This document shows positions 1-64,000 of a stretch of 64,000 nt of DNA, one piece after another. The first letter of the stretch is position 1, and every line of letters starts with the position of its first letter. Source of the DNA: an uncultured Alphaproteobacteria bacterium (GTDB lineage Bacteria; Pseudomonadota; Alphaproteobacteria; Rhodobacterales; Rhodobacteraceae); the NCBI GenBank assembly GCA_902562285.1, contig CACESU010000004.1, positions 1 to 64,000 on the forward strand, given 5' to 3'. Under the pieces are notes generated by a model. That model was given only the letters and a program-made list of their open reading frames with translations. It was not told the origin of the DNA and did not search any database. A program made the position numbers and the translations under genes.

Positions 1-1
1 T

Positions 2-52
2 TATGAACCTGGTAATTCCTCTAGTACCGAAGTTATCGATTTTCAAGTATAA
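2..52 (+). CDS. possible 3' end of a gene entering from the left
   Basis: One plus-strand frame is open from the window edge to a TAA at 50-52 and ends with residues EVIDFQV. It could be the C-terminus of a gene that starts before the window and converges on the amidase. The stretch is only 16 codons, so it could also be chance. Nothing can be said about function. The rest of 53-132 is AT-rich and holds no feature I recognise. Confidence 0.2.
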   Translation, partial: YEPGNSSSTEVIDFQV

Positions 53-132
53 AAAAACGTGAAGAAAAGAGATTCAAATTCCAACTTACAACTAATTCGA
101 TATTTTTTATATCAGTTATTTCAGATTACAAT

Positions 133-1548
133 TTAAAAAGATCTTGGTGAAATAGGTAGTTGATTTGAAATTCCAAATATTGTCTGTAGTTTATGACCAA
201 AATTTATTAAGCTAGCTTCATGTCTTGGTGCAGCGACAACCTGAATACCTATAGGCAACCCTTTTTCTGTAAATCCACAAGGTATGCATAAAGCTGGGCA
301 AGACGTCATTGTTATTGCAAAAGTTATAGAAAACCAGTCAATATAAGTTTCACATTTATGACCATCAATTTCTGTTACAAATGGCTTATCCACAGAAAAT
401 GGTGGAACAGATGCTGATGGGCAAATTAGAAAGTTGTGTTTTTCGAAGAAATTTTCCATGTTAATCGTTAGTTTTCTTCTTGTTTTTTCAGCCTCAATTA
501 TATCTAAACTTTTTGCATCAAATCCCACTTGGACGTTTTTTCTAATGTCTTCAAGAATTGAATTTTTATGGGTCTTTACCAAGTCACCTAACATGGAAGC
601 CATTAAAACTCCTCTTAATGTTTTAAATGCATCTAAAACACCAGAAAAATCTGGTATGTCATCATTAATCTCTAATCCATTTTTAGATAAATTGTTTATT
701 GCAGTTCTGAAAACCTTCCTTACTTCAGAATCAACTGGAACGAGATTCAAATCTTCACTTACTGCGATTGATATTGGCTTTAAGTCTTTATTAAGAGTTT
801 CTATGAAACAACCCGTTTTGCTTTTAAAAGATAATGGATCACCAATATGGTGTCCAACCATGGAATCTAACATTAGTGCTATGTCCTCAACAGTTCTGGC
901 CATTGGGCCCTCTACCCAAAGTGTATCGAAGGGCATATAGCGATCTCCTCTTGGTATTAATCCAGGACTAGGCCTCAAACCCACCACTCCATTAAAACCT
1001 GCTGGTGTTCGAAGACTACCTCCAAGATCATTGCCTGTAGCAAGAAAGACTTGGCCACTTGCTAGGGCTGAAGCAGAACCACCTGAACTACCTCCTGCAC
1101 TTTTAGAAATATCCCATGGATTTCGAGTTAGGCCATTTACTGGATTAAAAGTATGGCCTCCAGCCCATTCAGGTACGTTAGATTTTGCAATTGGGTTAGC
1201 CCCATTTCTTTCTAGTAATTTTATCGTGCGATCTGAGTCTTGTGGTATATTATTTTTAAATATAGTTGATCCGAATGTTGTCCGCGCACCAGATAGATCA
1301 TTATAGTCCTTAACTGCTATAGGTAGACCAAGAAGATTTGGTTTACATTTTGGTGAGCTATTATTATCGATATGATTTGCGACTTTTCTAGCTCTCGCAA
1401 AACATCTTTCTGGAAGAGCATTAAGATGCCCATCTACTTCCTCTATTCTTTTTATAGAGATTTCTAAAATTTCACTAGCTGAAATTTCTTTTTTTTTAAG
1501 AAGTTCATGAGCTTGTAATGCACTCATTTCCCAAATTTTTTTGGTCAT
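133..1548 (-). CDS. amidase signature (AS) family amidohydrolase
   Basis: A 471-residue enzyme of the amidase signature family, which hydrolyses amide bonds through a Ser-cisSer-Lys triad. All three residues are visible: Lys80 in LPIAVKD, cis-Ser154 in AGGSSGGSAS and the nucleophile Ser178 in GNDLGGSLRTPA. The 24-residue spacing between the two serines matches the family. There is no signal peptide, so it is cytoplasmic. It lacks GatA's usual partners gatB and gatC, so a catabolic amidase acting on small amides is more likely than the tRNA amidotransferase subunit; the substrate cannot be read. It is divergent from the enolase-superfamily gene across a 220 bp gap. Confidence 0.9.
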   Translation of the reverse strand: MTKKIWEMSALQAHELLKKKEISASEILEISIKRIEEVDGHLNALPERCFARARKVANHIDNNSSPKCKPNLLGLPIAVKDYNDLSGARTTFGSTIFKNNIPQDSDRTIKLLERNGANPIAKSNVPEWAGGHTFNPVNGLTRNPWDISKSAGGSSGGSASALASGQVFLATGNDLGGSLRTPAGFNGVVGLRPSPGLIPRGDRYMPFDTLWVEGPMARTVEDIALMLDSMVGHHIGDPLSFKSKTGCFIETLNKDLKPISIAVSEDLNLVPVDSEVRKVFRTAINNLSKNGLEINDDIPDFSGVLDAFKTLRGVLMASMLGDLVKTHKNSILEDIRKNVQVGFDAKSLDIIEAEKTRRKLTINMENFFEKHNFLICPSASVPPFSVDKPFVTEIDGHKCETYIDWFSITFAITMTSCPALCIPCGFTEKGLPIGIQVVAAPRHEASLINFGHKLQTIFGISNQLPISPRSF

Positions 1549-1683
1549 TTGACTATGTTACTATTGTAATATTTATAATTCTTTTTGTTATTATAGTGGT
1601 TTTATTTATTTATAGTAAAATCTTTAATTTTTTTCAGATTAAAATCTGGAAATTCAGATTTATGTAAAAACTTTATATATTTA

Positions 1684-1711
1684 TTGCTGAAACAACAATA
1701 CAATTTATACT
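1684..1711 (+). promoter_or_regulatory. candidate sigma70-type promoter
   Basis: TTGCTG (1684-1689) and TATACT (1706-1711) are 16 bp apart, about 60 bp upstream of the next plus-strand gene, which has a strong GGGGAGG ribosome-binding site at 1754-1760. The rest of 1549-1768 is AT-rich divergent intergenic DNA. This is a pattern match by eye only. Confidence 0.35.
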
Positions 1712-1768
1712 TAGAAAGGTCTTAAGATTAAATCAAAGTCTTAAATAATTTTTGGGGAGGAAAAGTTA

Positions 1769-2905
1769 ATGAAAATAAAAGATATCCGACTGAAACCTCT
1801 TTTTTCTAAGTTTAAGAAACCTTACGTTTGGGCCATGGGAAAAAACTTAGGTCAAATAACTATCTTAGTTGAGATTGAAACAGAAGAGGGTATTATTGGG
1901 TATGGAGAAACTGCCCCTACTTTTGCATCACCAGAAGCGATTTATTCAATTCTGCAAAATGTTAAACCAGTAATAATTGGTCAGTCCGTAACACAGATTC
2001 TTGATTTAATGAAAAAGATTTTTACTAATAGTTTTGGCCATCACTATCTTAGCCAATCTCATCCTAGGATAGGGAATATTGCTTTTGCTGGTATTGAGTT
2101 GGCTCTTTGGGATACATTAGGTAAATCCGTAGGTTTACCAGTACATGCACTACTTGGTGGTAAATTAAATGAAACTGTGAGTTTTATGGGTTTTGTACAA
2201 GGAGATACTACAGAAGAGATTGCAACTCATGCAAATCAATTAGTTAAAGATGGATACGAAGTTATATACCTAAAAGTTGGACGCACGAATAAACAAGACA
2301 TTGCAAATGTAAAAGCAGTTAGAAAAGCAATAGGCTCAAAAAGGCTTCGAATTGATCCAAACGAAGCTTGGGATTTAATGGAAGCCCAGATAATGATGCA
2401 AAGACTAGCTAAATTTGACTTAGAAATGGTTGAACAGCCAGTATCGGCTATTGCTGGGGCACCAGCGCTTAAAGCATTAAAACAATCTTGTTCAGTCCCA
2501 ATTGCTGCAGATCAGTCGGTTTTTATTCCTGAAGAGGCTCATGCTATTTGTTCAAGTGGAGCGGTGAGCTTATTGACTGTAGGACTACATGAAACTGGTG
2601 GTATTCTTGGATTTAGACGAGTTGCCGCAATTGCACATATTTTTGATATCAACGTATGTATTCATGGTGTATTAGAAACAGGCATTACTACTTGTGCTTC
2701 TATTCAAGCTGCGTCGGGTGTTCCTAATATGGACGATGGCAACCAGATAATGTGGCAGCTACTTGAAGAAGATATTGTTGAAACTCCAGATTTAATCCCA
2801 CGTGCTGGAAAAATTTTGGTAATGGATAATCCAGGACTTGGGTTTATTCTTAATGAAGATGCCGTAGGTCGAGCTTCGGAAGCATATCACAAAAAAAAAA
2901 TATAA
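1769..2905 (+). CDS. mandelate racemase/muconate lactonizing enzyme family protein
   Basis: A 378-residue enolase-superfamily enzyme with an N-terminal capping domain (about 1-130) and a C-terminal barrel. Members abstract a proton alpha to a carboxylate with Mg2+ bound to three acidic residues. Visible candidates are Asp196 (RIDPNEAW), Glu222 (VEQP) and Asp248 (AADQS), with Lys169 in YLKVG as a barrel base. The second Lys of the muconate-lactonizing subgroup falls on Gly272 (TVGLHETGG); His299 in IHGVLETG could act instead, as in mandelate racemase-like members. The substrate is unknown; a sugar acid, amino acid or dipeptide derivative is possible. The ATG has an excellent Shine-Dalgarno sequence. 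Confidence 0.88.
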   Translation: MKIKDIRLKPLFSKFKKPYVWAMGKNLGQITILVEIETEEGIIGYGETAPTFASPEAIYSILQNVKPVIIGQSVTQILDLMKKIFTNSFGHHYLSQSHPRIGNIAFAGIELALWDTLGKSVGLPVHALLGGKLNETVSFMGFVQGDTTEEIATHANQLVKDGYEVIYLKVGRTNKQDIANVKAVRKAIGSKRLRIDPNEAWDLMEAQIMMQRLAKFDLEMVEQPVSAIAGAPALKALKQSCSVPIAADQSVFIPEEAHAICSSGAVSLLTVGLHETGGILGFRRVAAIAHIFDINVCIHGVLETGITTCASIQAASGVPNMDDGNQIMWQLLEEDIVETPDLIPRAGKILVMDNPGLGFILNEDAVGRASEAYHKKKI

Positions 2906-2947
2906 CCAGATAAAAATTTTGATTACCTATTAATTTTCAAGTTCATT

Positions 2948-2995
2948 AGAACTATAGAACTATAGAACTATAGAACTATAGAACTATAGAACTAT
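2948..2995. repeat. tandem octamer repeat, six exact copies of AGAACTAT
   Basis: Six perfect head-to-tail copies of the 8 bp unit AGAACTAT fill 2948-2995, between two convergent genes. The last copy supplies the TAG stop codon (2992-2994, read on the minus strand) of the heme-monooxygenase-like gene. Each junction contains the self-complementary hexamer CTATAG. Exact conservation over 48 bp suggests recent slippage expansion. Confidence 0.95.
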
Positions 2996-3294
2996 ATGAT
3001 AGCGTTAAATCCTTCAAATTTAGGATGGCCTACATATAAATCATTATTTGCATGAGCACTTTTATGCGCTTTTCTGAATGCTTCTGATTTTATCCATTTA
3101 TCAAAATGAGATTCTGAAACCCACTCTGTGTGTGATGCATAAAGCGTTACATCATCTTTAATTACACCTTTAAGTAAATTGAATTTCAAAAAACCTGGAA
3201 ATTTATCCAAGTGTGTTTCTCTTGATTTCCAAATTTCCTCAAATAATTCTTCTTTACCTCTTTTTATTAAAAATCTATTCATGGCTATAAACAT
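2992..3294 (-). CDS. antibiotic biosynthesis monooxygenase (ABM) domain protein, heme-degrading IsdG/Hmo-like
   Basis: A 100-residue single-domain ferredoxin-like protein of the ABM superfamily, which includes IsdG-type heme oxygenases. The N-terminus FIAMNRFLIKRGKEELFEE, a central PGFLKFNLL and SHTEWVSESHFDKW are the family's usual strand/helix pattern, and SEAFRKAH carries a His near the usual ligand position. I recall close homologues in Rhodobacteraceae annotated this way, often near iron or heme genes. It is the last gene of a three-gene minus-strand cluster. Its stop codon lies inside the octamer repeat. A role in heme iron release is inferred; a general stress monooxygenase is also possible. 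Confidence 0.75.
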   Translation of the reverse strand: MFIAMNRFLIKRGKEELFEEIWKSRETHLDKFPGFLKFNLLKGVIKDDVTLYASHTEWVSESHFDKWIKSEAFRKAHKSAHANNDLYVGHPKFEGFNAII

Positions 3295-3321
3295 AAAATC
3301 CTACCTTGCAATTGATTATAT

Positions 3322-3807
3322 TTAATTCAAATTATACTTTGAATTTATTTTATCATTATCTATTAGGTTTTTAATTGAAGTTCCAATTTTTTTGGCAAGA
3401 CTTACGGTTTCTGCTGAAAGATGGGGTGGCATAAGAAGTAAAGAAATAAGTATTGCATCTTCTTTATAATTATTAGAGGCCCTCAAGATTAATTGAGCAA
3501 AACAGCTTTCATCCGCACCCACACAATTGCAATCAGTCTTATGCCTAATCAATGCTCTTCTTCCATAGGTGAAAATCATTTCGCATAGGTTTTTAAAAGA
3601 TTCATAAGTTTGATTCCCTTCAACATAACCTAAGTTAATAACTAACTCTTTTTTTAACTGGTCTCTTAAAGAATCCCCATCACACCAACGTCTTAAAAAT
3701 GAGATGATTGTATACTCTTCTAGATCTAAAAGCTCCATTTTACCAACTGGAGCGCCTCCCATTTTTAAAATTTTTTCAGCTTCTAATTCATCTATATATG
3801 AGGTCAT
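3322..3807 (-). CDS. conserved hypothetical protein, cysteine-containing
   Basis: A 161-residue soluble, mostly helical protein with no domain I can name. Its central segment RHKTDCNCVGADESCFAQLI contains three Cys (C-x-C then C), which could bind a metal or form disulfides. I recall similar CLGADE-CFA proteins of unknown function in Rhodobacteraceae. It overlaps the upstream gene by one base (TAATG arrangement), so they are co-transcribed, and the heme-monooxygenase-like gene follows within 30 bp. Context hints at iron or heme biology, but function is unknown. Confidence 0.7.
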   Translation of the reverse strand: MTSYIDELEAEKILKMGGAPVGKMELLDLEEYTIISFLRRWCDGDSLRDQLKKELVINLGYVEGNQTYESFKNLCEMIFTYGRRALIRHKTDCNCVGADESCFAQLILRASNNYKEDAILISLLLMPPHLSAETVSLAKKIGTSIKNLIDNDKINSKYNLN

Positions 3808-4028
3808 TAATCTCTTCTCTTTTCTATTTTCTTTAATTTAATTAAAATTTCCATAGTACTTTCATCAAAATTATTATTGTCTTCAAAATAAAATGGGCTT
3901 AGTTCTTTTAATAAGACCTCACAACTTTCGAGGTTATTAAGGTTATCTAAAGATTTTGGTTTAGGTTGATCTTTTTGGTAAAATATTTGGGAGATTTTTT
4001 TAAGAATATTCATATAGCAACCATTCAT
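3807..4028 (-). CDS. small hypothetical protein
   Basis: A 73-residue, Lys- and Asn-rich protein with no recognisable domain, signal peptide or membrane segment. It is believed real because its stop overlaps the next gene's start by one base and because two palindromes sit directly upstream. An internal ATG at codon 6 (MNILKK) is an alternative start; neither start has a clear Shine-Dalgarno sequence. Function unknown. Confidence 0.5.
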   Translation of the reverse strand: MNGCYMNILKKISQIFYQKDQPKPKSLDNLNNLESCEVLLKELSPFYFEDNNNFDESTMEILIKLKKIEKRRD

Positions 4029-4056
4029 AGCTAGCTGTCAGATGGATGGCTAAATT

Positions 4057-4097
4057 ATTCCGAGTAATTTACTAAGGAATACTTATTTTCAAAATAA
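4057..4097. promoter_or_regulatory. two adjacent palindromes, possible operator of the three-gene minus-strand operon
   Basis: An inverted repeat at 4057-4080 pairs ATTCC with GGAAT and, inside it, AGTAA with TTACT around a single T. It is followed by the perfect odd palindrome TTATTTT-C-AAAATAA at 4083-4097. Both lie 30-70 bp upstream of the first gene of the operon ending with the heme-monooxygenase-like gene, where a regulator such as a Fur-family protein could bind. No named consensus is matched. Confidence 0.35.
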
Positions 4098-4143
4098 ATG
4101 TCAATAAAATTTTTTAAATACTAAATTGAATATTATGTAATTT

Positions 4144-4164
4144 GATTGATTTTTTTAATCAATC
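4144..4164 (-). terminator. possible AT-rich terminator hairpin
   Basis: GATTGATT (4144-4151) and AATCAATC (4157-4164) form a perfect 8 bp stem with a TTTTT loop, about 55 bp past the stop of the minus-strand photolyase gene. There is no strong U-run after it and the stem is weak, so it may be only an AT-rich inverted repeat. Confidence 0.25.
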
Positions 4165-4217
4165 TATAAATAAATAGTTCCTATAATTAACACTTTATTT
4201 AAGTCAGAAATATATAT

Positions 4218-5723
4218 TTAGTTTGATGAAGTTACAGTATTTTCAGTAATAAATAATTCAGCCTTTTTAAATAAAGTTTCTTTTCTCTCAATTGACATTC
4301 TATCAAGAGATCTTGTGTGTAAAGCAAGTCGTGCATTTTTATCATAAAAGGACCGATTTTTATCTAGAAATCTCCAATAAAGACCATCTACAATATCGCA
4401 CCAATCTCCTTTTCTATAATTACTCATTCTTAGTATATAACTTGAAGCACAAGTATATGGCTTTGTAGACATCAGACCTCCATCAGAATAAGTTGCCATT
4501 CCATAAACATTTGGAACCATTACCCACTCGGAGGAATCAATATACATTTCCATGAACCACTGATAAATTGATTTTGGATGTACTTCACACAAGTTCATTA
4601 AATTACTTAATATCATAAGTCTGGGTATGTGGTGTATATAACCATCGGATAAAGTTGTTTTTATACAATCATCTAATGGTTCGATACCTGTAGTACCTTC
4701 ATACCAACTTCTGGATAATGACTTATTATGATTCCAAAAGTTTTTAGCTTCTTGTACCTCACTTTTTGCTTGATAAATTCCTCTTATAAATTCTCGCCAG
4801 CCTATTACCTGCCTCAAGAAACCCTCTAATGAATTTAAAGGAATTGACAACTTATTTGATATATCAGTGGTTCTTTCGATAACATATTGGGGGGTTAACA
4901 GACCTAAATTTAATAAGGGACTAATACAGCTATGGAATAAAAAATTTGTATTCTCAACAATAGCATCTTCGTAAGTACCAAACTGAGAAAATCTATCTGA
5001 AAGGAAAACTTCTAAATGATTTTTTGCATCAGTTCTAGTAACCGGGAACCAAAAATTGTTTAATTTTCCGGGGTGGTCAGAAAAATATTTTTCAATAATT
5101 CCAATAATGGCATTATGATAACGAGATTTTTGAACATTTTGTAACTTAGGAATAGTCAAGTCTTTAGGGATTTTTTTTCTATTTTCTTCGTCAAAAGACC
5201 ATTTACCTCCTACAGGTTTGTCATTGCTATCTAATAATATATTTTGACTTTTTCTAGAGAACTTATAGAAGTCTCCCATACGATATAATTTTTTATCACC
5301 TAGTGAACTTTTTAATGTGTTTCTAGTAAACAAAAACATTGGTGAGTTGTGAACTGTATGTTTTATTTTAGAATTTTCTAATTCTTGAAATACAACTTTT
5401 TCAAAAGGTTTATCCTCAATCTCAAAAAAATTAATAGATGAAAATTTACTTTCGTGAAGATAATTTAAGAGAAGTTTTACATAACTTTCTTCTTTTTTCC
5501 TCCCTTCGAGAGGAAAATAATCAACGATCATACCATGAGATTCAAGCTCTTTACAATATTCTCGCATTGCAGTCAAAAAAAGGTATAACTTAAGTTTATG
5601 GTGTTTTTCATAGGTGCATAAGCCAAAATCTTCAGCCATGAATACTCTATTACATCCCGCTTCTTTTAGAATAATTGGGTCAAAAAGTTGATTACCTAGA
5701 ATAATAAATAATTTGGTTGCCAT
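4218..5723 (-). CDS. cryptochrome/photolyase family protein, bacterial (6-4) photolyase type (PhrB/CryB-like)
   Basis: A 501-residue flavoprotein of the deoxyribodipyrimidine photolyase-related group, which repairs (6-4) photoproducts with blue light or acts as a light sensor. The N-terminal antenna domain starts with KLFIILGNQLFD. The FAD domain has GWREFIRG (about 308-315) and GYIHHIPRLM (361-370), with the His pair used by bacterial (6-4) photolyases. The family normally holds a [4Fe-4S] cluster with four Cys. Here Cys353 and Cys442 could be two of them, but the usual Y-C-x-x-C near 437-440 reads YRKGD and the following loop is short, so the cluster is probably absent. It is divergent from an ATP-grasp ligase gene. 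Repair versus sensing cannot be decided. Confidence 0.9.
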   Translation of the reverse strand: MATKLFIILGNQLFDPIILKEAGCNRVFMAEDFGLCTYEKHHKLKLYLFLTAMREYCKELESHGMIVDYFPLEGRKKEESYVKLLLNYLHESKFSSINFFEIEDKPFEKVVFQELENSKIKHTVHNSPMFLFTRNTLKSSLGDKKLYRMGDFYKFSRKSQNILLDSNDKPVGGKWSFDEENRKKIPKDLTIPKLQNVQKSRYHNAIIGIIEKYFSDHPGKLNNFWFPVTRTDAKNHLEVFLSDRFSQFGTYEDAIVENTNFLFHSCISPLLNLGLLTPQYVIERTTDISNKLSIPLNSLEGFLRQVIGWREFIRGIYQAKSEVQEAKNFWNHNKSLSRSWYEGTTGIEPLDDCIKTTLSDGYIHHIPRLMILSNLMNLCEVHPKSIYQWFMEMYIDSSEWVMVPNVYGMATYSDGGLMSTKPYTCASSYILRMSNYRKGDWCDIVDGLYWRFLDKNRSFYDKNARLALHTRSLDRMSIERKETLFKKAELFITENTVTSSN

Positions 5724-5845
5724 TATAAAGATTGTCGGATTGTAAGAAATATGTATTTTATGTTATTTAGATAATTATTTATTTCTTTTGTTAAAGAACT
5801 AAATTCTTGAATTAATTTTATGAATTTTAAATTCTCAAAAAAACT

Positions 5846-6796
5846 ATGAAAAAAATATATTTGATTCATGAAAATAAGGAATGGCTGCAACCACTTGAAA
5901 AAGTACTTTTAGACAAAGGCATTCCTTTTACTGAATGGAATATGGTTGATGAAACAATCAACTTATTTATTCCCCCTCCAGAAGGTATTTTTTTTAACAG
6001 AATGAGTGCTTCATCGCATTCTAGAGGTAATAGATATTGTCCAGAATTAACAACAGGCCTCATTTCTTGGTTGGAAGTAAATAAAAGATTAGTTTTAAAT
6101 GGAAGTAATGCTCAAAGGCTAGAGCTCTCAAAAATGGTCCAGTATAGTGAATTAAATCTAGTAGGATTAAAGGTGCCAAAAACTATTTGTTCAACTACAT
6201 TGAAAGGGATCATAGAAGCTGCAAATATATTAAAGTTTCCAATAATAATAAAACATAATAGAGCTGGAATGGGGTTAGGTGTAAAACTGTTTCATAATAT
6301 AAGAGAACTTAAAGATTATATCTATGGGGATTATTTTGAAAACTCAGTTGATGGTATAACTTTAATTCAAAACTATATTTTTTCACCAGACAGCAGCATA
6401 ATAAGAGTTGAATTTGTAGACAAAAAATTTCTCTATGCAGTTAAAGTAAATACAGAAAATGGTTTTGAATTATGCCCAGCTGATGAATGTAATGTTGATG
6501 ATTTCAATCGAAAAACAAAGGAAACATTAGGTTCAAAAAGTAAATCAAAATTTGAAATATTTGAAAATTTTTTATCATTTTCCTTTTCAAATTATGTAAT
6601 AATGAAAATGCAAGAACTGATGCAAAATGTTGGGATTGATATAGCATCTTTTGAATTAATTTTAGATGAAAATAATGATGTATTTGTTTACGATATTAAT
6701 GTTAATACTAATTACAATGCTAATGCAGAAAGAAACACACCACATTCAGGCACTCTTTCGGTAGCAGATTATTTAAAAAGAATTTCTTTACAATAA
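5846..6796 (+). CDS. RimK-like ATP-grasp ligase
   Basis: A 316-residue ATP-grasp protein resembling RimK-type alpha-L-glutamate ligases, which join an amino acid to a carboxylate through an acyl phosphate. FFNRMSASSHSRG (about 50-62) and the ATP-binding core FPIIIKHNRAGMGLGVKLF (about 131-149) are visible. The C-terminal FELILDENNDVFVYDIN supplies the acidic Mg2+ ligands, and the final NVNTNYN fits the grasp fold. It is a single gene divergent from the photolyase, with no ribosomal S6 or F420 gene near. The acceptor (protein tail, peptide or cofactor) is unknown. Confidence 0.78.
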   Translation: MKKIYLIHENKEWLQPLEKVLLDKGIPFTEWNMVDETINLFIPPPEGIFFNRMSASSHSRGNRYCPELTTGLISWLEVNKRLVLNGSNAQRLELSKMVQYSELNLVGLKVPKTICSTTLKGIIEAANILKFPIIIKHNRAGMGLGVKLFHNIRELKDYIYGDYFENSVDGITLIQNYIFSPDSSIIRVEFVDKKFLYAVKVNTENGFELCPADECNVDDFNRKTKETLGSKSKSKFEIFENFLSFSFSNYVIMKMQELMQNVGIDIASFELILDENNDVFVYDINVNTNYNANAERNTPHSGTLSVADYLKRISLQ

Positions 6797-6911
6797 ATTG
6801 AACAAAAAAATTATTTTTCTAAAAGTATTTGATAGATTTCATAGATATTTCTGTTTATGAAAAGAAATATAGATTTTAAGACATTTTGAATAAAAATAAT
6901 TGGAGTAAAAT

Positions 6912-8057
6912 TTGCAGAAATTAAGATGGGGTTTAATAGGTGGTGGTGAAGGAAGTCAAATTGGTTTTACACACCGGGCTGCTGCACAATTAGAAGGTAA
7001 TTTTTATTTTGATTCTGGAGCTTTGGATGTCGATCCTATCGAAGCAAAAAAATTTGGTAAAAAGCTAGGTCTTTCTGAAAAAAAATCATATGGTTCTTGG
7101 GAAGAAATGCTGGAAAAGGAAAAAAAAATTAGGACAAGTGAGCGCTTAGATTTAGTCACTGTCGCAACTCCTAATTCTACTCATTTTGAAATAACAAAAT
7201 CTTTTTTAAATGAGGAATTTAATGTTCTCTGTGAAAAACCACTAACTATGACTGTTACAGAAGCTCAAGAATTAGTAAAATTAGCAAAGGCTAAAGGTAA
7301 AATTTGTGCTGTAAATTATGGGTACACTGGTTACCCTCTAGTAAGACAAATGCGGTCAATGGTTTTGAATGGTGATTTAGGGGATCTACGTGTTGTTTTT
7401 GCTGAGTTTGCCGGTGGATTCATGGCGGATTCATCTGATTCAGACAATCCAAGAGTTAAATGGAGGTTTACCGCTAAGCATGCTGGAATGGCTGCAATTA
7501 CAATTGATTGTGGAATACATGCACTTAATATGGCCTGTTTTGTTACAAATAAAAAGATAGTTAAAGTTTCTTCTGATTTTTTCTCAGGAATTAAGAGCCG
7601 AGAATTGGAGGATGACAATCTTTCTTCATTTAGAATGGAAGACGATATAGCAGGGAGGTTATGGACAAGTGGTTTAGCAATTGGGCGCACCCATGGTTTA
7701 ACTCTACAAGTTTTTGGTTCAAAAGGTGGTCTCTCATGGAAGCAAGAGCAGCCTAACCAACTTTTTTGGACACCCTTAAATGAATCCACAAGAATAATAG
7801 AAAGAGGTCATTCAAGTCTATACCCTTCGGCACAGAGGATAAATAAAATTACAATTGGACATCCTGAGGGAATGATTGCTGCTTTTTCAAACATCTATAA
7901 AGATCTATTTGATAATATTTATGCTAGAAAATTTGGCAATAATCCTAGTGAACTTTCCAACAGTTATCCAACTGTAGAAGATGGTTGTCATTCTTTGGAA
8001 ATTGTAAAGGCAATGAAGAAATCTATTTCTTTAAATGGAAGTTGGGCAAGAGTATGA
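6912..8057 (+). CDS. Gfo/Idh/MocA family NAD(P)-dependent oxidoreductase
   Basis: A 381-residue dehydrogenase of the glucose-fructose oxidoreductase/inositol dehydrogenase family. The Rossmann motif WGLIGGGEGSQIG begins at residue 6, so the TTG start at 6912 is required; GGAG at 6902-6905 serves it. The CEKPLTMT segment holds the family's catalytic Lys, and TIDCGIHALN (about 197-206) corresponds to the conserved D-x-x-x-H region. Such enzymes oxidise or reduce cyclitols, sugars and sugar acids. It stops 31 bp before the phosphofructokinase start, so the two may share a transcript and a sugar-use role. Confidence 0.88.
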   Translation: MQKLRWGLIGGGEGSQIGFTHRAAAQLEGNFYFDSGALDVDPIEAKKFGKKLGLSEKKSYGSWEEMLEKEKKIRTSERLDLVTVATPNSTHFEITKSFLNEEFNVLCEKPLTMTVTEAQELVKLAKAKGKICAVNYGYTGYPLVRQMRSMVLNGDLGDLRVVFAEFAGGFMADSSDSDNPRVKWRFTAKHAGMAAITIDCGIHALNMACFVTNKKIVKVSSDFFSGIKSRELEDDNLSSFRMEDDIAGRLWTSGLAIGRTHGLTLQVFGSKGGLSWKQEQPNQLFWTPLNESTRIIERGHSSLYPSAQRINKITIGHPEGMIAAFSNIYKDLFDNIYARKFGNNPSELSNSYPTVEDGCHSLEIVKAMKKSISLNGSWARV

Positions 8058-8088
8058 AATTAAAAACTTTACACACAGGAAATTTTCA

Positions 8089-9057
8089 ATGAAACATATT
8101 GCAGTTATGACTAGTGGGGGTGATGCCCCTGGAATGAATGCATGTTTGAGAGCAGTGGTTCGAGCAGCCCATAACAATAAGCTTAAAATTTATGGAGTTT
8201 TAAATGGATATGAAGGATTAATAGACAATCAGATTAACAAATTAACACCTAGAGAAGTTGGTAACATAATTCAAAAAGGAGGAAGTATTTTAAAAACCTC
8301 TAGATCCAAACGTTTTTTACAAGAAAAATTTAGAGCTTTAGCAATTAAAAATTTAACAAAAAAAGATATTAACTCTCTTATAGTAATTGGTGGGGAGGGA
8401 TCAATAAAAGGTGCAGCAATGATTGCAAAAGAATCAAATCTTAATGTTTTAGGTTTACCCGCTACAATAGATAGAGATCTTCCTCTAGTTGGTCCTACAA
8501 TTGGATTTGATACCGCCGTAAATACTGCTCTTCAAGCAATAGACAGAATAAGAGATACAGCTTCCACTTCTAATACTGTTCACATAGTTGAGGTTATGGG
8601 TAGGCACTGTGGTTGGATAAGTTTATATGCTGGAATTAGTGGAGGTGCAGAAGCTGTAATTTTAGAAGAATTTGATACAAATATTAAAAAACTTACAAAA
8701 CATATTAAAGATCAAAGAACTTCTGGAAAAACAGGTTGTATATTAATTGTTTCTGAGGGTGCTTATAATGCTCAAGGTGGTGATGGGTTAATAAAAGAAT
8801 TAAATAAGATATCAAATTTTGATTTAAGAATTACTAAATTAGGCCATATACAACGAGGTGGGAATCCTAGTGCAGTAGATAGAGTACTAGCAAGTAGATT
8901 GGGTGCTAGTGCAGTTGATAAATTATTACAAGGTTGTAACAAGTTTGTGGTTGCACAACCTAAGGATAAAATAGAGTTGATACATTTTGATAAGTTGGTA
9001 GCTAAATATCAATCAGATATGAAAGATTATTATGAACTTATTTTTAAGTTAGCATGA
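8089..9057 (+). CDS. pfkA: 6-phosphofructokinase
   Basis: A 322-residue phosphofructokinase that phosphorylates fructose 6-phosphate in glycolysis. The ATG at 8089 is chosen because MKHIAVMTSGGDAPGMN is the canonical N-terminus and AGGAAA lies just upstream; a longer in-frame start at 8035 would overlap the previous gene. Visible elements are TIDRD (126-130) with the catalytic Asp128, MGR (170-172), and GHIQRGGNPSAVDR near the C-terminus. The nucleotide loop reads GGEGS (101-105) where ATP enzymes usually have GGDGS and PPi enzymes GGDDS, so donor preference is uncertain. A second family deviation is Arg129 in TIDRD (usually TIDND). Confidence 0.92.
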   Translation: MKHIAVMTSGGDAPGMNACLRAVVRAAHNNKLKIYGVLNGYEGLIDNQINKLTPREVGNIIQKGGSILKTSRSKRFLQEKFRALAIKNLTKKDINSLIVIGGEGSIKGAAMIAKESNLNVLGLPATIDRDLPLVGPTIGFDTAVNTALQAIDRIRDTASTSNTVHIVEVMGRHCGWISLYAGISGGAEAVILEEFDTNIKKLTKHIKDQRTSGKTGCILIVSEGAYNAQGGDGLIKELNKISNFDLRITKLGHIQRGGNPSAVDRVLASRLGASAVDKLLQGCNKFVVAQPKDKIELIHFDKLVAKYQSDMKDYYELIFKLA

Positions 9058-9085
9058 TATAAATTAGATAGTTTCAAAAATAAAA

Positions 9086-10213
9086 TTATAAGACTCTATC
9101 TATAAACATATCCGCACCAAATAGAGCAATTATAATTGATGCAGGGATTGCTATTAAAATCCGATACCAACTTAATCTATTAAAAAGAGGGATTAATATG
9201 ATTAATGGTGCTAAAGTTATGATTTGTCCAATTTCAATACCAACATTAAAACTTAAGAGATTTAGAAAATAGTCAGTTCCCTCTAATCCTATAAGTTTAA
9301 ACATGCTAGCAAAACCCAAGCCATGAAGTAAACCAAAGCAAAAAATTACTCCAATTCTGCTAATATTCATGCTTTTTCTAAATAAGTTTTCAACGCCAAT
9401 CCAAATAATTGATGCTGCGATTATTGCTTCTACAATTATAGGTGAAATAGTTACGTATCCTAAGCCACCTAATATTAAAGTTATACTATGAGCAATTGTA
9501 AAAGTAGTAACTTGAATCAATAAAGGCTTGAGCTTGTATGAGAAGAAAAACAATCCAAGTACAAATAGTATGTGGTCAAATCCATATGGAATTATATGAA
9601 GTATTCCATTCCATATGCCAGATATTAATAAATTTGGGAAATTAGTTTTTTCTTTTATAATTTCTATTTGATTTGTTTGATTTCCTGGTTTGATCCATTG
9701 TGATTGAGGTTTTTGTGTGTCTGTATCAATATTAGAAAAATTTTTAAAAATTAACGGTCCAAATATTTTTTTTGCACTAAAGGTAATAGGTGTTTCAATA
9801 ATTTGGTTATCAGTTTTAAAATAGATTTTTGTAAAGCGTACTTTTTCAATATCTTTTTCTTCTAATACATCAATTTCTACTACTTTTAAATTTAATGTTT
9901 TTTCAGATGTCTTGATAAAAATAGAATTTGTAATTTGATCCTTTGACTTGAATACCCTTTCTTTTAATATTTCCTCAGATAGTAATCTTAGCTCGTCATA
10001 TATTTTTGAATTTGAAGAATTCTTTGTTTCTTTATGGACACTTGCATCTATGTTTGCCAAAAATGCTTCTGCATTAAATGTTAAAACAATACTAATGTGG
10101 TTCTCAATTTTATTGAATTCTACAACGGCTGGTTTTATTTCATGCGCATATAAATAATTAAAAAAATTCAAAAAAATAAAGGTAATAAAAGTGATAATTT
10201 TTTTATGTATCAT
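9086..10213 (-). CDS. HupE/UreJ family membrane protein
   Basis: A 375-residue membrane protein. After a signal peptide (about residues 1-23, ending LYAHE) comes a soluble domain of about 170 residues. A C-terminal HupE/UreJ-type domain with roughly six membrane helices follows. Its hallmark HIIPYGFDHILFVLGL (about 207-222) carries His and Asp residues typical of this family, and FGLLHGLGFASMF is a second conserved helix. HupE and UreJ are linked to Ni handling for hydrogenase and urease, but neither enzyme is in the window, so a metal-permease role is inferred only. It converges on pfkA with a 28 bp gap. Confidence 0.8.
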   Translation of the reverse strand: MIHKKIITFITFIFLNFFNYLYAHEIKPAVVEFNKIENHISIVLTFNAEAFLANIDASVHKETKNSSNSKIYDELRLLSEEILKERVFKSKDQITNSIFIKTSEKTLNLKVVEIDVLEEKDIEKVRFTKIYFKTDNQIIETPITFSAKKIFGPLIFKNFSNIDTDTQKPQSQWIKPGNQTNQIEIIKEKTNFPNLLISGIWNGILHIIPYGFDHILFVLGLFFFSYKLKPLLIQVTTFTIAHSITLILGGLGYVTISPIIVEAIIAASIIWIGVENLFRKSMNISRIGVIFCFGLLHGLGFASMFKLIGLEGTDYFLNLLSFNVGIEIGQIITLAPLIILIPLFNRLSWYRILIAIPASIIIALFGADMFIDRVL

Positions 10214-10383
10214 TTTAAAAAAAGCAAAAAATAATTCAAACTTACGTTAAGAAATTTGGTAACATTCTTAGTATGTGAAAATTACTATTATCCAATTGGT
10301 AGAATTTTTCAACTTGGATTTATTATTCCTTCAAATATTAATTTCAAACACTAAAATGTAATTAAAAATATTTTAAATCAAAA

Positions 10384-11229
10384 ATGAAAACAGTATCTGT
10401 AGTTATACCTACTTATAATAGAATTAATTTCCTTTTTAGGGCTATCGATTCTATTTTAAAACAGACATACCCTATTCACCAAATCATTGTGGTTGATAAT
10501 AACTCTACAGATAATACTTCTGAAATATTAAGAAATAAATATACTAAAATTGAAATTTTATCTGAGCATAAACAAGGAGTAAGCTCAGCAAGAAACAAAG
10601 GTATAAAGTTTTCTAATAGTGATTGGATAGCATTACTAGATTCTGATGATTCTTGGAAACCAGAAAAAATTGAAAAACAACTCTCTCTTTATGAAAAATC
10701 CAAAAATAAATTAAGAGTAATTCATACTGATGAACTTTGGTATAAAGATAAAGTTTTATTGAATCAGAAAAATAAACACGAAAAGTCAGGTGGTGATATT
10801 TTTGAAAAATGTGTAAGATTATGTTGTATTTCACCAAGTAGTGCATTGATAAGAAGTGATCTTTTTGATGATATTGGATATTTTGATGAATCATTTCCTG
10901 CTTGTGAAGATTATGATTTCTGGTTGCGTGTTACAGCTAGAGAAAAAATTCTATTTCTAGATGAACCACTAACTATAAAATTTGGTGGACATGATGATCA
11001 ACTTTCAAAAAAATATTGGGGTATGGACAGATTTAGAGTTAAAGCTTTAGAGAAATTAATCTTAAATCAGAATTTGAACAATCTGCAAAAAAAAATTGTT
11101 CTTAATTCTCTTATTACCAGATTAGAAATAATAATTAATGGAGCTAAAAAGAGAAATAATCAAAAAATAGAAAAAATCTTTCAGAAAAAAATTAATAAGT
11201 GGAATTTATATAAAATTGAAAATGAATAA
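10384..11229 (+). CDS. family 2 glycosyltransferase
   Basis: A 281-residue GT-A fold glycosyltransferase. VSVVIPTYNR (about 4-13) opens the nucleotide-sugar domain, VVDNNSTDNT follows, and LLDSDDSW gives the D-x-D type metal site. CEDYDFWLRV is the usual acceptor/catalytic segment. The C-terminal 60 residues are Lys/Asn-rich and helical. There are no membrane helices, so it acts in the cytoplasm or at the inner face. Donor and acceptor are unknown. It is the first gene of a tight four-gene run, with a 14 bp gap to the nucleosidase-like gene; that partnership is unusual for a cell-envelope glycosyltransferase. Confidence 0.88.
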   Translation: MKTVSVVIPTYNRINFLFRAIDSILKQTYPIHQIIVVDNNSTDNTSEILRNKYTKIEILSEHKQGVSSARNKGIKFSNSDWIALLDSDDSWKPEKIEKQLSLYEKSKNKLRVIHTDELWYKDKVLLNQKNKHEKSGGDIFEKCVRLCCISPSSALIRSDLFDDIGYFDESFPACEDYDFWLRVTAREKILFLDEPLTIKFGGHDDQLSKKYWGMDRFRVKALEKLILNQNLNNLQKKIVLNSLITRLEIIINGAKKRNNQKIEKIFQKKINKWNLYKIENE

Positions 11230-11243
11230 ACTGAGGCTTTTAA

Positions 11244-12080
11244 ATGAGTAATGGGTGCATATGTTGGGTTATAGCTTTACCATCAGAGGCGAAAACCTTA
11301 ATTGAAGAGTTTAAAATGTTTCCAATCCAAGGAGACACATTATTTCCAGTTTATAAAAACAAAAATGAAGATGAGTGGTTAATAATTACGGGGGTTGGCC
11401 AGTTAAATGCAACTTCAGGAGTTTCATATCTTTATTCTCTATGCCCATATGCAAGAACCTCATTTTGGATAAATTTTGGTATAGCTGGTGCAGGAAAAAA
11501 AGTTGGTAAAATTGGAGATATATTTTTTATAAATGAATTGAGAAATTATGATTATGATAAAGTTCATTATCCATTTATTTTGCCACAACTAAAAATAAAA
11601 AGTGCGATGTTGAGAACATATGATAAACCACAAAATAATTACCAAAATTCTTTTTTATTTGATATGGAAAGCTGGGGTTTTTACAATATTATCCAAAGAA
11701 AAATCACCAGGGAGCTTATTGCTATCATTAAAATCATTTCGGATAATTCAATTAAAACCATATCCTCTATTAGTAAAGATTTTGTAAAAAAATTAGTTAA
11801 AGAAAAAGTTGAATACTTAGTATCTTTAAAAGATATTGGGTATAGTTTATCACGAATAGAAATGGAAAGAAAAAAAGAGCCTTATCTTTTTTCCGATATA
11901 ACAAAAAATATTCATTTTACCTTTTCTCAACGTGAACAATTAAAGAAGTTTTTAATAAGGTGGGATGTTCATTTTCCTAAAAGACCTTTATTTCCTGAAA
12001 TTAAGGATTTAAAAGATGCGAAGTCAGTCTTGGGATATTTGGAGTCTTCTCTTGATAGCCATATATTGAAATGGGAATGA
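11244..12080 (+). CDS. nucleoside phosphorylase/nucleosidase-like protein
   Basis: A 278-residue protein whose first about 150 residues resemble the purine nucleoside phosphorylase/MTA-SAH nucleosidase fold. CWVIALPSEAKTLIEEF (about 7-23) matches the usual A-x-x-x-E-x-x opening, IITGVGQLNATSG is the glycine-rich strand, NFGIAGAG follows, and FDMESWGFY (about 143-151) corresponds to the D-M-E substrate-binding motif. The C-terminal about 125 residues are helical, Lys-rich and not recognisable to me. GAGG at 11233-11236 precedes the ATG. The next gene, SPL-like, starts 3 bp after the stop. A base-releasing or nucleoside-sensing role is inferred. Confidence 0.72.
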   Translation: MSNGCICWVIALPSEAKTLIEEFKMFPIQGDTLFPVYKNKNEDEWLIITGVGQLNATSGVSYLYSLCPYARTSFWINFGIAGAGKKVGKIGDIFFINELRNYDYDKVHYPFILPQLKIKSAMLRTYDKPQNNYQNSFLFDMESWGFYNIIQRKITRELIAIIKIISDNSIKTISSISKDFVKKLVKEKVEYLVSLKDIGYSLSRIEMERKKEPYLFSDITKNIHFTFSQREQLKKFLIRWDVHFPKRPLFPEIKDLKDAKSVLGYLESSLDSHILKWE

Positions 12081-12083
12081 ATT

Positions 12084-13082
12084 TTGATTAACCAAATTTA
12101 CATTGAAAATGAAATTAAAGATCACCCAAGGGTTCAAAGTATATTAAAAAAATTTAAAAGAAAAAAACCAATATATATTGATAAATATGCTTCAGTTTTC
12201 AATAAAAAAAATCAAAATTTTCGTATCCAAAAAAAATATCCGAGTCTAATTTTGTCTCAAAAAAAAGCTGGTTATGTTTTAAAAACACCAGCTGATTTTG
12301 GAATTGGAAATTCTCATAACTTTTATTTCTCACATATGTATAATTGTCTTTATGATTGTGAATACTGTTTTCTTCAAGGAATGTACTCCTCAGCTGACTA
12401 TGTCTTATTTGTTAATTTTGAAGATTTTGAAGAAGAAATAAAAGAAAAAATTAGTTTTCTTAAAAATGAGAAAGTTACTTTTTTTTCCGGTTACGATTGT
12501 GATTCACTAGCATTTGAAAAAATTTCAGGATTTGTAAAATACTTTTTACCTATTTTTAAAAAATTTCCAAATGTCGATATTGAACTAAGAACAAAAAGTA
12601 CTCAAATGGATCCGTTATTTTCTATGGAACCAATTTCAAATTGCGTAGTTGCCTTTAGCTTAATGCCAACTGAAATAGCAAAGAAAGTAGATCATAAAGC
12701 TCCATCAATAGAGAAAAGAATAAATACAATTTCTGAATTGGCCTCAATGGGGTGGAAAATAGGGCTTAGATTTGATCCTTTGATACATGGTGAAAATTGG
12801 AAAATTCTGTATTCTAATTTGTTTGAAAATGTTTTTAAAAACATTGATAGAAAAGTCATACATTCAATTACTCTTGGACCTCTAAGGTTTCCTAAAGATA
12901 TGTTTAAAAAAATAATAAGTATGAATCCACGATCGAAAGTGTTGTCAGATAAATTAGTGCTTAGAGGAAATAAAATTTCATATTCAAATGGTATCGAACA
13001 AGAAATGCAAAGTTTCTGTACTGGATTGTTAAAAGATTATAGTCCAGACACATTATTTTTTAGTTGCAAAGGTAACTTTTAA
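12084..13082 (+). CDS. spore photoproduct lyase-like radical SAM protein
   Basis: A 332-residue radical SAM protein resembling SplB, which reverses spore photoproduct thymine dimers. YNCLYDCEYCFLQG (about 87-99) carries the cluster cysteines Cys88-x3-Cys92-x2-Cys95, the spacing used by SPL. A further Cys139 in SGYDCDSLAFE lies about where SPL keeps its hydrogen-donor Cys. The C-terminal half (residues about 185-285) has GWKIGLRFDPLIHGENW, a typical SPL-family segment. The organism is not expected to sporulate, so the substrate may be another DNA lesion or nucleotide. It uses a TTG start 3 bp after the preceding stop, with weak GGGAA upstream. Confidence 0.82.
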   Translation: MINQIYIENEIKDHPRVQSILKKFKRKKPIYIDKYASVFNKKNQNFRIQKKYPSLILSQKKAGYVLKTPADFGIGNSHNFYFSHMYNCLYDCEYCFLQGMYSSADYVLFVNFEDFEEEIKEKISFLKNEKVTFFSGYDCDSLAFEKISGFVKYFLPIFKKFPNVDIELRTKSTQMDPLFSMEPISNCVVAFSLMPTEIAKKVDHKAPSIEKRINTISELASMGWKIGLRFDPLIHGENWKILYSNLFENVFKNIDRKVIHSITLGPLRFPKDMFKKIISMNPRSKVLSDKLVLRGNKISYSNGIEQEMQSFCTGLLKDYSPDTLFFSCKGNF

Positions 13083-13098
13083 AGTCAAATTATTTAAT

Positions 13099-13806
13099 AT
13101 GGTAAATGTAAAAAAAATTATAGTTACAGGTAGTTCAAGTGGTATTGGAAACTCTATTACAAAAGAACTTATTAAAAAAAAAATAAAAGTAATTGGGATT
13201 TCAAGAAATAATAATAAGAGTTTAATCAAATCTAAATATTTTCAATCAGAAAAAATTGATCTTTCTGAATTAAAAAACATTCCAATAAGCATTGAGAAAA
13301 TTCTTGATGAAAATCAAGATATAGATGGGTTAATATCTTGTGCTGGTGTGGGTTACTTTGGAAATTTAGAGAATTTTTCTGTTGATCAAATTTTAAGTTC
13401 TATTAATATCAACCTTTTATCTCACGTCATTTTAACTAAATATTTAGTTCCTTTTTTTAAAAAGAAGAATAAAGGTAAATTGGTATATATAGGTTCTGAA
13501 TCTGCACTGGATGGTGGAAAGAAAGGAAGTTTATATTCAGCTGCAAAATTTGGTTTAAGAGGTTTTACTCAAAGTATTAGAGCTGAAGTAGCTAGTAGAA
13601 ATATAACTGTTACTCTTATAAATCCAGGCATGGTAAAAACTAATTTTTTTAATAATTTAGATTTTCAGCCAGGTTTAAGTACAAAAAATTCAATTATAGT
13701 ATATGATATTGCGAAAATAGTTATAAGCATTCTTCAAATGGATACCAATACTAGCGTTGATGAAATAGTTATGAATCCTATAATTAAATCTGTAATAAAA
13801 AAATAA
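13099..13806 (+). CDS. short-chain dehydrogenase/reductase
   Basis: A 235-residue classical SDR using NAD(P)H. TGSSSGIG (about 11-18) is the cofactor motif, CAGVG (about 81-85) the N-A-G-like strand, Ser135 in YIGSESALDGG and YSAAKFGLRGF hold the catalytic Ser, Tyr and Lys. NPGMVKTNFF is the usual active-site lid. It ends the four-gene run, 16 bp after the SPL-like gene. The substrate is unknown; its place suggests it reduces or oxidises a small molecule made or released by its neighbours, but it could be independent. Confidence 0.88.
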   Translation: MVNVKKIIVTGSSSGIGNSITKELIKKKIKVIGISRNNNKSLIKSKYFQSEKIDLSELKNIPISIEKILDENQDIDGLISCAGVGYFGNLENFSVDQILSSININLLSHVILTKYLVPFFKKKNKGKLVYIGSESALDGGKKGSLYSAAKFGLRGFTQSIRAEVASRNITVTLINPGMVKTNFFNNLDFQPGLSTKNSIIVYDIAKIVISILQMDTNTSVDEIVMNPIIKSVIKK

Positions 13807-13897
13807 ATTAAATTTTTGTTTATTTTTGCTCAAAACTAGCTTAGATTTTAATACTTATGTGTTTAATTTTTTGAATTAATTATTTGGGGGGATGAAG

Positions 13898-15037
13898 ATG
13901 CTAAAAATTATAAATTTAATTCTATCAATAGGTCTTTTATTAGCTTCATCATTAGTATTTGCTGATGGTCATAAATTGAAAGTTGGTATGATTACTACAT
14001 TATCTGGTGGAGGATCAGGTCTTGGGATAGATGTTAGGGATGGTTTTATGCTTGCTGTAAAAGATAGTAAGGATATAGAGGTAGTTATAGAAGATGACCA
14101 ACGAAAACCTGACATAGCAGTTCAGCTTGCTGACAAAATGATACAATCAGAAAAAGTCGATGTTTTAACTGGTATCATTTGGTCTAATTTAGCAATGGCA
14201 GTAGTTCCTGCAGCTGTTAGTCAAGGAAAATTCTATCTTTCTCCCAATGCTGGGCCATCTGCATTAGCTGGTAAGGGATGTCATGAAAACTATTTTAACG
14301 TTGCTTGGCAAAATGATAATCTTCATGAAGCAGCAGGTGGACACGCAAATTCAGCAGGATTCAAAAATACATTCATTTTAGCACCAAACTATCCAGCAGG
14401 TAAGGACGCATTGACTGGTTTTAAAAGATATTTCAAAGGAAGCCTTGCAGGTGAAATCTATACAAAACTTGGTCAAACTGATTATGCTGTTGAAATTGCT
14501 CAAATAAGAGCTTCAAAAGCGGATAGTGTTTTCTTTTTTCTTCCTGGTGGTATGGGCATAGGTTTTATGAAACAATATGCACAGTCTGGTATAGAAATAC
14601 CAGTAGTAGGGCCTGCTTTTTCTTTTGATCAGGGTATTTTGAAGGCAGTTGGTGAAGCTGCATTAGGAGTTAAGAATACATCTCAGTGGTCCAAGGATTT
14701 GGATAATAAAGCAAACAAAAAATTTGTTTCTGATTTTCAAAATGAATATGGAAGACTTCCATCTTTATATGCTTCGCAAGGTTACGATACTGGTAAGCTT
14801 TTAATGTCTGCAATGGAAAAAGCTAGTGTAAAAGATATGGGATCTTTTAGAGAAGCACTAAGATCAGCTGATTTTGATTCAACAAGAGGTCAATTTAGTT
14901 TTTCAAGTAATCATCATCCTATTCAAGATATTTATGTAAGAGAAGTGATAAAAGAAGGAGATATTTTAACAAACAAAATTGTATCTGTTGGTTTGAAAGA
15001 TCACTCAAATGCCTATGTTAGTCAGTGTTCAATGTAA
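13898..15037 (+). CDS. branched-chain amino acid type ABC transporter substrate-binding protein (LivK-like)
   Basis: A periplasmic binding protein of the Leu/Ile/Val (Peripla_BP_6) family that delivers ligand to the permeases encoded next. A signal peptide ends at VFA-DGH (about residue 22), followed by LKVGMITTLSGGGSGLG. The ATG at 13898 is preferred over the one at 13892 because GGGGGG at 13886-13891 would touch the latter. Family members bind amino acids, urea, amides or aromatic acids, so the ligand cannot be named. It is first of the liv operon; TTGCTC and TTTAAT about 50 bp upstream could be its promoter. Two Cys (HENYF and QCSM regions) may form a disulfide. Confidence 0.9.
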   Translation: MLKIINLILSIGLLLASSLVFADGHKLKVGMITTLSGGGSGLGIDVRDGFMLAVKDSKDIEVVIEDDQRKPDIAVQLADKMIQSEKVDVLTGIIWSNLAMAVVPAAVSQGKFYLSPNAGPSALAGKGCHENYFNVAWQNDNLHEAAGGHANSAGFKNTFILAPNYPAGKDALTGFKRYFKGSLAGEIYTKLGQTDYAVEIAQIRASKADSVFFFLPGGMGIGFMKQYAQSGIEIPVVGPAFSFDQGILKAVGEAALGVKNTSQWSKDLDNKANKKFVSDFQNEYGRLPSLYASQGYDTGKLLMSAMEKASVKDMGSFREALRSADFDSTRGQFSFSSNHHPIQDIYVREVIKEGDILTNKIVSVGLKDHSNAYVSQCSM

Positions 15038-15085
15038 TCTAGTAATTTATTAACAAGATATTAATTTTTTTGAATCTTAATAAAG

Positions 15086-16009
15086 ATGACAGCTGAGTTA
15101 TTAATTGAACAGTTGCTTAATGGTTTACAGTTTGGTTTTATGCTGTTTTTAATGTCAGCAGGTTTAACATTGATCTTTGGAGTTATGGGTCTTATAAATT
15201 TGGCCCATGGCTCTTTTTATATGATTGGTGCTTTTTCAGCAGCAGCAACCTTTGCTTTTTTTAATTCTTTTTGGCTAAGTTTATTCGCCTCTTTTTCTTC
15301 TGCAGCTGTTGTTGGTGTAATAGTTGAAAAAACTATAATAAGAAAACTTTATAACAGAGATCATCTGGACCAAGTTTTAGTGACATTTGCACTCATTTTA
15401 TTTTTTTCTGAATTAATAAGATGGATTTTTGGAGCCTTCCCCCTATATCTTGACGTACCCAAAATTTTAAATGGCTCGATTGAAATATTTGATGGTATTT
15501 ATTATTCAAAATATCGTCTTTTTATTATTTTTGTTGGGTTGATAATAGCTACTTTTTTATTTTTCCTTATAGGAAAAACTAATTTAGGTATTCAAATTAG
15601 AGCTGGGCAATATGACCGTGAAATGATTTCTGCTTTAGGAGTGAATATTTCAAAGCTTTATACATTACTTTTTGGTATTGGGGCAGCCTTGGCTGGTCTA
15701 GCAGGTGCATTGATAGGTACAATCCAATCCGTCGAAGTTGGTATGGGAGAACCTATTCTTATACTTGCTTTCGTTATAATAGTCATAGGTGGAATAGGAT
15801 CAATAAAAGGTGCTCTTATCGCTTCATTATTAGTTGGTTTAGTGGATACACTAGGAAGATTTTTAATTCCTTGGGTGCTTCAGACTATTACCAATCCTTC
15901 AGATGCTATGTCTATAGGATCTGCAATTGGTTCAATGCTTATTTATATTTTAATGGCCATTATACTAATTTTAAGGCCTACAGGATTATATGGAAAAATA
16001 CTTTCATGA
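15086..16009 (+). CDS. branched-chain amino acid type ABC permease (LivH-like)
   Basis: A 307-residue inner-membrane permease with about eight hydrophobic helices. LTLIFGVMGLINLAHGSFYM (about 27-46) is the LivH hallmark, and IGGIGSIKGALIASLLVG (near 234-251) is the cytoplasmic coupling loop that touches the ATPase. It pairs with the LivM-like protein to form the channel. The gene overlaps livM by four bases (ATGA), so they are translationally coupled. Confidence 0.92.
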   Translation: MTAELLIEQLLNGLQFGFMLFLMSAGLTLIFGVMGLINLAHGSFYMIGAFSAAATFAFFNSFWLSLFASFSSAAVVGVIVEKTIIRKLYNRDHLDQVLVTFALILFFSELIRWIFGAFPLYLDVPKILNGSIEIFDGIYYSKYRLFIIFVGLIIATFLFFLIGKTNLGIQIRAGQYDREMISALGVNISKLYTLLFGIGAALAGLAGALIGTIQSVEVGMGEPILILAFVIIVIGGIGSIKGALIASLLVGLVDTLGRFLIPWVLQTITNPSDAMSIGSAIGSMLIYILMAIILILRPTGLYGKILS

Positions 16010-16986
16010 TCTCAGAAAAAAATATAAGTTATATTTCTTTAATTAGTCTTCTTTTAATAGCTATATTCGCGGAATATTTCAATGAACCCTATTTAATTAC
16101 ATTACTTTCAAGGATAATAATTTTTTCAATTGCTGCAATTGGATTAAATCTTGTACTAGGATTTGGGAATTTAATATCTTTTGGACATGCAGCATTTTTT
16201 GGTCTCGGAGGTTACATATCAGGTATTTTAGCTATTCATGCTTTTAATTCTGAATTATTAATTTCCTGGCCTTTCCTATTTAGTGGGAGTAATAATTCAT
16301 TAATTATATGGTTATTTACAATCCTCTTTTGTTCACTGCTAGCTTTACTGCTTGGAGCTTTATGTCTAAGAACTTCAGGCGTATATTTTATTATGATTAC
16401 TTTAGCATTTGCACAAATGCTATATTATTTTGCAATTAGTTGGCCATCATATGGTGGTGAGGATGGATTTTCTATTTATGTTCGTTCAACACTATTTGGT
16501 ATAAATACTATGCAGGGATTAAATTTCTTTTTAATTTGTTTTTTTTGGTTATTAATTATCTTATTTACTATAAACAAGGTTGTAAAATCTCCGTTTGGTT
16601 TGGCTCTAAGAGCTACTAGGTTTAATTTAACAAGAGTCAAATCTGTAGGTATAAACCCTTTTAAAATTCAATTGATAGCTTTTGTTTTATCTGGAGCTAT
16701 AACTGGTATCGCTGGATCTCTATATGTAGATTTAAATCGTTTTGTTAGTCCTTCTTTATTAAGTTGGCAAATGTCTGGAGAGTTTATTGTATTCATATTA
16801 ATTGGTGGTTTAGGACGCATTTATGGACCCTTAATTGGAGCTGCTTTTTTTGTTACTTTTGAACAATTTTTCGGTTCTTACACAGAGCATTGGCAGATAT
16901 TTCTAGGTATTATAATTATATCAACAGTCTTATTTGCTAAAGGTGGAATTATAGGGTTTATTTTGGAATATCGAAAAAATGAATAA
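16006..16986 (+). CDS. branched-chain amino acid type ABC permease (LivM-like)
   Basis: A 326-residue permease partner of the LivH-like protein. Start at 16006 is chosen because it gives the ATGA overlap and begins MISEKNISYI; the frame is open further left but inside livH. GLNLVLGFGNLISFGHAAFF is the LivM signature, and IGGLGRIYGPLIGAAFF near the C-terminus is the coupling region. About nine membrane helices are visible. It overlaps the following ATPase gene by eight bases. Confidence 0.92.
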   Translation: MISEKNISYISLISLLLIAIFAEYFNEPYLITLLSRIIIFSIAAIGLNLVLGFGNLISFGHAAFFGLGGYISGILAIHAFNSELLISWPFLFSGSNNSLIIWLFTILFCSLLALLLGALCLRTSGVYFIMITLAFAQMLYYFAISWPSYGGEDGFSIYVRSTLFGINTMQGLNFFLICFFWLLIILFTINKVVKSPFGLALRATRFNLTRVKSVGINPFKIQLIAFVLSGAITGIAGSLYVDLNRFVSPSLLSWQMSGEFIVFILIGGLGRIYGPLIGAAFFVTFEQFFGSYTEHWQIFLGIIIISTVLFAKGGIIGFILEYRKNE

Positions 16987-17722
16987 AATTTTACAAATAA
17001 TAGATTTAAAAAAGAATTTTGGAGCAATTACGGCTAGTAACAATATTAACTTTTGTCTTGAAACCGGTGAAATTCATGCTCTTATTGGACCAAATGGTGC
17101 TGGAAAATCTACTCTTATAAAGCAAATTATGGGAGAAATGAAGCAAGACTCCGGAGAAATAATATTAAGTGGAATTAATATTTCAAACTTAACAACTGAA
17201 GATAGAATACATTTAGGATTTGCTAGATCATTTCAAATTACTGATGTAATTTCAGATTTCACTATTTTTCAAAACGTATTACTAGCTAAAATTGGAAAAG
17301 AAAAGAAATTTTATAATTTTTACTCAAGTATAGATTCTGGTGAACTTACATATGAAGAAATAAAGACTATTCTGCTAAAGATAGATCTTTGGGATGAGAG
17401 AGAAAAACCTGCCTCTTTACTAAGCCATGGAGAAAGAAGACAACTTGAAATAGGAATCGCTTTGGCTTTAAACCCTAAATTAATTTTGCTAGATGAACCA
17501 ATGGCAGGATTAAGTCTTGATAAGATTGAAAAGATGAAGTTAATTTTTAATCAAATTAAAGATGATGTTCCAATTTTACTAATAGAACATAATATGGACG
17601 TTGTTTTTTCTATAGCTGATCGAATTTCAGTATTAGTAAATGGGAAAATTATAGCTTCAGGCACTTCGTCAGAAATTAAATCAAATTCGGATGTAAAAGA
17701 AGCTTACCTAGGCACAGCTTAA
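16979..17722 (+). CDS. branched-chain amino acid type ABC transporter ATP-binding protein (LivG-like)
   Basis: A 247-residue ABC ATPase that powers the importer. Walker A GPNGAGKST (about 37-45), a signature loop LSHGERRQLEIG in which the usual LSGGE reads LSHGE, as is common in LivG, and Walker B LILLDEPMAG are all present, with switch His in LLIEHNMDVV. It overlaps livM by eight bases and the LivF gene by one base. Confidence 0.92.
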   Translation: MNKILQIIDLKKNFGAITASNNINFCLETGEIHALIGPNGAGKSTLIKQIMGEMKQDSGEIILSGINISNLTTEDRIHLGFARSFQITDVISDFTIFQNVLLAKIGKEKKFYNFYSSIDSGELTYEEIKTILLKIDLWDEREKPASLLSHGERRQLEIGIALALNPKLILLDEPMAGLSLDKIEKMKLIFNQIKDDVPILLIEHNMDVVFSIADRISVLVNGKIIASGTSSEIKSNSDVKEAYLGTA

Positions 17723-18417
17723 TGAACAAATCACTTATATTAAAATTAGATAATATTTACTCTTCTTATAGTAATGTACAAGTTTTAAATGGTGTAAATT
17801 TACTAATAAGGAAGGGAGAAATTGTATCTTTATTGGGAAGAAATGGAATGGGTAAGACAACAACCATAAAATCTATTTGTGGAATTTTAAAGCCTCATTC
17901 TGGAAAGATTGAATTTAATAGTGTCAAAATTAATGGTATGGAGTCCTACAAAATTGCTAGATTGGGTATTGGATTAGTACCAGAGGGTAGAAGAATTTTT
18001 GCAAATTTAACTGTTAAAGAAAATTTAATTGGTTCCTCAGTTAAGGGTTATTGGGATTTAGATAAAATACTAACTTTATTTCCAATTTTTGAAGAAAGAC
18101 TTTCTCAACTTTCTTCTAATCTATCTGGTGGTGAGCAACAAATGTTAGCCATAGGAAGAGCTCTTATGACTAATCCTTCACTACTTATATTAGATGAGGC
18201 TACAGAAGGCTTGTCACCAGTCATCTCAAAAAAGATTTGGAATGTTTTAAGAGAGGTTAGTAATAAAGGAATTTCAATTCTTATAATAGATAAAATTAGT
18301 CAAGATCTAAAAGAATTTTCTAATTATAGCTACATCTTGGAAAGAGGAAAAAGTGTATGGAACGGAAAATTAGCAGAATTATCTAGCGATAATAGTAAGC
18401 GCTTTTTAGGAGTTTAG
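17722..18417 (+). CDS. branched-chain amino acid type ABC transporter ATP-binding protein (LivF-like)
   Basis: A 231-residue second ATPase of the importer. Walker A GRNGMGKTT (about 38-46), signature LSGGEQQMLAIG and Walker B LLILDEATEGLSP are visible. The H-loop residue after Walker B is unusual: LIIDKISQDL has Asp-Lys where most LivF proteins have a His (for example VEQN or VEHD), which could affect hydrolysis. The gene starts on the last base of livG and ends the transporter operon proper; an alpha/beta hydrolase gene follows after 92 bp. Confidence 0.9.
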   Translation: MNKSLILKLDNIYSSYSNVQVLNGVNLLIRKGEIVSLLGRNGMGKTTTIKSICGILKPHSGKIEFNSVKINGMESYKIARLGIGLVPEGRRIFANLTVKENLIGSSVKGYWDLDKILTLFPIFEERLSQLSSNLSGGEQQMLAIGRALMTNPSLLILDEATEGLSPVISKKIWNVLREVSNKGISILIIDKISQDLKEFSNYSYILERGKSVWNGKLAELSSDNSKRFLGV

Positions 18418-18509
18418 TATTCATTTTTTTAAAATAGACAAATAGTTTGGAGAGCTAGATTAAGATTCACAAAAAAAAAATAGGCCCTTCCCCTTTTATT
18501 TCTGTAGAA

Positions 18510-19262
18510 ATGCGAGGTAAGGGAGATCCCGTTATTTTTTTACACGGTATTGGTGGAAATAAGAGAAATTGGGATGATAACTTAGAATATTTAGCTCATA
18601 AATTTTGTTTAATTACGTGGGATACAAGAGGATATGGTGATAGCGATGACTATATTGGTTCTTTTAACTTTGAAGATGTTGTAGAGGATTTGAATAAAGT
18701 TTTATTAGGTCTTAAAATACAAAAAATAAATTTAGTTGGTTTATCTATGGGAGCTAGAATAGCGTGTTGGTTTTATGAAAAATATCCAAATAAGGTAAAG
18801 ACTTTAGTATTGTGTGATACTAACTTTGGGAGTAGTGGCTTTTCCAAAGAAGAAAAGGAAGAATTTGTTTCTTTAAGGTCCAAGCCTTTTGAGCAAGGAA
18901 TGAGAATTGAGCAGTTTTCTGAATCCATTGCAAAATCTCTTATAGGGGATTCAACTAACAAAAATGTATTAAGTAAATTAATTTCATCCTTAAATCTTCT
19001 CAGAAAAGACAGTTATATAAAAACAGTAAGATCATTTATTTCAGACGACTGGCTTAATAATTTTTCAACAATTAGAGTACCTTGCCAAGTAATGGTAGGA
19101 GAATTAGATAATCTAACACCACCTTCAGTAGCAAAAGAAATAGATGCTTTAATTCCTAATTCACAATTAAAAATTATTGAAGGAGCCGGTCATTTAATAA
19201 ATATTGAAAAACCAAAGATTTTTAATGAATTAGTTTTAAATTTTTTGTGTAAATTTAATTAA
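18510..19262 (+). CDS. alpha/beta hydrolase
   Basis: A hydrolase with the oxyanion-hole motif FLHGIGG (10-16), nucleophile Ser79 in GLSMGA, an acid in GELDNLTPP and a catalytic His in GAGHLINIEKP. It resembles esterases and enol-lactonases such as PcaD. Coordinates give the first ATG, but the frame continues upstream without a stop to 18459 and the extra residues FISVEMRGKGDPV match the usual first strands; an ATT at 18459 with GGAG at 18449-18452 could be the real start. It follows the liv operon and may act on the imported compound or a product of it; this is inference. Confidence 0.85.
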   Translation: MRGKGDPVIFLHGIGGNKRNWDDNLEYLAHKFCLITWDTRGYGDSDDYIGSFNFEDVVEDLNKVLLGLKIQKINLVGLSMGARIACWFYEKYPNKVKTLVLCDTNFGSSGFSKEEKEEFVSLRSKPFEQGMRIEQFSESIAKSLIGDSTNKNVLSKLISSLNLLRKDSYIKTVRSFISDDWLNNFSTIRVPCQVMVGELDNLTPPSVAKEIDALIPNSQLKIIEGAGHLINIEKPKIFNELVLNFLCKFN

Positions 19263-19325
19263 AATAAACTTCAAATATGATCTTATGACCTAAAGTAGCT
19301 TTAAAATTAAATCAATTAATAAAAA

Positions 19326-19354
19326 GGAAAAGCGGTGATTTTCACCGCTTTTCC
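19326..19354. terminator. bidirectional rho-independent terminator
   Basis: GGAAAAGCGGTGA (19326-19338) and TCACCGCTTTTCC (19342-19354) form a perfect 13 bp stem with a TTT loop, between two convergent genes. On the minus strand it is followed by TTTTT (19325-19321); on the plus strand by AAAAGTTTTT. It can stop both the hydrolase transcript and the binding-protein transcript. Confidence 0.9.
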
Positions 19355-19362
19355 AAAAGTTT

Positions 19363-20973
19363 TTAAGCAAACCACCAACGTTCTGTAATTTTACATCCAT
19401 CAAGATGCCAATTACCAGCAACTTTTTCTGGGTGGGCAAGTCTTTTATTATGAGCTGAAAGATTTTGACCATAAGACCAGGTAATATATCCACCATCCTC
19501 ATTCATAAGTTTCTGACATTCAAAATACATTTCATGTCTCTTTTTATCATCAAGCTCACCTTTGGCTGCAACCATTAATTCATTAAATCTGTCTGCAGCT
19601 GGTGTACCCTTCCAAGCCATATCATTCCATTCAGACGCAGCTATACAGCATGTTGAAAACATCCAGTCAGGCGTAGGTCTTCCACTCCAATAAGAAGTAC
19701 ACATACCTATACCTGGTTTATTCCATATATTAGACCAGTATCCGTCATTTGGCTCTTTCTTTACTTCTAAATTAATACCACACTCTTTTGCAGATGCTTG
19801 AAGAAGTAAGGCTACGTCAACTGATCCATCCAAAGATGCACCAGAAGCGTGACAAGTTATTGGAGTATCTCCCAAACCAGTTTTACCCCAATGATACTTA
19901 GCCTTATCAGCATCAAATTCTCTTTGAGCTAGGTCTGTATTAAAATATTTTTGTGTGGGAGATATAGAGTGATCATTACCAATTTGTCCATATCCAAGTA
20001 GTACTTTATCTACCATCTCCTGTCTTCTTGCAGCAAATTTCAGAGCTAATCTAACATCATTATTATCAAATGGAGGTGTATCTAACCTCATAGCGAAAAC
20101 CCTATGCATGGTACCAGTTACTGCTAGAAGCTCGAGTTTTTGATTTCTAGATAACAAGCCTGCAGTTGGGGCTGATACGTCATCTATACAATCAACCTGA
20201 TCAGTAACTAATGCCTGCTGTCTTGCCGTAGCATCTCCAACAATAGTTGTTTCTACTGCATCAAAATGGGCAGCACCAGTTTTCCAATAATTAGGGTTTC
20301 TTTCAAAAGATGCACTTACACCAGGATTATATTCTTTCAAAACGTACCCAGCTGTTCCAATTCCAGCTGTTGGATTTACCAATTTACCATCAGATCCTCC
20401 AATCTGTATTGGAGCATGATAATCACTAAGCATAACTGGAAAGTCTGAATTAGATCCTTGGAGTTCAATAACTAAGTAATCTCCATCTTGTCTAACATCA
20501 GCTATTTCTGATAGTTGACCTTTTATTGAGGACTTACTATCCTCTCCCCTATGATAATTTATTGAACAAGCTAAATCATTAACATCCAATGATTTTCCAT
20601 TATGCCATTCCACACCTTTTCTAACCTTAAAACGCCAGGTTTTAGCATCATCTGACTCAACAGACTCAGCAAGTTCAGGTATTACTGATCCATCTGCGCC
20701 TAATTCTACTAAATTATTATAAATTGCATAACCATGTACTAATTCAGAGGTAGCTCCAGTAGATACTGACATATCTAAGATATCAGTTGTTGTTCCAGAA
20801 CTCATTGCTAACCTAAGAGTACCCCCTTTTTTAGGTGTTGCTGCTAATATAGAAGACGACATACTGGTAGCTGCAGTAATAGTAGCACCCAAAGCAACTG
20901 CACCTTGTATGAAGTCACGTCTGCCAATTTTCCCTGAAGAAAATAGGCCTTTTAACTTGTCAATCGAATACAC
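19363..20973 (-). CDS. peptide/nickel-type ABC transporter substrate-binding protein, Tat-exported
   Basis: A 536-residue periplasmic binding protein of the DppA/OppA (SBP_bac_5) family. The N-terminus carries a twin-arginine motif GRRDFIQG (Arg18-Arg19) and a hydrophobic stretch, so it is exported folded through Tat, cleaved near residue 46. The family's KKGGTLRLAMSSG opening and a WRFKVRKGVEWHNG segment follow. It lies downstream of the permease and ATPase genes after a 178 bp gap that may hold its own promoter. Ligands of this family include peptides, opines, sugars and metal chelates; none can be assigned. Confidence 0.9.
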   Translation of the reverse strand: MYSIDKLKGLFSSGKIGRRDFIQGAVALGATITAATSMSSSILAATPKKGGTLRLAMSSGTTTDILDMSVSTGATSELVHGYAIYNNLVELGADGSVIPELAESVESDDAKTWRFKVRKGVEWHNGKSLDVNDLACSINYHRGEDSKSSIKGQLSEIADVRQDGDYLVIELQGSNSDFPVMLSDYHAPIQIGGSDGKLVNPTAGIGTAGYVLKEYNPGVSASFERNPNYWKTGAAHFDAVETTIVGDATARQQALVTDQVDCIDDVSAPTAGLLSRNQKLELLAVTGTMHRVFAMRLDTPPFDNNDVRLALKFAARRQEMVDKVLLGYGQIGNDHSISPTQKYFNTDLAQREFDADKAKYHWGKTGLGDTPITCHASGASLDGSVDVALLLQASAKECGINLEVKKEPNDGYWSNIWNKPGIGMCTSYWSGRPTPDWMFSTCCIAASEWNDMAWKGTPAADRFNELMVAAKGELDDKKRHEMYFECQKLMNEDGGYITWSYGQNLSAHNKRLAHPEKVAGNWHLDGCKITERWWFA

Positions 20974-21151
20974 TTTAATCTCCCTATCAAATAAATTTAT
21001 AGTTAAATCTTAAACAATAAGTCTTAATTTTCAATGATAAATATCAATTCTTAGATAAAAATAAATTTTAATGTAGTTTTAGATAATTATAATTGATCAT
21101 ATTTTAATCATATAAAATTAAATTCAGAAAAACTTTTTTATTTTTATAAAT

Positions 21152-22765
21152 TTATTTTTCTAGTACTTTATTTAACCAATTAGGGTCCATTTCAGGAACA
21201 GAAGACAATAAAAGTTTTGTATATTCAGGATGTGGTGGATTAAAGATATCCTTTTTGGACCCTTGCTCAACAACTAAACCTTGATGCATAACCACTACTT
21301 CGTCTGCTATTGCTTTAACTGTAGCTATATCGTGCGTAATAAATATGTATGAGATTTTTAATTCATGCTGCAATCTAAGAAGAAGTTTCAATATACCTTC
21401 TTGTACTATTTGATCCAATGCTGAAGTTACTTCATCGCAAATAATTAGATCAGGTTCAGCTGCTAAAGCTCTAGCTATACAGATTCTCTGTTTTTGACCT
21501 CCAGATAACTCCTCCGGTAGTCGATCGACAAAACTTTCATCCAATTCAATCATGTGAAGAAGTTCTAATACTTTATTAGTATTTTTTTCTTTATTTATTC
21601 CATGATAAAAACTTAGAGGTCTTCCAATTATTTCTCTAACTGTATGTCGAGGGTTCATGGAAGTATCAGGTGATTGATAAATCATCTGAATACTTCTTAA
21701 ATCTTCCTTACTACGATCAGATAATTTTTTTGGTAAAATTCTTTCTTGAAAAATTACTTTTCCTTGTGTTGGTGGAAGTAAACCGGTTATTGCTCTTGCT
21801 GTTGTAGATTTTCCAGAACCTGACTCACCTACAATTGCCACTGTCCTTCCTGTTGGAACATTAATATTGATATCTTGAAGGACCTTTGGTCCTGATCCAT
21901 AAGATGCGCTTACATTTTCAATCCTTAAGATTATTTCCTTACTTTTTTGTTCTTTCTTTTTAATGGATCTAACTGCCCATAACGATTTAGTATACTCTTC
22001 TTTAGGTGATTTTAGCATCTGAGAAGTTTTTGCCACTTCAACTGTATCACCATATCTAAGCACTTGAATTCTATCGGCCATTTGTGCAACTACTGCTAGG
22101 TCATGAGTTATATATATTGCTGCAGTTTGATGCTCTTTTACTATTGAACGAATTGTAGCTAAAACGTTTACTTGAGTAGTTACATCTAGGGCAGTGGTAG
22201 GTTCGTCAAATATTATAAGATCAGGTTTAGATGACATTGCCATTGCTGTCATTGTCCTTTGTAACTGACCACCAGATACTTGATGTGGATACCTCTCTCC
22301 AATTTGATCTGGATTGGGTAGTTGCATTTCTTTATAGAGTTGAACAGCATCCTTTTGTAATGTTTCTTTTGTATCAAGTTTATGACTTAATGATGATTCA
22401 ATTGTTTGATTGATTAATCTGTGCGCAGGATTAAAAGCTGCAGCTGCAGATTGTGCAACATAAGATAACTTTGTTCCCCATAGTTGCTGTTTCTTTTTTT
22501 CGCTAAGTTTAGTAAGATCTTTTCCATTAAATATTATTGACCCACTAGTAAATCGACAACCTGTTCTTACAAATCCCATTGCTGCTAATCCAAGTGTAGA
22601 TTTACCTGCGCCTGACTCTCCAATTAGGCCAAGAACTTCTCCTCTATATAACTGTAAATTTACTCCCTTAATTATGGGATGCCAAATTTCGTCACTAAAG
22701 CCCTCAATAGATATATTTTTTATATCAAGTAACAAATCCTTTTTATTATCTTTACTTGATTTCAT
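21152..22765 (-). CDS. ABC transporter ATP-binding protein with two fused ATPase domains (DppD-DppF type)
   Basis: A 537-residue protein with two complete nucleotide-binding domains, replacing separate DppD and DppF. Domain 1 has Walker A GESGAGKST (about 47-55), signature VSGGQLQR and Walker B DLIIFDEPTTALD. Domain 2 (from about 275) has GESGSGKST, LSGGQKQR and DLIICDEVTSALD. It powers the permeases encoded immediately upstream, overlapping dppC by 14 bases. The 178 bp between it and the binding-protein gene are AT-rich and show no convincing motif. Confidence 0.92.
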   Translation of the reverse strand: MKSSKDNKKDLLLDIKNISIEGFSDEIWHPIIKGVNLQLYRGEVLGLIGESGAGKSTLGLAAMGFVRTGCRFTSGSIIFNGKDLTKLSEKKKQQLWGTKLSYVAQSAAAAFNPAHRLINQTIESSLSHKLDTKETLQKDAVQLYKEMQLPNPDQIGERYPHQVSGGQLQRTMTAMAMSSKPDLIIFDEPTTALDVTTQVNVLATIRSIVKEHQTAAIYITHDLAVVAQMADRIQVLRYGDTVEVAKTSQMLKSPKEEYTKSLWAVRSIKKKEQKSKEIILRIENVSASYGSGPKVLQDININVPTGRTVAIVGESGSGKSTTARAITGLLPPTQGKVIFQERILPKKLSDRSKEDLRSIQMIYQSPDTSMNPRHTVREIIGRPLSFYHGINKEKNTNKVLELLHMIELDESFVDRLPEELSGGQKQRICIARALAAEPDLIICDEVTSALDQIVQEGILKLLLRLQHELKISYIFITHDIATVKAIADEVVVMHQGLVVEQGSKKDIFNPPHPEYTKLLLSSVPEMDPNWLNKVLEK

Positions 22766-23675
22766 CTTTTAGACCACTTGTAAGATACAAAAACCAATCA
22801 ACCACAAAATTTACACCTATTGTCAATATTCCTATTGCTGCTGCAGGCAGTATTGGTGTTAGTGCTGCTGTCATATCGTATGCTGCAAATTGAATTAATT
22901 CTGCCGTCTCTCTCACCATAGAACCCCAATCAGCTGTTGGTGGTTGAATACCAACTCCAAGAAAAGAAAGAGATGCAATCATTAAAAAAACATAACAAAA
23001 CCTTAATCCAAATTCTGCAACTAGAGGTGGTAGGATATTAGGTAATATTTCTTTACTCATTATCCAACCTATTTTCTCCCCTCTTAATTTTGCAGCTTCG
23101 ACATATTCCATTACAACTATATTCATTCCTACTGCCCTTGATAGTCTGAATACTCTGGTCGAATCTAGAACTGCAATTATAAGAATAAGATTAAGTGCTG
23201 TTGAACCAAAAATTGATAAAAGCATAAGTGCAAAAATTAAACTTGGTATAGCCATTAAAATATCAACAAATCTAGCTAGTATTTGGTCAACCCAACCACT
23301 TAAAATTGCTGATAATAAACCTAAACCAACCCCAATTAAAAATGCTAGAAAAGTGGTAATAAGTGCAATTCCCATTGTATTTCTTGCACCATATATTAAT
23401 CGGCTAAATATATCTCTACCTAATCTATCTGTTCCAAAGATATGGACACTATCCCAAGGTGCATATGGAACTTTAAAAATTTCAGCTTCTCCATAAGGCG
23501 CCAAAAGAGGTGCGAAAGTAGCTACAAAAAAATAAAAAGTAACTATAATCATTCCTATCCAAGCAGTGACTGGAGCTTTTTTTAAATTAATAATTGCTTT
23601 CTCATAAAATGAGCGCCTTATATAAAGATTTGAAACCTCAGCTTTTGCTGAATATTGTATATTTGCTTTTGTCAT
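22752..23675 (-). CDS. peptide/nickel-type ABC permease (DppC-like)
   Basis: A 307-residue inner-membrane permease. An N-terminal cytoplasmic tail, six helices and the coupling motif EAAKLRGEKIGWIMSKEILP (about 186-205, the E-A-A---G---------I-x-L-P pattern) are visible. GTDRLGRDIFSRLIYGARNT is the DppC hallmark. It overlaps both neighbours, which points to translational coupling. Confidence 0.92.
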   Translation of the reverse strand: MTKANIQYSAKAEVSNLYIRRSFYEKAIINLKKAPVTAWIGMIIVTFYFFVATFAPLLAPYGEAEIFKVPYAPWDSVHIFGTDRLGRDIFSRLIYGARNTMGIALITTFLAFLIGVGLGLLSAILSGWVDQILARFVDILMAIPSLIFALMLLSIFGSTALNLILIIAVLDSTRVFRLSRAVGMNIVVMEYVEAAKLRGEKIGWIMSKEILPNILPPLVAEFGLRFCYVFLMIASLSFLGVGIQPPTADWGSMVRETAELIQFAAYDMTAALTPILPAAAIGILTIGVNFVVDWFLYLTSGLKDEIK

Positions 23676-24676
23676 TTTGGATATAGTAATCTAGGATTTG
23701 TAATAATAGAAATTACATCAGCTATGAGATTTAAAAGAATGTAAGTAACCGCAAAAACCAAAGCACATCCTTGAACTACTGGTATATCTCTTTTAATGAC
23801 AGAATCTACCATTAATTGTCCAATCCCAGGATAAACAAATACAACTTCTACTACTACAACTCCAACAATTAAGTATGCTAGATTAAAAGCTATTATATTA
23901 GCTATAGGTGCCCAAGCATTTGGAAGAGCATGTTTAATAATGACTTGAGTTTTTGAAATACCTTTTAATCGAGCCATTTCTATATAGGGACTTGAAAGAA
24001 GATTAATAATTGAAGCTCTTGTCATACGCATCATGTGGGCGACTGTTACTAAGGTCAGAGTTAATGCTGGTAAAACTGAAAGATAAATCCTTTCAAAAAA
24101 AGGGGTAGAAGAAGTTACATTAGAGAGTGATGGAAAAAATTGGTTAATAGACGCAAGATAAATTATCAATATATAAGCTACAAAAAACTCAGGCATGGAT
24201 ATTGTTGTTAATGCAGAGGCATTGACTGTCCTATCATATATAGAATTCCTGAACAGTGCAGCTGTAATTCCTAATATTAGAGATAAGGGAATAGCAATAA
24301 TTGCGGTCATTGCAGCAAGAAAAAAAGTATTAAATAAGCGTGGCTTTAAAAGGCTTGAAACTGATCTTGCAGTATTTTGCTGTGGTTGGTTAGCATATGT
24401 TGCATTCCGTCCAGAAAAAGTACTTCCCAAATCTCCTTGTATTGCTGATGTTAACCAATTTACATATCTAACATGATACGGTTTATCCAATCCTAATTCT
24501 TTTCTAAAAATTTTAACACTTTCTTCGGTTCTAGTTTGACCTAAAACTGATTCCACAAAATCACCAGGTAATAGATTAACTGAGCTAAAAATTATTAAAG
24601 TCACAAAAAAAAGGGATATTATTCCCAGCCCAATTCTTTTTAATAATGTTGATATTATTGGATGCAATTTACTCAT
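23672..24676 (-). CDS. peptide/nickel-type ABC permease (DppB-like)
   Basis: A 334-residue permease, first gene of the minus-strand importer operon. LLKRIGLGIISLFFVTLIIF begins the first helix, LLPGDF is the DppB motif near residue 36, and EMARLKGISKTQVIIKHALP is the coupling motif. A periplasmic loop of about 50 residues follows helix 1. It overlaps dppC by four bases. Confidence 0.92.
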   Translation of the reverse strand: MSKLHPIISTLLKRIGLGIISLFFVTLIIFSSVNLLPGDFVESVLGQTRTEESVKIFRKELGLDKPYHVRYVNWLTSAIQGDLGSTFSGRNATYANQPQQNTARSVSSLLKPRLFNTFFLAAMTAIIAIPLSLILGITAALFRNSIYDRTVNASALTTISMPEFFVAYILIIYLASINQFFPSLSNVTSSTPFFERIYLSVLPALTLTLVTVAHMMRMTRASIINLLSSPYIEMARLKGISKTQVIIKHALPNAWAPIANIIAFNLAYLIVGVVVVEVVFVYPGIGQLMVDSVIKRDIPVVQGCALVFAVTYILLNLIADVISIITNPRLLYPK

Positions 24677-24732
24677 AAACCTATTTTATAAATAAAATAT
24701 TACTCATATCAATTTAATTTAAAAGAGTAAAA

Positions 24733-25122
24733 TTACTTTATCTTCTCTACAACACCACCAGATTTAACCCATGCCGAAAAACCACCAGTTAAATTGCTAA
24801 CTTTTTTAACACCCATTTTTGAGGCTGTTTCTGTTCCTAATGCAGATCTAAAACCACTAGCACAGTAAAAAATGAAATTCTTTTTTTGAGCAAATATTTC
24901 TTTATGGTATGGACTTTTATCATCTATAAAAAATTCTAACATACCTCTTGGACAAGATATGGCTCCAGGTATTTTTCCAGACTTTAACAATTCAGTTTTA
25001 TCCCTTAAATCAATAAATAAAAAATCACTATTGTCTACTAAATCCATGGCTTCATTTGGGCTGATCGACTGGATGGTAGAATTCGCTTCTTTTAGGAGAT
25101 CTTTTAAAGTTTTATGTCCCAT
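24733..25122 (-). CDS. rhodanese-like domain protein
   Basis: A 129-residue single rhodanese domain, cytoplasmic. The active-site loop is CASGFR (87-92), with Cys87 able to carry a persulfide, and FIDLRDKTEL plus IPGAISCP are the usual preceding strands. It acts in sulfur transfer or sulfide/persulfide handling. It lies in a minus-strand run below a CitE-like gene (3 bp gap) and a persulfide-dioxygenase-like gene, and that pairing supports a sulfur-oxidation role. Confidence 0.9.
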   Translation of the reverse strand: MGHKTLKDLLKEANSTIQSISPNEAMDLVDNSDFLFIDLRDKTELLKSGKIPGAISCPRGMLEFFIDDKSPYHKEIFAQKKNFIFYCASGFRSALGTETASKMGVKKVSNLTGGFSAWVKSGGVVEKIK

Positions 25123-25125
25123 TGA

Positions 25126-25983
25126 TCACTTATTTTCTTCTGCTATAGCTAGTGTTCTATACATTTCTCGAAGCACTGGCTTTTCAATTAATTTTCCATC
25201 AACCATTACAAGACCTGTATTAGCCTCTTCGAAAATTTTAGTAATCTTTTTTGCTTTGTCTATTTTTTCATTTGAAGGAGTAAAAACTTTATTTAAATCG
25301 TTTACTTGTTTTGGATGTATTGATCCCTTACCTGAAAATCCTAAGTCTCTTGCTAGTATTGCTTGTTCTATATTTCCTTTGGGATCTTCTAAATCCATAA
25401 AGGGTCCGTCTATTGCGTCTAAACCAGCGCCAGCAGCAGCATGTACAACTCTTGATCTAGCATAAAGAAGTTGATCCCATGATAATTTACATCTTAATTC
25501 AGCAGACATATCTATAAGACCAAAAAAAAGTGTAGATACTCTTTCACTGCTCTTTGCAATGTCATAGGCTCTTTCAAGACCTGAATTTGTTTCAATAATT
25601 GGATGAAGTTCACAATTATGACCTCTTTCGTTTAAAAGATCCTCTATTATTTTTACTTCTTCTGCATCATTAACCTTTGGTAGCATTATTGCCGGTGGTG
25701 GAAAATCAGTAGAAAGTATTGCTCTAATGTCGTCTAATCCAAAAAGTGATCTTATAGAATTAATTCTTAAAATTACTTCAACATTTTTTGGAATAGTTTG
25801 GTTCTGAAAAATACTTAATGCTTTTTCCCTAGCTTCATTTTTATCCTTAGGGGCGATTCCATCTTCAAGCTCAATACATACCATATCAACACCAGATTTA
25901 ACAGCTTTAGGAAACATTTCAGGCTTAAGTCCTGGTGTAAAAATGAAACTTCTTCTAGGTCTTAAATTTTTTTTTAAATTCAT
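25126..25983 (-). CDS. HpcH/HpaI aldolase/citrate lyase beta-like family protein
   Basis: A 285-residue TIM-barrel enzyme of the CitE/malyl-CoA lyase family, which makes or cleaves C-C bonds of acyl-CoA substrates with Mg2+. RRSFIFTPG (about 9-17), VCIELEDGIAPKDK (with metal-binding acids), LHPIIET and GKGSIHPKQV are family motifs. The length suits CitE-like stand-alone lyases (for example malyl-CoA or citramalyl-CoA). The exact substrate is not readable. It is 3 bp upstream of the rhodanese gene. Confidence 0.85.
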   Translation of the reverse strand: MNLKKNLRPRRSFIFTPGLKPEMFPKAVKSGVDMVCIELEDGIAPKDKNEAREKALSIFQNQTIPKNVEVILRINSIRSLFGLDDIRAILSTDFPPPAIMLPKVNDAEEVKIIEDLLNERGHNCELHPIIETNSGLERAYDIAKSSERVSTLFFGLIDMSAELRCKLSWDQLLYARSRVVHAAAGAGLDAIDGPFMDLEDPKGNIEQAILARDLGFSGKGSIHPKQVNDLNKVFTPSNEKIDKAKKITKIFEEANTGLVMVDGKLIEKPVLREMYRTLAIAEENK

Positions 25984-26101
25984 TGGAGTATTCTCATTTT
26001 ATATTTAAAATAATTTTAATTTCTAATTAACATAATTCAATAACAATATTAAACCTTCGAATATAATAAACTATAATTATAATTAAAAAAAATATTTATT
26101 T

Positions 26102-26992
26102 TTATTTCAATTGCTTATGTTTTATAGGAACTTTTATGTAACTTGTTCCGTTATCTTCCTCAGGAGGAAGATTTCCAGCCCTCATATTTACCTGAATAGA
26201 AGGTATCATTAATTCTGGAGCAGGCAATGTTTTATCTCTTTCAGTTCTAAGTTTTACAAAATTTTGTTCTGAGACGTTATTTCCGATATGTATATTATTT
26301 TTCTTTTGATCAAGGACTGTTGTTTCCCAAGCAGGATCCCTTTGATTTGGCATGTAATCATGACAGACAAATAGTCGGGTCTTATCTGGCAAGGTTAATA
26401 TTCTCTGTATTGATTTATAAAGTTGCTCAGCACTACCACCTGGAAAATCCGCTCTGGCAGTTCCTCCATCAGGCATGAACAAAGTATCTCCAACAAAAAC
26501 TGCATCACCTATAAGATGAGCCATACAAGCAGGAGTATGACCTGGTGTTGCTATTGTTTTCGATAATATATTTCCTAATTTATATTCATCATTATCAGAA
26601 AGTAATTTATCAAATTGGCTACCATCTAACTCAAATTCAGTACCTGCATTGTAAATTTTTCCAAATAATTTTTGTACCTTTATAATTTCTTTTGAGATGC
26701 ATAATTTTCCTCCAAGCTTTTTTTGAATATAAGGCGCAGCAGAAAGATGATCAGCATGTACGTGAGTTTCTATTAACCACTCAACATCAAGTTTATTTTC
26801 ATTTATAAAATTAATAACTGAGTCTGCATGCTCAAAATAAATAGTGCCTGTCGAATAATCAAAATCTAGTACAGTATCCAATATAGCGCATAGATTTGTT
26901 GTGCTATCGATAACTACATAGCTAACAGTACCAGATTGTTTATGAAAAAAACCTTTTACTATGGGAATTAAATTAGTTTCTAAACTATTCAT
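26102..26992 (-). CDS. MBL-fold metallohydrolase, persulfide dioxygenase/ETHE1-like
   Basis: A 296-residue metallo-beta-lactamase fold protein. ETHVHADHLSAAP carries His77, His79, Asp81 and His82; GHTPACM (151-157) contains His152; GDTLF contains Asp169; and FVCHDY a further His. The H-x-H-A-D-H form and the overall layout resemble ETHE1/SDO persulfide dioxygenases, which use a mononuclear iron and glutathione persulfide. The rhodanese gene in the same run and glutathione synthesis at 54.5 kb support that reading. A glyoxalase II-like function is the alternative. Confidence 0.82.
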   Translation of the reverse strand: MNSLETNLIPIVKGFFHKQSGTVSYVVIDSTTNLCAILDTVLDFDYSTGTIYFEHADSVINFINENKLDVEWLIETHVHADHLSAAPYIQKKLGGKLCISKEIIKVQKLFGKIYNAGTEFELDGSQFDKLLSDNDEYKLGNILSKTIATPGHTPACMAHLIGDAVFVGDTLFMPDGGTARADFPGGSAEQLYKSIQRILTLPDKTRLFVCHDYMPNQRDPAWETTVLDQKKNNIHIGNNVSEQNFVKLRTERDKTLPAPELMIPSIQVNMRAGNLPPEEDNGTSYIKVPIKHKQLK

Positions 26993-27150
26993 TAGAGTTT
27001 CCTTGATTTAATAATAGTCTTAAGTAAATTTTTATTCAAACATAGAATTATCTTAATTAAAATCTACCATTAATTATATTGAAACGTAGGGTCAATTTAC
27101 ACTTGCTATTTTCAAACTGCTCTTTTAATAAAACCAAGAGGATTACAATA

Positions 27151-27840
27151 ATGTTTGATAGATCAATTAAAATTGCACCTTCTATACTTTCTGCAGATTT
27201 TGCAAATTTTGGTAAAGAGTGCGAAGCTATTGAAAATCAAGGATGTGACTGGGTGCATGTAGATGTTATGGATGGTCACTTTGTTCCTAACATCACTTTT
27301 GGTCCTGCTATGTGTAAAGCGATACGTCCACATATAAAAACTGTGATGGATGTTCATCTAATGATTTCTCCAGTTGACAGCTATGTAGAAGATTTTGTTA
27401 ATTCAGGAGCTGATATAATAACTGCTCATGTAGAAGCAACTCCTCATATTCATAGGACAATCCAGTTAATCAAAAGTTTTGGGATTAAAGCAGGTGTTGC
27501 ACTAAATCCATCTACTCCTGTAGAAAGTATTGAGTACCTCTTAGATATTATTGATTTAGTTTGTGTCATGACAGTCAATCCGGGCTTTGGGGGACAAAAA
27601 TTTATAGAAAGCCAAGTAGAAAAAGTTTCAAAGTTGAGATCAATGATTGGAGAATTACCGATACATATTGAAATAGATGGGGGTATTACACCAGCTACTG
27701 CTCCTCTTGTTGCAAAAGCTGGGGCGGATGTTTTGGTTGCAGGGTCCGGAGTATTTTCTGGTGGTTCTGTTAGTAACCCAGCTAATTATGGTGTAAACAT
27801 AAATTCTATTCGATTGGCTGCAGAACAATCTTTGAAGTAA
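27151..27840 (+). CDS. rpe: ribulose-phosphate 3-epimerase
   Basis: A 229-residue TIM-barrel enzyme that interconverts ribulose 5-phosphate and xylulose 5-phosphate. IAPSILSADF (6-15), HVDVMDGHFVPNITFGP (about 35-51) and MTVNPGFGGQKF are diagnostic, including the metal and catalytic His and Asp residues. The ATG at 27151 with AGAGG at 27137-27141 fits the usual N-terminus; an in-frame start at 27079 would add 24 unconserved residues. It is divergent from the MBL-fold gene and 18 bp ahead of the thioredoxin-fold gene. Confidence 0.95.
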   Translation: MFDRSIKIAPSILSADFANFGKECEAIENQGCDWVHVDVMDGHFVPNITFGPAMCKAIRPHIKTVMDVHLMISPVDSYVEDFVNSGADIITAHVEATPHIHRTIQLIKSFGIKAGVALNPSTPVESIEYLLDIIDLVCVMTVNPGFGGQKFIESQVEKVSKLRSMIGELPIHIEIDGGITPATAPLVAKAGADVLVAGSGVFSGGSVSNPANYGVNINSIRLAAEQSLK

Positions 27841-27858
27841 TAATAGAAAGGAATAAAA

Positions 27859-28410
27859 ATGGCCGCGATACCTCCAGTTTGTGACTTTGATTGGCTAGCA
27901 CCCGACTTCAATTTAATAGGAGTTGACCAAAAAAAATATAGTTTAGATTCTGTAAAAGGAAAAAACGGAACCTTAATTATGTTTATATGTAATCATTGTC
28001 CATATGTTCTCGCAGTATTAGATCGAATTATTCGTGATAGTAAAGATTTAATAGATCACGGAATTGGCGTTGCCGCTATTTCATCAAATGATGTAGAAAC
28101 TTATCCTGAAGATAGTTTTGAAAATATGATTAAATTATCAAGTGAGAATAGTTTTCCGTTTCCTTACCTTTTTGATGGAGATCAATCAGTAGCAAGAAAA
28201 TATGATGCGATCTGTACACCTGATTTTTTTGGATTTAACTCTAGTCTGGGTTTACAATACAGAGGAAGATTGGATGCATCAAGAAAAGAAGCTGGACCTA
28301 AAGATCTTAGAAGGGATCTTTTTGAAGCAATGTCTTTAGTTGCTCAAACCGGCAAAGGACCAGAAGATCAAATATCTTCAATGGGATGTTCTATAAAGTG
28401 GAAAAATTAA
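27859..28410 (+). CDS. thioredoxin-fold protein, AhpC/TSA-like
   Basis: A 183-residue cytoplasmic protein of the thioredoxin/AhpC superfamily. FICNHCPYV (42-50) contains a Cys44-x2-Cys47 redox pair where thioredoxins have WCGPC, and AAISSNDVETYPEDSFENM is the segment typical of this family. The exact role (peroxide reduction or thiol-disulfide exchange) is unknown. AGAAAGGA lies upstream of the ATG. No terminator is clear before the riboswitch region. Confidence 0.88.
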   Translation: MAAIPPVCDFDWLAPDFNLIGVDQKKYSLDSVKGKNGTLIMFICNHCPYVLAVLDRIIRDSKDLIDHGIGVAAISSNDVETYPEDSFENMIKLSSENSFPFPYLFDGDQSVARKYDAICTPDFFGFNSSLGLQYRGRLDASRKEAGPKDLRRDLFEAMSLVAQTGKGPEDQISSMGCSIKWKN

Positions 28411-28445
28411 TTTAAAAAGATTTTATTTAATCAAATAAAAAACTA

Positions 28446-28474
28446 TTGACCGGATAATTAATTTGTAGCTAAAT
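28446..28474 (+). promoter_or_regulatory. candidate promoter of the riboswitch transcript
   Basis: TTGACC (28446-28451) and CTAAAT (28469-28474) are 17 bp apart. Start of transcription would fall near 28480, just before the first hairpin (TGCTTCTTTA at 28487-28496 with TAAAGAAGCA at 28501-28510) and the cobalamin aptamer. Pattern match by eye. Confidence 0.4.
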
Positions 28475-28504
28475 TGTTAAATGGTTTGCTTCTTTATTTT
28501 TAAA

Positions 28505-28645
28505 GAAGCAATTAAAAGGGAATACGGTTAAATACCGTAGCTGCCCCCGCAACTGTAAGTGGGTAGAGTTAGTCCAAAATGCCACTGAATTTTTGGGAAG
28601 GCGGATTAAACTCATCGATCCACGAGCCAGGAGACCTGCCATAAC
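28505..28645 (+). promoter_or_regulatory. cobalamin (B12) riboswitch aptamer
   Basis: The leader of the BtuB-like gene holds the conserved cobalamin riboswitch elements in order: AAAAGGGAATA near 28514-28524, GCTGCCCCCGCAACTGTAA (about 28540-28558), GCCACTG (28581-28587), GGAAGGC (28596-28602) and the B12 box AGCCAGGAGACCTGCC (28625-28640). Binding of adenosylcobalamin or a related form normally shuts off the downstream uptake gene. A perfect 10 bp hairpin precedes the aptamer. The outer limits are approximate. Confidence 0.95.
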
Positions 28646-28648
28646 TTT

Positions 28649-28757
28649 CACCTACCTTAGGTACGGGGTGTGCTTAATGGGCGGTTTTCCGTAAAGGTGG
28701 AATTCAACCTTTGCGGTAGATCATTCTTCCGCATTAACTTAAGTGACTTTAAAGTCA
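28649..28757 (+). promoter_or_regulatory. probable riboswitch expression platform
   Basis: Between the B12 box and the start codon are several hairpins: CACC-TACCT with AGGTA-GGTG (28649-28670); CCGTAAAGGT with ACCTTTGCGG (28689-28716, one G-U pair); a short alternative GCGG (28713-28716) with CCGC (28729-28732) that would compete with the second; and the 14 bp palindrome TGACTTTAAAGTCA (28744-28757). No T-run follows any of them, so control of translation is more likely than termination. The exact switch is inference. Confidence 0.5.
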
Positions 28758-28776
28758 TAAATAACGTGGAGGTAAT

Positions 28777-30591
28777 ATGTCCATTTTAAAAAAATTTTCT
28801 TTTACATTATTTATATTTTCATTTGCTACAAAAATTTTATCTCAAGATTTTGTTTTGGATCAAATTACTGTATCAGCAAATAAAATTAACACACCAATCA
28901 GTCAAACTGGTACTAATATTTCAATTATTAATAAAGATGCGATTGGTGAGAGTACTGGCAACTTCTTTTCTGAAATTATTGATAATGCAACTGGTGTAAC
29001 AGTTTACCAATCTGGACCTGTTGGAACAATTACTAATATTTACACAAGAGGATTTGGAAATAAATATTCAAAAATATATTATAATGGAATAGAAATGTCA
29101 GATATAACTGCACCTCAAGTGACACCTGAAGTTAGAGGCATTACGAGTAATAATCTTAATAAAATTGAAATACTTCAAGGCAGTCAATCAGCTCTTTATG
29201 GATCTGAAGCTATAGGAGGGACATATTTTCTTGAAAGCGAAAAAATTGGACAAAGTGGTAATGAAACAAATGTTGGACTCGAGTATGGTAGTTACAATAC
29301 TAGAAAGTTTAATTTTTCTACAGGCAGGAAATATGAAAATGGTTTCATTTCATTGAGCTATTCAAATTATCAAACTGATGGATTTACAGCATTAGAAAAA
29401 GATATTGCTAATCCAGAAGATGACGGATTTTCAAGTTCTGAAATTTTAATTAATTCAGAAACGGACCTTAAAAATGGAACAAAATTAAAATTTAATATTT
29501 TAAATATTTTAAATAAAGGAGATTACGATAATTCATTTGGAGGGACTCCAATTGAAAGAGATGTAACAGGATATTATTATGACCAAAATTTAAGAGGATT
29601 TAACTCTTTAATAGAAACAAGTAGTAATTCTGTTTTACATAAACTTTCATTAAATTCATTAGCTTCTAATAGGACTGAATACACTCCTTTTGGAAATTAT
29701 GACTATTATGGAACACGAACAAATTTAGACTATCAAGCTCAGCTAAATCCTAGTTTTGGAAATTTTGTTCTTGGAGTTGGTGCAGTAAATGATGTTGCTG
29801 ATATTGACGATAAAAAGAAAGAAGTCACTACAATTTCCACATTTTCCTCGATCCTAACAAAACCAACTGATAACTCTACTTTTGATATTACTGTTCGTTT
29901 AGATAGTCATTCTAAATTTGGAAATAAAACAACTGGCAGAATTGCAGCTACATATAAGCCTACTGAAGATTTAACTTTTAAAGTTGGTGGTGGTACTGGT
30001 TTTAGAGCGCCATCACTTTATGAATTATTTACTCAATGGGGTGGTAATTCAAAATTAAAACCAGAGAATAGTACAAATATCGATGCTGGTTTAAACTATG
30101 TATTAGTAAATTCAGGATTAGAATTACAGGCAAGCGTGTTTAATACTGAAGTGAAGGACGAAATAATATATTCTTTTTCTGAGGGGTATAGCCAAAGTGT
30201 GAATTCTACTAAAAGACAAGGTTTATCAGTAGGTTTTGATTATAAAATATCTGATTTGTCTAAAATAAACTTAAGGTATTCCACCACAACAGATGAGAAA
30301 GGAAATAACGTATCCAGAATTCCCAAAAATTCCATTTCATTAAATGGTCAAACTATTTTGTTTGGAAAATTAAGTATTTCAGGAAACTTGAAAGTTGTTC
30401 GTGACTTGGAAGAATCTGGGGAGAAGATGGAAGATTATAATTTATTAAACTCTAAACTTAATTATCCATTAACAGACAATACTCAATTAACCTTGAGTGC
30501 AGAAAATCTTTTAGATGAGAATTATGAAACGGCTAAAGGATACAGTACATCTAAACGTGCTTTTTACTTAGGATATAATGCGAAATTTTAA
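28777..30591 (+). CDS. btuB: TonB-dependent vitamin B12 receptor, BtuB-like
   Basis: A 604-residue outer-membrane beta-barrel receptor. A signal peptide (about 1-22, ending LSQ) is followed by DFVLDQITVSANK, which contains a TonB-box-like stretch, then a plug domain (about 40-160) and a barrel ending in aromatic Phe (YNAKF). GTGFRAPSLYELF is the family motif in the barrel. Assignment to cobalamin rests on the riboswitch directly upstream and BtuB-like length. GGAGGT at 28768-28773 precedes the ATG. A TonB-like gene follows after 23 bp. Confidence 0.92.
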   Translation: MSILKKFSFTLFIFSFATKILSQDFVLDQITVSANKINTPISQTGTNISIINKDAIGESTGNFFSEIIDNATGVTVYQSGPVGTITNIYTRGFGNKYSKIYYNGIEMSDITAPQVTPEVRGITSNNLNKIEILQGSQSALYGSEAIGGTYFLESEKIGQSGNETNVGLEYGSYNTRKFNFSTGRKYENGFISLSYSNYQTDGFTALEKDIANPEDDGFSSSEILINSETDLKNGTKLKFNILNILNKGDYDNSFGGTPIERDVTGYYYDQNLRGFNSLIETSSNSVLHKLSLNSLASNRTEYTPFGNYDYYGTRTNLDYQAQLNPSFGNFVLGVGAVNDVADIDDKKKEVTTISTFSSILTKPTDNSTFDITVRLDSHSKFGNKTTGRIAATYKPTEDLTFKVGGGTGFRAPSLYELFTQWGGNSKLKPENSTNIDAGLNYVLVNSGLELQASVFNTEVKDEIIYSFSEGYSQSVNSTKRQGLSVGFDYKISDLSKINLRYSTTTDEKGNNVSRIPKNSISLNGQTILFGKLSISGNLKVVRDLEESGEKMEDYNLLNSKLNYPLTDNTQLTLSAENLLDENYETAKGYSTSKRAFYLGYNAKF

Positions 30592-30614
30592 TATAGTATC
30601 GGAAATTACTAAAA

Positions 30615-31730
30615 ATGAAATTTAATTTAGCTATCTCGTTATTGGTTCATGTAGTAATATTTGCATTTTTAAATATTCATAAAAATGAAAAATCAAGTGA
30701 CGAATTAATTTCGAGTGTTTCTGTTATTAGCCAAAACTATTATGACGCTTTAATCTCTAGGAAACCGGATATAAATCATAATTTAATTCAAAAACAAACA
30801 GATGTTATAAAATTAGAAGAAGAATTAGATTTTGATATAGCTAATCCAAATGAAAAATTTATAAATATTGAAAAAAAAGTTCTGGCTAAACTGGATAATG
30901 TTGAACTTGATTTATTCAAACAAAATTTAAAATTACCAGAAAATCAAATTCCTAATATACAAAATAAAAATTTATATGAATTTAAATCTTCACATTCAAT
31001 CCAAGTTTCTGAAAATCATAAACTTGATATTGATAAGTCTATTTTTGAAAGGGAAAAAGGACTAGGATTTAAAGTACCTATTTTACAAAACAGAGATAAT
31101 TCAACTGAAGATGAAATTATGAAATTCTTTTCAAATAATAAAATCAAATATAGAGATGTTAAAAATTCAAACGCAGATATATTATTTTCTGCAAATAAGT
31201 ATTTGAAAAAATCAGAAAAAATATTAGAAAATAAAATCAAGTTATCTGGAAATTCTTATTTTAATAAACCAACCAATAGTCCCAATTTGGATGATTTTTC
31301 AAATCAACTTGCACGGTTGGCCTCTAATAAGATTATAAAAGAATTGGTATTTAGAAAATACGATCAAACAAATCAAAACTATAAGCAAACAAATACAAAT
31401 GTTAAATCAAATACAGTACAACAAAACAACAGTCAGGTAGCAAAATCTCTAAAAGAATGGGGCAATTTGATTTTGGTAGTTATAAACTCTAAAATCAAAT
31501 ATCCAAAAATTGCCTTAAATAAAAACATAAGTGGGCAAGTTTTAGTGAGATTGAAAATCTCAACTAAAGGTAATCTAAAAACAATAAAAATTCTGAAATC
31601 TTCAGGTTTTTCTATTCTTGATAATGAAGTGTTAAGAGCTATAAAGACAACAAATTATTTTCCATCAGCACCCAAACCTCTTGATAGTAAGAATTATACT
31701 TTTAAGTTACCTGTTAAATTTGAAATATAG
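30615..31730 (+). CDS. TonB-like energy transducer
   Basis: A 371-residue protein with one N-terminal membrane helix (about 4-19, including a His in LLVHVVIFAF), a long periplasmic stretch rich in Asn, Lys, Ser and Gln, and a C-terminal TonB domain. That domain (about 285-371) shows GQVLVRLKISTKGNL, ILKSSGFSILDNEVLRAI and a final aromatic/charged strand. The normal Pro-rich spacer of TonB is missing, as expected for such an AT-rich genome. No exbB or exbD is near, so the proton-motive partners are elsewhere. It probably serves the BtuB-like receptor. Confidence 0.85.
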   Translation: MKFNLAISLLVHVVIFAFLNIHKNEKSSDELISSVSVISQNYYDALISRKPDINHNLIQKQTDVIKLEEELDFDIANPNEKFINIEKKVLAKLDNVELDLFKQNLKLPENQIPNIQNKNLYEFKSSHSIQVSENHKLDIDKSIFEREKGLGFKVPILQNRDNSTEDEIMKFFSNNKIKYRDVKNSNADILFSANKYLKKSEKILENKIKLSGNSYFNKPTNSPNLDDFSNQLARLASNKIIKELVFRKYDQTNQNYKQTNTNVKSNTVQQNNSQVAKSLKEWGNLILVVINSKIKYPKIALNKNISGQVLVRLKISTKGNLKTIKILKSSGFSILDNEVLRAIKTTNYFPSAPKPLDSKNYTFKLPVKFEI

Positions 31731-31789
31731 ATTGTAATTTAATTTGCTAATTCAAACTAATATACAAAAATTTTTATTATTCTGAGAAT

Positions 31790-33283
31790 TTACGTTCCAC
31801 AGAAAGTTTGGGTAACTTCTTCATTTGGTAATGGAACAAAGGTTAAGGGATCATCAAAACTTCTTATTTTTTTTGGTTTATTCAATTCATTTAAATAATT
31901 AGTAAGTATTTTCCTATCATTTGTTTCTATCACTTTATTTAATATTTTTTCTACTAAATGATTACGAGGAATTATGGAGGGATTATTTTTTAAAATAATC
32001 TTGATACTGTCTTTTTTGTTTTTATTTTCAGAACTTAATCTATCTATCCATTTATGGTACCAATCAGATGATTTTATTTTACTTAAGATTTGAAAGTTTT
32101 TTGAAGATGTATCTGTTTTATTGTCATCATTTTCAAGTAAAAAGGATAGAGAATAAAAAGAATTATTAAAATCTAGTTGTTGGTTTTGAAGTAGATTTAA
32201 GAATTCTTCAATGAGAATTTTATCTGTTTTCTTATGATTTTCTATTCCTAATTTTAGACACATGTTTGAAATCCAATTACTTTCATATAATGTAGCAAAT
32301 TCACCTAAGATTTCCTCGGCGCTCTTTATAGATTTATCTATGTTTTTATTTAATAATGGTAGTAGGGTTTCAGCAAATCTTGTTAGGTTCCATAACATTA
32401 TATTTGGCTGATTTTTGTAAGAATATCTACCTTGATAATCTATTGAACTAAATACCTTATTATAGTCAAAAGCATCCATAAATGCGCATGGTCCATAGTC
32501 TATTGTTTCACCAGATAAGCATGTGTTATCAGTATTCATAACACCATGAATAAATCCTACACTCATCCATTTACTTATTAAGTCAGCTTGGGATTTAATA
32601 ATTTCCATCAAAAAACTTTCATAAATATTTTTTGAAGATAATGAAGATTGAAAATTTCTTTTGATAATATAATCTGATAGGATTTTTATTTCTTTTGTCA
32701 TTTGTCTTGCTGCAAAATATTGAAATGTACCAACTCTAATATGGCTACTGGCTGTTCTTACCAAAATTGCGCCAGGTAATATTTTTTCTCTTATTACTTT
32801 TTCCCCAGTTGTAATTGCTGCAAGACTTCTTGTAGTAGGTACATTAATCGAATTCATATATTCTGAGATTATGTATTCTCTCAATACTGGTCCAAGAGTG
32901 GCTCTCCCATCACCTGATCTAGAAAAAGGTGTTTTTCCAGATCCTTTAAGATGGATATCTTTCAAATTACCTTTCTTATCTTTAACCTCTCCCAAAAGAA
33001 TCGCTCTTCCATCTCCAAGTTGAGGCACAAATGATCCAAATTGATGTCCAGCATATGCTAGTGCAATTGGTTTAGAGTCTTTAATTAAATTTTGTCCAGA
33101 AAGAAATTGAATGCCATCTCTTTTCATTAACCAAGAATAATCTAGGTTTAGTTTCTCTGAAAGCTTTTGGTTAACTAAAAAAAGACCCACATCGGGCATT
33201 TTCTCTGGTTTCACCCTCTTAAAGAATGTTTCTGGTAATGAATTATAGGAGTTTTCAAATTTTACTTTTGAATGATTTTCCAT
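31790..33283 (-). CDS. selO: SelO/YdiU family protein AMPylase
   Basis: A 497-residue pseudokinase-fold enzyme of the SelO family, which transfers AMP to protein side chains and is tied to redox stress. Family segments are AYAGHQFGSFVPQLGDGRA (about 74-92), LKGSGKTPFSRSGDGRA and VMNTDNTCLSGETIDYGPCA, with the metal-binding Asn and Asp. The C-terminus ends QTFCGT, with a Cys where some homologues carry selenocysteine. It is convergent with the TonB-like gene (59 bp gap, no clear terminator). Confidence 0.92.
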   Translation of the reverse strand: MENHSKVKFENSYNSLPETFFKRVKPEKMPDVGLFLVNQKLSEKLNLDYSWLMKRDGIQFLSGQNLIKDSKPIALAYAGHQFGSFVPQLGDGRAILLGEVKDKKGNLKDIHLKGSGKTPFSRSGDGRATLGPVLREYIISEYMNSINVPTTRSLAAITTGEKVIREKILPGAILVRTASSHIRVGTFQYFAARQMTKEIKILSDYIIKRNFQSSLSSKNIYESFLMEIIKSQADLISKWMSVGFIHGVMNTDNTCLSGETIDYGPCAFMDAFDYNKVFSSIDYQGRYSYKNQPNIMLWNLTRFAETLLPLLNKNIDKSIKSAEEILGEFATLYESNWISNMCLKLGIENHKKTDKILIEEFLNLLQNQQLDFNNSFYSLSFLLENDDNKTDTSSKNFQILSKIKSSDWYHKWIDRLSSENKNKKDSIKIILKNNPSIIPRNHLVEKILNKVIETNDRKILTNYLNELNKPKKIRSFDDPLTFVPLPNEEVTQTFCGT

Positions 33284-33313
33284 TTCAAACTAAGTAACGG
33301 TTTATTTATAGTC

Positions 33314-34627
33314 TCAATATTTATCTAGTGTATTTCTAAATTTATCAACTATTTCGTCTATATGTTTTTTTTCAGAAATAAACATAGGTGCTACAATTCC
33401 AGAATCCCCTGTGAACTTAACATGTAAACCGTTCCAGAAAAGATCTTTCTGCAACTTTCCCCCACATTTTCCTGGATTTTCATCCATATGCATTTCCACT
33501 CCTGCCATTAAACCAATTCCTCTTACATCTTTTACAAGTTTGTGGTCACTAAGTGAGAAAATACAATCTAAAAAATATGGAGACAAATCATTAGCTTTTT
33601 CAAAAAGTCCCTCTTCTTCATAAATTTTAAGTGAAGCTAAACCCGCAGCACATGCAGCAGGATGACCAGAATATGTATAACCATGAAAAAACTCAATTGC
33701 ATTTTCATTTGCGTTATCAGTTACGGCTTCATATATCTCATCTCTTACACATACTGCACCCATAGGCATTGAACCATTTGTTAGTGCTTTTGCCATAGTC
33801 ATAATATCAGGCTTTACATTGAATTTATCTGATGCAAAATTAGTTCCCATACGCCCAAAACCAGTTATAACCTCATCAAAAATGAGAAGAATACCATTAT
33901 CATCACAAATTTCTCGGAGTCTTTCTAAATAACCTATTGGTGGAACTAATGTTCCTGTAGAACCTGCTACGGGTTCTACTATACATGCAGCTATTGTCTG
34001 ACCCCCGTAGGTTTGTACGAACCTATGCAAATCATTTGCTAGTTCCCTACCATTTTTAGGTTGACCTTTAACGCAGAGCTCTTCGCCAGTCCATGTATGC
34101 CTCATCATAACAACACCAGGCATTACTATAGGAAAGGTTTTTCTATTGTTTACCATTCCCGAAAGAGAAACCCCCCCCATATTTACTCCATGATATGCTC
34201 TCTCTCTACTAACAAATCTATGTCTATTTTCTCCAATTGCAGAATGATAGGCCATTGTTATTTTTAATGCAGTATCAACTGCTTCAGATCCAGAATTTAC
34301 AAAAAATACATGGTTAAGACCTTCAGGTGTAAGTTCAGATACTCTATCTGCTAATTTAAAACTTTCTTGATGACTAGTTCCAAAAGGTGAAGTATATGTA
34401 TTAATTTTCATCTGTTCGTGGACTGCCTCAATTATTTTTGGGTGGCAATGTCCTGCTGGGCAGCAAAAAAGGCCTGATGATCCATCAATTACTTTAGATC
34501 CCATGTGATTATCCATGTAGACACCAGAAGCTTGGCTTATTAATCGTGGATTTGCTTTAAAACCCCTATTATCCGTAAAGGGCATCCAATGATTTTCTAG
34601 TGAATTTCTGTTTACATTATATGCCAT
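33314..34627 (-). CDS. class III aminotransferase, omega-amino acid:pyruvate type
   Basis: A 437-residue PLP enzyme. PLP Lys280 lies in TMAKALTNG, the cofactor Asp251 in IFDEVITGFGRMG, and VNSGSEAVDTALKI (about 110-123) binds phosphate. HWMPFTDNRGFKANPR near the N-terminus is typical of beta-alanine or omega-amino acid:pyruvate transaminases, which move an amine from beta-alanine, taurine or similar compounds to pyruvate. It is divergent from phosphotransacetylase, a pair sometimes seen with taurine degradation, but no sulfoacetaldehyde acetyltransferase is in the window. Confidence 0.88.
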   Translation of the reverse strand: MAYNVNRNSLENHWMPFTDNRGFKANPRLISQASGVYMDNHMGSKVIDGSSGLFCCPAGHCHPKIIEAVHEQMKINTYTSPFGTSHQESFKLADRVSELTPEGLNHVFFVNSGSEAVDTALKITMAYHSAIGENRHRFVSRERAYHGVNMGGVSLSGMVNNRKTFPIVMPGVVMMRHTWTGEELCVKGQPKNGRELANDLHRFVQTYGGQTIAACIVEPVAGSTGTLVPPIGYLERLREICDDNGILLIFDEVITGFGRMGTNFASDKFNVKPDIMTMAKALTNGSMPMGAVCVRDEIYEAVTDNANENAIEFFHGYTYSGHPAACAAGLASLKIYEEEGLFEKANDLSPYFLDCIFSLSDHKLVKDVRGIGLMAGVEMHMDENPGKCGGKLQKDLFWNGLHVKFTGDSGIVAPMFISEKKHIDEIVDKFRNTLDKY

Positions 34628-34797
34628 TATTTTCCCCCAAAATATATTTAATTAAATAATTGCAGATATTGTCTATATTATAATTTACTAAATTTATATT
34701 TACTAGTAGATTTCTCGTTTTAAATTAATTTTTTGAGTATATAATGCTATTTGATAAGCTAAACAAATAATTCCAGCAGTAATTTCTATAACTTAAT

Positions 34798-35829
34798 ATG
34801 AATTATATCCAAAGAATTCGGTCCCGAGCATCGAAAGTTCCTAAAAGAATAATTTTAAGTGAAGGAACCGACGATAGAGTAATATTAGCTGCAATTGAAG
34901 CTATTGGTGAAGGATTTGGTGAAATGACTTTGCTAGGGTCAAAGGATATTATTAATCAAAAGTTGTTAAATTTCACCTCTGCATTAGAAAAAACTGAACA
35001 AAATGAAATTTCTTCAAAAATTAATATCTTAGATCCTATAAATTCTGATTTAATAGAAGAATTTGCAAAAGCTTATTTAAAGTGTCGGGAAAAAAAAATA
35101 ATTAAAATAGATGATGCTCTAGAAATTGTAAAAAATCCTTTGGTGTTTGCTGCTCTTTCAGTTCACCTTAATTATTCAGATGGCACTGTAGGAGGAGCGA
35201 TATCAACGACTTCTGATACAGTTAGGACAGCCTTAAATATAATTGGTTTAAAAGAGGATAAAAGGAAGCTTTCAAGTTTTTTTCTTATAGATTGTGATGA
35301 ATGTCATCATAAAAGAAAGGAAACATTTATTTTTGCAGACTGTGGAGTGGTAATTAATCCATCTGTAGAAGATTTAGCTAACTCAGCTATAGTGTGTAAT
35401 GACTGGTTTAGTGAGCTAGTAGGTGATAAACCAGTAGTAGGAATGCTATCATTTTCAACTTTGGGTAGTGCTAGACATCCTCTAGCTAATAAGGTTATAA
35501 GGGCCAAAGAACTTGTACTTTCAACTAGGCCTGACATTAATATTGAAGGGGAATTACAATTCGATAGTGCTTTTGATCCCCTTGTTGCCGATAAAAAATC
35601 AAACAATTCAAAAATTTCTGGAAGTTGTAATGTGTTTATTTTTCCAAATTTAGATACTGCTAATATAGCATATAAAATAGCAGAAAGAATGGCTGGTGCG
35701 GTTGCAATTGGTCCAATATTAGATGGATTAAAAAAACCGGCGAACGATGTATCCCGTGGTTGTAACTATAAGGATATAGTTAATGTTATAGCCATTACTA
35801 ATATTCAAGCTCAATTAGGTATGTCTTGA
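34798..35829 (+). CDS. pta: phosphate acetyltransferase
   Basis: A 343-residue short-form phosphotransacetylase (acetyl-CoA plus phosphate to acetyl phosphate). RIILSEGTDDRVILAA near the N-terminus, GGAISTTSDTVRTAL (about 143-157) and CGVVINPSVEDLA in the middle are diagnostic. It lacks the long regulatory N-terminus of enteric Pta. No acetate kinase is adjacent. No Shine-Dalgarno sequence is visible ahead of the ATG, so it may be leaderless or weakly translated. The next gene starts 50 bp on. Confidence 0.9.
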   Translation: MNYIQRIRSRASKVPKRIILSEGTDDRVILAAIEAIGEGFGEMTLLGSKDIINQKLLNFTSALEKTEQNEISSKINILDPINSDLIEEFAKAYLKCREKKIIKIDDALEIVKNPLVFAALSVHLNYSDGTVGGAISTTSDTVRTALNIIGLKEDKRKLSSFFLIDCDECHHKRKETFIFADCGVVINPSVEDLANSAIVCNDWFSELVGDKPVVGMLSFSTLGSARHPLANKVIRAKELVLSTRPDINIEGELQFDSAFDPLVADKKSNNSKISGSCNVFIFPNLDTANIAYKIAERMAGAVAIGPILDGLKKPANDVSRGCNYKDIVNVIAITNIQAQLGMS

Positions 35830-35879
35830 ATAGCAACTTATTTCTATTTATGTTAATATTCATAAAACTGGAGAAATGA

Positions 35880-37103
35880 ATGAAAGATATTGTAAATACT
35901 TTAGAAGAAAAAGATCTGCCTGAATTAAATAAATTTGATTGGCAAGATCCACTTCACCTAGACAAAAAATTATCTGACAGTGAAAGGTTATTGGTAAAGT
36001 CAGTAAGGGAATTTGCTAATAAATACCTCGTTCCAAAAGTTGAAAAAGCTTTTCAAACTGAGCATATTGATCGTGATATAATTAAGTCAATGGGTGACAT
36101 GGGATTACTAGGCTCCACAATTCCAGAAGAATATGGTGGAATTGGTGCTAACTATGTTTCTTATGGCTTAATAGCTAGAGAAATAGAAAGGGTTGATTCT
36201 GGATATCGATCTATGATGTCTGTTCAGTCAAGTTTGGTTATGTACCCTATTTTTGCCTATGGCTCTGAAGAACAAAAAGAAAAGTACTTAAAAAAGTTGG
36301 CCTCTGGTGAATTAATAGGATGTTTTGGACTAACTGAATCTAATGCAGGTTCTGATCCCAGTAGCATGTCAACAAAGGCTGATAAAGTTTCTGGCGGCTA
36401 TAAAATTTCTGGAGAAAAGTCTTGGATTTCTAATAGTCCCATAGCTGATGTTTTCGTTATTTGGGCAAAATCCTCTGCCCATAAAGGAAAAATTAAAGGA
36501 TTTATTCTTGAAAAAAACACACCAGGTTTATCAGCACCTACTATCGATGGAAAATTAAGTCTAAAGGTTTCTGTTACTGGAAAAATTGTAATGGATGAAG
36601 TATTTGTAAAGGAGGATTCGATTTTACCAAATGTTGAAGGTTTAAAAGGTCCATTTGGTTGTCTAAATAGGGCGAGATATGGTATTTCATGGGGAGTGTT
36701 GGGTGCTGCAGAGTTTTGCTGGCACATTGCAAGACAATATGGTTTAGATCGCTTTCAATTCAAAAGACCACTTGCACAAAACCAACTATTTCAAAAAAAA
36801 TTAGTCGATATGCAAACAGAAATCACTCTTGGTTTGCATTCAGTTTATACATTAGGTCAATTAATGGATGATGGTAGTGCAAGTCCTGAATCAATTAGTT
36901 TATTAAAAAGAAATAACTGTGGAAAAGCTTTAGATATAGCAAGACTATCAAGGGATATGTTAGGTGGGAATGGTATAGATATTTCGTATGGTGTAATGCG
37001 ACATCTTATAAATTTGGAAACAGTTAACACTTATGAAGGAACACATGATATTCATGCCCTTATTTTAGGAAGAGCTCAGACAGGTCTTCAGGCTTTCTTT
37101 TAA
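35880..37103 (+). CDS. gcdH: acyl-CoA dehydrogenase, glutaryl-CoA dehydrogenase-like
   Basis: A 407-residue FAD-dependent acyl-CoA dehydrogenase. [13 protein letters not shown] and [16 protein letters not shown] bind FAD, and catalytic Glu386 lies in [17 protein letters not shown], the form seen in glutaryl-CoA dehydrogenases, which oxidatively decarboxylate glutaryl-CoA to crotonyl-CoA in lysine and tryptophan breakdown. The length and the N-terminal [19 protein letters not shown] support GcdH over short-chain relatives. GGAG lies 7 bp upstream of the ATG. Confidence 0.9.
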
Positions 37104-37209
37104 AATTTTATTTAAAGGCTAATTACAATTTTTGTTTTGAAATAATAAAACTTTGTAGTTAAAATATACATAATTGAATTTATTTCACACTCTGTAAATG
37201 GGGGGCATG

Positions 37210-39660
37210 ATGTCAGAGTTACCAAAGTATTCAAAAGTTGTTATTATTGGTGGGGGTGTAGTAGGTGTTTCTTGTCTCTACCATTTAGCTAAATGTGGAA
37301 TTTCAGATCTTTTACTTATTGAAAAAAATGAGCTAACTGCTGGTAGTACATGGCATGCAGCAGGTAATGTACCTACCTTTTCTTCTTCATGGGCTATTAT
37401 GAATATGCAAAGATATTCAACTGAATTATATCGAGGACTCTCAAAAGCAGTTGATTACCCTATGAACTATCATGTTACAGGTTCAGTTCGGCTAGCACAC
37501 TCTAAAGAAAGGATGATGGAATTTCAAAGGGCAAAGGGAATGGGTGTTTATCAGGGAATGGATATTGACGTTATTGGATTATCTGAATTAGAATCTAAAT
37601 ATCCATTTATTGAAACACATGATTTAAAAGGTGCACTATATGATCCGAACGATGGTGATATTGATCCGGCCCAACTAACTCAAGCACTTGCCAAAGGCGC
37701 ACGTGATTTGGGAGCAAAAATAGTACGTTTTTGTTCTGCTACTGGAATTTTAAAGAACAAAAAAAACTGGTTAATTGAAACAGTTAAAGGCAGTGTTGAG
37801 TGTGAAATAATAGTTAACGCAGCAGGTTATTACGCTAAAAGAGTAAGTGATTGGTTTATTCCTTTTGGAGGAAGGTCAATTCCAATGGCTGTAATGAGCC
37901 ATCAATATTTATTGACTGAACAAATACCAGAGTTAGTTGAAAGATCGGAAAAAGTAGATTCTAAACTTCCTTTGCTTAGGGATGTAGATAGCAGTTATTA
38001 CTTGAGACAGGAAAAAAATGGACTTAATTTAGGTCCATATGAAAGAAATTGTAAGGTACATTGGCAAAATAAAGATGATCCTTTACCAGACGATTTTAGC
38101 TTCCAGTTATATCCTGATGATCTGGAGCGCTTAGAGTGGTATGTAGAAGACGCTATGAAGCGTGTTCCTATCTTGGGAAAGGCGGGAATTTCAAAAGTTA
38201 TAAATGGACCAATACCTTACACTCCAGATGGTAATCCATTAATAGGTCCTTCTCCAGGTCTCAGAAATGTTTACGAAGCTTGTGTTTTTACTTTCGGGAT
38301 TGCCCAGGGTGGAGGCGCTGGAAAGGTTTTATCAGAATGGATTACAGAAGGATATACTGAATGGGATATGTGGTCTTGTGACCCTAGAAGGTTCACGGAT
38401 TATACAGATAGTGATTATTGTGCAGAAAAAGCCATTGAGGTTTACGGACATGAGTATGCAATGCATTTTCCTTTTCATTCTTGGGCAGCTGGTAGAAATA
38501 AAAAATTGTCCTCAAATCATCAAAAAATTTTAAAAAATGGTGGCCAAATGGGCGCTTATAATGGTTGGGAGCGTGCAAACTGGTTTGCAAAAAATGGTGA
38601 TGATACTTCTGAAAAATCTACCCAAACTTGGAATAGAGAAGGACCTTGGTTTACAAGAGTTAAAGAGGAATGTTTAGCTGTCAATAGGAGTGTAGGAGTG
38701 TTAGATTTACCAGGTTTCTCAAGATTTAGGGTTGAGGGATCTGGTGCTTCAGAATTCTTATTAAGTAAAATTTCTGGTAGCTTACCATCTATAGGCAGAA
38801 TGAACTTGGCATATTTTCCTGATGAGCGTGGCCGTGTTTTAACAGAAATGTCAATTATGCGTCATGATGTAAACAAATTTACTTTAATAACAGCCGGAGC
38901 TGCTCAATGGCATGATAGCGAAATTTTACAATCTGGCCTCAAGAAAATTCAAAATGTTGAAGTTTCAGATATAACTAATGATTGGTCATGTTTGATTGTG
39001 ACAGGTCCTAAATCAAGAGATCTGATGAGTAGGATTTCAAATGCTGATTTAACTTTGCCATGGTTGTCTTTGCAAAATACATCGATAGGAAATAAGCACA
39101 TTTTATTAGCAAGAGTAAGCTACGCAGGCGAATTGGGCTGGGAAATTCATGCTAAGATAGAAGATATTTCTTTAATCTATGATAAAGTTTTAGGGGCAGG
39201 AGCAACACCTTTTGGAATGTATGCACTTGATAGTCTAAGAGTTGAAAAAGGGTATAGAGCTTGGAAGGGGGATCTTTCAACGGATTACAGTCTTTTAGAA
39301 AGTGGATTAGAAAGATTTATTAAATTTGATAAAAAAGAAATTTTCCCAGGTAAGCAGTCTTTATTAAAAGAAAAACAACGCGGTTCAGTGAAAAAATTTG
39401 TTACTATGATAATTAAAGAAAATGAATGTGACGCTCCTTATATGTCAACTATTTGGCATGAAGGAAAAATCATTGGTGAGGTCACTAGTGGAGCATATGG
39501 ACATCGCGTAAATGCTTCAATAGCATTAGGTATGGTAAATACTGATTTGGCTATATCTGGCAAAAACGTTACTGTCGATATATTTGGTAATGAATATCCT
39601 GCTACTATTCAAAACCCAGGCCCTTTATGGGATCCACAAAATGAAGCCTTGAAAATATGA
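37210..39660 (+). CDS. FAD-dependent oxidoreductase with C-terminal GcvT fold (dimethylglycine/sarcosine dehydrogenase-like)
   Basis: An 816-residue fusion of a DAO-type FAD domain (about 1-400) and a GcvT-type tetrahydrofolate-binding domain (about 420-816), as in dimethylglycine and sarcosine dehydrogenases, which oxidise an N-methyl group and pass it to folate. Dinucleotide motif [12 protein letters not shown] and AGSTWHAAG, whose His is the usual FAD attachment site, are visible. The ATG at 37210 is chosen because GGGGGG at 37200-37205 then sits at a workable distance; in-frame ATGs at 37198 and 37207 are closer or overlapping. First of a three-gene operon. Confidence 0.88.
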
Positions 39661-42101
39661 ACATACCAAAAAAATCAAGAGCAATTATAATTGGTGGTGG
39701 AGTTTCTGGTTGCTCTGTAGCTTATCATTTAGCTAAATTAGGTTGGAAAGATATCATTCTTCTTGAAAGAAAAAAACTGACATGTGGAACAACTTGGCAT
39801 GCTGCAGGTCTTATTGGGCAATTGAGAAATTCACAAAATATGACAAGATTAGCTAAATATTCTGCTGATCTTTATGTCAATCTTGCTACTGAAACAGGTA
39901 TTGAAACTGGAATGAGGCAAACTGGATCAATCACTGTAGCACTTACTGAAAGTAGGAGTGAAGAATTAAAAAGACAAGCAGCACTAGCTAGGGCATTTAA
40001 TGTAGAAGTTCATGAAATAAGTCCCCATGAGATTAAAGAAAAATATCCCATATTAAATACGGAGGATGTTATTTCAGGTGTTTTTTTGCCGAAGGACGGT
40101 CAAGCAGATCCTGCTAATATTGCCCTTGCTTTAGCAAAGGGTGCGAGAAACATGGGTGTACAAATTTTTGAAAACATTAAAGTTGAAGATGTAATCATTA
40201 ATGATGACCATGCTAAAGGAGTTCAATACTCTTTGGAAAATGGAGAAACTCAAACTATTTTTTCAGATGTTGTGGTTAACTGCGGAGGAATGTGGGCTAG
40301 GGAATTAGGACTAAAAAGTGGTGTAAACATTCCATTACATGCTTGTGAACATTTTTATATTGTTACAGAACCAATTGATAATCTTAAGCAGCTACCGGTA
40401 CTAAGAGTACCTGATGAATGTGCATATTATAAAGAAGATGCTGGAAAGATGATGTTGGGTGCATTTGAAAATAAAGCAAAAGCTTGGGGAATGGAAGGAA
40501 TACCAGATGACTTCTGTTTTGATCAACTTCCTGAAGATATAGATCACTTTGAACCTATACTGTCTCTCGGCTTAAAGAGAATGCCAATATTAAATAATGT
40601 AGGTATAAGAACTTTTTTTAATGGTCCAGAAAGTTTTACCCCAGATAATAGATATTATTTGGGAGAAGCAAATACTTGCAAAGGTTATTGGGTTGCAGCA
40701 GGTTATAATTCTATAGGAATAATTTCTTCTGGGGGAGCAGGAATGGCTTTAGCTCAATGGATTAATGATGGTTCTCCTCCCTTTGATCTTTGGGAAGTAG
40801 ATATAAGGAGAGCAGAACCTTTTCAAATTAACCGTAATTACTTAAGAGAAAGAGTAACAGAAAGTTTGGGCTTACTATATGCAGATCATTATCCTTATCT
40901 TCAGCCTAAAACCAGTCGAAACATAAGACGCTCTCCTTTTCATAATTATTTAAAAGATTTAGGTGCAGTATTTGGTGAGGTAGCAGGTTATGAAAGAGCT
41001 AATTGGTTTTCTTATCGCAATCAAAAGCCAGAATACGAATATTCATGGGGGAAACAAAATTGGTTTGAGAATCAAAAAAAAGAACATCAAGCAGTGAGAC
41101 AGAATATTGGTATTTTTGATATGTCGTCTTTCGGGAAAATAAGAGTAGAAGGAGAAGGTGCGTTAGATTTTTTGCAAACAATTTGTACTGCACAAATAAA
41201 TATTCCAATAGGTAGAATTGTTTATACGCAAATGCTAAACAACAAAGGTGGGATTGAAAGCGACCTTACAGTATCACGCTTGGGTGAAAAATCTTTTTTA
41301 CTAGTTGTTCCTTGTGCCACTTTGCAAAGAGATTTGTCTTATTTAAATAGGGAAAACAATTCCGATAAAGTTATCATTTTTGATACAAGCTCTGCTGAAG
41401 GTGTGCTTTCTATAATGGGACCTAACTCAAGGAAATTACTAGAAGCTGTTTCTCCTAATAACTTTAGTAATTTGTCTCACCCATTTGGAACTTGGAAAAA
41501 TATTGAGATTGGATCAGGTTTAGCCAGGGCACATCGGGTAAGTTATGTAGGTGAACTTGGTTGGGAAATTTATATTAGTTCTGATCAGTGTGCTCATGTT
41601 TTTGAAGAAATATGGAAACTTCAAAAAGAGTTCAATTTTAATATGTGCGGAATTCATGCTTTAGATAGCTGTAGAATTGAAAAAGCTTATCGACATTTTG
41701 GTCATGACATAACAGATGAAGATCATGTAGTTGATGCTGGCCTTTGTTTTACGGCAGACTTGTCAAAAACTTATTTTAAAGGGAAAGAAGCAATTCTTAA
41801 AAAAAGAAAAATTGGTTCAAGTAAGAAAATGTTACAATTTAAATTAAATGATCCTACCAAAATGATTTATCATAATGAACCAATTATACGAGAGAATAAA
41901 ATTGTTGGATATTTAACCTCAGGTAATTATGGTCATACTTTAGGTGGTTGTGTTGGTTTGGGATATGTAGATTGCAAAGATTTACCTAATGAAGAAATTC
42001 TATCTTTTGAATATAAAGTTGATGTTGCTGGAGAAATTGTTCCTGCCAAAACGAGTTTGAGATCTATGTATGACCCTAGATCTGAAAGAGTTAGAATGTG
42101 A
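39657..42101 (+). CDS. second FAD-dependent oxidoreductase with C-terminal GcvT fold
   Basis: An 814-residue paralogue of the preceding gene with the same layout: [18 protein letters not shown] near residue 11, GTTWHAAG (about 45-52), FAD domain to about 400, GcvT-like folate domain after. The two proteins are clearly diverged, so they probably take different N-methyl substrates in sequence (for example dimethylglycine then sarcosine) rather than being duplicates. It starts four bases before the previous stop (ATGA), showing coupling. The next start is two bases after its stop. Confidence 0.88.
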
Positions 42102-42102
42102 T

Positions 42103-43656
42103 ATGAATACTGATTTACCGAACAAAGGAGCTAAAAAAAGATCTGGAGGAAGAAGTGCCAGACAAGCTTTAAGATCAGCACCTCTTGCTAAAGAATTACG
42201 TCCTGTAAATCCAGGCTTAATAGGTGGTACATATAATCCACTAACACAAGAAGAGATTTTAAGAATTCATAATTCAGTTCTTCAAGTTCTAGAGGAAATA
42301 GGTCTTGCGGATGCTCCTGAAAGTGGTGTTAAAGCGATGACTTCTGTAGGTGCAGTTTTAGGAGAAGATGGGAGATTGAGATTTCCAAGATCCTTAGTTG
42401 AAGATACCTTATCTTTTGCAGCCAGAGATTTTGTACTTCATAGCCGTACCAACAGTAATAACTTGTTATTAAAAAAAAATAGAGTTCATTATGGTACTGC
42501 TGGTGCCGCAGTACATGTTGTTGATTTGGAAACTAATGAATATAGAGATAGTACAGTAAAAGATTTATTTTCAGCAGCAAAATTATCTGATCATCTAGAT
42601 AATATTCATTTTCTGCAAAGACCAATGGTTTGTAGGGATATTACTGATAATTTTGAAATGGATTTGAATACTGTTTTTGCATGTTGTGCTGGAACAAGTA
42701 AGCATGTAGGAGTATCATTCACAGAGGCTTCTTATGTTAAACCAATAATGGAAATGGTACATATATTAGCTGGTGGTAAGAATTCATGGCTTGAAAAACC
42801 TTTTATATCAAATTCAAATTGTTTTGTAGTACCACCTTTAAAATTTGCAACGGAAAGCTGTTTAGTAATGGAAGAGTGCATAAAATCTGGAATGCCAATT
42901 CTTCTTTTATCTGCAGGCCAAGCTGGAGCAACTGCTCCTGCTCCTATTGGGGGTGCAATTGTGCAAGCAGTAGCTGAATGTTTAGCTGGATTAATATACG
43001 TAAATTCAATAGAGAAGGGTTATCCAGCTATTTTTGGAACCTGGCCTTTTGTTTCAGATTTGAGAACTGGAGCGATGTCTGGGGGATCAGGTGAGCAAGC
43101 ACTTCTTACTGCGGGGTGTGCACAAATGCATAGATTTTATAACCTTCCAGGTGGAGCGGCTGCAGGAATAGCTGACTCAAAATTACCTAATATGCAGGCA
43201 GGTTGGGAACAGGCAACATCAAACGTTATGGCTGGATTAGCTGGCCTCAATTTAGTTTATGAGTCTGTAGGAATGCATGCATCACTGCTTGGATTTTGCT
43301 TAGAGAGTATGGTTCTTGGAGACGACTTACTAGGACAAGCATTAAGATGTGTAAAAGGGATTGAAATTACAGATTCTAGTTTAAGCTTTGAAACCATGAA
43401 AGAGATTTGTTTAAATGGGCCAGGTCATTACCTGGGTCATAATCAGACCTTAAGTTTGATGCAAACAGAATATATTTACCCAAATTTAGGAGATAGAACT
43501 AGTCCAAAAGAATGGGCAGAAAATGGAAAACCAGACCTTTTATTAAAAGCAAAAGAAAAAACTAAAGATTTACTTTCTACTCCAATTAAAGATGAATTGC
43601 ATCCTTCATTAAGAAAAGAAATAAATCAAAAGTTTCCTCTACATTTGAAAATTTAG
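42103..43656 (+). CDS. trimethylamine methyltransferase (MttB) family protein, without pyrrolysine
   Basis: A 517-residue MttB-superfamily protein, start at 42103 because MNTDLPNKGAKKRSGG fits and it follows the previous stop by one base. The frame is uninterrupted, so there is no in-frame amber codon and no pyrrolysine: it belongs with non-Pyl relatives such as glycine betaine methyltransferase MtgB. Conserved segments include GGTYNPLTQEEILRIH near residue 40, YGTAGAAVHVVD and PAPIGGAIVQAVAE. MtgB needs a corrinoid partner; none is encoded beside it. With the two demethylases this suggests stepwise demethylation of glycine betaine or a similar amine. Catalysis is inferred. Confidence 0.85.
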   Translation: MNTDLPNKGAKKRSGGRSARQALRSAPLAKELRPVNPGLIGGTYNPLTQEEILRIHNSVLQVLEEIGLADAPESGVKAMTSVGAVLGEDGRLRFPRSLVEDTLSFAARDFVLHSRTNSNNLLLKKNRVHYGTAGAAVHVVDLETNEYRDSTVKDLFSAAKLSDHLDNIHFLQRPMVCRDITDNFEMDLNTVFACCAGTSKHVGVSFTEASYVKPIMEMVHILAGGKNSWLEKPFISNSNCFVVPPLKFATESCLVMEECIKSGMPILLLSAGQAGATAPAPIGGAIVQAVAECLAGLIYVNSIEKGYPAIFGTWPFVSDLRTGAMSGGSGEQALLTAGCAQMHRFYNLPGGAAAGIADSKLPNMQAGWEQATSNVMAGLAGLNLVYESVGMHASLLGFCLESMVLGDDLLGQALRCVKGIEITDSSLSFETMKEICLNGPGHYLGHNQTLSLMQTEYIYPNLGDRTSPKEWAENGKPDLLLKAKEKTKDLLSTPIKDELHPSLRKEINQKFPLHLKI

Positions 43657-43663
43657 AGTTTTT

Positions 43664-44425
43664 CTAACCCTTTATTCTATAGCCCGTTTTAAAAATTAAA
43701 CCAATTATTGCTAAGCATATAAATAGAAAAACTACAATAAAACTTAGTGAAGTAAAGAGGTCTATGTCTGATGTCCCAAAAAAACTCCATCTAAAACCAT
43801 TTATTATATAAAAGATTGGATTAAATTTTGTTATAAGCTGCCATAATTCTGGTAGCATTGATATGGAATAGAAACTTCCACCAAGAAAAACCAAGGGTGT
43901 TATAATTATCAAAGGAATTAATTGGAGCTTTTCAAAATTTGTAGCCCATATTCCAATAATGAATCCAAAAAGTGAAAAAGTAATACTTGTTATTGCCAAT
44001 AACAAAAGCATTAATAAGGGATGTTTAATATTAAAATCTACAAATATTGTTGATGTTAATAAAATTAATATGCTAATTAATATCGATTTACTAGCAGCTG
44101 CTCCTGCATACCCAATAACTATTTCATATGCTGAAATAGGGGCCGACATCAATTCAAAAATAGAACCATTATATTTTGGTAAATATATACCAAATGCTGC
44201 AAAATTAACACTTGTAGTCATTACAGAAAGCATCACTAGACCAGGGATAATAAAAGCCCCATAGGACACAGTATCAATCGTCGATATTTTACTTCCTATG
44301 GCAGCACCAAATACAACAAAATATAGTGAAGTAGAAAGAACAGGAGCTAAAATACTTTGCATTATTGTTCTTAATGCCCTTGCCATTTCAAATTTATAGA
44401 TTGCTTTAATTGAATTTAAATTCAC
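43664..44425 (-). CDS. ABC-2 type transporter permease
   Basis: A 253-residue membrane protein with about six helices typical of ABC-2 exporters. LVMLSVMTTSVNFAAFGIYL and GGSFYSISMLPELWQLITKFNP (split by a few residues) are family segments. It works with the ATPase encoded 10 bp upstream and moves an unknown lipid, polysaccharide or drug outward. It converges on the MttB gene with only 7 bp between stops and no room for a classical terminator. Confidence 0.88.
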   Translation of the reverse strand: MNLNSIKAIYKFEMARALRTIMQSILAPVLSTSLYFVVFGAAIGSKISTIDTVSYGAFIIPGLVMLSVMTTSVNFAAFGIYLPKYNGSIFELMSAPISAYEIVIGYAGAAASKSILISILILLTSTIFVDFNIKHPLLMLLLLAITSITFSLFGFIIGIWATNFEKLQLIPLIIITPLVFLGGSFYSISMLPELWQLITKFNPIFYIINGFRWSFFGTSDIDLFTSLSFIVVFLFICLAIIGLIFKTGYRIKG

Positions 44426-44435
44426 TTTTCATCTT

Positions 44436-45344
44436 CTAATTAATAATATCTAAAAAAATATCTTCTAATGAACTTTCTTCAGTCTTTATATCAATAATAG
44501 GTATTTCTAGTTCTGATATAACTTTCATTATATTTGTGATGTTAACGTCTTTTTGGTTTTTTAATTTTTTAATAACTAAGCAAAGATTATCATCAGTAAT
44601 GAAGCTATCAAAAGCTCTTATTTGTTTTGGAATTTTATATATCTTTTTTCCAAATTCTATAATAATAGTTTTCTCTCCAAATTTATTAATTAAATTTTCT
44701 TTGTTTTCAACTAAAATTAATTCCCCTTTATTTAGTATGCCTATTCTATCGGCAATAGTCTCTGCTTCCTTGATATAATGTGTGGTTAATATAACTGTAA
44801 CACCGCTTCTCTTTAAATTAAGTATCATCTCCCACATTTCTTTCCTAAGTTGAATATCTACTCCCGAAGTAGGCTCATCTAAAAAAAGAATTTTTGGATT
44901 ATGGGATAGTGCTTTAGCTATAAGTACTCTTCTTTTCATCCCTCCAGATAAGGTAATTATTGGAGAATCTTTTTTATCCCAAAGCTTCAAAGATTGAAGT
45001 ACTTTCTTTACATGGTTTTCGTCTGGTTTTTTTCCAAATAGTCCTCTCGAAAAATTAACAGTATTTAAAACGCTTTCATAATTTTCTAGAGGAAATTCTT
45101 GTGGAACTAGTCCAATCAATGATCTTGTTTTTTTATAGTCTTTTATAGTATCAAAATTTGAAACTTTTATTTCTCCACTTGTTTGTTTTGTTAATCCACA
45201 TACTGATGATATAAGGGTAGTTTTTCCAGCTCCATTAGGTCCAAGTAGAGCAAAAACTTCTCCTTGTTTTATATCTAAAGAGATATTAGAGAGAGCATAA
45301 AAATTATCAGGGTAAATTTTATTTAAATTTTTTACTGAAATCAT
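44436..45344 (-). CDS. ABC transporter ATP-binding protein (ABC-2 exporter)
   Basis: A 302-residue ATPase: Walker A GPNGAGKTT (about 34-42), signature LSGGMKRR, Walker B ILFLDEPTSGVD and switch His in LTTHYIKEAE. A C-terminal extension of about 90 residues is usual for the CcmA/DrrA subgroup. Resembles YadG-like exporters. The substrate is unknown. It sits 15 bp downstream of the aldo/keto reductase gene and 10 bp upstream of the permease. Confidence 0.9.
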   Translation of the reverse strand: MISVKNLNKIYPDNFYALSNISLDIKQGEVFALLGPNGAGKTTLISSVCGLTKQTSGEIKVSNFDTIKDYKKTRSLIGLVPQEFPLENYESVLNTVNFSRGLFGKKPDENHVKKVLQSLKLWDKKDSPIITLSGGMKRRVLIAKALSHNPKILFLDEPTSGVDIQLRKEMWEMILNLKRSGVTVILTTHYIKEAETIADRIGILNKGELILVENKENLINKFGEKTIIIEFGKKIYKIPKQIRAFDSFITDDNLCLVIKKLKNQKDVNITNIMKVISELEIPIIDIKTEESSLEDIFLDIIN

Positions 45345-45359
45345 TAATCAAACTTTTAA

Positions 45360-46403
45360 TCAAATTGGAAATGGAAACTCTCTATGTACTTTATCCAATT
45401 CATTCAACACTTCAGTTGATAACTTTGTATCTAAACCATTTATAATAGTCTTCAATTGTTCTTTGGTAGTTGCCCCAAAAATAATTGATCCCATAAATGG
45501 TTTTTGATCACAATATGCAAGAGCTAAATGCACAGGGTTTATTTCATATTTTTTGGCTATGCTTAAATAGTTTTGTACCGCTAACAAAGACCTTTGATTA
45601 AATCTTCCCATTAATCCTGGAGAAGCTTGAAGTCGTGAGTTATCTGGTACTTTTCCATCTTGATATTTACCAGTTAATAAACCCGCAGCTAATGGAGAAT
45701 AAGCTAGTAAGCTTACATTTTCGTTATGACTTACTTCAGCCAAATCAGTATCATAGAATCTACAAAGAAGACTATATTCATTTTGAATAGATACCACACG
45801 TTCGAAATTATTCTCATTTGCAATCTTAAGAAACTGCATTGTACCCCAAGCTGTTTCATTTGATAAACCAATGGTTCTTATTTTTCCTTCTGTAACTTTC
45901 TTTGAAAGAAAATCTAATATATCAAATATATCTTGTTTAATTTTTTTTGTATCTTGGTGAATAGGGTTATAATTCCAATTTTGTCGAAAGTGATAAGATC
46001 CCCTATTAGGCCAGTGCAGTTGGTAGAGGTCGATATAATCAGTTTTAAGTTTTTTTAAACTATTAGTTAATGCCTCCTCCATTGTGCTTTTATTGATAGC
46101 TTGTCCATTTCTTACAGTTTTGTTTCCTATTCCAACAACTTTAGTAGCAATAATTATATCGTCTCTTTTTTTTCGTTTGTTTATCCAATTACCTATTATT
46201 TTTTCTGTATTACCAGCAGTTTCTTTTCTTAATGGGTTTGTAGGGTACATTTCAGCTGTATCTACAAAATTTATTCCATTTTCAATTGAAAAGTCTAATT
46301 GCCAATGTCCGTCATCTTCTGATGTCGCCTCCCCCCAGGTCATTGAGCCTAAACAATAACTAGATACTTCTAAATCACTTTGACCAAGTTTATTAAATTT
46401 CAA
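45360..46403 (-). CDS. aldo/keto reductase, Tas-like
   Basis: A 347-residue TIM-barrel NADPH-dependent reductase. Catalytic residues are in FVDTAEMY (Asp, Tyr), IIATKVVG (Lys) and LYQLHWPNRG (His). LGSMTWGEATSEDDG and the Tas-type length fit the aldo-keto reductases that include Tas and YajO. It reduces an unknown aldehyde or ketone. The stop-start distance to the upstream CoA-transferase gene is one base, so they share a transcript. Confidence 0.88.
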   Translation of the reverse strand: MKFNKLGQSDLEVSSYCLGSMTWGEATSEDDGHWQLDFSIENGINFVDTAEMYPTNPLRKETAGNTEKIIGNWINKRKKRDDIIIATKVVGIGNKTVRNGQAINKSTMEEALTNSLKKLKTDYIDLYQLHWPNRGSYHFRQNWNYNPIHQDTKKIKQDIFDILDFLSKKVTEGKIRTIGLSNETAWGTMQFLKIANENNFERVVSIQNEYSLLCRFYDTDLAEVSHNENVSLLAYSPLAAGLLTGKYQDGKVPDNSRLQASPGLMGRFNQRSLLAVQNYLSIAKKYEINPVHLALAYCDQKPFMGSIIFGATTKEQLKTIINGLDTKLSTEVLNELDKVHREFPFPI

Positions 46404-46404
46404 G

Positions 46405-47556
46405 TTATTCCTCCCAAATTTTATTCAATAAAATTTTCTTTTTGATTTGTTTATTACTTTCACCCAACTTAGGTGCTAGTTTTTTAATATTTAATTTAAA
46501 GTTATTAAACGATATAGGTGTTCTTAAGAATTTTTCTCCATTAATTGATTTAATCATTTTTCTTGATTTTGTTTGTTTATGGTTTAACGCTTCACTTACG
46601 GAATTCACAGTTCCAACGGGTACATTCGCATTTTGTAAAGTGTTAATAATCTTTTCTTTGGTATACTTTTTTAATTTATTCGATAATTTATTTATTAATT
46701 GATCTCTATGTCTAATGCGCTTTTTATTAGTTGAAAATTTTTCAGAAATAGCAAAATTCCAATTAAAAGCTTTGCAAAGTGATTTAAATTGCTGATCGTT
46801 CCCACAGGCAATGACTATATCACCATTTTTAACTTCAAATAATTGATAAGGAACTATTGAAGGGTGGATATTACCCATTCTTTTTGGTTCTTTTTTATTA
46901 AGCAAGTAAGAAGAGGCTTGGTTGGCTAAGACAGCTAGTTGAGTATCGTATAAAGACATATCTATGTAACTACCTGATTGATTACTTGCTTTAGAAAGTA
47001 GTGCTGATTGAATAGCCACTACACTATAAAGAGAGGTAAAAATGTCTGCGTAAGCAACACCTGGTTTGATAGGTGGCCCATTTTCTTCACCTGTTATATT
47101 CATTATCCCAGCCATAGCTTGAATTATGAAATCATATCCTGGTAATGACGATAAAGGTCCATTTTGGCCAAATCCTGTAATTGAACAATATATTATAGAA
47201 TTATTAAATTTTTTAATATTTTTATAATCTAATTTATATTTTTTTAAGTCATCAACTTTATAATTTTCTATAATTACGTCAGCTTTTTTTGCTAAAAATT
47301 GAACCATTTTAAGCTCACTTTTTTTCTTAAAATTAGCTACAAAAGATGACTTTCCTCTATTAGTACATTTAAAATATGAGCTATTATTATTGACACTATC
47401 CTCTCCCCAATTTCTGGTTTCATCCCCTGTTGGGGATTCTACTTTTATAACTTCTGCACCAAGATCTGCTAATATCTGACCAGCCCAAGGCCCCGCTAAT
47501 ACTCTTGCTAGTTCTAAAACTTTTAAACCTTCTAAGGGAGATTTTGCTATTTTCAT
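46405..47556 (-). CDS. CaiB/BaiF family CoA-transferase
   Basis: A 383-residue class III CoA-transferase moving CoA between carboxylic acids through a catalytic Asp. LKVLELARVLAGPWAGQ (about 11-27) is the family opening, and PGYDFIIQAMAG (139-150) holds the likely catalytic Asp142. Donor and acceptor are unknown. It is first in a minus-strand run with the aldo/keto reductase and ABC exporter genes; whether these form one pathway is unclear. It is divergent from the S49 peptidase gene. Confidence 0.9.
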   Translation of the reverse strand: MKIAKSPLEGLKVLELARVLAGPWAGQILADLGAEVIKVESPTGDETRNWGEDSVNNNSSYFKCTNRGKSSFVANFKKKSELKMVQFLAKKADVIIENYKVDDLKKYKLDYKNIKKFNNSIIYCSITGFGQNGPLSSLPGYDFIIQAMAGIMNITGEENGPPIKPGVAYADIFTSLYSVVAIQSALLSKASNQSGSYIDMSLYDTQLAVLANQASSYLLNKKEPKRMGNIHPSIVPYQLFEVKNGDIVIACGNDQQFKSLCKAFNWNFAISEKFSTNKKRIRHRDQLINKLSNKLKKYTKEKIINTLQNANVPVGTVNSVSEALNHKQTKSRKMIKSINGEKFLRTPISFNNFKLNIKKLAPKLGESNKQIKKKILLNKIWEE

Positions 47557-47614
47557 TTAAAACTTTTACAAAATAAATAGTTGTTAATTTATGTTTTATT
47601 ATTAAATAAACCTT

Positions 47615-47634
47615 AGTAAATATCTTTATTTACT
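47615..47634. promoter_or_regulatory. perfect inverted repeat in a divergent promoter region
   Basis: AGTAAATA (47615-47622) and TATTTACT (47627-47634) are perfect complements separated by TCTT. It lies in the 149 bp between the CoA-transferase gene and the S49 peptidase gene, where it could be an operator. The core AGTAA/TTACT also occurs in the palindrome at 4063-4073. Confidence 0.35.
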
Positions 47635-47705
47635 TTAATCTACGGCTTAATCATGTTGTAACAAAAAGCTATAGTGATTTCTTTAAGATCAATCAAGGAG
47701 TTAAA

Positions 47706-48515
47706 ATGAGAATCTGGTCCTGGATAAGAAAAAAATTTAAAAAATCTGGTTTAGTAGCTATTATACGTCTGGAGGGGGTTATTTCAACTGGTGGCAGATT
47801 TGGAGGCGGAATTAATGATCAATCATTAGCGCCTATAATAGAAAAAGCTTTTGAGTTAGGTGGACTTAAAGCTATTGCACTAATTATTAATTCTCCGGGC
47901 GGATCACCTTCTCAGTCTTCACTTATTGCTGCAAGAATTATAAGATTATCCAAAAAAAAAGATATACCTGTTTTAGCTTTCTGTGAGGATGTAGCGGCTT
48001 CAGGGGGATATTGGTTGGCTTGTTCAGCTAATGAAATTTATGCAGATGAAAATTCTATAGTTGGGTCTATTGGTGTAATATCTGCAGGGTTTGGTTTCCA
48101 CGAATTCATAACACGACAAGGAGTAGAAAGGCGGGTTTATACCTCTGGAGAAGAGAAAAGTATGCTTGATCCATTCAAACCAGAGAAAAAGGATGAAATA
48201 GTTAGACTTAAGGCGATACAAAAAGGGATACATGAAAACTTTAAGAATTTTGTAACTGAAAGAAGGTCAGATAAAATCATTGGAAAAAAAATATTTACTG
48301 GAGAGGTTTGGGAAGCTGCTCGTGCTAAAGAGTTAGGTTTAATAGATGGAATAGGGCATTTAGAAACCATAATCGCAGAGAAATTTGGAGAGGATGTAAA
48401 ATTCAAAAAATTAGAAAGAAAAAGAGGTTTTTTTTCAAAATTTGGTAAAGCATCTATAGATAGTATTTTTGAGTCAATAGAGGAAAAAATAATATTTTCT
48501 AAGTTCAAACTTTAA
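47706..48515 (+). CDS. S49 family serine peptidase (SppA/SohB-like)
   Basis: A 269-residue peptidase of the signal peptide peptidase family. The nucleophile is Ser99 in DVAASGGYW and the general base Lys151 in SGEEKSMLDPF. There is no N-terminal membrane helix, so it is soluble, unlike SppA. The NSPGGSPSQ (63-70) substrate loop is conserved. It may degrade leftover signal peptides or cytoplasmic proteins. AAGGAG at 47695-47700 precedes the ATG. Confidence 0.9.
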   Translation: MRIWSWIRKKFKKSGLVAIIRLEGVISTGGRFGGGINDQSLAPIIEKAFELGGLKAIALIINSPGGSPSQSSLIAARIIRLSKKKDIPVLAFCEDVAASGGYWLACSANEIYADENSIVGSIGVISAGFGFHEFITRQGVERRVYTSGEEKSMLDPFKPEKKDEIVRLKAIQKGIHENFKNFVTERRSDKIIGKKIFTGEVWEAARAKELGLIDGIGHLETIIAEKFGEDVKFKKLERKRGFFSKFGKASIDSIFESIEEKIIFSKFKL

Positions 48516-48550
48516 AGAGATTTAATCAAATTTTTATTAGAGGAAAATAA

Positions 48551-49306
48551 TTGTCTAAATTAGCCTTGATTACTGGTGGTGCAAAACGAATAGGGAAGGG
48601 TATTGCCCTTTCCCTTGCTCAAAATGGTTTTGATGTTGTAATTCATTATTCTGAATCTAGAAAGGAAGCTGAAGAATTAGTCGCAAAATTAAAAAGTTTT
48701 GGGATAGCTGCTTTTTGTATTAAAGCAAATTTGTTAAATGATAATGAAATAACCAGTTTAATTGAAGAAACTACCCAAACTATTGGTAAGCCTATTAACC
48801 TATTAGTTAACAATGCCTCAATATTCGAAAATGATAGTCTTATAAGTTTGACTTTAGAGAGTTGGGATAGGCATTTTTTCACAAATCTTAAAGCTCCGGT
48901 TTTTTTATCTAAAGAGTTTTCTAAACAAGTTCCAGACCATTTTCTAGATGAAAATAATGAAATTATTGCGAGCTCTAATATAATCAACATTATCGACCAA
49001 AAAGTTTTAAATTTGAATCCAAGATTTTTTAGCTACACACTAGCAAAATCAAGTTTATTAAATTTTACAAAAATAGCAGCTCAAGAGTTAGGTCCTAAAA
49101 TTCGTGTTAATGCAATAGGACCAGGACCAATTTTAAAAGCCAGTCATCAAAGTGAGGAACAATTTCAAAATCAAAGAAAAAGTACATTACTTAAGAGAGG
49201 TTCAGATGTTCAGGAAATATCAAGAGCTATACTTTATATTGTTTCATCTCCTGGGCTAACTGGTCAATTAATTACTTTAGATGGTGGGGAACATTTAAAG
49301 TGGTAA
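48551..49306 (+). CDS. SDR, pteridine reductase/FolM-like
   Basis: A 251-residue short-chain dehydrogenase. The cofactor motif TGGAKRIG (8-15) with Arg favours NADPH as in pteridine and dihydromonapterin reductases; NNASIFEND, then FSYTLAKSSLLNF hold the N-A-S and Tyr-x3-Lys. NAIGPGPI follows the active site. The start is TTG at 48551, served by AGAGG at 48539-48543. The stop is 255 bp before uvrC. Confidence 0.85.
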   Translation: MSKLALITGGAKRIGKGIALSLAQNGFDVVIHYSESRKEAEELVAKLKSFGIAAFCIKANLLNDNEITSLIEETTQTIGKPINLLVNNASIFENDSLISLTLESWDRHFFTNLKAPVFLSKEFSKQVPDHFLDENNEIIASSNIINIIDQKVLNLNPRFFSYTLAKSSLLNFTKIAAQELGPKIRVNAIGPGPILKASHQSEEQFQNQRKSTLLKRGSDVQEISRAILYIVSSPGLTGQLITLDGGEHLKW

Positions 49307-49445
49307 TTTATAAAATAATTTTTTTTGTGCTAAAAAAAGTCATTTAAAATCAATGGCTTAATTTATTTGCACAATTTTTAGGCAACCTTATAAACCATTA
49401 GTAAATTAAAGGGTTTTAGAACAGTAAATAATAATTACCAACAGT

Positions 49446-49475
49446 GTTTTCCACAGAATTCGTGGAAACTTTTTT
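49446..49475 (+). terminator. rho-independent terminator-like hairpin
   Basis: GTTTTCCAC (49446-49454) and GTGGAAAC (49462-49469) form an 8 bp stem around AGAATTC, with six T at 49470-49475. It sits 140 bp after the SDR stop and 86 bp before uvrC. It may end the SDR transcript or a small RNA encoded in this gap, or attenuate uvrC. Confidence 0.55.
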
Positions 49476-49561
49476 AGAAGCCAATTCTATGCTAAAATTT
49501 TCAAATTTATATTTAAATCATTTTATGATTAATATAATGATAAAAGTTATAGGGTTACTCA

Positions 49562-51403
49562 ATGGCTAATAATCTTACTGGTATAGATCTAATTAAGCAT
49601 TACCAAAAAGATCTGAGTAATGGCCCAGGCGTTTACAGAATGCTAGATTTTAATCATAATACCTTATACGTAGGAAAAGCAAAAAACTTAAAAAAAAGAG
49701 TTTCTAATTATACAAAATATAATGGCCACCCATTAAGAATTCAGCAAATGATTTTTGCAACATCCAGTATGCTCTTTCTTACTACTAAAAATGAAACAGA
49801 AGCTCTTCTATTAGAACAAAATTTAATCAAACAACTAAAGCCTAAGTATAATGTTTTATTAAGAGATGATAAATCTTTTCCTTACATTTTTATTTCTTCC
49901 GAACACGACTTTCCGAGAATTGAAAAGCATAGAGGACAAAAAAAAAGGAATGGTAAATATTATGGTCCGTTTGCAAGTGCAGGCGCAGTTAATAGGACCC
50001 TTAATACTTTACAAAAGGTATTTTTGTTAAGATCATGTACCGATAAAGAGGTAGAGGCTGGGAATCGACCTTGTCTTAATTACCATTTGAAGAGATGTGC
50101 TGGACCCTGTGGAGGTAAAATTAGTAAATTAGACTATGCAAAATTAGTAGTTTCAGCAGACGAATTTTTAAGAGGAAAATCAGAGGAGGTTCAAAAGAAA
50201 CTTTCTGAAGAAATGATTTCAGCCTCAAAAGTAATGAATTTCGAACTTGCAGCTTCTTACCGTGATAGGATTAAAGCAATAACAAAAATTCATTCGATTC
50301 AAGGTATTAATCCTGAAAAAATAAAAGAGGCTGATATTTTTGCTCTATACATAGATTCTGGTCAAGCTTGTGTTCAAGTTTATTTTATTAGATATAATCA
50401 AAATTGGGGGAATAGAGATTATTATCCAAAAGTTTCTCCCGATATGACTGAATCAGAGATCATGGAAGCTTTTCTAGGTCAATTTTATTTAAATAGAATA
50501 CCAGCAAAGTTGATTTTAGTATCAAACGAAATAAATAGTCAAACGCTTATGGAAAAGCTATTTACTCAAAAACTTGGAAAAAGTGTTAAAATTATTAACC
50601 CTGTAAAAGGAGAAAAAAAAGAATTAGTTTTTGATGGACTAAGGAATGCTAAAGAAAGCCTAATTAGAAAAATGGCTGAAAATACTACTCATAGGAAATT
50701 ACTATTACAGTTAGCGCAACTTTTGGATCTTAAAAATTCTCCTGAAAGAATTGAAGTTTATGATAATTCACATATTCAAGGTGCTTATGCTGTTGGTGCT
50801 ATGGTAGTTTCTGGACCAGATGGTCTTATGAAATCGGAATATCGTAAATTTAATATCATGATGGAAGAACTTGAAAATAGGGATGATACTTCTATGATGA
50901 AGTATGTATTAACTAGAAGATTTAGGAAGAAAACTCCATCACAAGACTTAAAAATTCCTGATGTAATAGTTTTAGACGGAGGAAAAGGGCAACTATCAGT
51001 TATACAGAATTTGCTTATTGAAATTGGCTATGGTGAAATACCTATAATCGCAATTGCAAAGGGCCCAAAAAGAAATTCTGGACAAGAAAGGTTTTATCAT
51101 CAAAATAATATTCAACTGGAAATTCCCAGTGATCATGCTCTAAGATATTTTCTTCAAAGATTGAGAGATGAAGTTCATAGGTTTGTAATTGGGGCTCACA
51201 GACAAAAAAGAAGTAAATCTATTATGAGTACAAGATTAGATGAAATAAGTGGTTTAGGTGGAGTTAGAAGAAAAAATTTGCTTATGAAGTTTGGTTCAAC
51301 CAAAGAAGTATCCAAAGCCTCAATAGATGAATTACAAATGGTTCAAGGAATATCTAGTAATTTAGCTAAGCAAATTTATAATTTTTTTAATAATTATGAT
51401 TAG
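49562..51403 (+). CDS. uvrC: excinuclease ABC subunit C
   Basis: A 613-residue DNA repair endonuclease that cuts both sides of bulky lesions with UvrAB. It has the N-terminal GIY-YIG domain (GPGVYRMLD near 21-29, YVGKAKNLKKR), Cys-rich region around CTDKEVEAGNRPCLNYHLKRC, split below, a UVR motif near residue 215 (AASKVMNFELAASYRDRI, about), the RNase H-like C-terminal nuclease (EVYDNSHIQG) and two helix-hairpin-helix motifs at the end. Full length. It starts the uvrC-pgsA-moaD-moaE run. Confidence 0.96.
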   Translation: MANNLTGIDLIKHYQKDLSNGPGVYRMLDFNHNTLYVGKAKNLKKRVSNYTKYNGHPLRIQQMIFATSSMLFLTTKNETEALLLEQNLIKQLKPKYNVLLRDDKSFPYIFISSEHDFPRIEKHRGQKKRNGKYYGPFASAGAVNRTLNTLQKVFLLRSCTDKEVEAGNRPCLNYHLKRCAGPCGGKISKLDYAKLVVSADEFLRGKSEEVQKKLSEEMISASKVMNFELAASYRDRIKAITKIHSIQGINPEKIKEADIFALYIDSGQACVQVYFIRYNQNWGNRDYYPKVSPDMTESEIMEAFLGQFYLNRIPAKLILVSNEINSQTLMEKLFTQKLGKSVKIINPVKGEKKELVFDGLRNAKESLIRKMAENTTHRKLLLQLAQLLDLKNSPERIEVYDNSHIQGAYAVGAMVVSGPDGLMKSEYRKFNIMMEELENRDDTSMMKYVLTRRFRKKTPSQDLKIPDVIVLDGGKGQLSVIQNLLIEIGYGEIPIIAIAKGPKRNSGQERFYHQNNIQLEIPSDHALRYFLQRLRDEVHRFVIGAHRQKRSKSIMSTRLDEISGLGGVRRKNLLMKFGSTKEVSKASIDELQMVQGISSNLAKQIYNFFNNYD

Positions 51404-51420
51404 ATGAATTATATTGAAGA

Positions 51421-51984
51421 ATGATTAATATTCCAAATTTTCTTACTTCTTTTAGAGTAATTGGTGCTATATTAATTCCTTTGATTATTTTAATTGATTC
51501 TAAGGAAATTGGTTGTTTCTTTGTTCTAATCATCTTTATTTTTTGTTCAATTACAGATTTTTTGGATGGCTTTATTGCAAGGAAGTATAATCAAACATCT
51601 GAACTAGGTAAAATGTTAGATCCTATAGCTGATAAATTGTTGGTTATTTTGATTTTGTGTTTTTTTACATTAGTATTTAGTAATAAATATGGATTTCTCT
51701 TAGGCATTCCAAGTATTTTAATAATTACAAGAGAAATTCTTGTCTCAGGTATTAGGGAGTTTTTCGGCTCCAAAAATAATATTTTTGATGTATTGGTTTT
51801 GTCAAAATATAAAACGGCTTTCCAAATGCTAGCAATAATAGTTTTGCTTTTATCTATACAAGATATTATGTACAAAAATTATTTTTATTATTTAGGAATT
51901 TTTTTGTTATGGATATCAGCTTTAATTTCGATATATACTGCAGTTGTTTATTTTAAAAAATCACTTACTATTTTGAGAGATTAA
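51421..51984 (+). CDS. pgsA: CDP-diacylglycerol--glycerol-3-phosphate 3-phosphatidyltransferase
   Basis: A 187-residue membrane enzyme of phosphatidylglycerol synthesis. The CDP-alcohol phosphotransferase motif D-G-x2-A-R-x8-G-x3-D-x3-D is complete in LDGFIARKYNQTSELGKMLD and the following residues. About five hydrophobic helices. It begins 18 bp after uvrC, a classic pairing in Alphaproteobacteria, and ends 4 bp before moaD. Confidence 0.95.
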   Translation: MINIPNFLTSFRVIGAILIPLIILIDSKEIGCFFVLIIFIFCSITDFLDGFIARKYNQTSELGKMLDPIADKLLVILILCFFTLVFSNKYGFLLGIPSILIITREILVSGIREFFGSKNNIFDVLVLSKYKTAFQMLAIIVLLLSIQDIMYKNYFYYLGIFLLWISALISIYTAVVYFKKSLTILRD

Positions 51985-51987
51985 AAA

Positions 51988-52236
51988 ATGAAAATTTTAT
52001 ATTTTTCTTGGCTAAGGGAAAAAATAGGCGTTCCATTTGAAGAAGTAGAAGTTAGATCAGAAACTGTAGGCGATTTAATAAAAGAGCTCATAAATCAGGA
52101 TCACAAGTATGAATTAGCTTTCGAGGATATCAAGTCAATAAGAGTAGCTGTTGACCAGAAAATAATTCAAGATTTTAATGTTTCCATAAAAAATGCAAGA
52201 GAAGTGGCTTTTTTTCCTCCAATGACTGGTGGATAA
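51988..52236 (+). CDS. moaD: molybdopterin synthase sulfur carrier subunit
   Basis: An 82-residue ubiquitin-fold protein whose C-terminal Gly-Gly (FFPPMTGG) is thiocarboxylated and supplies sulfur to molybdopterin. WLREKIGVPFEEVEV and AREVAFFPP are conserved. It is next to moaE, with which it forms molybdopterin synthase; the moaE ATG comes just after its stop. Confidence 0.95.
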   Translation: MKILYFSWLREKIGVPFEEVEVRSETVGDLIKELINQDHKYELAFEDIKSIRVAVDQKIIQDFNVSIKNAREVAFFPPMTGG

Positions 52237-52237
52237 A

Positions 52238-52711
52238 ATGCATCAAACCATAAAAAAATGCTATATCTCAGTTAACGTTCAAAAGGTTGATTTTGATATT
52301 AATTCAGAAATTAAAAAAATCAAATCCAACAAAATTATTGGTGGAATTGCTAATTTTACTGGAGTAGTGAGAAACTCAGGTCGAGAAAAAGAAGAATTAG
52401 TGTCACTAGAGCTTGAGCATTATCCAGGAATGACTGAAAAGGCAATTATGCTCATTTGTGAAGATGCTCAGAAACGATGGAATTTAAATTTTATTAAAGT
52501 CATTCATAGAGTGGGAAGGCTATTTGCAGGAGATAATATAGTACTAGTTCTCACTGCCTCAGCTCATAGAAAAGAAGCATTTAAATCAGCTGAATTCATT
52601 ATGGATTTTCTTAAAAGTAGGGCACCAATCTGGAAAAAAGAGCATTACAGAACACACAGTTCATGGGTTCAAAGTAAAGAAGAAGATGAATTAATATTAA
52701 ATGATTGGTAA
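52238..52711 (+). CDS. moaE: molybdopterin synthase catalytic subunit
   Basis: A 157-residue partner of MoaD. VRNSGREKEELVSLELEHYPGM is spread through the core (split here), and KSRAPIWKKEHY near 125-136 contains the catalytic Lys residues. ATG at 52238 is used with GGTGG at 52228-52232; a GTG at 52229 in frame overlaps moaD and is less likely. It completes the Mo-cofactor module; a MoaB-like gene is at 59.7 kb. Confidence 0.95.
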   Translation: MHQTIKKCYISVNVQKVDFDINSEIKKIKSNKIIGGIANFTGVVRNSGREKEELVSLELEHYPGMTEKAIMLICEDAQKRWNLNFIKVIHRVGRLFAGDNIVLVLTASAHRKEAFKSAEFIMDFLKSRAPIWKKEHYRTHSSWVQSKEEDELILNDW

Positions 52712-52720
52712 AAATTGAAA

Positions 52721-53677
52721 CTAAATTGAAATTCCAATTAGAGTAAAGACTAAAATCAAACCAGTATTTCGATTAGACTTAAAGGTTTTAAGTGCAGATT
52801 TGGTACTATCAATGTTTAAGTTTTTTACTTGAAGAGTTAAATGAATAAATAAAAAGCTTGTTCCAATGAAGAGAGTAGTTAATCTAAGAAAATTATGATC
52901 GGTCATTATTGACACTGTGCTTAAAATAAAAAGACTTAAAAATAATATTATGAAAAGATACAACCAGTATTTTAAATTATTACCAAATAATCTAGCGGTT
53001 GATTTTACTCCAATTATGCTATCATCTTTAATATCTTGTAATGCATAGATGGTATCATAAAAAAGTGTCCAGAATATGCATGCAAAATACATAAAGAAAA
53101 CTTGAATTGATAATTTTTCAAGACTTGCTGAATAACCTACTAATACACCCCAATTAAAAGCTAATCCAAGAAAAATCTGTGGCCACCAGGTAATTCTCTT
53201 TGCTAAGGGATAGATTGCGACCAGAAAAAGAGAAAGGCATGCAATAAAAATACTAAACTTATTAAATGTTAATAATATTAAAAAAGCTAATAAAGACTGC
53301 ACAATCATCCAAATAAAAGCTTTTAATATTGTAACTTGTCCAGATGGTATTGGACGGTTTTTCGTTCTCTCAACTTTGGCATCATATTTTTTATCCAAAA
53401 TATCATTCCAAGTGCATCCAGCTCCGCGCATTAAAAATGCACCTAATCCACATGCAATTAATAACCATATTTCGTAAAAGGAAATACTTGTGTTTTTTTC
53501 ATTATAGGCTAGTAATATTCCAAACCAACAAGGTAATAAAAGAAGCCAAGTTCCTGTAGGTCTATCTGCTCGGCTTAGGCGAAGATAAGGAACACTCCAA
53601 TTTGGGAAATAACGATCAACAAAATTTCCTTCTGAGGAATCTGAAATTTTAAATAAACTATTTTTTAATGAATTCAA
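52721..53677 (-). CDS. ubiA: 4-hydroxybenzoate octaprenyltransferase
   Basis: A 318-residue membrane prenyltransferase of ubiquinone synthesis. Two Asp-rich motifs bind Mg-diphosphate: NDILDKKYDAKVERTKNRP (about 91-109) and LQDIKDDSIIGVKS near 215. About eight helices. No internal Met precedes the conserved RLSRADRPTGTWLLLLP, so the TTG start at 53677 is required, with GGAG at 6 bases upstream. The gene overlaps the divergent rsmE start by 10 bp. Confidence 0.93.
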   Translation of the reverse strand: MNSLKNSLFKISDSSEGNFVDRYFPNWSVPYLRLSRADRPTGTWLLLLPCWFGILLAYNEKNTSISFYEIWLLIACGLGAFLMRGAGCTWNDILDKKYDAKVERTKNRPIPSGQVTILKAFIWMIVQSLLAFLILLTFNKFSIFIACLSLFLVAIYPLAKRITWWPQIFLGLAFNWGVLVGYSASLEKLSIQVFFMYFACIFWTLFYDTIYALQDIKDDSIIGVKSTARLFGNNLKYWLYLFIILFLSLFILSTVSIMTDHNFLRLTTLFIGTSFLFIHLTLQVKNLNIDSTKSALKTFKSNRNTGLILVFTLIGISI

Positions 53678-54441
53678 TTAGATCTCCACAAGTCACCAAA
53701 AATATAACAAGACTTTTTTGTGAAGTTAATTTGGCCAAGTTATATGAATCAAAAGGATATTATGATTTAACAAAAGATCAAATACATTATTTGGTTGATG
53801 TTAAAAGAAGTAAAGAAAGTGATCAAATAAATTTAATTGATGGTCGCTCTGGTGAATTTAGATGTCAAATAATACAGTTTTCAAAAAAAAAGGTTAGATT
53901 AAAAATTAATCACTTAATAACTGAAGCTGCAGTTCCATCAGACCTTATAGTTCTTTTTTCACCAATTAAAAAATCGAGAACAGATTTAATTATTGAAAAG
54001 TGTGTTGAATTAGGTGTTAAGACAATAATTCCAATAGTTTCAGATTATACTGATATACATAATTTTAATAAAAAAAGAAGTAAAAAAGTAATGATAAGTT
54101 CTTTACAACAGTGTGGAAGTACATGGATGCCAAATTTGCTTGATTTAAATAAACTTGAAAATGTTTTAAAAGATTGGGATCCCGAAAGAATATTATTTTT
54201 TTGTGATGAAAAATTAAAGGGTGATCCAATTTTAAAAGTGTTTAATAATTTAGATCCCTTTCCGGCTGCAATTTTAGTAGGTCCAGAAGGAGGATTTTCT
54301 AAAAAAGAGAGTGAATTTATGGACAACTTGTCTTTTGTTAAAAAAGTAAGTTTAGGCAAGCAAATCCTAAGGGCAGAAACAGCAATGGTTGCAGCAGTGA
54401 GTATTTGGCAAAGCTATTTTGGAAAATGGGTAAATGACTAA
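53668..54441 (+). CDS. rsmE: 16S rRNA m3U1498 methyltransferase
   Basis: A 257-residue SPOUT methyltransferase that methylates U1498 of 16S rRNA. An N-terminal PUA-like domain (about 15-80) begins KNITRLFCEVNLAKLYES; the C-terminal knot has ILVGPEGGFSKKE (about 203-215) and LGKQILRAETA. The ATG overlaps ubiA's start in the opposite direction, and no Shine-Dalgarno sequence is visible, so it may be leaderless. Confidence 0.93.
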   Translation: MNSIRSPQVTKNITRLFCEVNLAKLYESKGYYDLTKDQIHYLVDVKRSKESDQINLIDGRSGEFRCQIIQFSKKKVRLKINHLITEAAVPSDLIVLFSPIKKSRTDLIIEKCVELGVKTIIPIVSDYTDIHNFNKKRSKKVMISSLQQCGSTWMPNLLDLNKLENVLKDWDPERILFFCDEKLKGDPILKVFNNLDPFPAAILVGPEGGFSKKESEFMDNLSFVKKVSLGKQILRAETAMVAAVSIWQSYFGKWVND

Positions 54442-54499
54442 TTTAATTTATTTCCTTTTCATAATATAAAATTGCTTTTAAATAAGGATGATCTCAAAT

Positions 54500-55861
54500 A
54501 TGTCGAAATTGAACTCAATAATTGAAAATAAAAACCAACTAATTCAATATTTTGAGGATGGTTGCAAACCAAAAAGCTCATGGAAAATTGGAACAGAGCA
54601 TGAAAAGTTTGGGTTTATTAAAAGAAATTTAAAACCACTTCCTTATCAAGGGGATTGTTCTGTTCTGAGTGTTTTAAAAGGCTTAATAGACACATTTGGA
54701 TGGAAACCTATTGAAGAAAATAAATTTATTATTGGCTTAAATAAGGATTCAGCAAATATTACTTTAGAACCAGGAGGTCAATTAGAACTATCTGGTGCAC
54801 TTTTAGATAGTGTACATGAAACTTGTTTGGAGGTTGCCACTCACTTAGCAGAAGTTAAAACAATTGCTGATAGAATTGGTGCTGGTTTCATAGGTCTTGG
54901 ATCTGCACCAGAGTGGAAGCACAAAGAAATGCCTATTATGCCTAAGGATAGATATAAACTTATGGCTCCATATATGGAAAAAGTGGGATCCAGTGGAACA
55001 AAAATGATGTTTAGGACTTGTACTGTTCAAGTCAATTTAGATTATGATTCAGAAACAGATATGATAAAAAAAATGAGGGTTGGATTGGCTTTACAGCCAA
55101 TTGCGACGGCACTCTTTGCAGCATCCCCTTTTTTTGAGGGTAAGATTACTGGATTTAAAAGTTATAGGTCTAGGATTTGGCATGATACAGATAAATCAAG
55201 AACGGGAATGCTTCCATTTGTTTTTGATGAGGGCTATGGATTTGAGGCTTGGGTAAACTATGCATTAAAAGTTCCAATGTATTTTGTTAAAAGGAATAAT
55301 AAATATATCAATGCTATGGGTTTATCCTTCAATGATTTTTTAAATGGTAAATTGTCAGTACTACCAAATGAAAGACCTAAACTATCTGATTGGGTTGATC
55401 ATCTTACTACAATTTTCCCAGAAGTTAGATTAAAACAGTTCATTGAAATGCGAGGCGCTGATGCAGGCCCGTGGTCTAGAATCTGTGCTCTACCAGCATT
55501 CTGGGTAGGAATAATTTATGACCAACAAGCATTGGACACAGCGTGGGACATTTGTAAAGACTGGACAAATGAGGAAAGATTTAAACTATATAAAGATGTT
55601 TCAAAACTAGGCTTCGATGCTACTATTCGTAATAAGTCAGTGAAAAAACTTGCTCATGAAATTCTTATGCTGTCTGAGAATGGTTTAAGAAATAGAAATA
55701 AAATTAATATTCATAATACTAAGGAAAACGAATGTGAATTTTTATCGCCTTTATTTTCAAGTTTGGAACAGGGCATTTCTTTGGCAGATGAAATTCTTAT
55801 TAGATATAATAAGGATTGGTCAAAAGATCTTACACAAATTTATAGTGAATACTCATATTGA
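54500..55861 (+). CDS. gshA: glutamate--cysteine ligase (plant/alphaproteobacterial type)
   Basis: A 453-residue first enzyme of glutathione synthesis (GCS2 group). KIGTEHEKFGF (about 27-37), LEPGGQLELSG and FIEMRGADAGPWSRICALPAFW (split near its middle) are diagnostic. The ATG at 54500 is preferred to 54488, whose ATG touches AAGG; both are possible. Glutathione would serve the persulfide dioxygenase-like enzyme. The rsmE-gshA adjacency is frequent in Alphaproteobacteria. Confidence 0.94.
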   Translation: MSKLNSIIENKNQLIQYFEDGCKPKSSWKIGTEHEKFGFIKRNLKPLPYQGDCSVLSVLKGLIDTFGWKPIEENKFIIGLNKDSANITLEPGGQLELSGALLDSVHETCLEVATHLAEVKTIADRIGAGFIGLGSAPEWKHKEMPIMPKDRYKLMAPYMEKVGSSGTKMMFRTCTVQVNLDYDSETDMIKKMRVGLALQPIATALFAASPFFEGKITGFKSYRSRIWHDTDKSRTGMLPFVFDEGYGFEAWVNYALKVPMYFVKRNNKYINAMGLSFNDFLNGKLSVLPNERPKLSDWVDHLTTIFPEVRLKQFIEMRGADAGPWSRICALPAFWVGIIYDQQALDTAWDICKDWTNEERFKLYKDVSKLGFDATIRNKSVKKLAHEILMLSENGLRNRNKINIHNTKENECEFLSPLFSSLEQGISLADEILIRYNKDWSKDLTQIYSEYSY

Positions 55862-55874
55862 GAATTTATAAATA

Positions 55875-56513
55875 TTAAGTGAGTTTAATTTTATTTTCTT
55901 TTCCTAAAATTAATTTTACAATATTATCTCTGTGACTAGTTATTATGGAAAACACAAATATTATCTGTATCCAGATATAACTTAAATCATTTACTATAAT
56001 TAAAATAAATAAAGAAAAAATAGATGAAATTATTGAAGATAAAGAAGAGTATCTAGTAATTATAGCAAGGGATATCCATACAATACAAATAAATATACCT
56101 ATATAAAAGTTTAAAACCATTTGTATTCCTACAAATGTAGCAACTCCTTTTCCACCTTTAAAAAACAAAAATACAGAAAAAAGATGGCCAAAAAATACTC
56201 CCAAAGCTGCAAAATGTGAGGCTGTAATTCCTAAAAATTCTTTAGCTAAATATACGATTGCAATCCCCTTTGATATATCCATAATTAAAGTAAAAAAAGC
56301 AGCTTTCTTATGTCCTGTTCTTAAAACATTTGTAGCACCTATATTACCAGAGCCAATATCTCTAATGTTACCTAATTTAAAAATTCTAGATATTAAAATT
56401 CCAAATGGTATAGAACCTATTAAATAAGAAAACAAAAATATATTAAATACCCAAATTAAACCTACATTAGATGTGGGAGCTGCCCCCCAAATTCTTAAAA
56501 TATCAGGTATCAT
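55875..56513 (-). CDS. plsY: glycerol-3-phosphate acyltransferase
   Basis: A 212-residue membrane acyltransferase using acyl-phosphate. Motifs GSIPFG (33-38), GSGNIGATNVLR (about 56-67) and FKGGKGVATFVG (about 118-129) are complete. Five helices expected. It follows the dihydroorotase-like gene with an 11 bp overlap, a typical alphaproteobacterial order. Confidence 0.95.
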   Translation of the reverse strand: MIPDILRIWGAAPTSNVGLIWVFNIFLFSYLIGSIPFGILISRIFKLGNIRDIGSGNIGATNVLRTGHKKAAFFTLIMDISKGIAIVYLAKEFLGITASHFAALGVFFGHLFSVFLFFKGGKGVATFVGIQMVLNFYIGIFICIVWISLAIITRYSSLSSIISSIFSLFILIIVNDLSYIWIQIIFVFSIITSHRDNIVKLILGKENKIKLT

Positions 56514-57795
56514 TTATATTCCTCGATTTGTAAATTTCTTTGCCCCTAACAAATGTTTTTAATACTTCACCAAACAATTGATAGCCATCAAATGGAGTAT
56601 TTTTAGCTTTTGACAAAAGATTGAATCTATCAATTAGTAATGGTTTATCAGGATCAAAAAGTACTAAATCTGCAAAGTACCCTTCTTCTAAAATTCCAGA
56701 CTTAATATTTAATATTTTTGCAGGATTAAGTGATATTTTTCTAAATAAGTGAGGAAGATCTATGATTTTATCATTAACTAATTTTAGACATGCCGGTAAT
56801 AGGGTTTGTAATCCAATAGCGCCAAAGGCAGCTTTTTCGTATGGTAGTCTTTTACTTTCTTCATCTTGTGGTAAATGGAAAGAACTAATCGTATCTAAAG
56901 TACTATCTTTAATATTTTGTAATAAAAATAATTTATCAGAGCTTGATCTTAGTGGAGGTCTTAACTTAAAAAATGTTCTGTAGTTTTTAATATCAGTTTC
57001 ATCAAAAAGTAGGTGGTGAATTGATGTTCCAGCAGTTATTTTTTTTCCTAAAGATTTAAGTTCTTTAATTTTGAGAAAACTTTTCTTTGTAGTTATTTGA
57101 GCAGCATGATAATTTACTTCAGATAAATCTGCTAACAAAAAATCTCTCTCTAGGCCCATTAATTCAGCTTCTTTTGGAGTAGATGATAAACCCATTTTAG
57201 TTGCAAAAGCACTTGAAGTTGCAGAAACTCCTTCAGAAAAATAATAATCTTCACAATTTCCTATAAACAAACTATCAAGAGAAGAGGCATAATTTAAGGC
57301 TCTCAAAAAAATTTTTGGGTTTTGTATAGATTTTAGCCCATTTGTGAATGCTACTGCTCCAGCATCTTGCAAAAAGCTTAGTTCTGAAATTTCTTTTCCT
57401 TCAACTTTTTTTGTAATTGCAGCTGTTGGCCAAATTCTAACTTTACTAGATTCTCGAGCCCTTTTCATAAAAAATTCAAGAAGTTCTGGATTATCAATGA
57501 CTGGTATTGTATTCGGAAAGGTGACTATAGATGTAACTCCACCAGCTGCAGCAGCCATACTGGCTGATTTGAAGCTTTCTTTATGTCTTTCACCTGGTTC
57601 ACAGATATGAACCCCTAAATCAATAATTCCAGGTGCTAAACAATATTTCCTACAATCAATAATATTACCTTTTGCTGGTCCGTTAATTCTTTGTATTAAA
57701 CCTTCTTCTATTGTAATTGAACCATTTGTTTGGGTAAGGGACTTAGGATCAATTAAAATTGCATTAATTAATGTGGTAATTTTTGACATTTTCAA
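56503..57795 (-). CDS. dihydroorotase-like protein, probably catalytically inactive (pseudo-dihydroorotase)
   Basis: A 430-residue amidohydrolase-fold protein of the long (class I) dihydroorotase group, encoded just downstream of pyrB with a 32 bp overlap. The metal site is degenerate: D-x-H-x-H-x-R reads DLGVHIC (59-65), so the first His is Gly61 and the Arg is Cys65; the later ligand positions show Asn152 region (FTNG), Asn180 (GNCED), Gln233 (AAQITT) and Ser-Ser-Phe in place of T-D-H-A-P-H (about 304-306). Only His63 clearly remains. Inactive homologues (PyrC-prime) scaffold aspartate carbamoyltransferase; that is the likely role. A true dihydroorotase should exist elsewhere. Confidence 0.85.
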   Translation of the reverse strand: MKMSKITTLINAILIDPKSLTQTNGSITIEEGLIQRINGPAKGNIIDCRKYCLAPGIIDLGVHICEPGERHKESFKSASMAAAAGGVTSIVTFPNTIPVIDNPELLEFFMKRARESSKVRIWPTAAITKKVEGKEISELSFLQDAGAVAFTNGLKSIQNPKIFLRALNYASSLDSLFIGNCEDYYFSEGVSATSSAFATKMGLSSTPKEAELMGLERDFLLADLSEVNYHAAQITTKKSFLKIKELKSLGKKITAGTSIHHLLFDETDIKNYRTFFKLRPPLRSSSDKLFLLQNIKDSTLDTISSFHLPQDEESKRLPYEKAAFGAIGLQTLLPACLKLVNDKIIDLPHLFRKISLNPAKILNIKSGILEEGYFADLVLFDPDKPLLIDRFNLLSKAKNTPFDGYQLFGEVLKTFVRGKEIYKSRNINDT

Positions 57796-58711
57796 TTTTC
57801 TTTTTTAGAAGAAGTTCTAAGACAGACATTCTAATAGCCAATCCTGCTTCAACTTGCATAGTTATAACAGATTTATCCAAATTATCTGCAAGATCACCAT
57901 CAATTTCTATGCCTCTATTCATTGGACCTGGGTGCATGATAATTGCTGAAGGCTTAGCATATCTCATTTTTCTATCATCTAGACCGTAAAGATGAAAATA
58001 CTCTCTTTCAGAGGAAAAATATCCGCCATCCATCCTTTCTTTTTGTAATCTTAAAACCATAACGACATCTACATCGCGTAATCCTTCAATCATATTGTAA
58101 AATACTTGAACGCCAAGCTTATCAATATCTTTTGGTATAAGTGTTTTTGGTCCAATTACTCTTATTTTATTACCTAATTTTTTATGGCAAAAAATATTAG
58201 ATCTAGCTACTCTGCTATGAGCAATATCCCCACATATGGCTATTTTTAGATTGTCAATCCTGCCTATTCTTTTCTTTATGGTTAGAATATCTAGTAAGGC
58301 CTGGGTAGGATGTTCATGATTTCCATCACCTGCATTTACAACAGGGCAGTCTACCTTTTCTGAAATCAGTTGAACAGCACCAGAATCTGGATGTCTAATT
58401 ACTAAAATATCAGGGTTCATAGAATTTAAAGTAGCTGCTAGGTCTAGAAGTGTTTCTCCTTTGGATTGTGAACTATTATTGAATGGAAAGTTTACAACGT
58501 TAGCACCTAGTAAAGTTCCGGCAATTTCAAAACTTACTTGTGTTCTAGTCGAATTTTCAAAAAAAAGATTTATTTGAGTAAAATTATTTAAAACTTTTTT
58601 TTTCGATGTAATTTTATTATCATGGTAATAACTATTTGCATTATTAATGATAGATATAATTTCACTTTCAGATAGTTCATTAATGCTTAACAAATCTTTA
58701 TTATTTAACAA
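57764..58711 (-). CDS. pyrB: aspartate carbamoyltransferase
   Basis: A 315-residue catalytic subunit of the second step of pyrimidine synthesis. FENSTRTQVSFEIAG (about 51-65) binds carbamoyl phosphate, with Gln in place of the usual second Arg; HPTQALLDI and IMHPGPMNRG are complete. It overlaps the pseudo-dihydroorotase by 32 bp and probably forms a complex with it. First gene of the minus-strand pyrBC-plsY run. Confidence 0.95.
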   Translation of the reverse strand: MLNNKDLLSINELSESEIISIINNANSYYHDNKITSKKKVLNNFTQINLFFENSTRTQVSFEIAGTLLGANVVNFPFNNSSQSKGETLLDLAATLNSMNPDILVIRHPDSGAVQLISEKVDCPVVNAGDGNHEHPTQALLDILTIKKRIGRIDNLKIAICGDIAHSRVARSNIFCHKKLGNKIRVIGPKTLIPKDIDKLGVQVFYNMIEGLRDVDVVMVLRLQKERMDGGYFSSEREYFHLYGLDDRKMRYAKPSAIIMHPGPMNRGIEIDGDLADNLDKSVITMQVEAGLAIRMSVLELLLKKKIENVKNYHIN

Positions 58712-58818
58712 TTAATACTACCCCTTTATAACATATTTTATTATATATATTTAATTACATTCAACAATAACCTTTAAAGATAAAAAGTTTATTCTATTAA
58801 TTAACAAAAGAAAACATA

Positions 58819-59673
58819 TTGGATTACTTAAAAAAAACAATTTTTGCTACTATTTGGGATTATAAACAAGCTGGTTTACTCGATCCAGCTTTCGATAAAG
58901 ATAAATTATTGCTAACTAATTTTTTTAAATCAAACTCAATTCAAAGTTCCGAAAAAATAATAGATCATAAAAATTTAGAATATCAAATCGATAAGAAAAT
59001 TGAAAATCAAAGAAATCACTTATCAGATAATACAAATCAAAATTTAATGGATAATAATTTAATATTGGAAGTAGAAAATTTGGCTGACTCATCAAAAGAT
59101 ATCCCTAGTCTTGAAAATAATATTACTAATTTTAAAAAATTCCATTCATTAAAAGGATCCAATAAACTTTTGTTTGGTGCTGGTAATTCTAAATCAAAAA
59201 CTCTTTTCATTTCCGAACCACCTACTTATGAAGAAGAATTACAGCAAAAGCCGTATGTTGAAGAAAGTAATGAATTGTTTGAAAAAATTATTGAATCAAT
59301 GGGATTATTTCCTTTGAATAAAAATAATTGTAATATATTTGTTATACCTTCAACCCCTTTCAGACTTGTTAAAAATTTAGATGATAAAATTTCTGATTTG
59401 GAATTGATGAGACCATTTTTAAAAAAGTATATAGAATTAATATCTCCAAAGTTTTTAATTTTTATAAGTAAAATGCCTGCAAGCATTTTAGGTCTGACTG
59501 ATTTTCTAAAATTTGACAGCATAAATGGAGGTTTTATCGGGGAATATCTTGGTATTCCTACTGTTGAAATCGAAGGTATGAAATCTATGATTAATGATCC
59601 AGAAAAAAAAAGAAATACATGGAATAATTTAAAGTTAATTATACAACTAATAAATAAAGAAAATGAACATTAA
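58819..59673 (+). CDS. uracil-DNA glycosylase superfamily-like protein, degenerate
   Basis: A 284-residue protein with a charged, disordered-looking N-terminal half (about 1-110) and a C-terminal UDG-like fold. LLFGAGNSKSKTLFISEPPTYEEE (split at the middle; 118-140) is the altered counterpart of the G-E-x-P-G motif, and the C-terminal His-Pro motif has Gly253 where His is expected. Only one Cys (171) is present, so the family-4 iron-sulfur cluster cannot form. It is read as a diverged relative that may have lost glycosylase activity. TTG start; it overlaps the MoaB-like gene by 11 bp, the order seen in relatives. Confidence 0.7.
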   Translation: MDYLKKTIFATIWDYKQAGLLDPAFDKDKLLLTNFFKSNSIQSSEKIIDHKNLEYQIDKKIENQRNHLSDNTNQNLMDNNLILEVENLADSSKDIPSLENNITNFKKFHSLKGSNKLLFGAGNSKSKTLFISEPPTYEEELQQKPYVEESNELFEKIIESMGLFPLNKNNCNIFVIPSTPFRLVKNLDDKISDLELMRPFLKKYIELISPKFLIFISKMPASILGLTDFLKFDSINGGFIGEYLGIPTVEIEGMKSMINDPEKKRNTWNNLKLIIQLINKENEH

Positions 59674-60205
59674 AAGCAAAGAAAGACATTTCATCCCAAT
59701 GGGGTTTGGTATTTTGACAGTTTCGGATAGTAGAATATTTTCTAATGATAAGTCGGGTGATATTTTACAAGAAAGAATTCTAAATTCAGGACATTATATT
59801 ATTTCAAGAGATATTGTAAAAGATGATAAAGTGTCCATAAGAAAAGTATTAAAAAAATGGATTTTAAAAAAAAATCTTGATGTAATAATATCTACAGGAG
59901 GTACGGGCCTCACAGGAAGAGATGTGACCGTCGAAGCTCATAGTGAACTTTATGAAAAAAGGATAAATGCTTTTGAAATTCTTTTTACCAAAGTATCTAT
60001 GGAAACAATTGGAATGTCAGCTATACAAAGTAGAGCGTGTGCTGGTGTTGTATCTGGTACGTTTCTCTTTGCATTACCTGGTTCACCTTCAGCATGCAAG
60101 GATGCTTGGGATAAAATATTATGCAAACAGTTTGATTATAGAAATTTACCGTGCAATTTTGTTGAGATTTTACCTAGGTTAGAGGAACATAAAAGAAGAA
60201 AATAA
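59663..60205 (+). CDS. moaB: molybdenum cofactor biosynthesis protein B-like (MoaB/MogA fold)
   Basis: A 180-residue molybdopterin-binding protein. STGGTGLTGRDVT (about 75-87) and FALPGSPSAC (about 132-141) are the two substrate motifs. Acts in molybdopterin adenylylation or as a related trimeric protein. A 17-residue N-terminus precedes the domain. It overlaps the UDG-like gene by 11 bp. Together with moaDE at 52 kb it supplies part of the Mo-cofactor pathway. Confidence 0.92.
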   Translation: MNIKSKERHFIPMGFGILTVSDSRIFSNDKSGDILQERILNSGHYIISRDIVKDDKVSIRKVLKKWILKKNLDVIISTGGTGLTGRDVTVEAHSELYEKRINAFEILFTKVSMETIGMSAIQSRACAGVVSGTFLFALPGSPSACKDAWDKILCKQFDYRNLPCNFVEILPRLEEHKRRK

Positions 60206-60319
60206 TTTTTTCTTAAAAAATAGATTTTAAGTAGATTTGGAATGTTAATTTAATCACTTGATTAATTTATTTAAAAATCTATTTATTATCAAAGACTTTA
60301 ATTTTTTATTGTATAGATA

Positions 60320-61801
60320 ATGAGATTTTTATTAAGAAGCTTCTTAGGCTTGATAATACTAAGCATCACTTTAGGTTTTTTAATTTTTGGATCTTTCGTT
60401 TTATTTGATGCCTTAAAAAAGCGTTCTGAAAAATCAGATAATAGACGTTTTCAAAAAGAAAGAGTTTTTGCAGTAAACGTTGAAACTTTAGAGAATCAAA
60501 CGGCTAGACCTAAAATATCCTCATATGGTGAAATATATTCTAAGCGTATGTTGGAAATTCGACCTTTAGTTTCTGGAAGATTAGATTATGTATCAGAAAA
60601 GTTTGTTGAAGGTGGTTATGTAAAATCGGGAGATATTTTATTTAGATTAAATCAAAAAGATTTTTTTAACGAATTAGAAATAGCTGAAATTGATATAGAA
60701 GATACTAAAGCACAATTATCAGAAGCAATTTCAAGATTAGAATTTGCGAATATGGAATTTAAGGTTTCTGAATCACAACTTAAATTGAGAAAAAATGCCT
60801 TAGATAGGCAAACCGAATTAGCTGAATCAGGATTAATTACTAGTACTCAATTAGAAAATACGCAGCTAGCCTATTCATCATCCAAGCAACAATTTTTAAA
60901 TAAGCAAAACTTAGTTAAGTCTTCAAAAAATTCAATTGAAAAACTTCAAATTCAGTTGAAAAGGAGGTCGATTTCTATAGATAAAGCTAAAAGAAATTTA
61001 GATGAAACTGAATTTAAAGCACCTTTTAATGGAATAATTTCTTCTGTAAATATAATACCAGGTAGTGTTATTAATAAAAATGAAAAATTAGGAACTTTAG
61101 TAGATCCAAATTCATTAGAGGTAAATTTCAATTTATCTGCTAATGAATTTGCTAGGGTAATTGATAAAGATGGAAAGTTATTAAATTTAGATATTACCGC
61201 TTATTTAAAGTTATCTGGTAAAGATATTCCTTTTAGTGGAAAAATAGAACGTATAAATCCTGAAATTATTAATATTGGTAGTGGAAGAAAGTTATTTGCT
61301 TCTATAAACCTTGGTGAAAATAAAACATTAAGACCTGGTGATTTTGTTGTACTTGAAATACAGGAACCCTCACTTGAAAATGTTACAGTTTTGCCTTCTA
61401 CAGCTGTGACTATTGATGGAAAGATTTTCATACTTGAAGACGAAAATAGATTAAAAGAGTTAGTAGTGAATATTCTACGCAGGCAAGGAGATAAAGTAAT
61501 TGTATCTGGTGCTCCAATTGACAAAGAGTATGTGATGCAAAGATCTCCACAGTTAGGAAATGGTTTAAAAGTAAAACCTTTAAGAAAAAAAGATAGAGAA
61601 ATTTCCAATTCCAAAAGTTTATCTAATAATAATGATTTAGTGATAATAAGCCCCGAAAAACAAAAGGAACTTATAAAATTCTTAGATAATATGGATCGTA
61701 TGCCTAAGAGTGTAAAAGATCGATTATATGAAGAAATTAATAGTGGAAAAATGAAAGCTAAAACTTTAAAGAGGTTAGAAAAAAATATAGGCAATAACTA
61801 A
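60320..61801 (+). CDS. efflux RND transporter periplasmic adaptor subunit
   Basis: A 493-residue membrane fusion protein: one N-terminal membrane helix (about 5-27), a lipoyl-like domain around SGRLDYVSEKFVEGGYVKSG (about 84-103), a long coiled-coil hairpin (about 115-225) and a beta-barrel. The last about 100 residues are charged and unusual for the family, ending in a helix with MPKSVKDRLYEEI. It links an RND pump to the outer membrane. It ends one base before the permease ATG (TAATG). Confidence 0.9.
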   Translation: MRFLLRSFLGLIILSITLGFLIFGSFVLFDALKKRSEKSDNRRFQKERVFAVNVETLENQTARPKISSYGEIYSKRMLEIRPLVSGRLDYVSEKFVEGGYVKSGDILFRLNQKDFFNELEIAEIDIEDTKAQLSEAISRLEFANMEFKVSESQLKLRKNALDRQTELAESGLITSTQLENTQLAYSSSKQQFLNKQNLVKSSKNSIEKLQIQLKRRSISIDKAKRNLDETEFKAPFNGIISSVNIIPGSVINKNEKLGTLVDPNSLEVNFNLSANEFARVIDKDGKLLNLDITAYLKLSGKDIPFSGKIERINPEIINIGSGRKLFASINLGENKTLRPGDFVVLEIQEPSLENVTVLPSTAVTIDGKIFILEDENRLKELVVNILRRQGDKVIVSGAPIDKEYVMQRSPQLGNGLKVKPLRKKDREISNSKSLSNNNDLVIISPEKQKELIKFLDNMDRMPKSVKDRLYEEINSGKMKAKTLKRLEKNIGNN

Positions 61802-64000
61802 TGGAAGTTTTAAAAAAATCAATTTCTTCTAAATATATAAGTTACTTTGCTAGGCATAATACTGCTGCAAACTTAATATTTGTTTTAATGATAGTTTTTG
61901 GGTTATTTGCAATTAATAATATAAGGTCTCAATTTTTTCCTGATGTTGCAATAGAAAAGATAAATATTGGAGTAAAGTGGGCTGGTGCTGGTCCTGAAGA
62001 AATTGATGATGGAGTGGTATCTCTATTAGAGGCTCCATTGCTTGGAATAGATAGTGTTGAACAAATTATTTCCTCTTCTACTGAAGGTAATGCTAGAATT
62101 TACCTTGATTTTAAGCCTGGCACTGATATGTCGAAGGCAAAAGAGGAAGTACAAACAGCTTTAGATTCCGTTCAAAATCTACCTGAAGCTTCTGAAATGC
62201 CAACTATGAAAAAAATATCTTGGAGTGATAGAGTTTCTGACGTTGTAATTTCAGGACCTCTAGAGCTAGAACAATTAGCTATTTTAGCTGATGAATATGT
62301 CAGTAAACTCTATAGAGAAGGAATCAGTAATACTCAAATTATGGGTGTTAGTGCTCCTATAATTAAAGTTAGTGTTCCATCAATAAATTTGGTTCAATAT
62401 AAATTACCCTTAAATCACTTGGCAAAAGTTATTGCTTCAGAAGTAGATATTGATCCTTCTGGTGAAGTAGGAAATTCAAATAGGGTGAGGAGTGGATTTT
62501 CCAAGAGGTCAATTGAAGATATTGGAAATATTGTAATAAGGCTACCAAACTCTCAGAAAGAGATATTTTTAAGGGACATATCTGATATTTACTTCGATAA
62601 TATTTCCCAAAACCGAGAATATTTTTCTAATGGGAATAAAGCAATTGTAGTCAGGGTTGATCGATTTGCTCAAGATGATGCTATAGAAATTCAAAGAAAT
62701 GTTGAAAAAATAACAGAGGAATTTGAAAGTTCCCTTCCCAATGGGGTGGAGGTAGTTCTGTCAAAAACCAGAGCAGATGCCATTTCAAATCGCCTCGAAA
62801 TTTTATTACGTAATGGTCTACAGGGTTTAACTTTAGTCCTAATTCTTTTATTTTTTTTTCTAAGTGCAAGAACAGCATTTTGGGTGGCCGCTGGTATCCC
62901 AGCTGCTCTATTTGCCGCAATTGGTATAATGTATATCTCTGGACTAACTATAAACATGATTTCTCTTTTTGCGTTAATTATTTGCTTAGGTATTGTAGTG
63001 GATGATGCTATTGTTGTTGGGGAGCATGCAGATTTTAGATTAAGAAGATTAGGAGAAAATCCTGAAGAGGCAGCAGAACGTGGTGCTACAAGAATGGCAT
63101 TACCTGTTTTTACCGCAACCATTACGACTGTAATAGCTTTTGCAGGTTTAGTTGCTGTTGGTGGCCGATTTGGTAGTTTAATAGCAGATATCCCATTTAC
63201 AGTAATTGCAGTTTTAATAGCCTCACTTTTAGAATGTTTTTTAGTATTACCCAATCATATGGCCCATGCACTTAGACAGAAGGTTTCTAAGAAGAAATGG
63301 TACGATTGGCCATCAGATAAATTTAATATTGGATTTAGAATTTTTCGAGAAAGTTTATTTCGACCTTTTACAAAATACGTAATGAAATTACGATATCCTG
63401 TTTTAAGTATATCAATATTTCTATTTTTAATAAGTACGGTTCTCTTGATATCAGGTGAAGTAAAGTGGAGGTTTTTTGACGCGCCTGAGAGAGGAGGATT
63501 TACTGGTAACATCGCAATGTTACCTGGTTCTAGCAGATCAGACACTAAGGAAATGCTTGATGAAATGATAAGAGCAGTAAATGCAGTCTCTTTAGAATAT
63601 GAAAAACAGTATGGTCAAAATCCATTAAAATTTTCTATTAGCCAGCTTGGAGGGAACTCAGGTAGAGGTATTTCCGGAGCTAAAAATAAGGATCCTGAAA
63701 TGTTAGGTGCTGTTTCAGTAGAGCTTATTGATGCTGATTTGAGACCTTACTCGTCTTATGCTTTATTAGGTAGGATACAGGATGAAATTATCAGACACCC
63801 TTTATTGGAAACGTTAAGCTTTAGGAACTGGACATCTGGACCAGGAGGTGACAGCCTTTCAATTGATTTACTAGGTTTTGATGTTGAAAATCTAAAAAAG
63901 GCATCAATCTATTTCCAAAATCAGATAATTAACTTTCCTGAAATAACAGGATTAGAAGACACACAATCTTATGACAAAAATGAGCTCATCTTACAACTGA
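61801..64000 (+). CDS. efflux RND transporter permease (AcrB family), cut by the window end
   Basis: An open frame of 733 codons from the ATG at 61801 runs off the right edge, so the C-terminal part is missing. The translation begins MEVLKKSISSKYISYFARH and shows helix 1 (about 25-45), the porter domain with QFFPDVAIEKINIG, and the helices with LGIVVDDAIVVGEH, the Asp-Asp pair of RND pumps that carries protons. It resembles the HAE-1/CusA-like group of alphaproteobacterial pumps; the substrate is unknown. Coupled to the adaptor gene. Confidence 0.93.
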   Translation, partial: MEVLKKSISSKYISYFARHNTAANLIFVLMIVFGLFAINNIRSQFFPDVAIEKINIGVKWAGAGPEEIDDGVVSLLEAPLLGIDSVEQIISSSTEGNARIYLDFKPGTDMSKAKEEVQTALDSVQNLPEASEMPTMKKISWSDRVSDVVISGPLELEQLAILADEYVSKLYREGISNTQIMGVSAPIIKVSVPSINLVQYKLPLNHLAKVIASEVDIDPSGEVGNSNRVRSGFSKRSIEDIGNIVIRLPNSQKEIFLRDISDIYFDNISQNREYFSNGNKAIVVRVDRFAQDDAIEIQRNVEKITEEFESSLPNGVEVVLSKTRADAISNRLEILLRNGLQGLTLVLILLFFFLSARTAFWVAAGIPAALFAAIGIMYISGLTINMISLFALIICLGIVVDDAIVVGEHADFRLRRLGENPEEAAERGATRMALPVFTATITTVIAFAGLVAVGGRFGSLIADIPFTVIAVLIASLLECFLVLPNHMAHALRQKVSKKKWYDWPSDKFNIGFRIFRESLFRPFTKYVMKLRYPVLSISIFLFLISTVLLISGEVKWRFFDAPERGGFTGNIAMLPGSSRSDTKEMLDEMIRAVNAVSLEYEKQYGQNPLKFSISQLGGNSGRGISGAKNKDPEMLGAVSVELIDADLRPYSSYALLGRIQDEIIRHPLLETLSFRNWTSGPGGDSLSIDLLGFDVENLKKASIYFQNQIINFPEITGLEDTQSYDKNELILQL

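Follow-up and report, generated by a model that had tools for sequence, protein, structure and literature searches.

What does a radical SAM protein of the SPL family do when its gene shares a tight cluster with those of a nucleosidase-like protein, a glycosyltransferase and a short-chain dehydrogenase/reductase? The question is raised by a locus of an uncultured bacterium of the Rhodobacteraceae, from which we analysed a stretch of 64,000 nucleotides (the window). A first-pass annotation had described four plus-strand genes here, separated by 14, 3 and 16 bp, and the open reading frames and family scans agree with that description (Table 1; the genes are called GT2, NUC, SPL-like and SDR below). 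Likewise, the gene set matches no pathway that we could name, as had been surmised, and among the papers listed by literature searches none named it.

Table 1. Features of the gene cluster, in window coordinates.
Feature	Position	Strand	Details
Intergenic region, divergent HupE/UreJ-like gene to GT2	10214..10383	.	Presumed promoter region, from position only
GT2 glycosyltransferase gene	10384..11229	+	281 aa; ORF; PF00535 (Glycos_transf_2) 5e-33
NUC gene, MTAN/futalosine-hydrolase-like nucleosidase plus C-terminal helical domain	11244..12080	+	278 aa; ORF
NUC helical C-terminal domain, ~residues 211-278	11874..12077	+	Profile-profile comparison
SPL-like radical SAM gene	12084..13082	+	332 aa; TTG start; SPL PF20903 1.2e-18
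Radical SAM motif C88-x3-C92-x2-C95 of SPL-like protein	12345..12368	+	Alignment
GYDCD loop of SPL-like protein, residues 136-140	12489..12503	+	Alignment
SDR (short-chain dehydrogenase/reductase) gene	13099..13806	+	235 aa; ORF; PF00106 (adh_short) 3e-40

Purifying selection acts on the cluster genes (dN/dS 0.09-0.32 versus four close relatives), and the SPL-like gene is single-copy in its own genome, the assembly of which is 68% complete. A sigma-70 consensus scan of the window gave 200 matches against 221 expected from shuffles, and hence no excess. Comparison of GT2 and SDR with solved structures indicated no specific function. At two other loci (L161, L019) a DUF1820 gene lies upstream of GT2, and a third (L163) has a BLAST relative of that gene.

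The cluster is a conserved, co-inherited unit in which NUC goes specifically with the SPL-like radical SAM enzyme, and its four genes almost certainly form one functional unit. In a GTDB scan, NUC lay immediately upstream of SPL in 27/27 relatives, a GT2 homologue was found near SPL at 25 of the 27 loci (downstream and on the opposite strand in L012), and an SDR homologue followed SPL at 18; at the nine loci where SDR was missing beside SPL, two are contig ends. Among 45 gammaproteobacterial loci, NUC was immediately upstream of SPL at 39 (in one of them, L109, in degenerate form), with SDR missing beside SPL at 15 and GT2 at 16. The two proteins are fused in Fusobacterium vincentii, where a NUC-SPL polypeptide of 623 aa is followed by SDR. 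In a far lineage SPL is located elsewhere, and NUC is adjoined by GT2 in 8/10 cases and by SDR in 7/10. The genes had been proposed to be linked, and their homologues are not scattered: they stand together in GTDB loci labelled as six phyla and co-occur even when separated. Across lineages the cluster has no recurrent fifth partner gene, and a Pfam scan of 26 chosen neighbour genes, some of them without any family, returned neither a DNA-repair nor a nucleoside-handling family.

Co-occurrence was scored in 369 gammaproteobacterial genomes, of which 59 carry an SPL-like gene, close or far; NUC was present in 56 of these (close, 46/49; far, 10/10) versus 2 of the 310 others (nominal Fisher p 5e-60, the genomes not being independent). 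Of these two exceptions, one contains a fragment of SPL at the end of a contig, and in the other GT2 adjoins NUC. Since no NUC match was found in 305 of the 307 gammaproteobacterial genomes without any SPL-like match, NUC is not a general 5'-deoxyadenosine nucleosidase. Eight genomes carry an SPL-like gene without an intact NUC match alongside, and six of them have NUC elsewhere: ~3 kb upstream of the SPL-like gene in G445 and G1006, and adjoined by GT2 in G445, G771 and G949. In two genomes (G643 and G887) and on the gut contig L039 the NUC beside SPL is degenerate or N-truncated and no other is kept, so that depurination would be dispensable there or performed by another enzyme.

NUC itself gave weak single-sequence matches to futalosine hydrolase (4.6e-5) and MTAN (8.6e-5), and scored below the curated cut-offs of both equivalogs (MTAN, 22 versus 169 bits; futalosine hydrolase, the best curated family, 23 versus 125 bits). 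Judged from its predicted model (pLDDT 92.6), however, NUC has the fold of the MTAN/futalosine hydrolase superfamily: residues 1-208, of which the alignment rows cover about 1-205, superpose on MTANs with Z 20-23, best on 2h8g (Z 22.8, 200 residues, rmsd 2.9), without discriminating between MTAN and futalosine hydrolase. Six residues (E15, N77, G79, E142, K163 and D167) are identical in all 97 homologues above the profile threshold, and E15, E142 and D167 are the equivalents of Glu12, Glu174 and Asp197, which we take to be the MTAN catalytic residues (E. coli numbering). The MTAN-like M-E and S-D motifs, at 141-142 and 166-167, were located through a second segment of the profile; taken by itself this segment is weak (i-Evalue 5.2), and its placement is consistent with the fold match. 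NUC thus shares fold and catalytic residues with MTAN and differs from it in the extra helical domain, the sub-cut-off score and the tie to one radical SAM enzyme. As a side observation, the bacterium's own genome contains one PNP-superfamily match, which by eye resembles purine nucleoside phosphorylase.

The C-terminal half of NUC had been called unknown; most of it proved to be the rest of the MTAN fold, and the description holds for roughly the last 70 residues, a helical domain without family assignment. In a profile-profile comparison this domain matched the N-terminus of the far gammaproteobacterial SPL-like proteins with a score of 27.2 (reported probability 46-58%), a value reached by 0/200 column-shuffled decoys, the largest of which scored 17.1. 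A plain HMM search did not detect the domain in the far SPL-like proteins or, at E 1e-3, in the Fusobacterium fusion linker. The match suggests that in the far gammaproteobacterial lineage the domain is at the SPL-like N-terminus in place of the NUC C-terminus, and we call the move suggestive because the profile-profile test alone supports it.

The SPL-like protein has the cysteine spacing noted at first pass, C88, C92 and C95 being invariant in a 25-row alignment and in 84/84 close-clade sequences. Its model matches the SPL fold (Z 28.1, 314 residues, rmsd 3.2), with MqnE among the lower fold matches, and the position of SplB Tyr97 is kept (Y94, 84/84). While fold, CxxxCxxC motif and Tyr97 position are common to SplB (TIGR04070) and the SPL family (TIGR03886), clade, Cys141 and Tyr99 positions and gene company all differ. 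In a tree the SPL-like clade stands apart from SplB and SPL-family proteins, and the window protein scores 88.9 bits against a cut-off of 400 bits for the curated SplB model. The position of B. subtilis SplB Cys141 holds Tyr in 83 of the 84 close-clade sequences (Y137 in the window protein) and His in one, to be read with the caution that, according to an excerpt of PMC5368176, clostridial SPL has its cysteine elsewhere. That of the radical-relay residue Tyr99 holds Phe in 84/84, and Tyr in 6/6 sequences of the Fusobacterium/gut clade. Comparison with SplB and MTAN, as had been proposed, bore out both folds and the NUC catalytic residues, and did not find two other SPL catalytic residues in their positions. 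Two positions past that of Cys141, C139 of the GYDCD loop is a cysteine in 78/84 close-clade sequences; two of the six without it have a cysteine at 132, and no loop cysteine was found in the mid and far groups.

Could the protein nevertheless repair a DNA photoproduct, with the other genes as accessories? Its fold and radical SAM motif would fit, and excerpts of earlier work describe predicted LexA-regulated splB homologues in alpha- and betaproteobacteria (PMC3323433) and SplB-like genes in SOS gene neighbourhoods (PMC3765255). We regard this as highly improbable, because Cys141 and Tyr99 are not at the aligned positions and there is no DNA-repair gene among the scanned neighbours. The SPL-like gene keeps company with NUC, GT2 and SDR; a Deinococcus SPL-family gene, by contrast, has dinB and a gene for a uracil-DNA glycosylase as neighbours. 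On the evidence of residues, clade and gene company we rejected DNA repair as the main reading, and the proposed use on a photodamaged nucleoside is unsupported on the same grounds.

We tentatively favour a small biosynthetic pathway, in which the SPL-like enzyme would adenosylate an acceptor, NUC would depurinate the adduct, and SDR and GT2 would process the pentose. The SPL-like enzyme would cleave SAM and add the 5'-deoxyadenosyl radical to the acceptor, the adduct radical being quenched by the GYDCD-loop cysteine or, in the Fusobacterium/gut clade, by C134. NUC, docked via its helical domain, would then act on the adenosylated intermediate and hydrolyse its N-glycosidic bond, releasing adenine and leaving a 5-deoxyribosyl adduct. 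The freed pentose end might be reduced (or oxidised) by SDR, and a hydroxyl glycosylated by GT2, probably last. With such a ribosyl adduct the presence of each of the four enzymes would be explained, and the findings are compatible with the nucleoside-derived product envisaged at first pass. Against the adenosylation pathway stand the loci where SDR or GT2 is not beside SPL, the C139 that is not universal, the three cases in which NUC is kept only in degenerate or truncated form, and the patchy distribution.

Known systems supply precedents for adenosylation followed by depurination. In the menaquinone futalosine route, radical SAM adenosylation by MqnE precedes the action of an MTAN-fold hydrolase (MqnB), an order like that proposed here; the cluster differs in the sub-cut-off score of NUC and in the rarity of MqnE, which exceeded its cut-off in only 2/47 carriers, and on this count the futalosine route was rejected. 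ArsS belongs to a radical SAM family different from that of the SPL-like enzyme. It adenosylates arsenic en route to arsenosugars, in the excerpt of PMC12159101, and so resembles our proposal in a radical SAM adenosylation within a pathway ending in a sugar. The closest parallel is with C35 hopanoids, for which an excerpt of PMC12583986 has HpnH adding the radical, with its Cys106 reducing a radical intermediate, HpnG removing adenine, a reduction, and HpnI glycosylating. As far as that excerpt goes, a radical SAM enzyme, a putative adenine-removing phosphorylase, a reduction and a glycosyltransferase are united in one pathway, as we propose for the cluster. The cluster's radical SAM enzyme and nucleosidase are tied together by linkage and co-occurrence; this radical SAM enzyme, unlike HpnH, belongs to the SPL family. 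Squalene-hopene cyclase exceeded its cut-off in 9/47 carriers and was not found in the bacterium's own, incomplete genome; with the cyclase in so few carriers, hopanoid side-chain synthesis was rejected as the general role. By analogy, then, the logic known from hopanoids and menaquinone may here be run by a radical SAM enzyme of another family, a possibility that we hold as tentatively as the pathway itself.

A rather unlikely alternative is that the SPL-like enzyme merely abstracts hydrogen from its substrate, with NUC destroying inhibitory 5'-deoxyadenosine and SDR and GT2 processing the product. Excerpted sources state that radical SAM enzymes are inhibited by 5'-deoxyadenosine, so that its removal is needed (PMC8102628), and that in microcin C maturation MccD is enhanced by the nucleosidase Mtn, presumably via hydrolysis of the by-product MTA (PMC10491745). 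The NUC-SPL fusion and gene neighbourhood are equally compatible with this role, and because none of the 56 gammaproteobacterial carriers has an MTAN above cut-off (absent also from 17/18 other genomes or records), clearing 5'-deoxyadenosine could be NUC's job. NUC, however, tracks this radical SAM enzyme alone, although radical SAM enzymes in general are, to our knowledge, near-universal. Moreover, Fusobacterium has a true MTAN separate from NUC and yet fuses NUC to SPL; since it is the sole carrier with MTAN among those searched, and the count covers carriers, the argument from redundancy is weakened. More doubtful still is a reading in which the SPL-like enzyme acts on a nucleoside, nucleotide or nucleic-acid base to modify it, and NUC then releases the base or modified sugar for a nucleoside-derived product or for salvage. 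The SPL fold beside an MTAN-type nucleosidase whose catalytic residues are intact would suit this, as would the thymine dinucleotide that is the substrate of SPL itself (PMC5368176, in excerpt). Against it, no further recurrent gene stands beside the cluster, and the scanned neighbours include no nucleoside-handling family. The MTAN and futalosine hydrolase families, those nearest NUC, act on 5'-substituted adenosines, not on pyrimidine nucleosides.

If the adenosylation pathway is correct, it adds a new adenosylation enzyme family to the radical SAM field and directs attention to a class of metabolites or lipids that is not yet known; it would also be a warning that SPL-like proteins of non-spore-formers need not be DNA repair enzymes. 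With slightly less confidence than in the pathway as such, we propose that it is widespread: in marine plankton, many gammaproteobacteria and Fusobacterium, SPL-like enzymes may initiate a further 'adenosylate then depurinate' route to glycosylated, 5-deoxypentose-extended non-hopanoid molecules, the enzymes being coupled via a movable docking domain.

The distribution of the cluster is patchy. The SPL-like gene is present in ~13% of sampled gammaproteobacterial species (49/369), in 8/385 sampled alphaproteobacterial genomes (own genome counted, one match weak) and in 5/240 genomes of the phylum of an Opitutales carrier. Marine alphaproteobacterial carriers include SAR116 (L008-L010), and named strains are Fusobacterium vincentii SB055 and Granulosicoccaceae strain I2M11. 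A mobile or phage-borne origin was rejected, the viral_contigs scan being without any relative. A plasmid collection gave 14 matches, one of them a Fusobacterium record of 2.1 Mb and the other 13 at 20-26% identity (10 annotated SPL family/splB, 3 unannotated), and the two matches in a phage collection are unannotated faecal contigs labelled 'Bacteriophage sp.'.

The four genes that the first-pass annotation had grouped into one cluster are co-directional in the window and separated by 14, 3 and 16 bp, confirming the arrangement (see table). A family scan identified the glycosyltransferase (GT2) and the SDR as unambiguous members of their families, while the radical SAM (SPL-like) protein matched the SPL family weakly (PF20903, 1.2e-18) and scored 88.9 bits with the curated SplB model, against a cut-off of 400. 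As a single sequence, the nucleosidase-like protein (NUC) gave weak matches to the curated futalosine hydrolase and MTAN models. The parent assembly (1.73 Mb, 68% complete) holds one SPL-like copy, and among 196 genomes sampled from its order, itself included, it alone gave a match at E 1e-10. The nearest named relatives of the window are uncultured marine alphaproteobacterial assemblies ("marine" being taken from names and other members), a Paracoccaceae MAG and a Rhodobacteraceae MAG.

Coordinates of the four-gene cluster and its flanking genes in the window
Feature	Position	Strand	Remarks
HupE/UreJ-like membrane protein	9086-10213	divergent from cluster	kept in 6/6 nearest relatives (L002-L007), not in more distant ones
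GT2	10384-11229	+	
NUC	11244-12080	+	278 aa
SPL-like	12084-13082	+	332 aa
SDR	13099-13806	+	
Substrate-binding protein and ABC transporter genes	13892-18417		branched-chain amino-acid type by look; syntenic in L002-L006

A GTDB scan with the SPL-like protein yielded 27 loci labelled Alpha- and Gammaproteobacteria, Opitutales/Opitutia (Verrucomicrobiota), Acidobacteria, Chlamydiae, Omnitrophica and Sumerlaeota, although several are short MAG contigs whose taxon labels could be wrong. NUC lies immediately upstream of the SPL-like gene in all 27, GT2 is nearby in 25, and SDR is downstream in 18 (contig ends account for two of the nine misses); no fifth gene common to several lineages was found in these loci. 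Among the matches listed in an open-access literature search (titles and abstracts, subscription papers being mostly outside its scope), none describes the GT2-NUC-SPL-SDR set. The earlier suggestion of an undescribed system is supported.

The first-pass annotation had proposed checking co-occurrence along with gene order, in marine Alphaproteobacteria. Of 369 gammaproteobacterial genomes, 49 hold a close homologue of the SPL-like gene (E ≤ 1e-126) and 3 an intermediate; in 10 more the homologue is far, at E about 1e-47 to 1e-42, with open reading frames 419-477 aa long. A NUC profile searched against the identical genomes (E ≤ 1e-12) matched 58: 46/49 close, 10/10 far, 0/3 intermediate and 2/307 of the remainder. 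The nominal Fisher p for NUC against close plus far SPL-like is 5e-60, which is not a true probability because the genomes are related. Three close genomes lack a NUC match: in G643 and G887 what lies between GT2 and SPL is a degenerate NUC, and the SPL-SDR pair of G651 shares neighbours with that of G841, where NUC is at another place. NUC stands without SPL in two genomes: one of them, G862, holds a fragment of SPL where a contig ends, and in the other, G958, GT2 adjoins NUC. The SPL-like gene is rarer outside the gammaproteobacteria (8/385 alphaproteobacterial genomes, counting the parent and one weak match; 5/240 genomes in the phylum to which the Opitutales genome belongs). One gammaproteobacterium, G910, carries two SPL-like and two NUC copies (contigs C218, C172). 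A distinct group of SPL-related proteins (377-403 aa; loci L118-L120) occurs in genomes without a NUC match (G667, G795, G898).

Forty-five of the 50 close gammaproteobacterial loci were taken as long stretches; in these NUC is adjacent in 39 (counting the degenerate copy of L109), SDR lies within 200 bp in 30 and GT2 within 2.5 kb in 29. The remaining five comprise three short loci that contain NUC, L028, and L052, which is an SPL-SDR pair without NUC. Eight genomes with SPL but without an intact adjoining NUC match were searched for a copy elsewhere. NUC is at a separate place in G841, G771, G949 and G668, and in G445 and G1006 it shares the contig with SPL, about 3 kb upstream of it; the matches in G771 and G445 contain one in-frame stop, and no intact copy was found in G643 or G887. 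GT2 adjoins the relocated NUC in G771, G949 and G445, with none within the stretch fetched in G841 and G668. The unit can therefore divide into GT2-NUC and SPL-SDR yet be kept. The degenerate NUCs between GT2 and SPL at L109 and L111 (217-220 aa) have by eye lost the nucleosidase motifs; in L109 an HMM still finds the helical C-terminal domain.

In the Fusobacterium/gut clade, NUC is adjacent or fused to SPL in 4/6 loci, and SDR lies within 200 bp downstream in 2/6, about 220 bp away in Fusobacterium and upstream in L039; GT2 was found near SPL in none of the six. In Fusobacterium vincentii SB055 NUC and SPL are fused in a single 623-aa frame, with SDR after it. The sequence holding it, named plasmid pSB055A (L037, NZ_CP084075.1), is 2.1 Mb long and looks like a chromosome. 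Two records from human faeces, both unverified and labelled "Bacteriophage sp." (L038, MT835770.1; L039, MT835514.1), carry SPL, SDR and NUC, in L039 a 160-aa remnant missing its N-terminal half, amid bacterial-looking genes, and their viral label is doubtful.

The MTAN-type motifs, predicted fold and conserved residues of NUC make it very probable that the protein is an active nucleosidase. A profile of 25 homologues reached MTANs at 4e-9, and a second segment, weak alone (i-Evalue 5.2), paired the NUC motifs DMEA and SDN with MTAN EMEA and SD. Residues 1-208 of the model matched MTAN, CT263 and futalosine hydrolase (Z 20-23), and E15, N77, G79, E142, K163 and D167 are invariant in the 97 homologues over the profile threshold, under which the degenerate copies fall. 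The substrate is most likely a 5'-substituted adenosine.

The SPL-like model (pLDDT 82; residues 97-103 below 50) has SPL as its nearest solved fold (Z 28.1), followed by PFL-activating enzyme and others, MqnE among them (Z 14.3 and less). An 80-row tree separated close (99/98), Fusobacterium/gut (100/97), far (100/100) and SplB/SPL-family (seven rows, 99/96) clades; the mid group was without support as one clade (69/20). SplB is reported to use Cys141 and Tyr99, with Tyr97 assisting (PMC5368176). The close clade retains Tyr97, whereas the Cys141 column holds Tyr in 83/84 sequences and the Tyr99 column Phe in 84/84. With these columns changed and the clade lying apart, the earlier idea of DNA photodamage repair is unsupported. 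A nearby thiol is, by alignment, mostly retained at other positions, since a cysteine stands two residues past the Cys141 column in 78/84 close sequences and at 134 in 5/6 of the Fusobacterium/gut clade; none of the 4 mid or 10 far sequences has a cysteine in this loop. Two sequences with Ser at 139 (L034, L035) have one in-frame TAA in the genome search, the open frame given being full length.

Pairing of a radical SAM enzyme with an MTAN-fold nucleosidase suggests, by analogy, adenosyl-radical addition followed by adenine loss, the logic of MqnE and MqnB. PMC12583986 reports adenosyl-radical addition by HpnH, in which Cys106 serves to reduce a radical intermediate, and putative removal of adenine by HpnG; PMC12159101 reports arsenic adenosylation by ArsS. 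The SPL-like enzyme would thus add the adenosyl radical to an acceptor and NUC would strip adenine from the product; SDR and GT2 would supply the next steps needed by the freed pentose adduct, as in hopanoid tetrols. For the cluster as a whole we offer this scheme tentatively, as a serious possibility. Neither hopene nor a menaquinone precursor fits as general acceptor, the cyclase being present in 9/47 carriers and MqnE in 2/47. A live alternative is that NUC merely clears inhibitory 5'-deoxyadenosine, because MTAN exceeds its cut-off in 0/56 gammaproteobacterial carriers. Inhibition of radical SAM enzymes by 5'-deoxyadenosine is reported in PMC8102628, and PMC10491745 reports that the nucleosidase Mtn enhances MccD in microcin C maturation, presumably through hydrolysis of MTA formed as a by-product. 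The tie of NUC to a single radical SAM gene is compatible with such a role for that enzyme but speaks against a general one. Fusobacterium has both NUC and MTAN.

Adenosyl addition and adenine removal may be coupled physically, if the far group is read correctly. In its ten genomes a short NUC, without the helical C-terminal domain (about residues 211-278 in the NUC of the window), is adjoined by GT2 in eight and by SDR in seven, and the SPL-like gene lies away from it except in G825, where it is a convergent neighbour. At the N-terminus, the SPL proteins of the far group are longer by about 60-120 residues, measured stop to stop. Profile-profile comparison of the helical domain with this N-terminus scored 27.2 (maximum of 200 column-shuffled decoys, 17.1; reversed profile, 14.3). 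The match is suggestive of a domain moved from NUC to the far SPL-like protein, graded so because its probability was given as 46-58% and the domain there escapes a plain HMM search. If it did move, NUC, helical domain and SPL would be one machine with a shifted split point.
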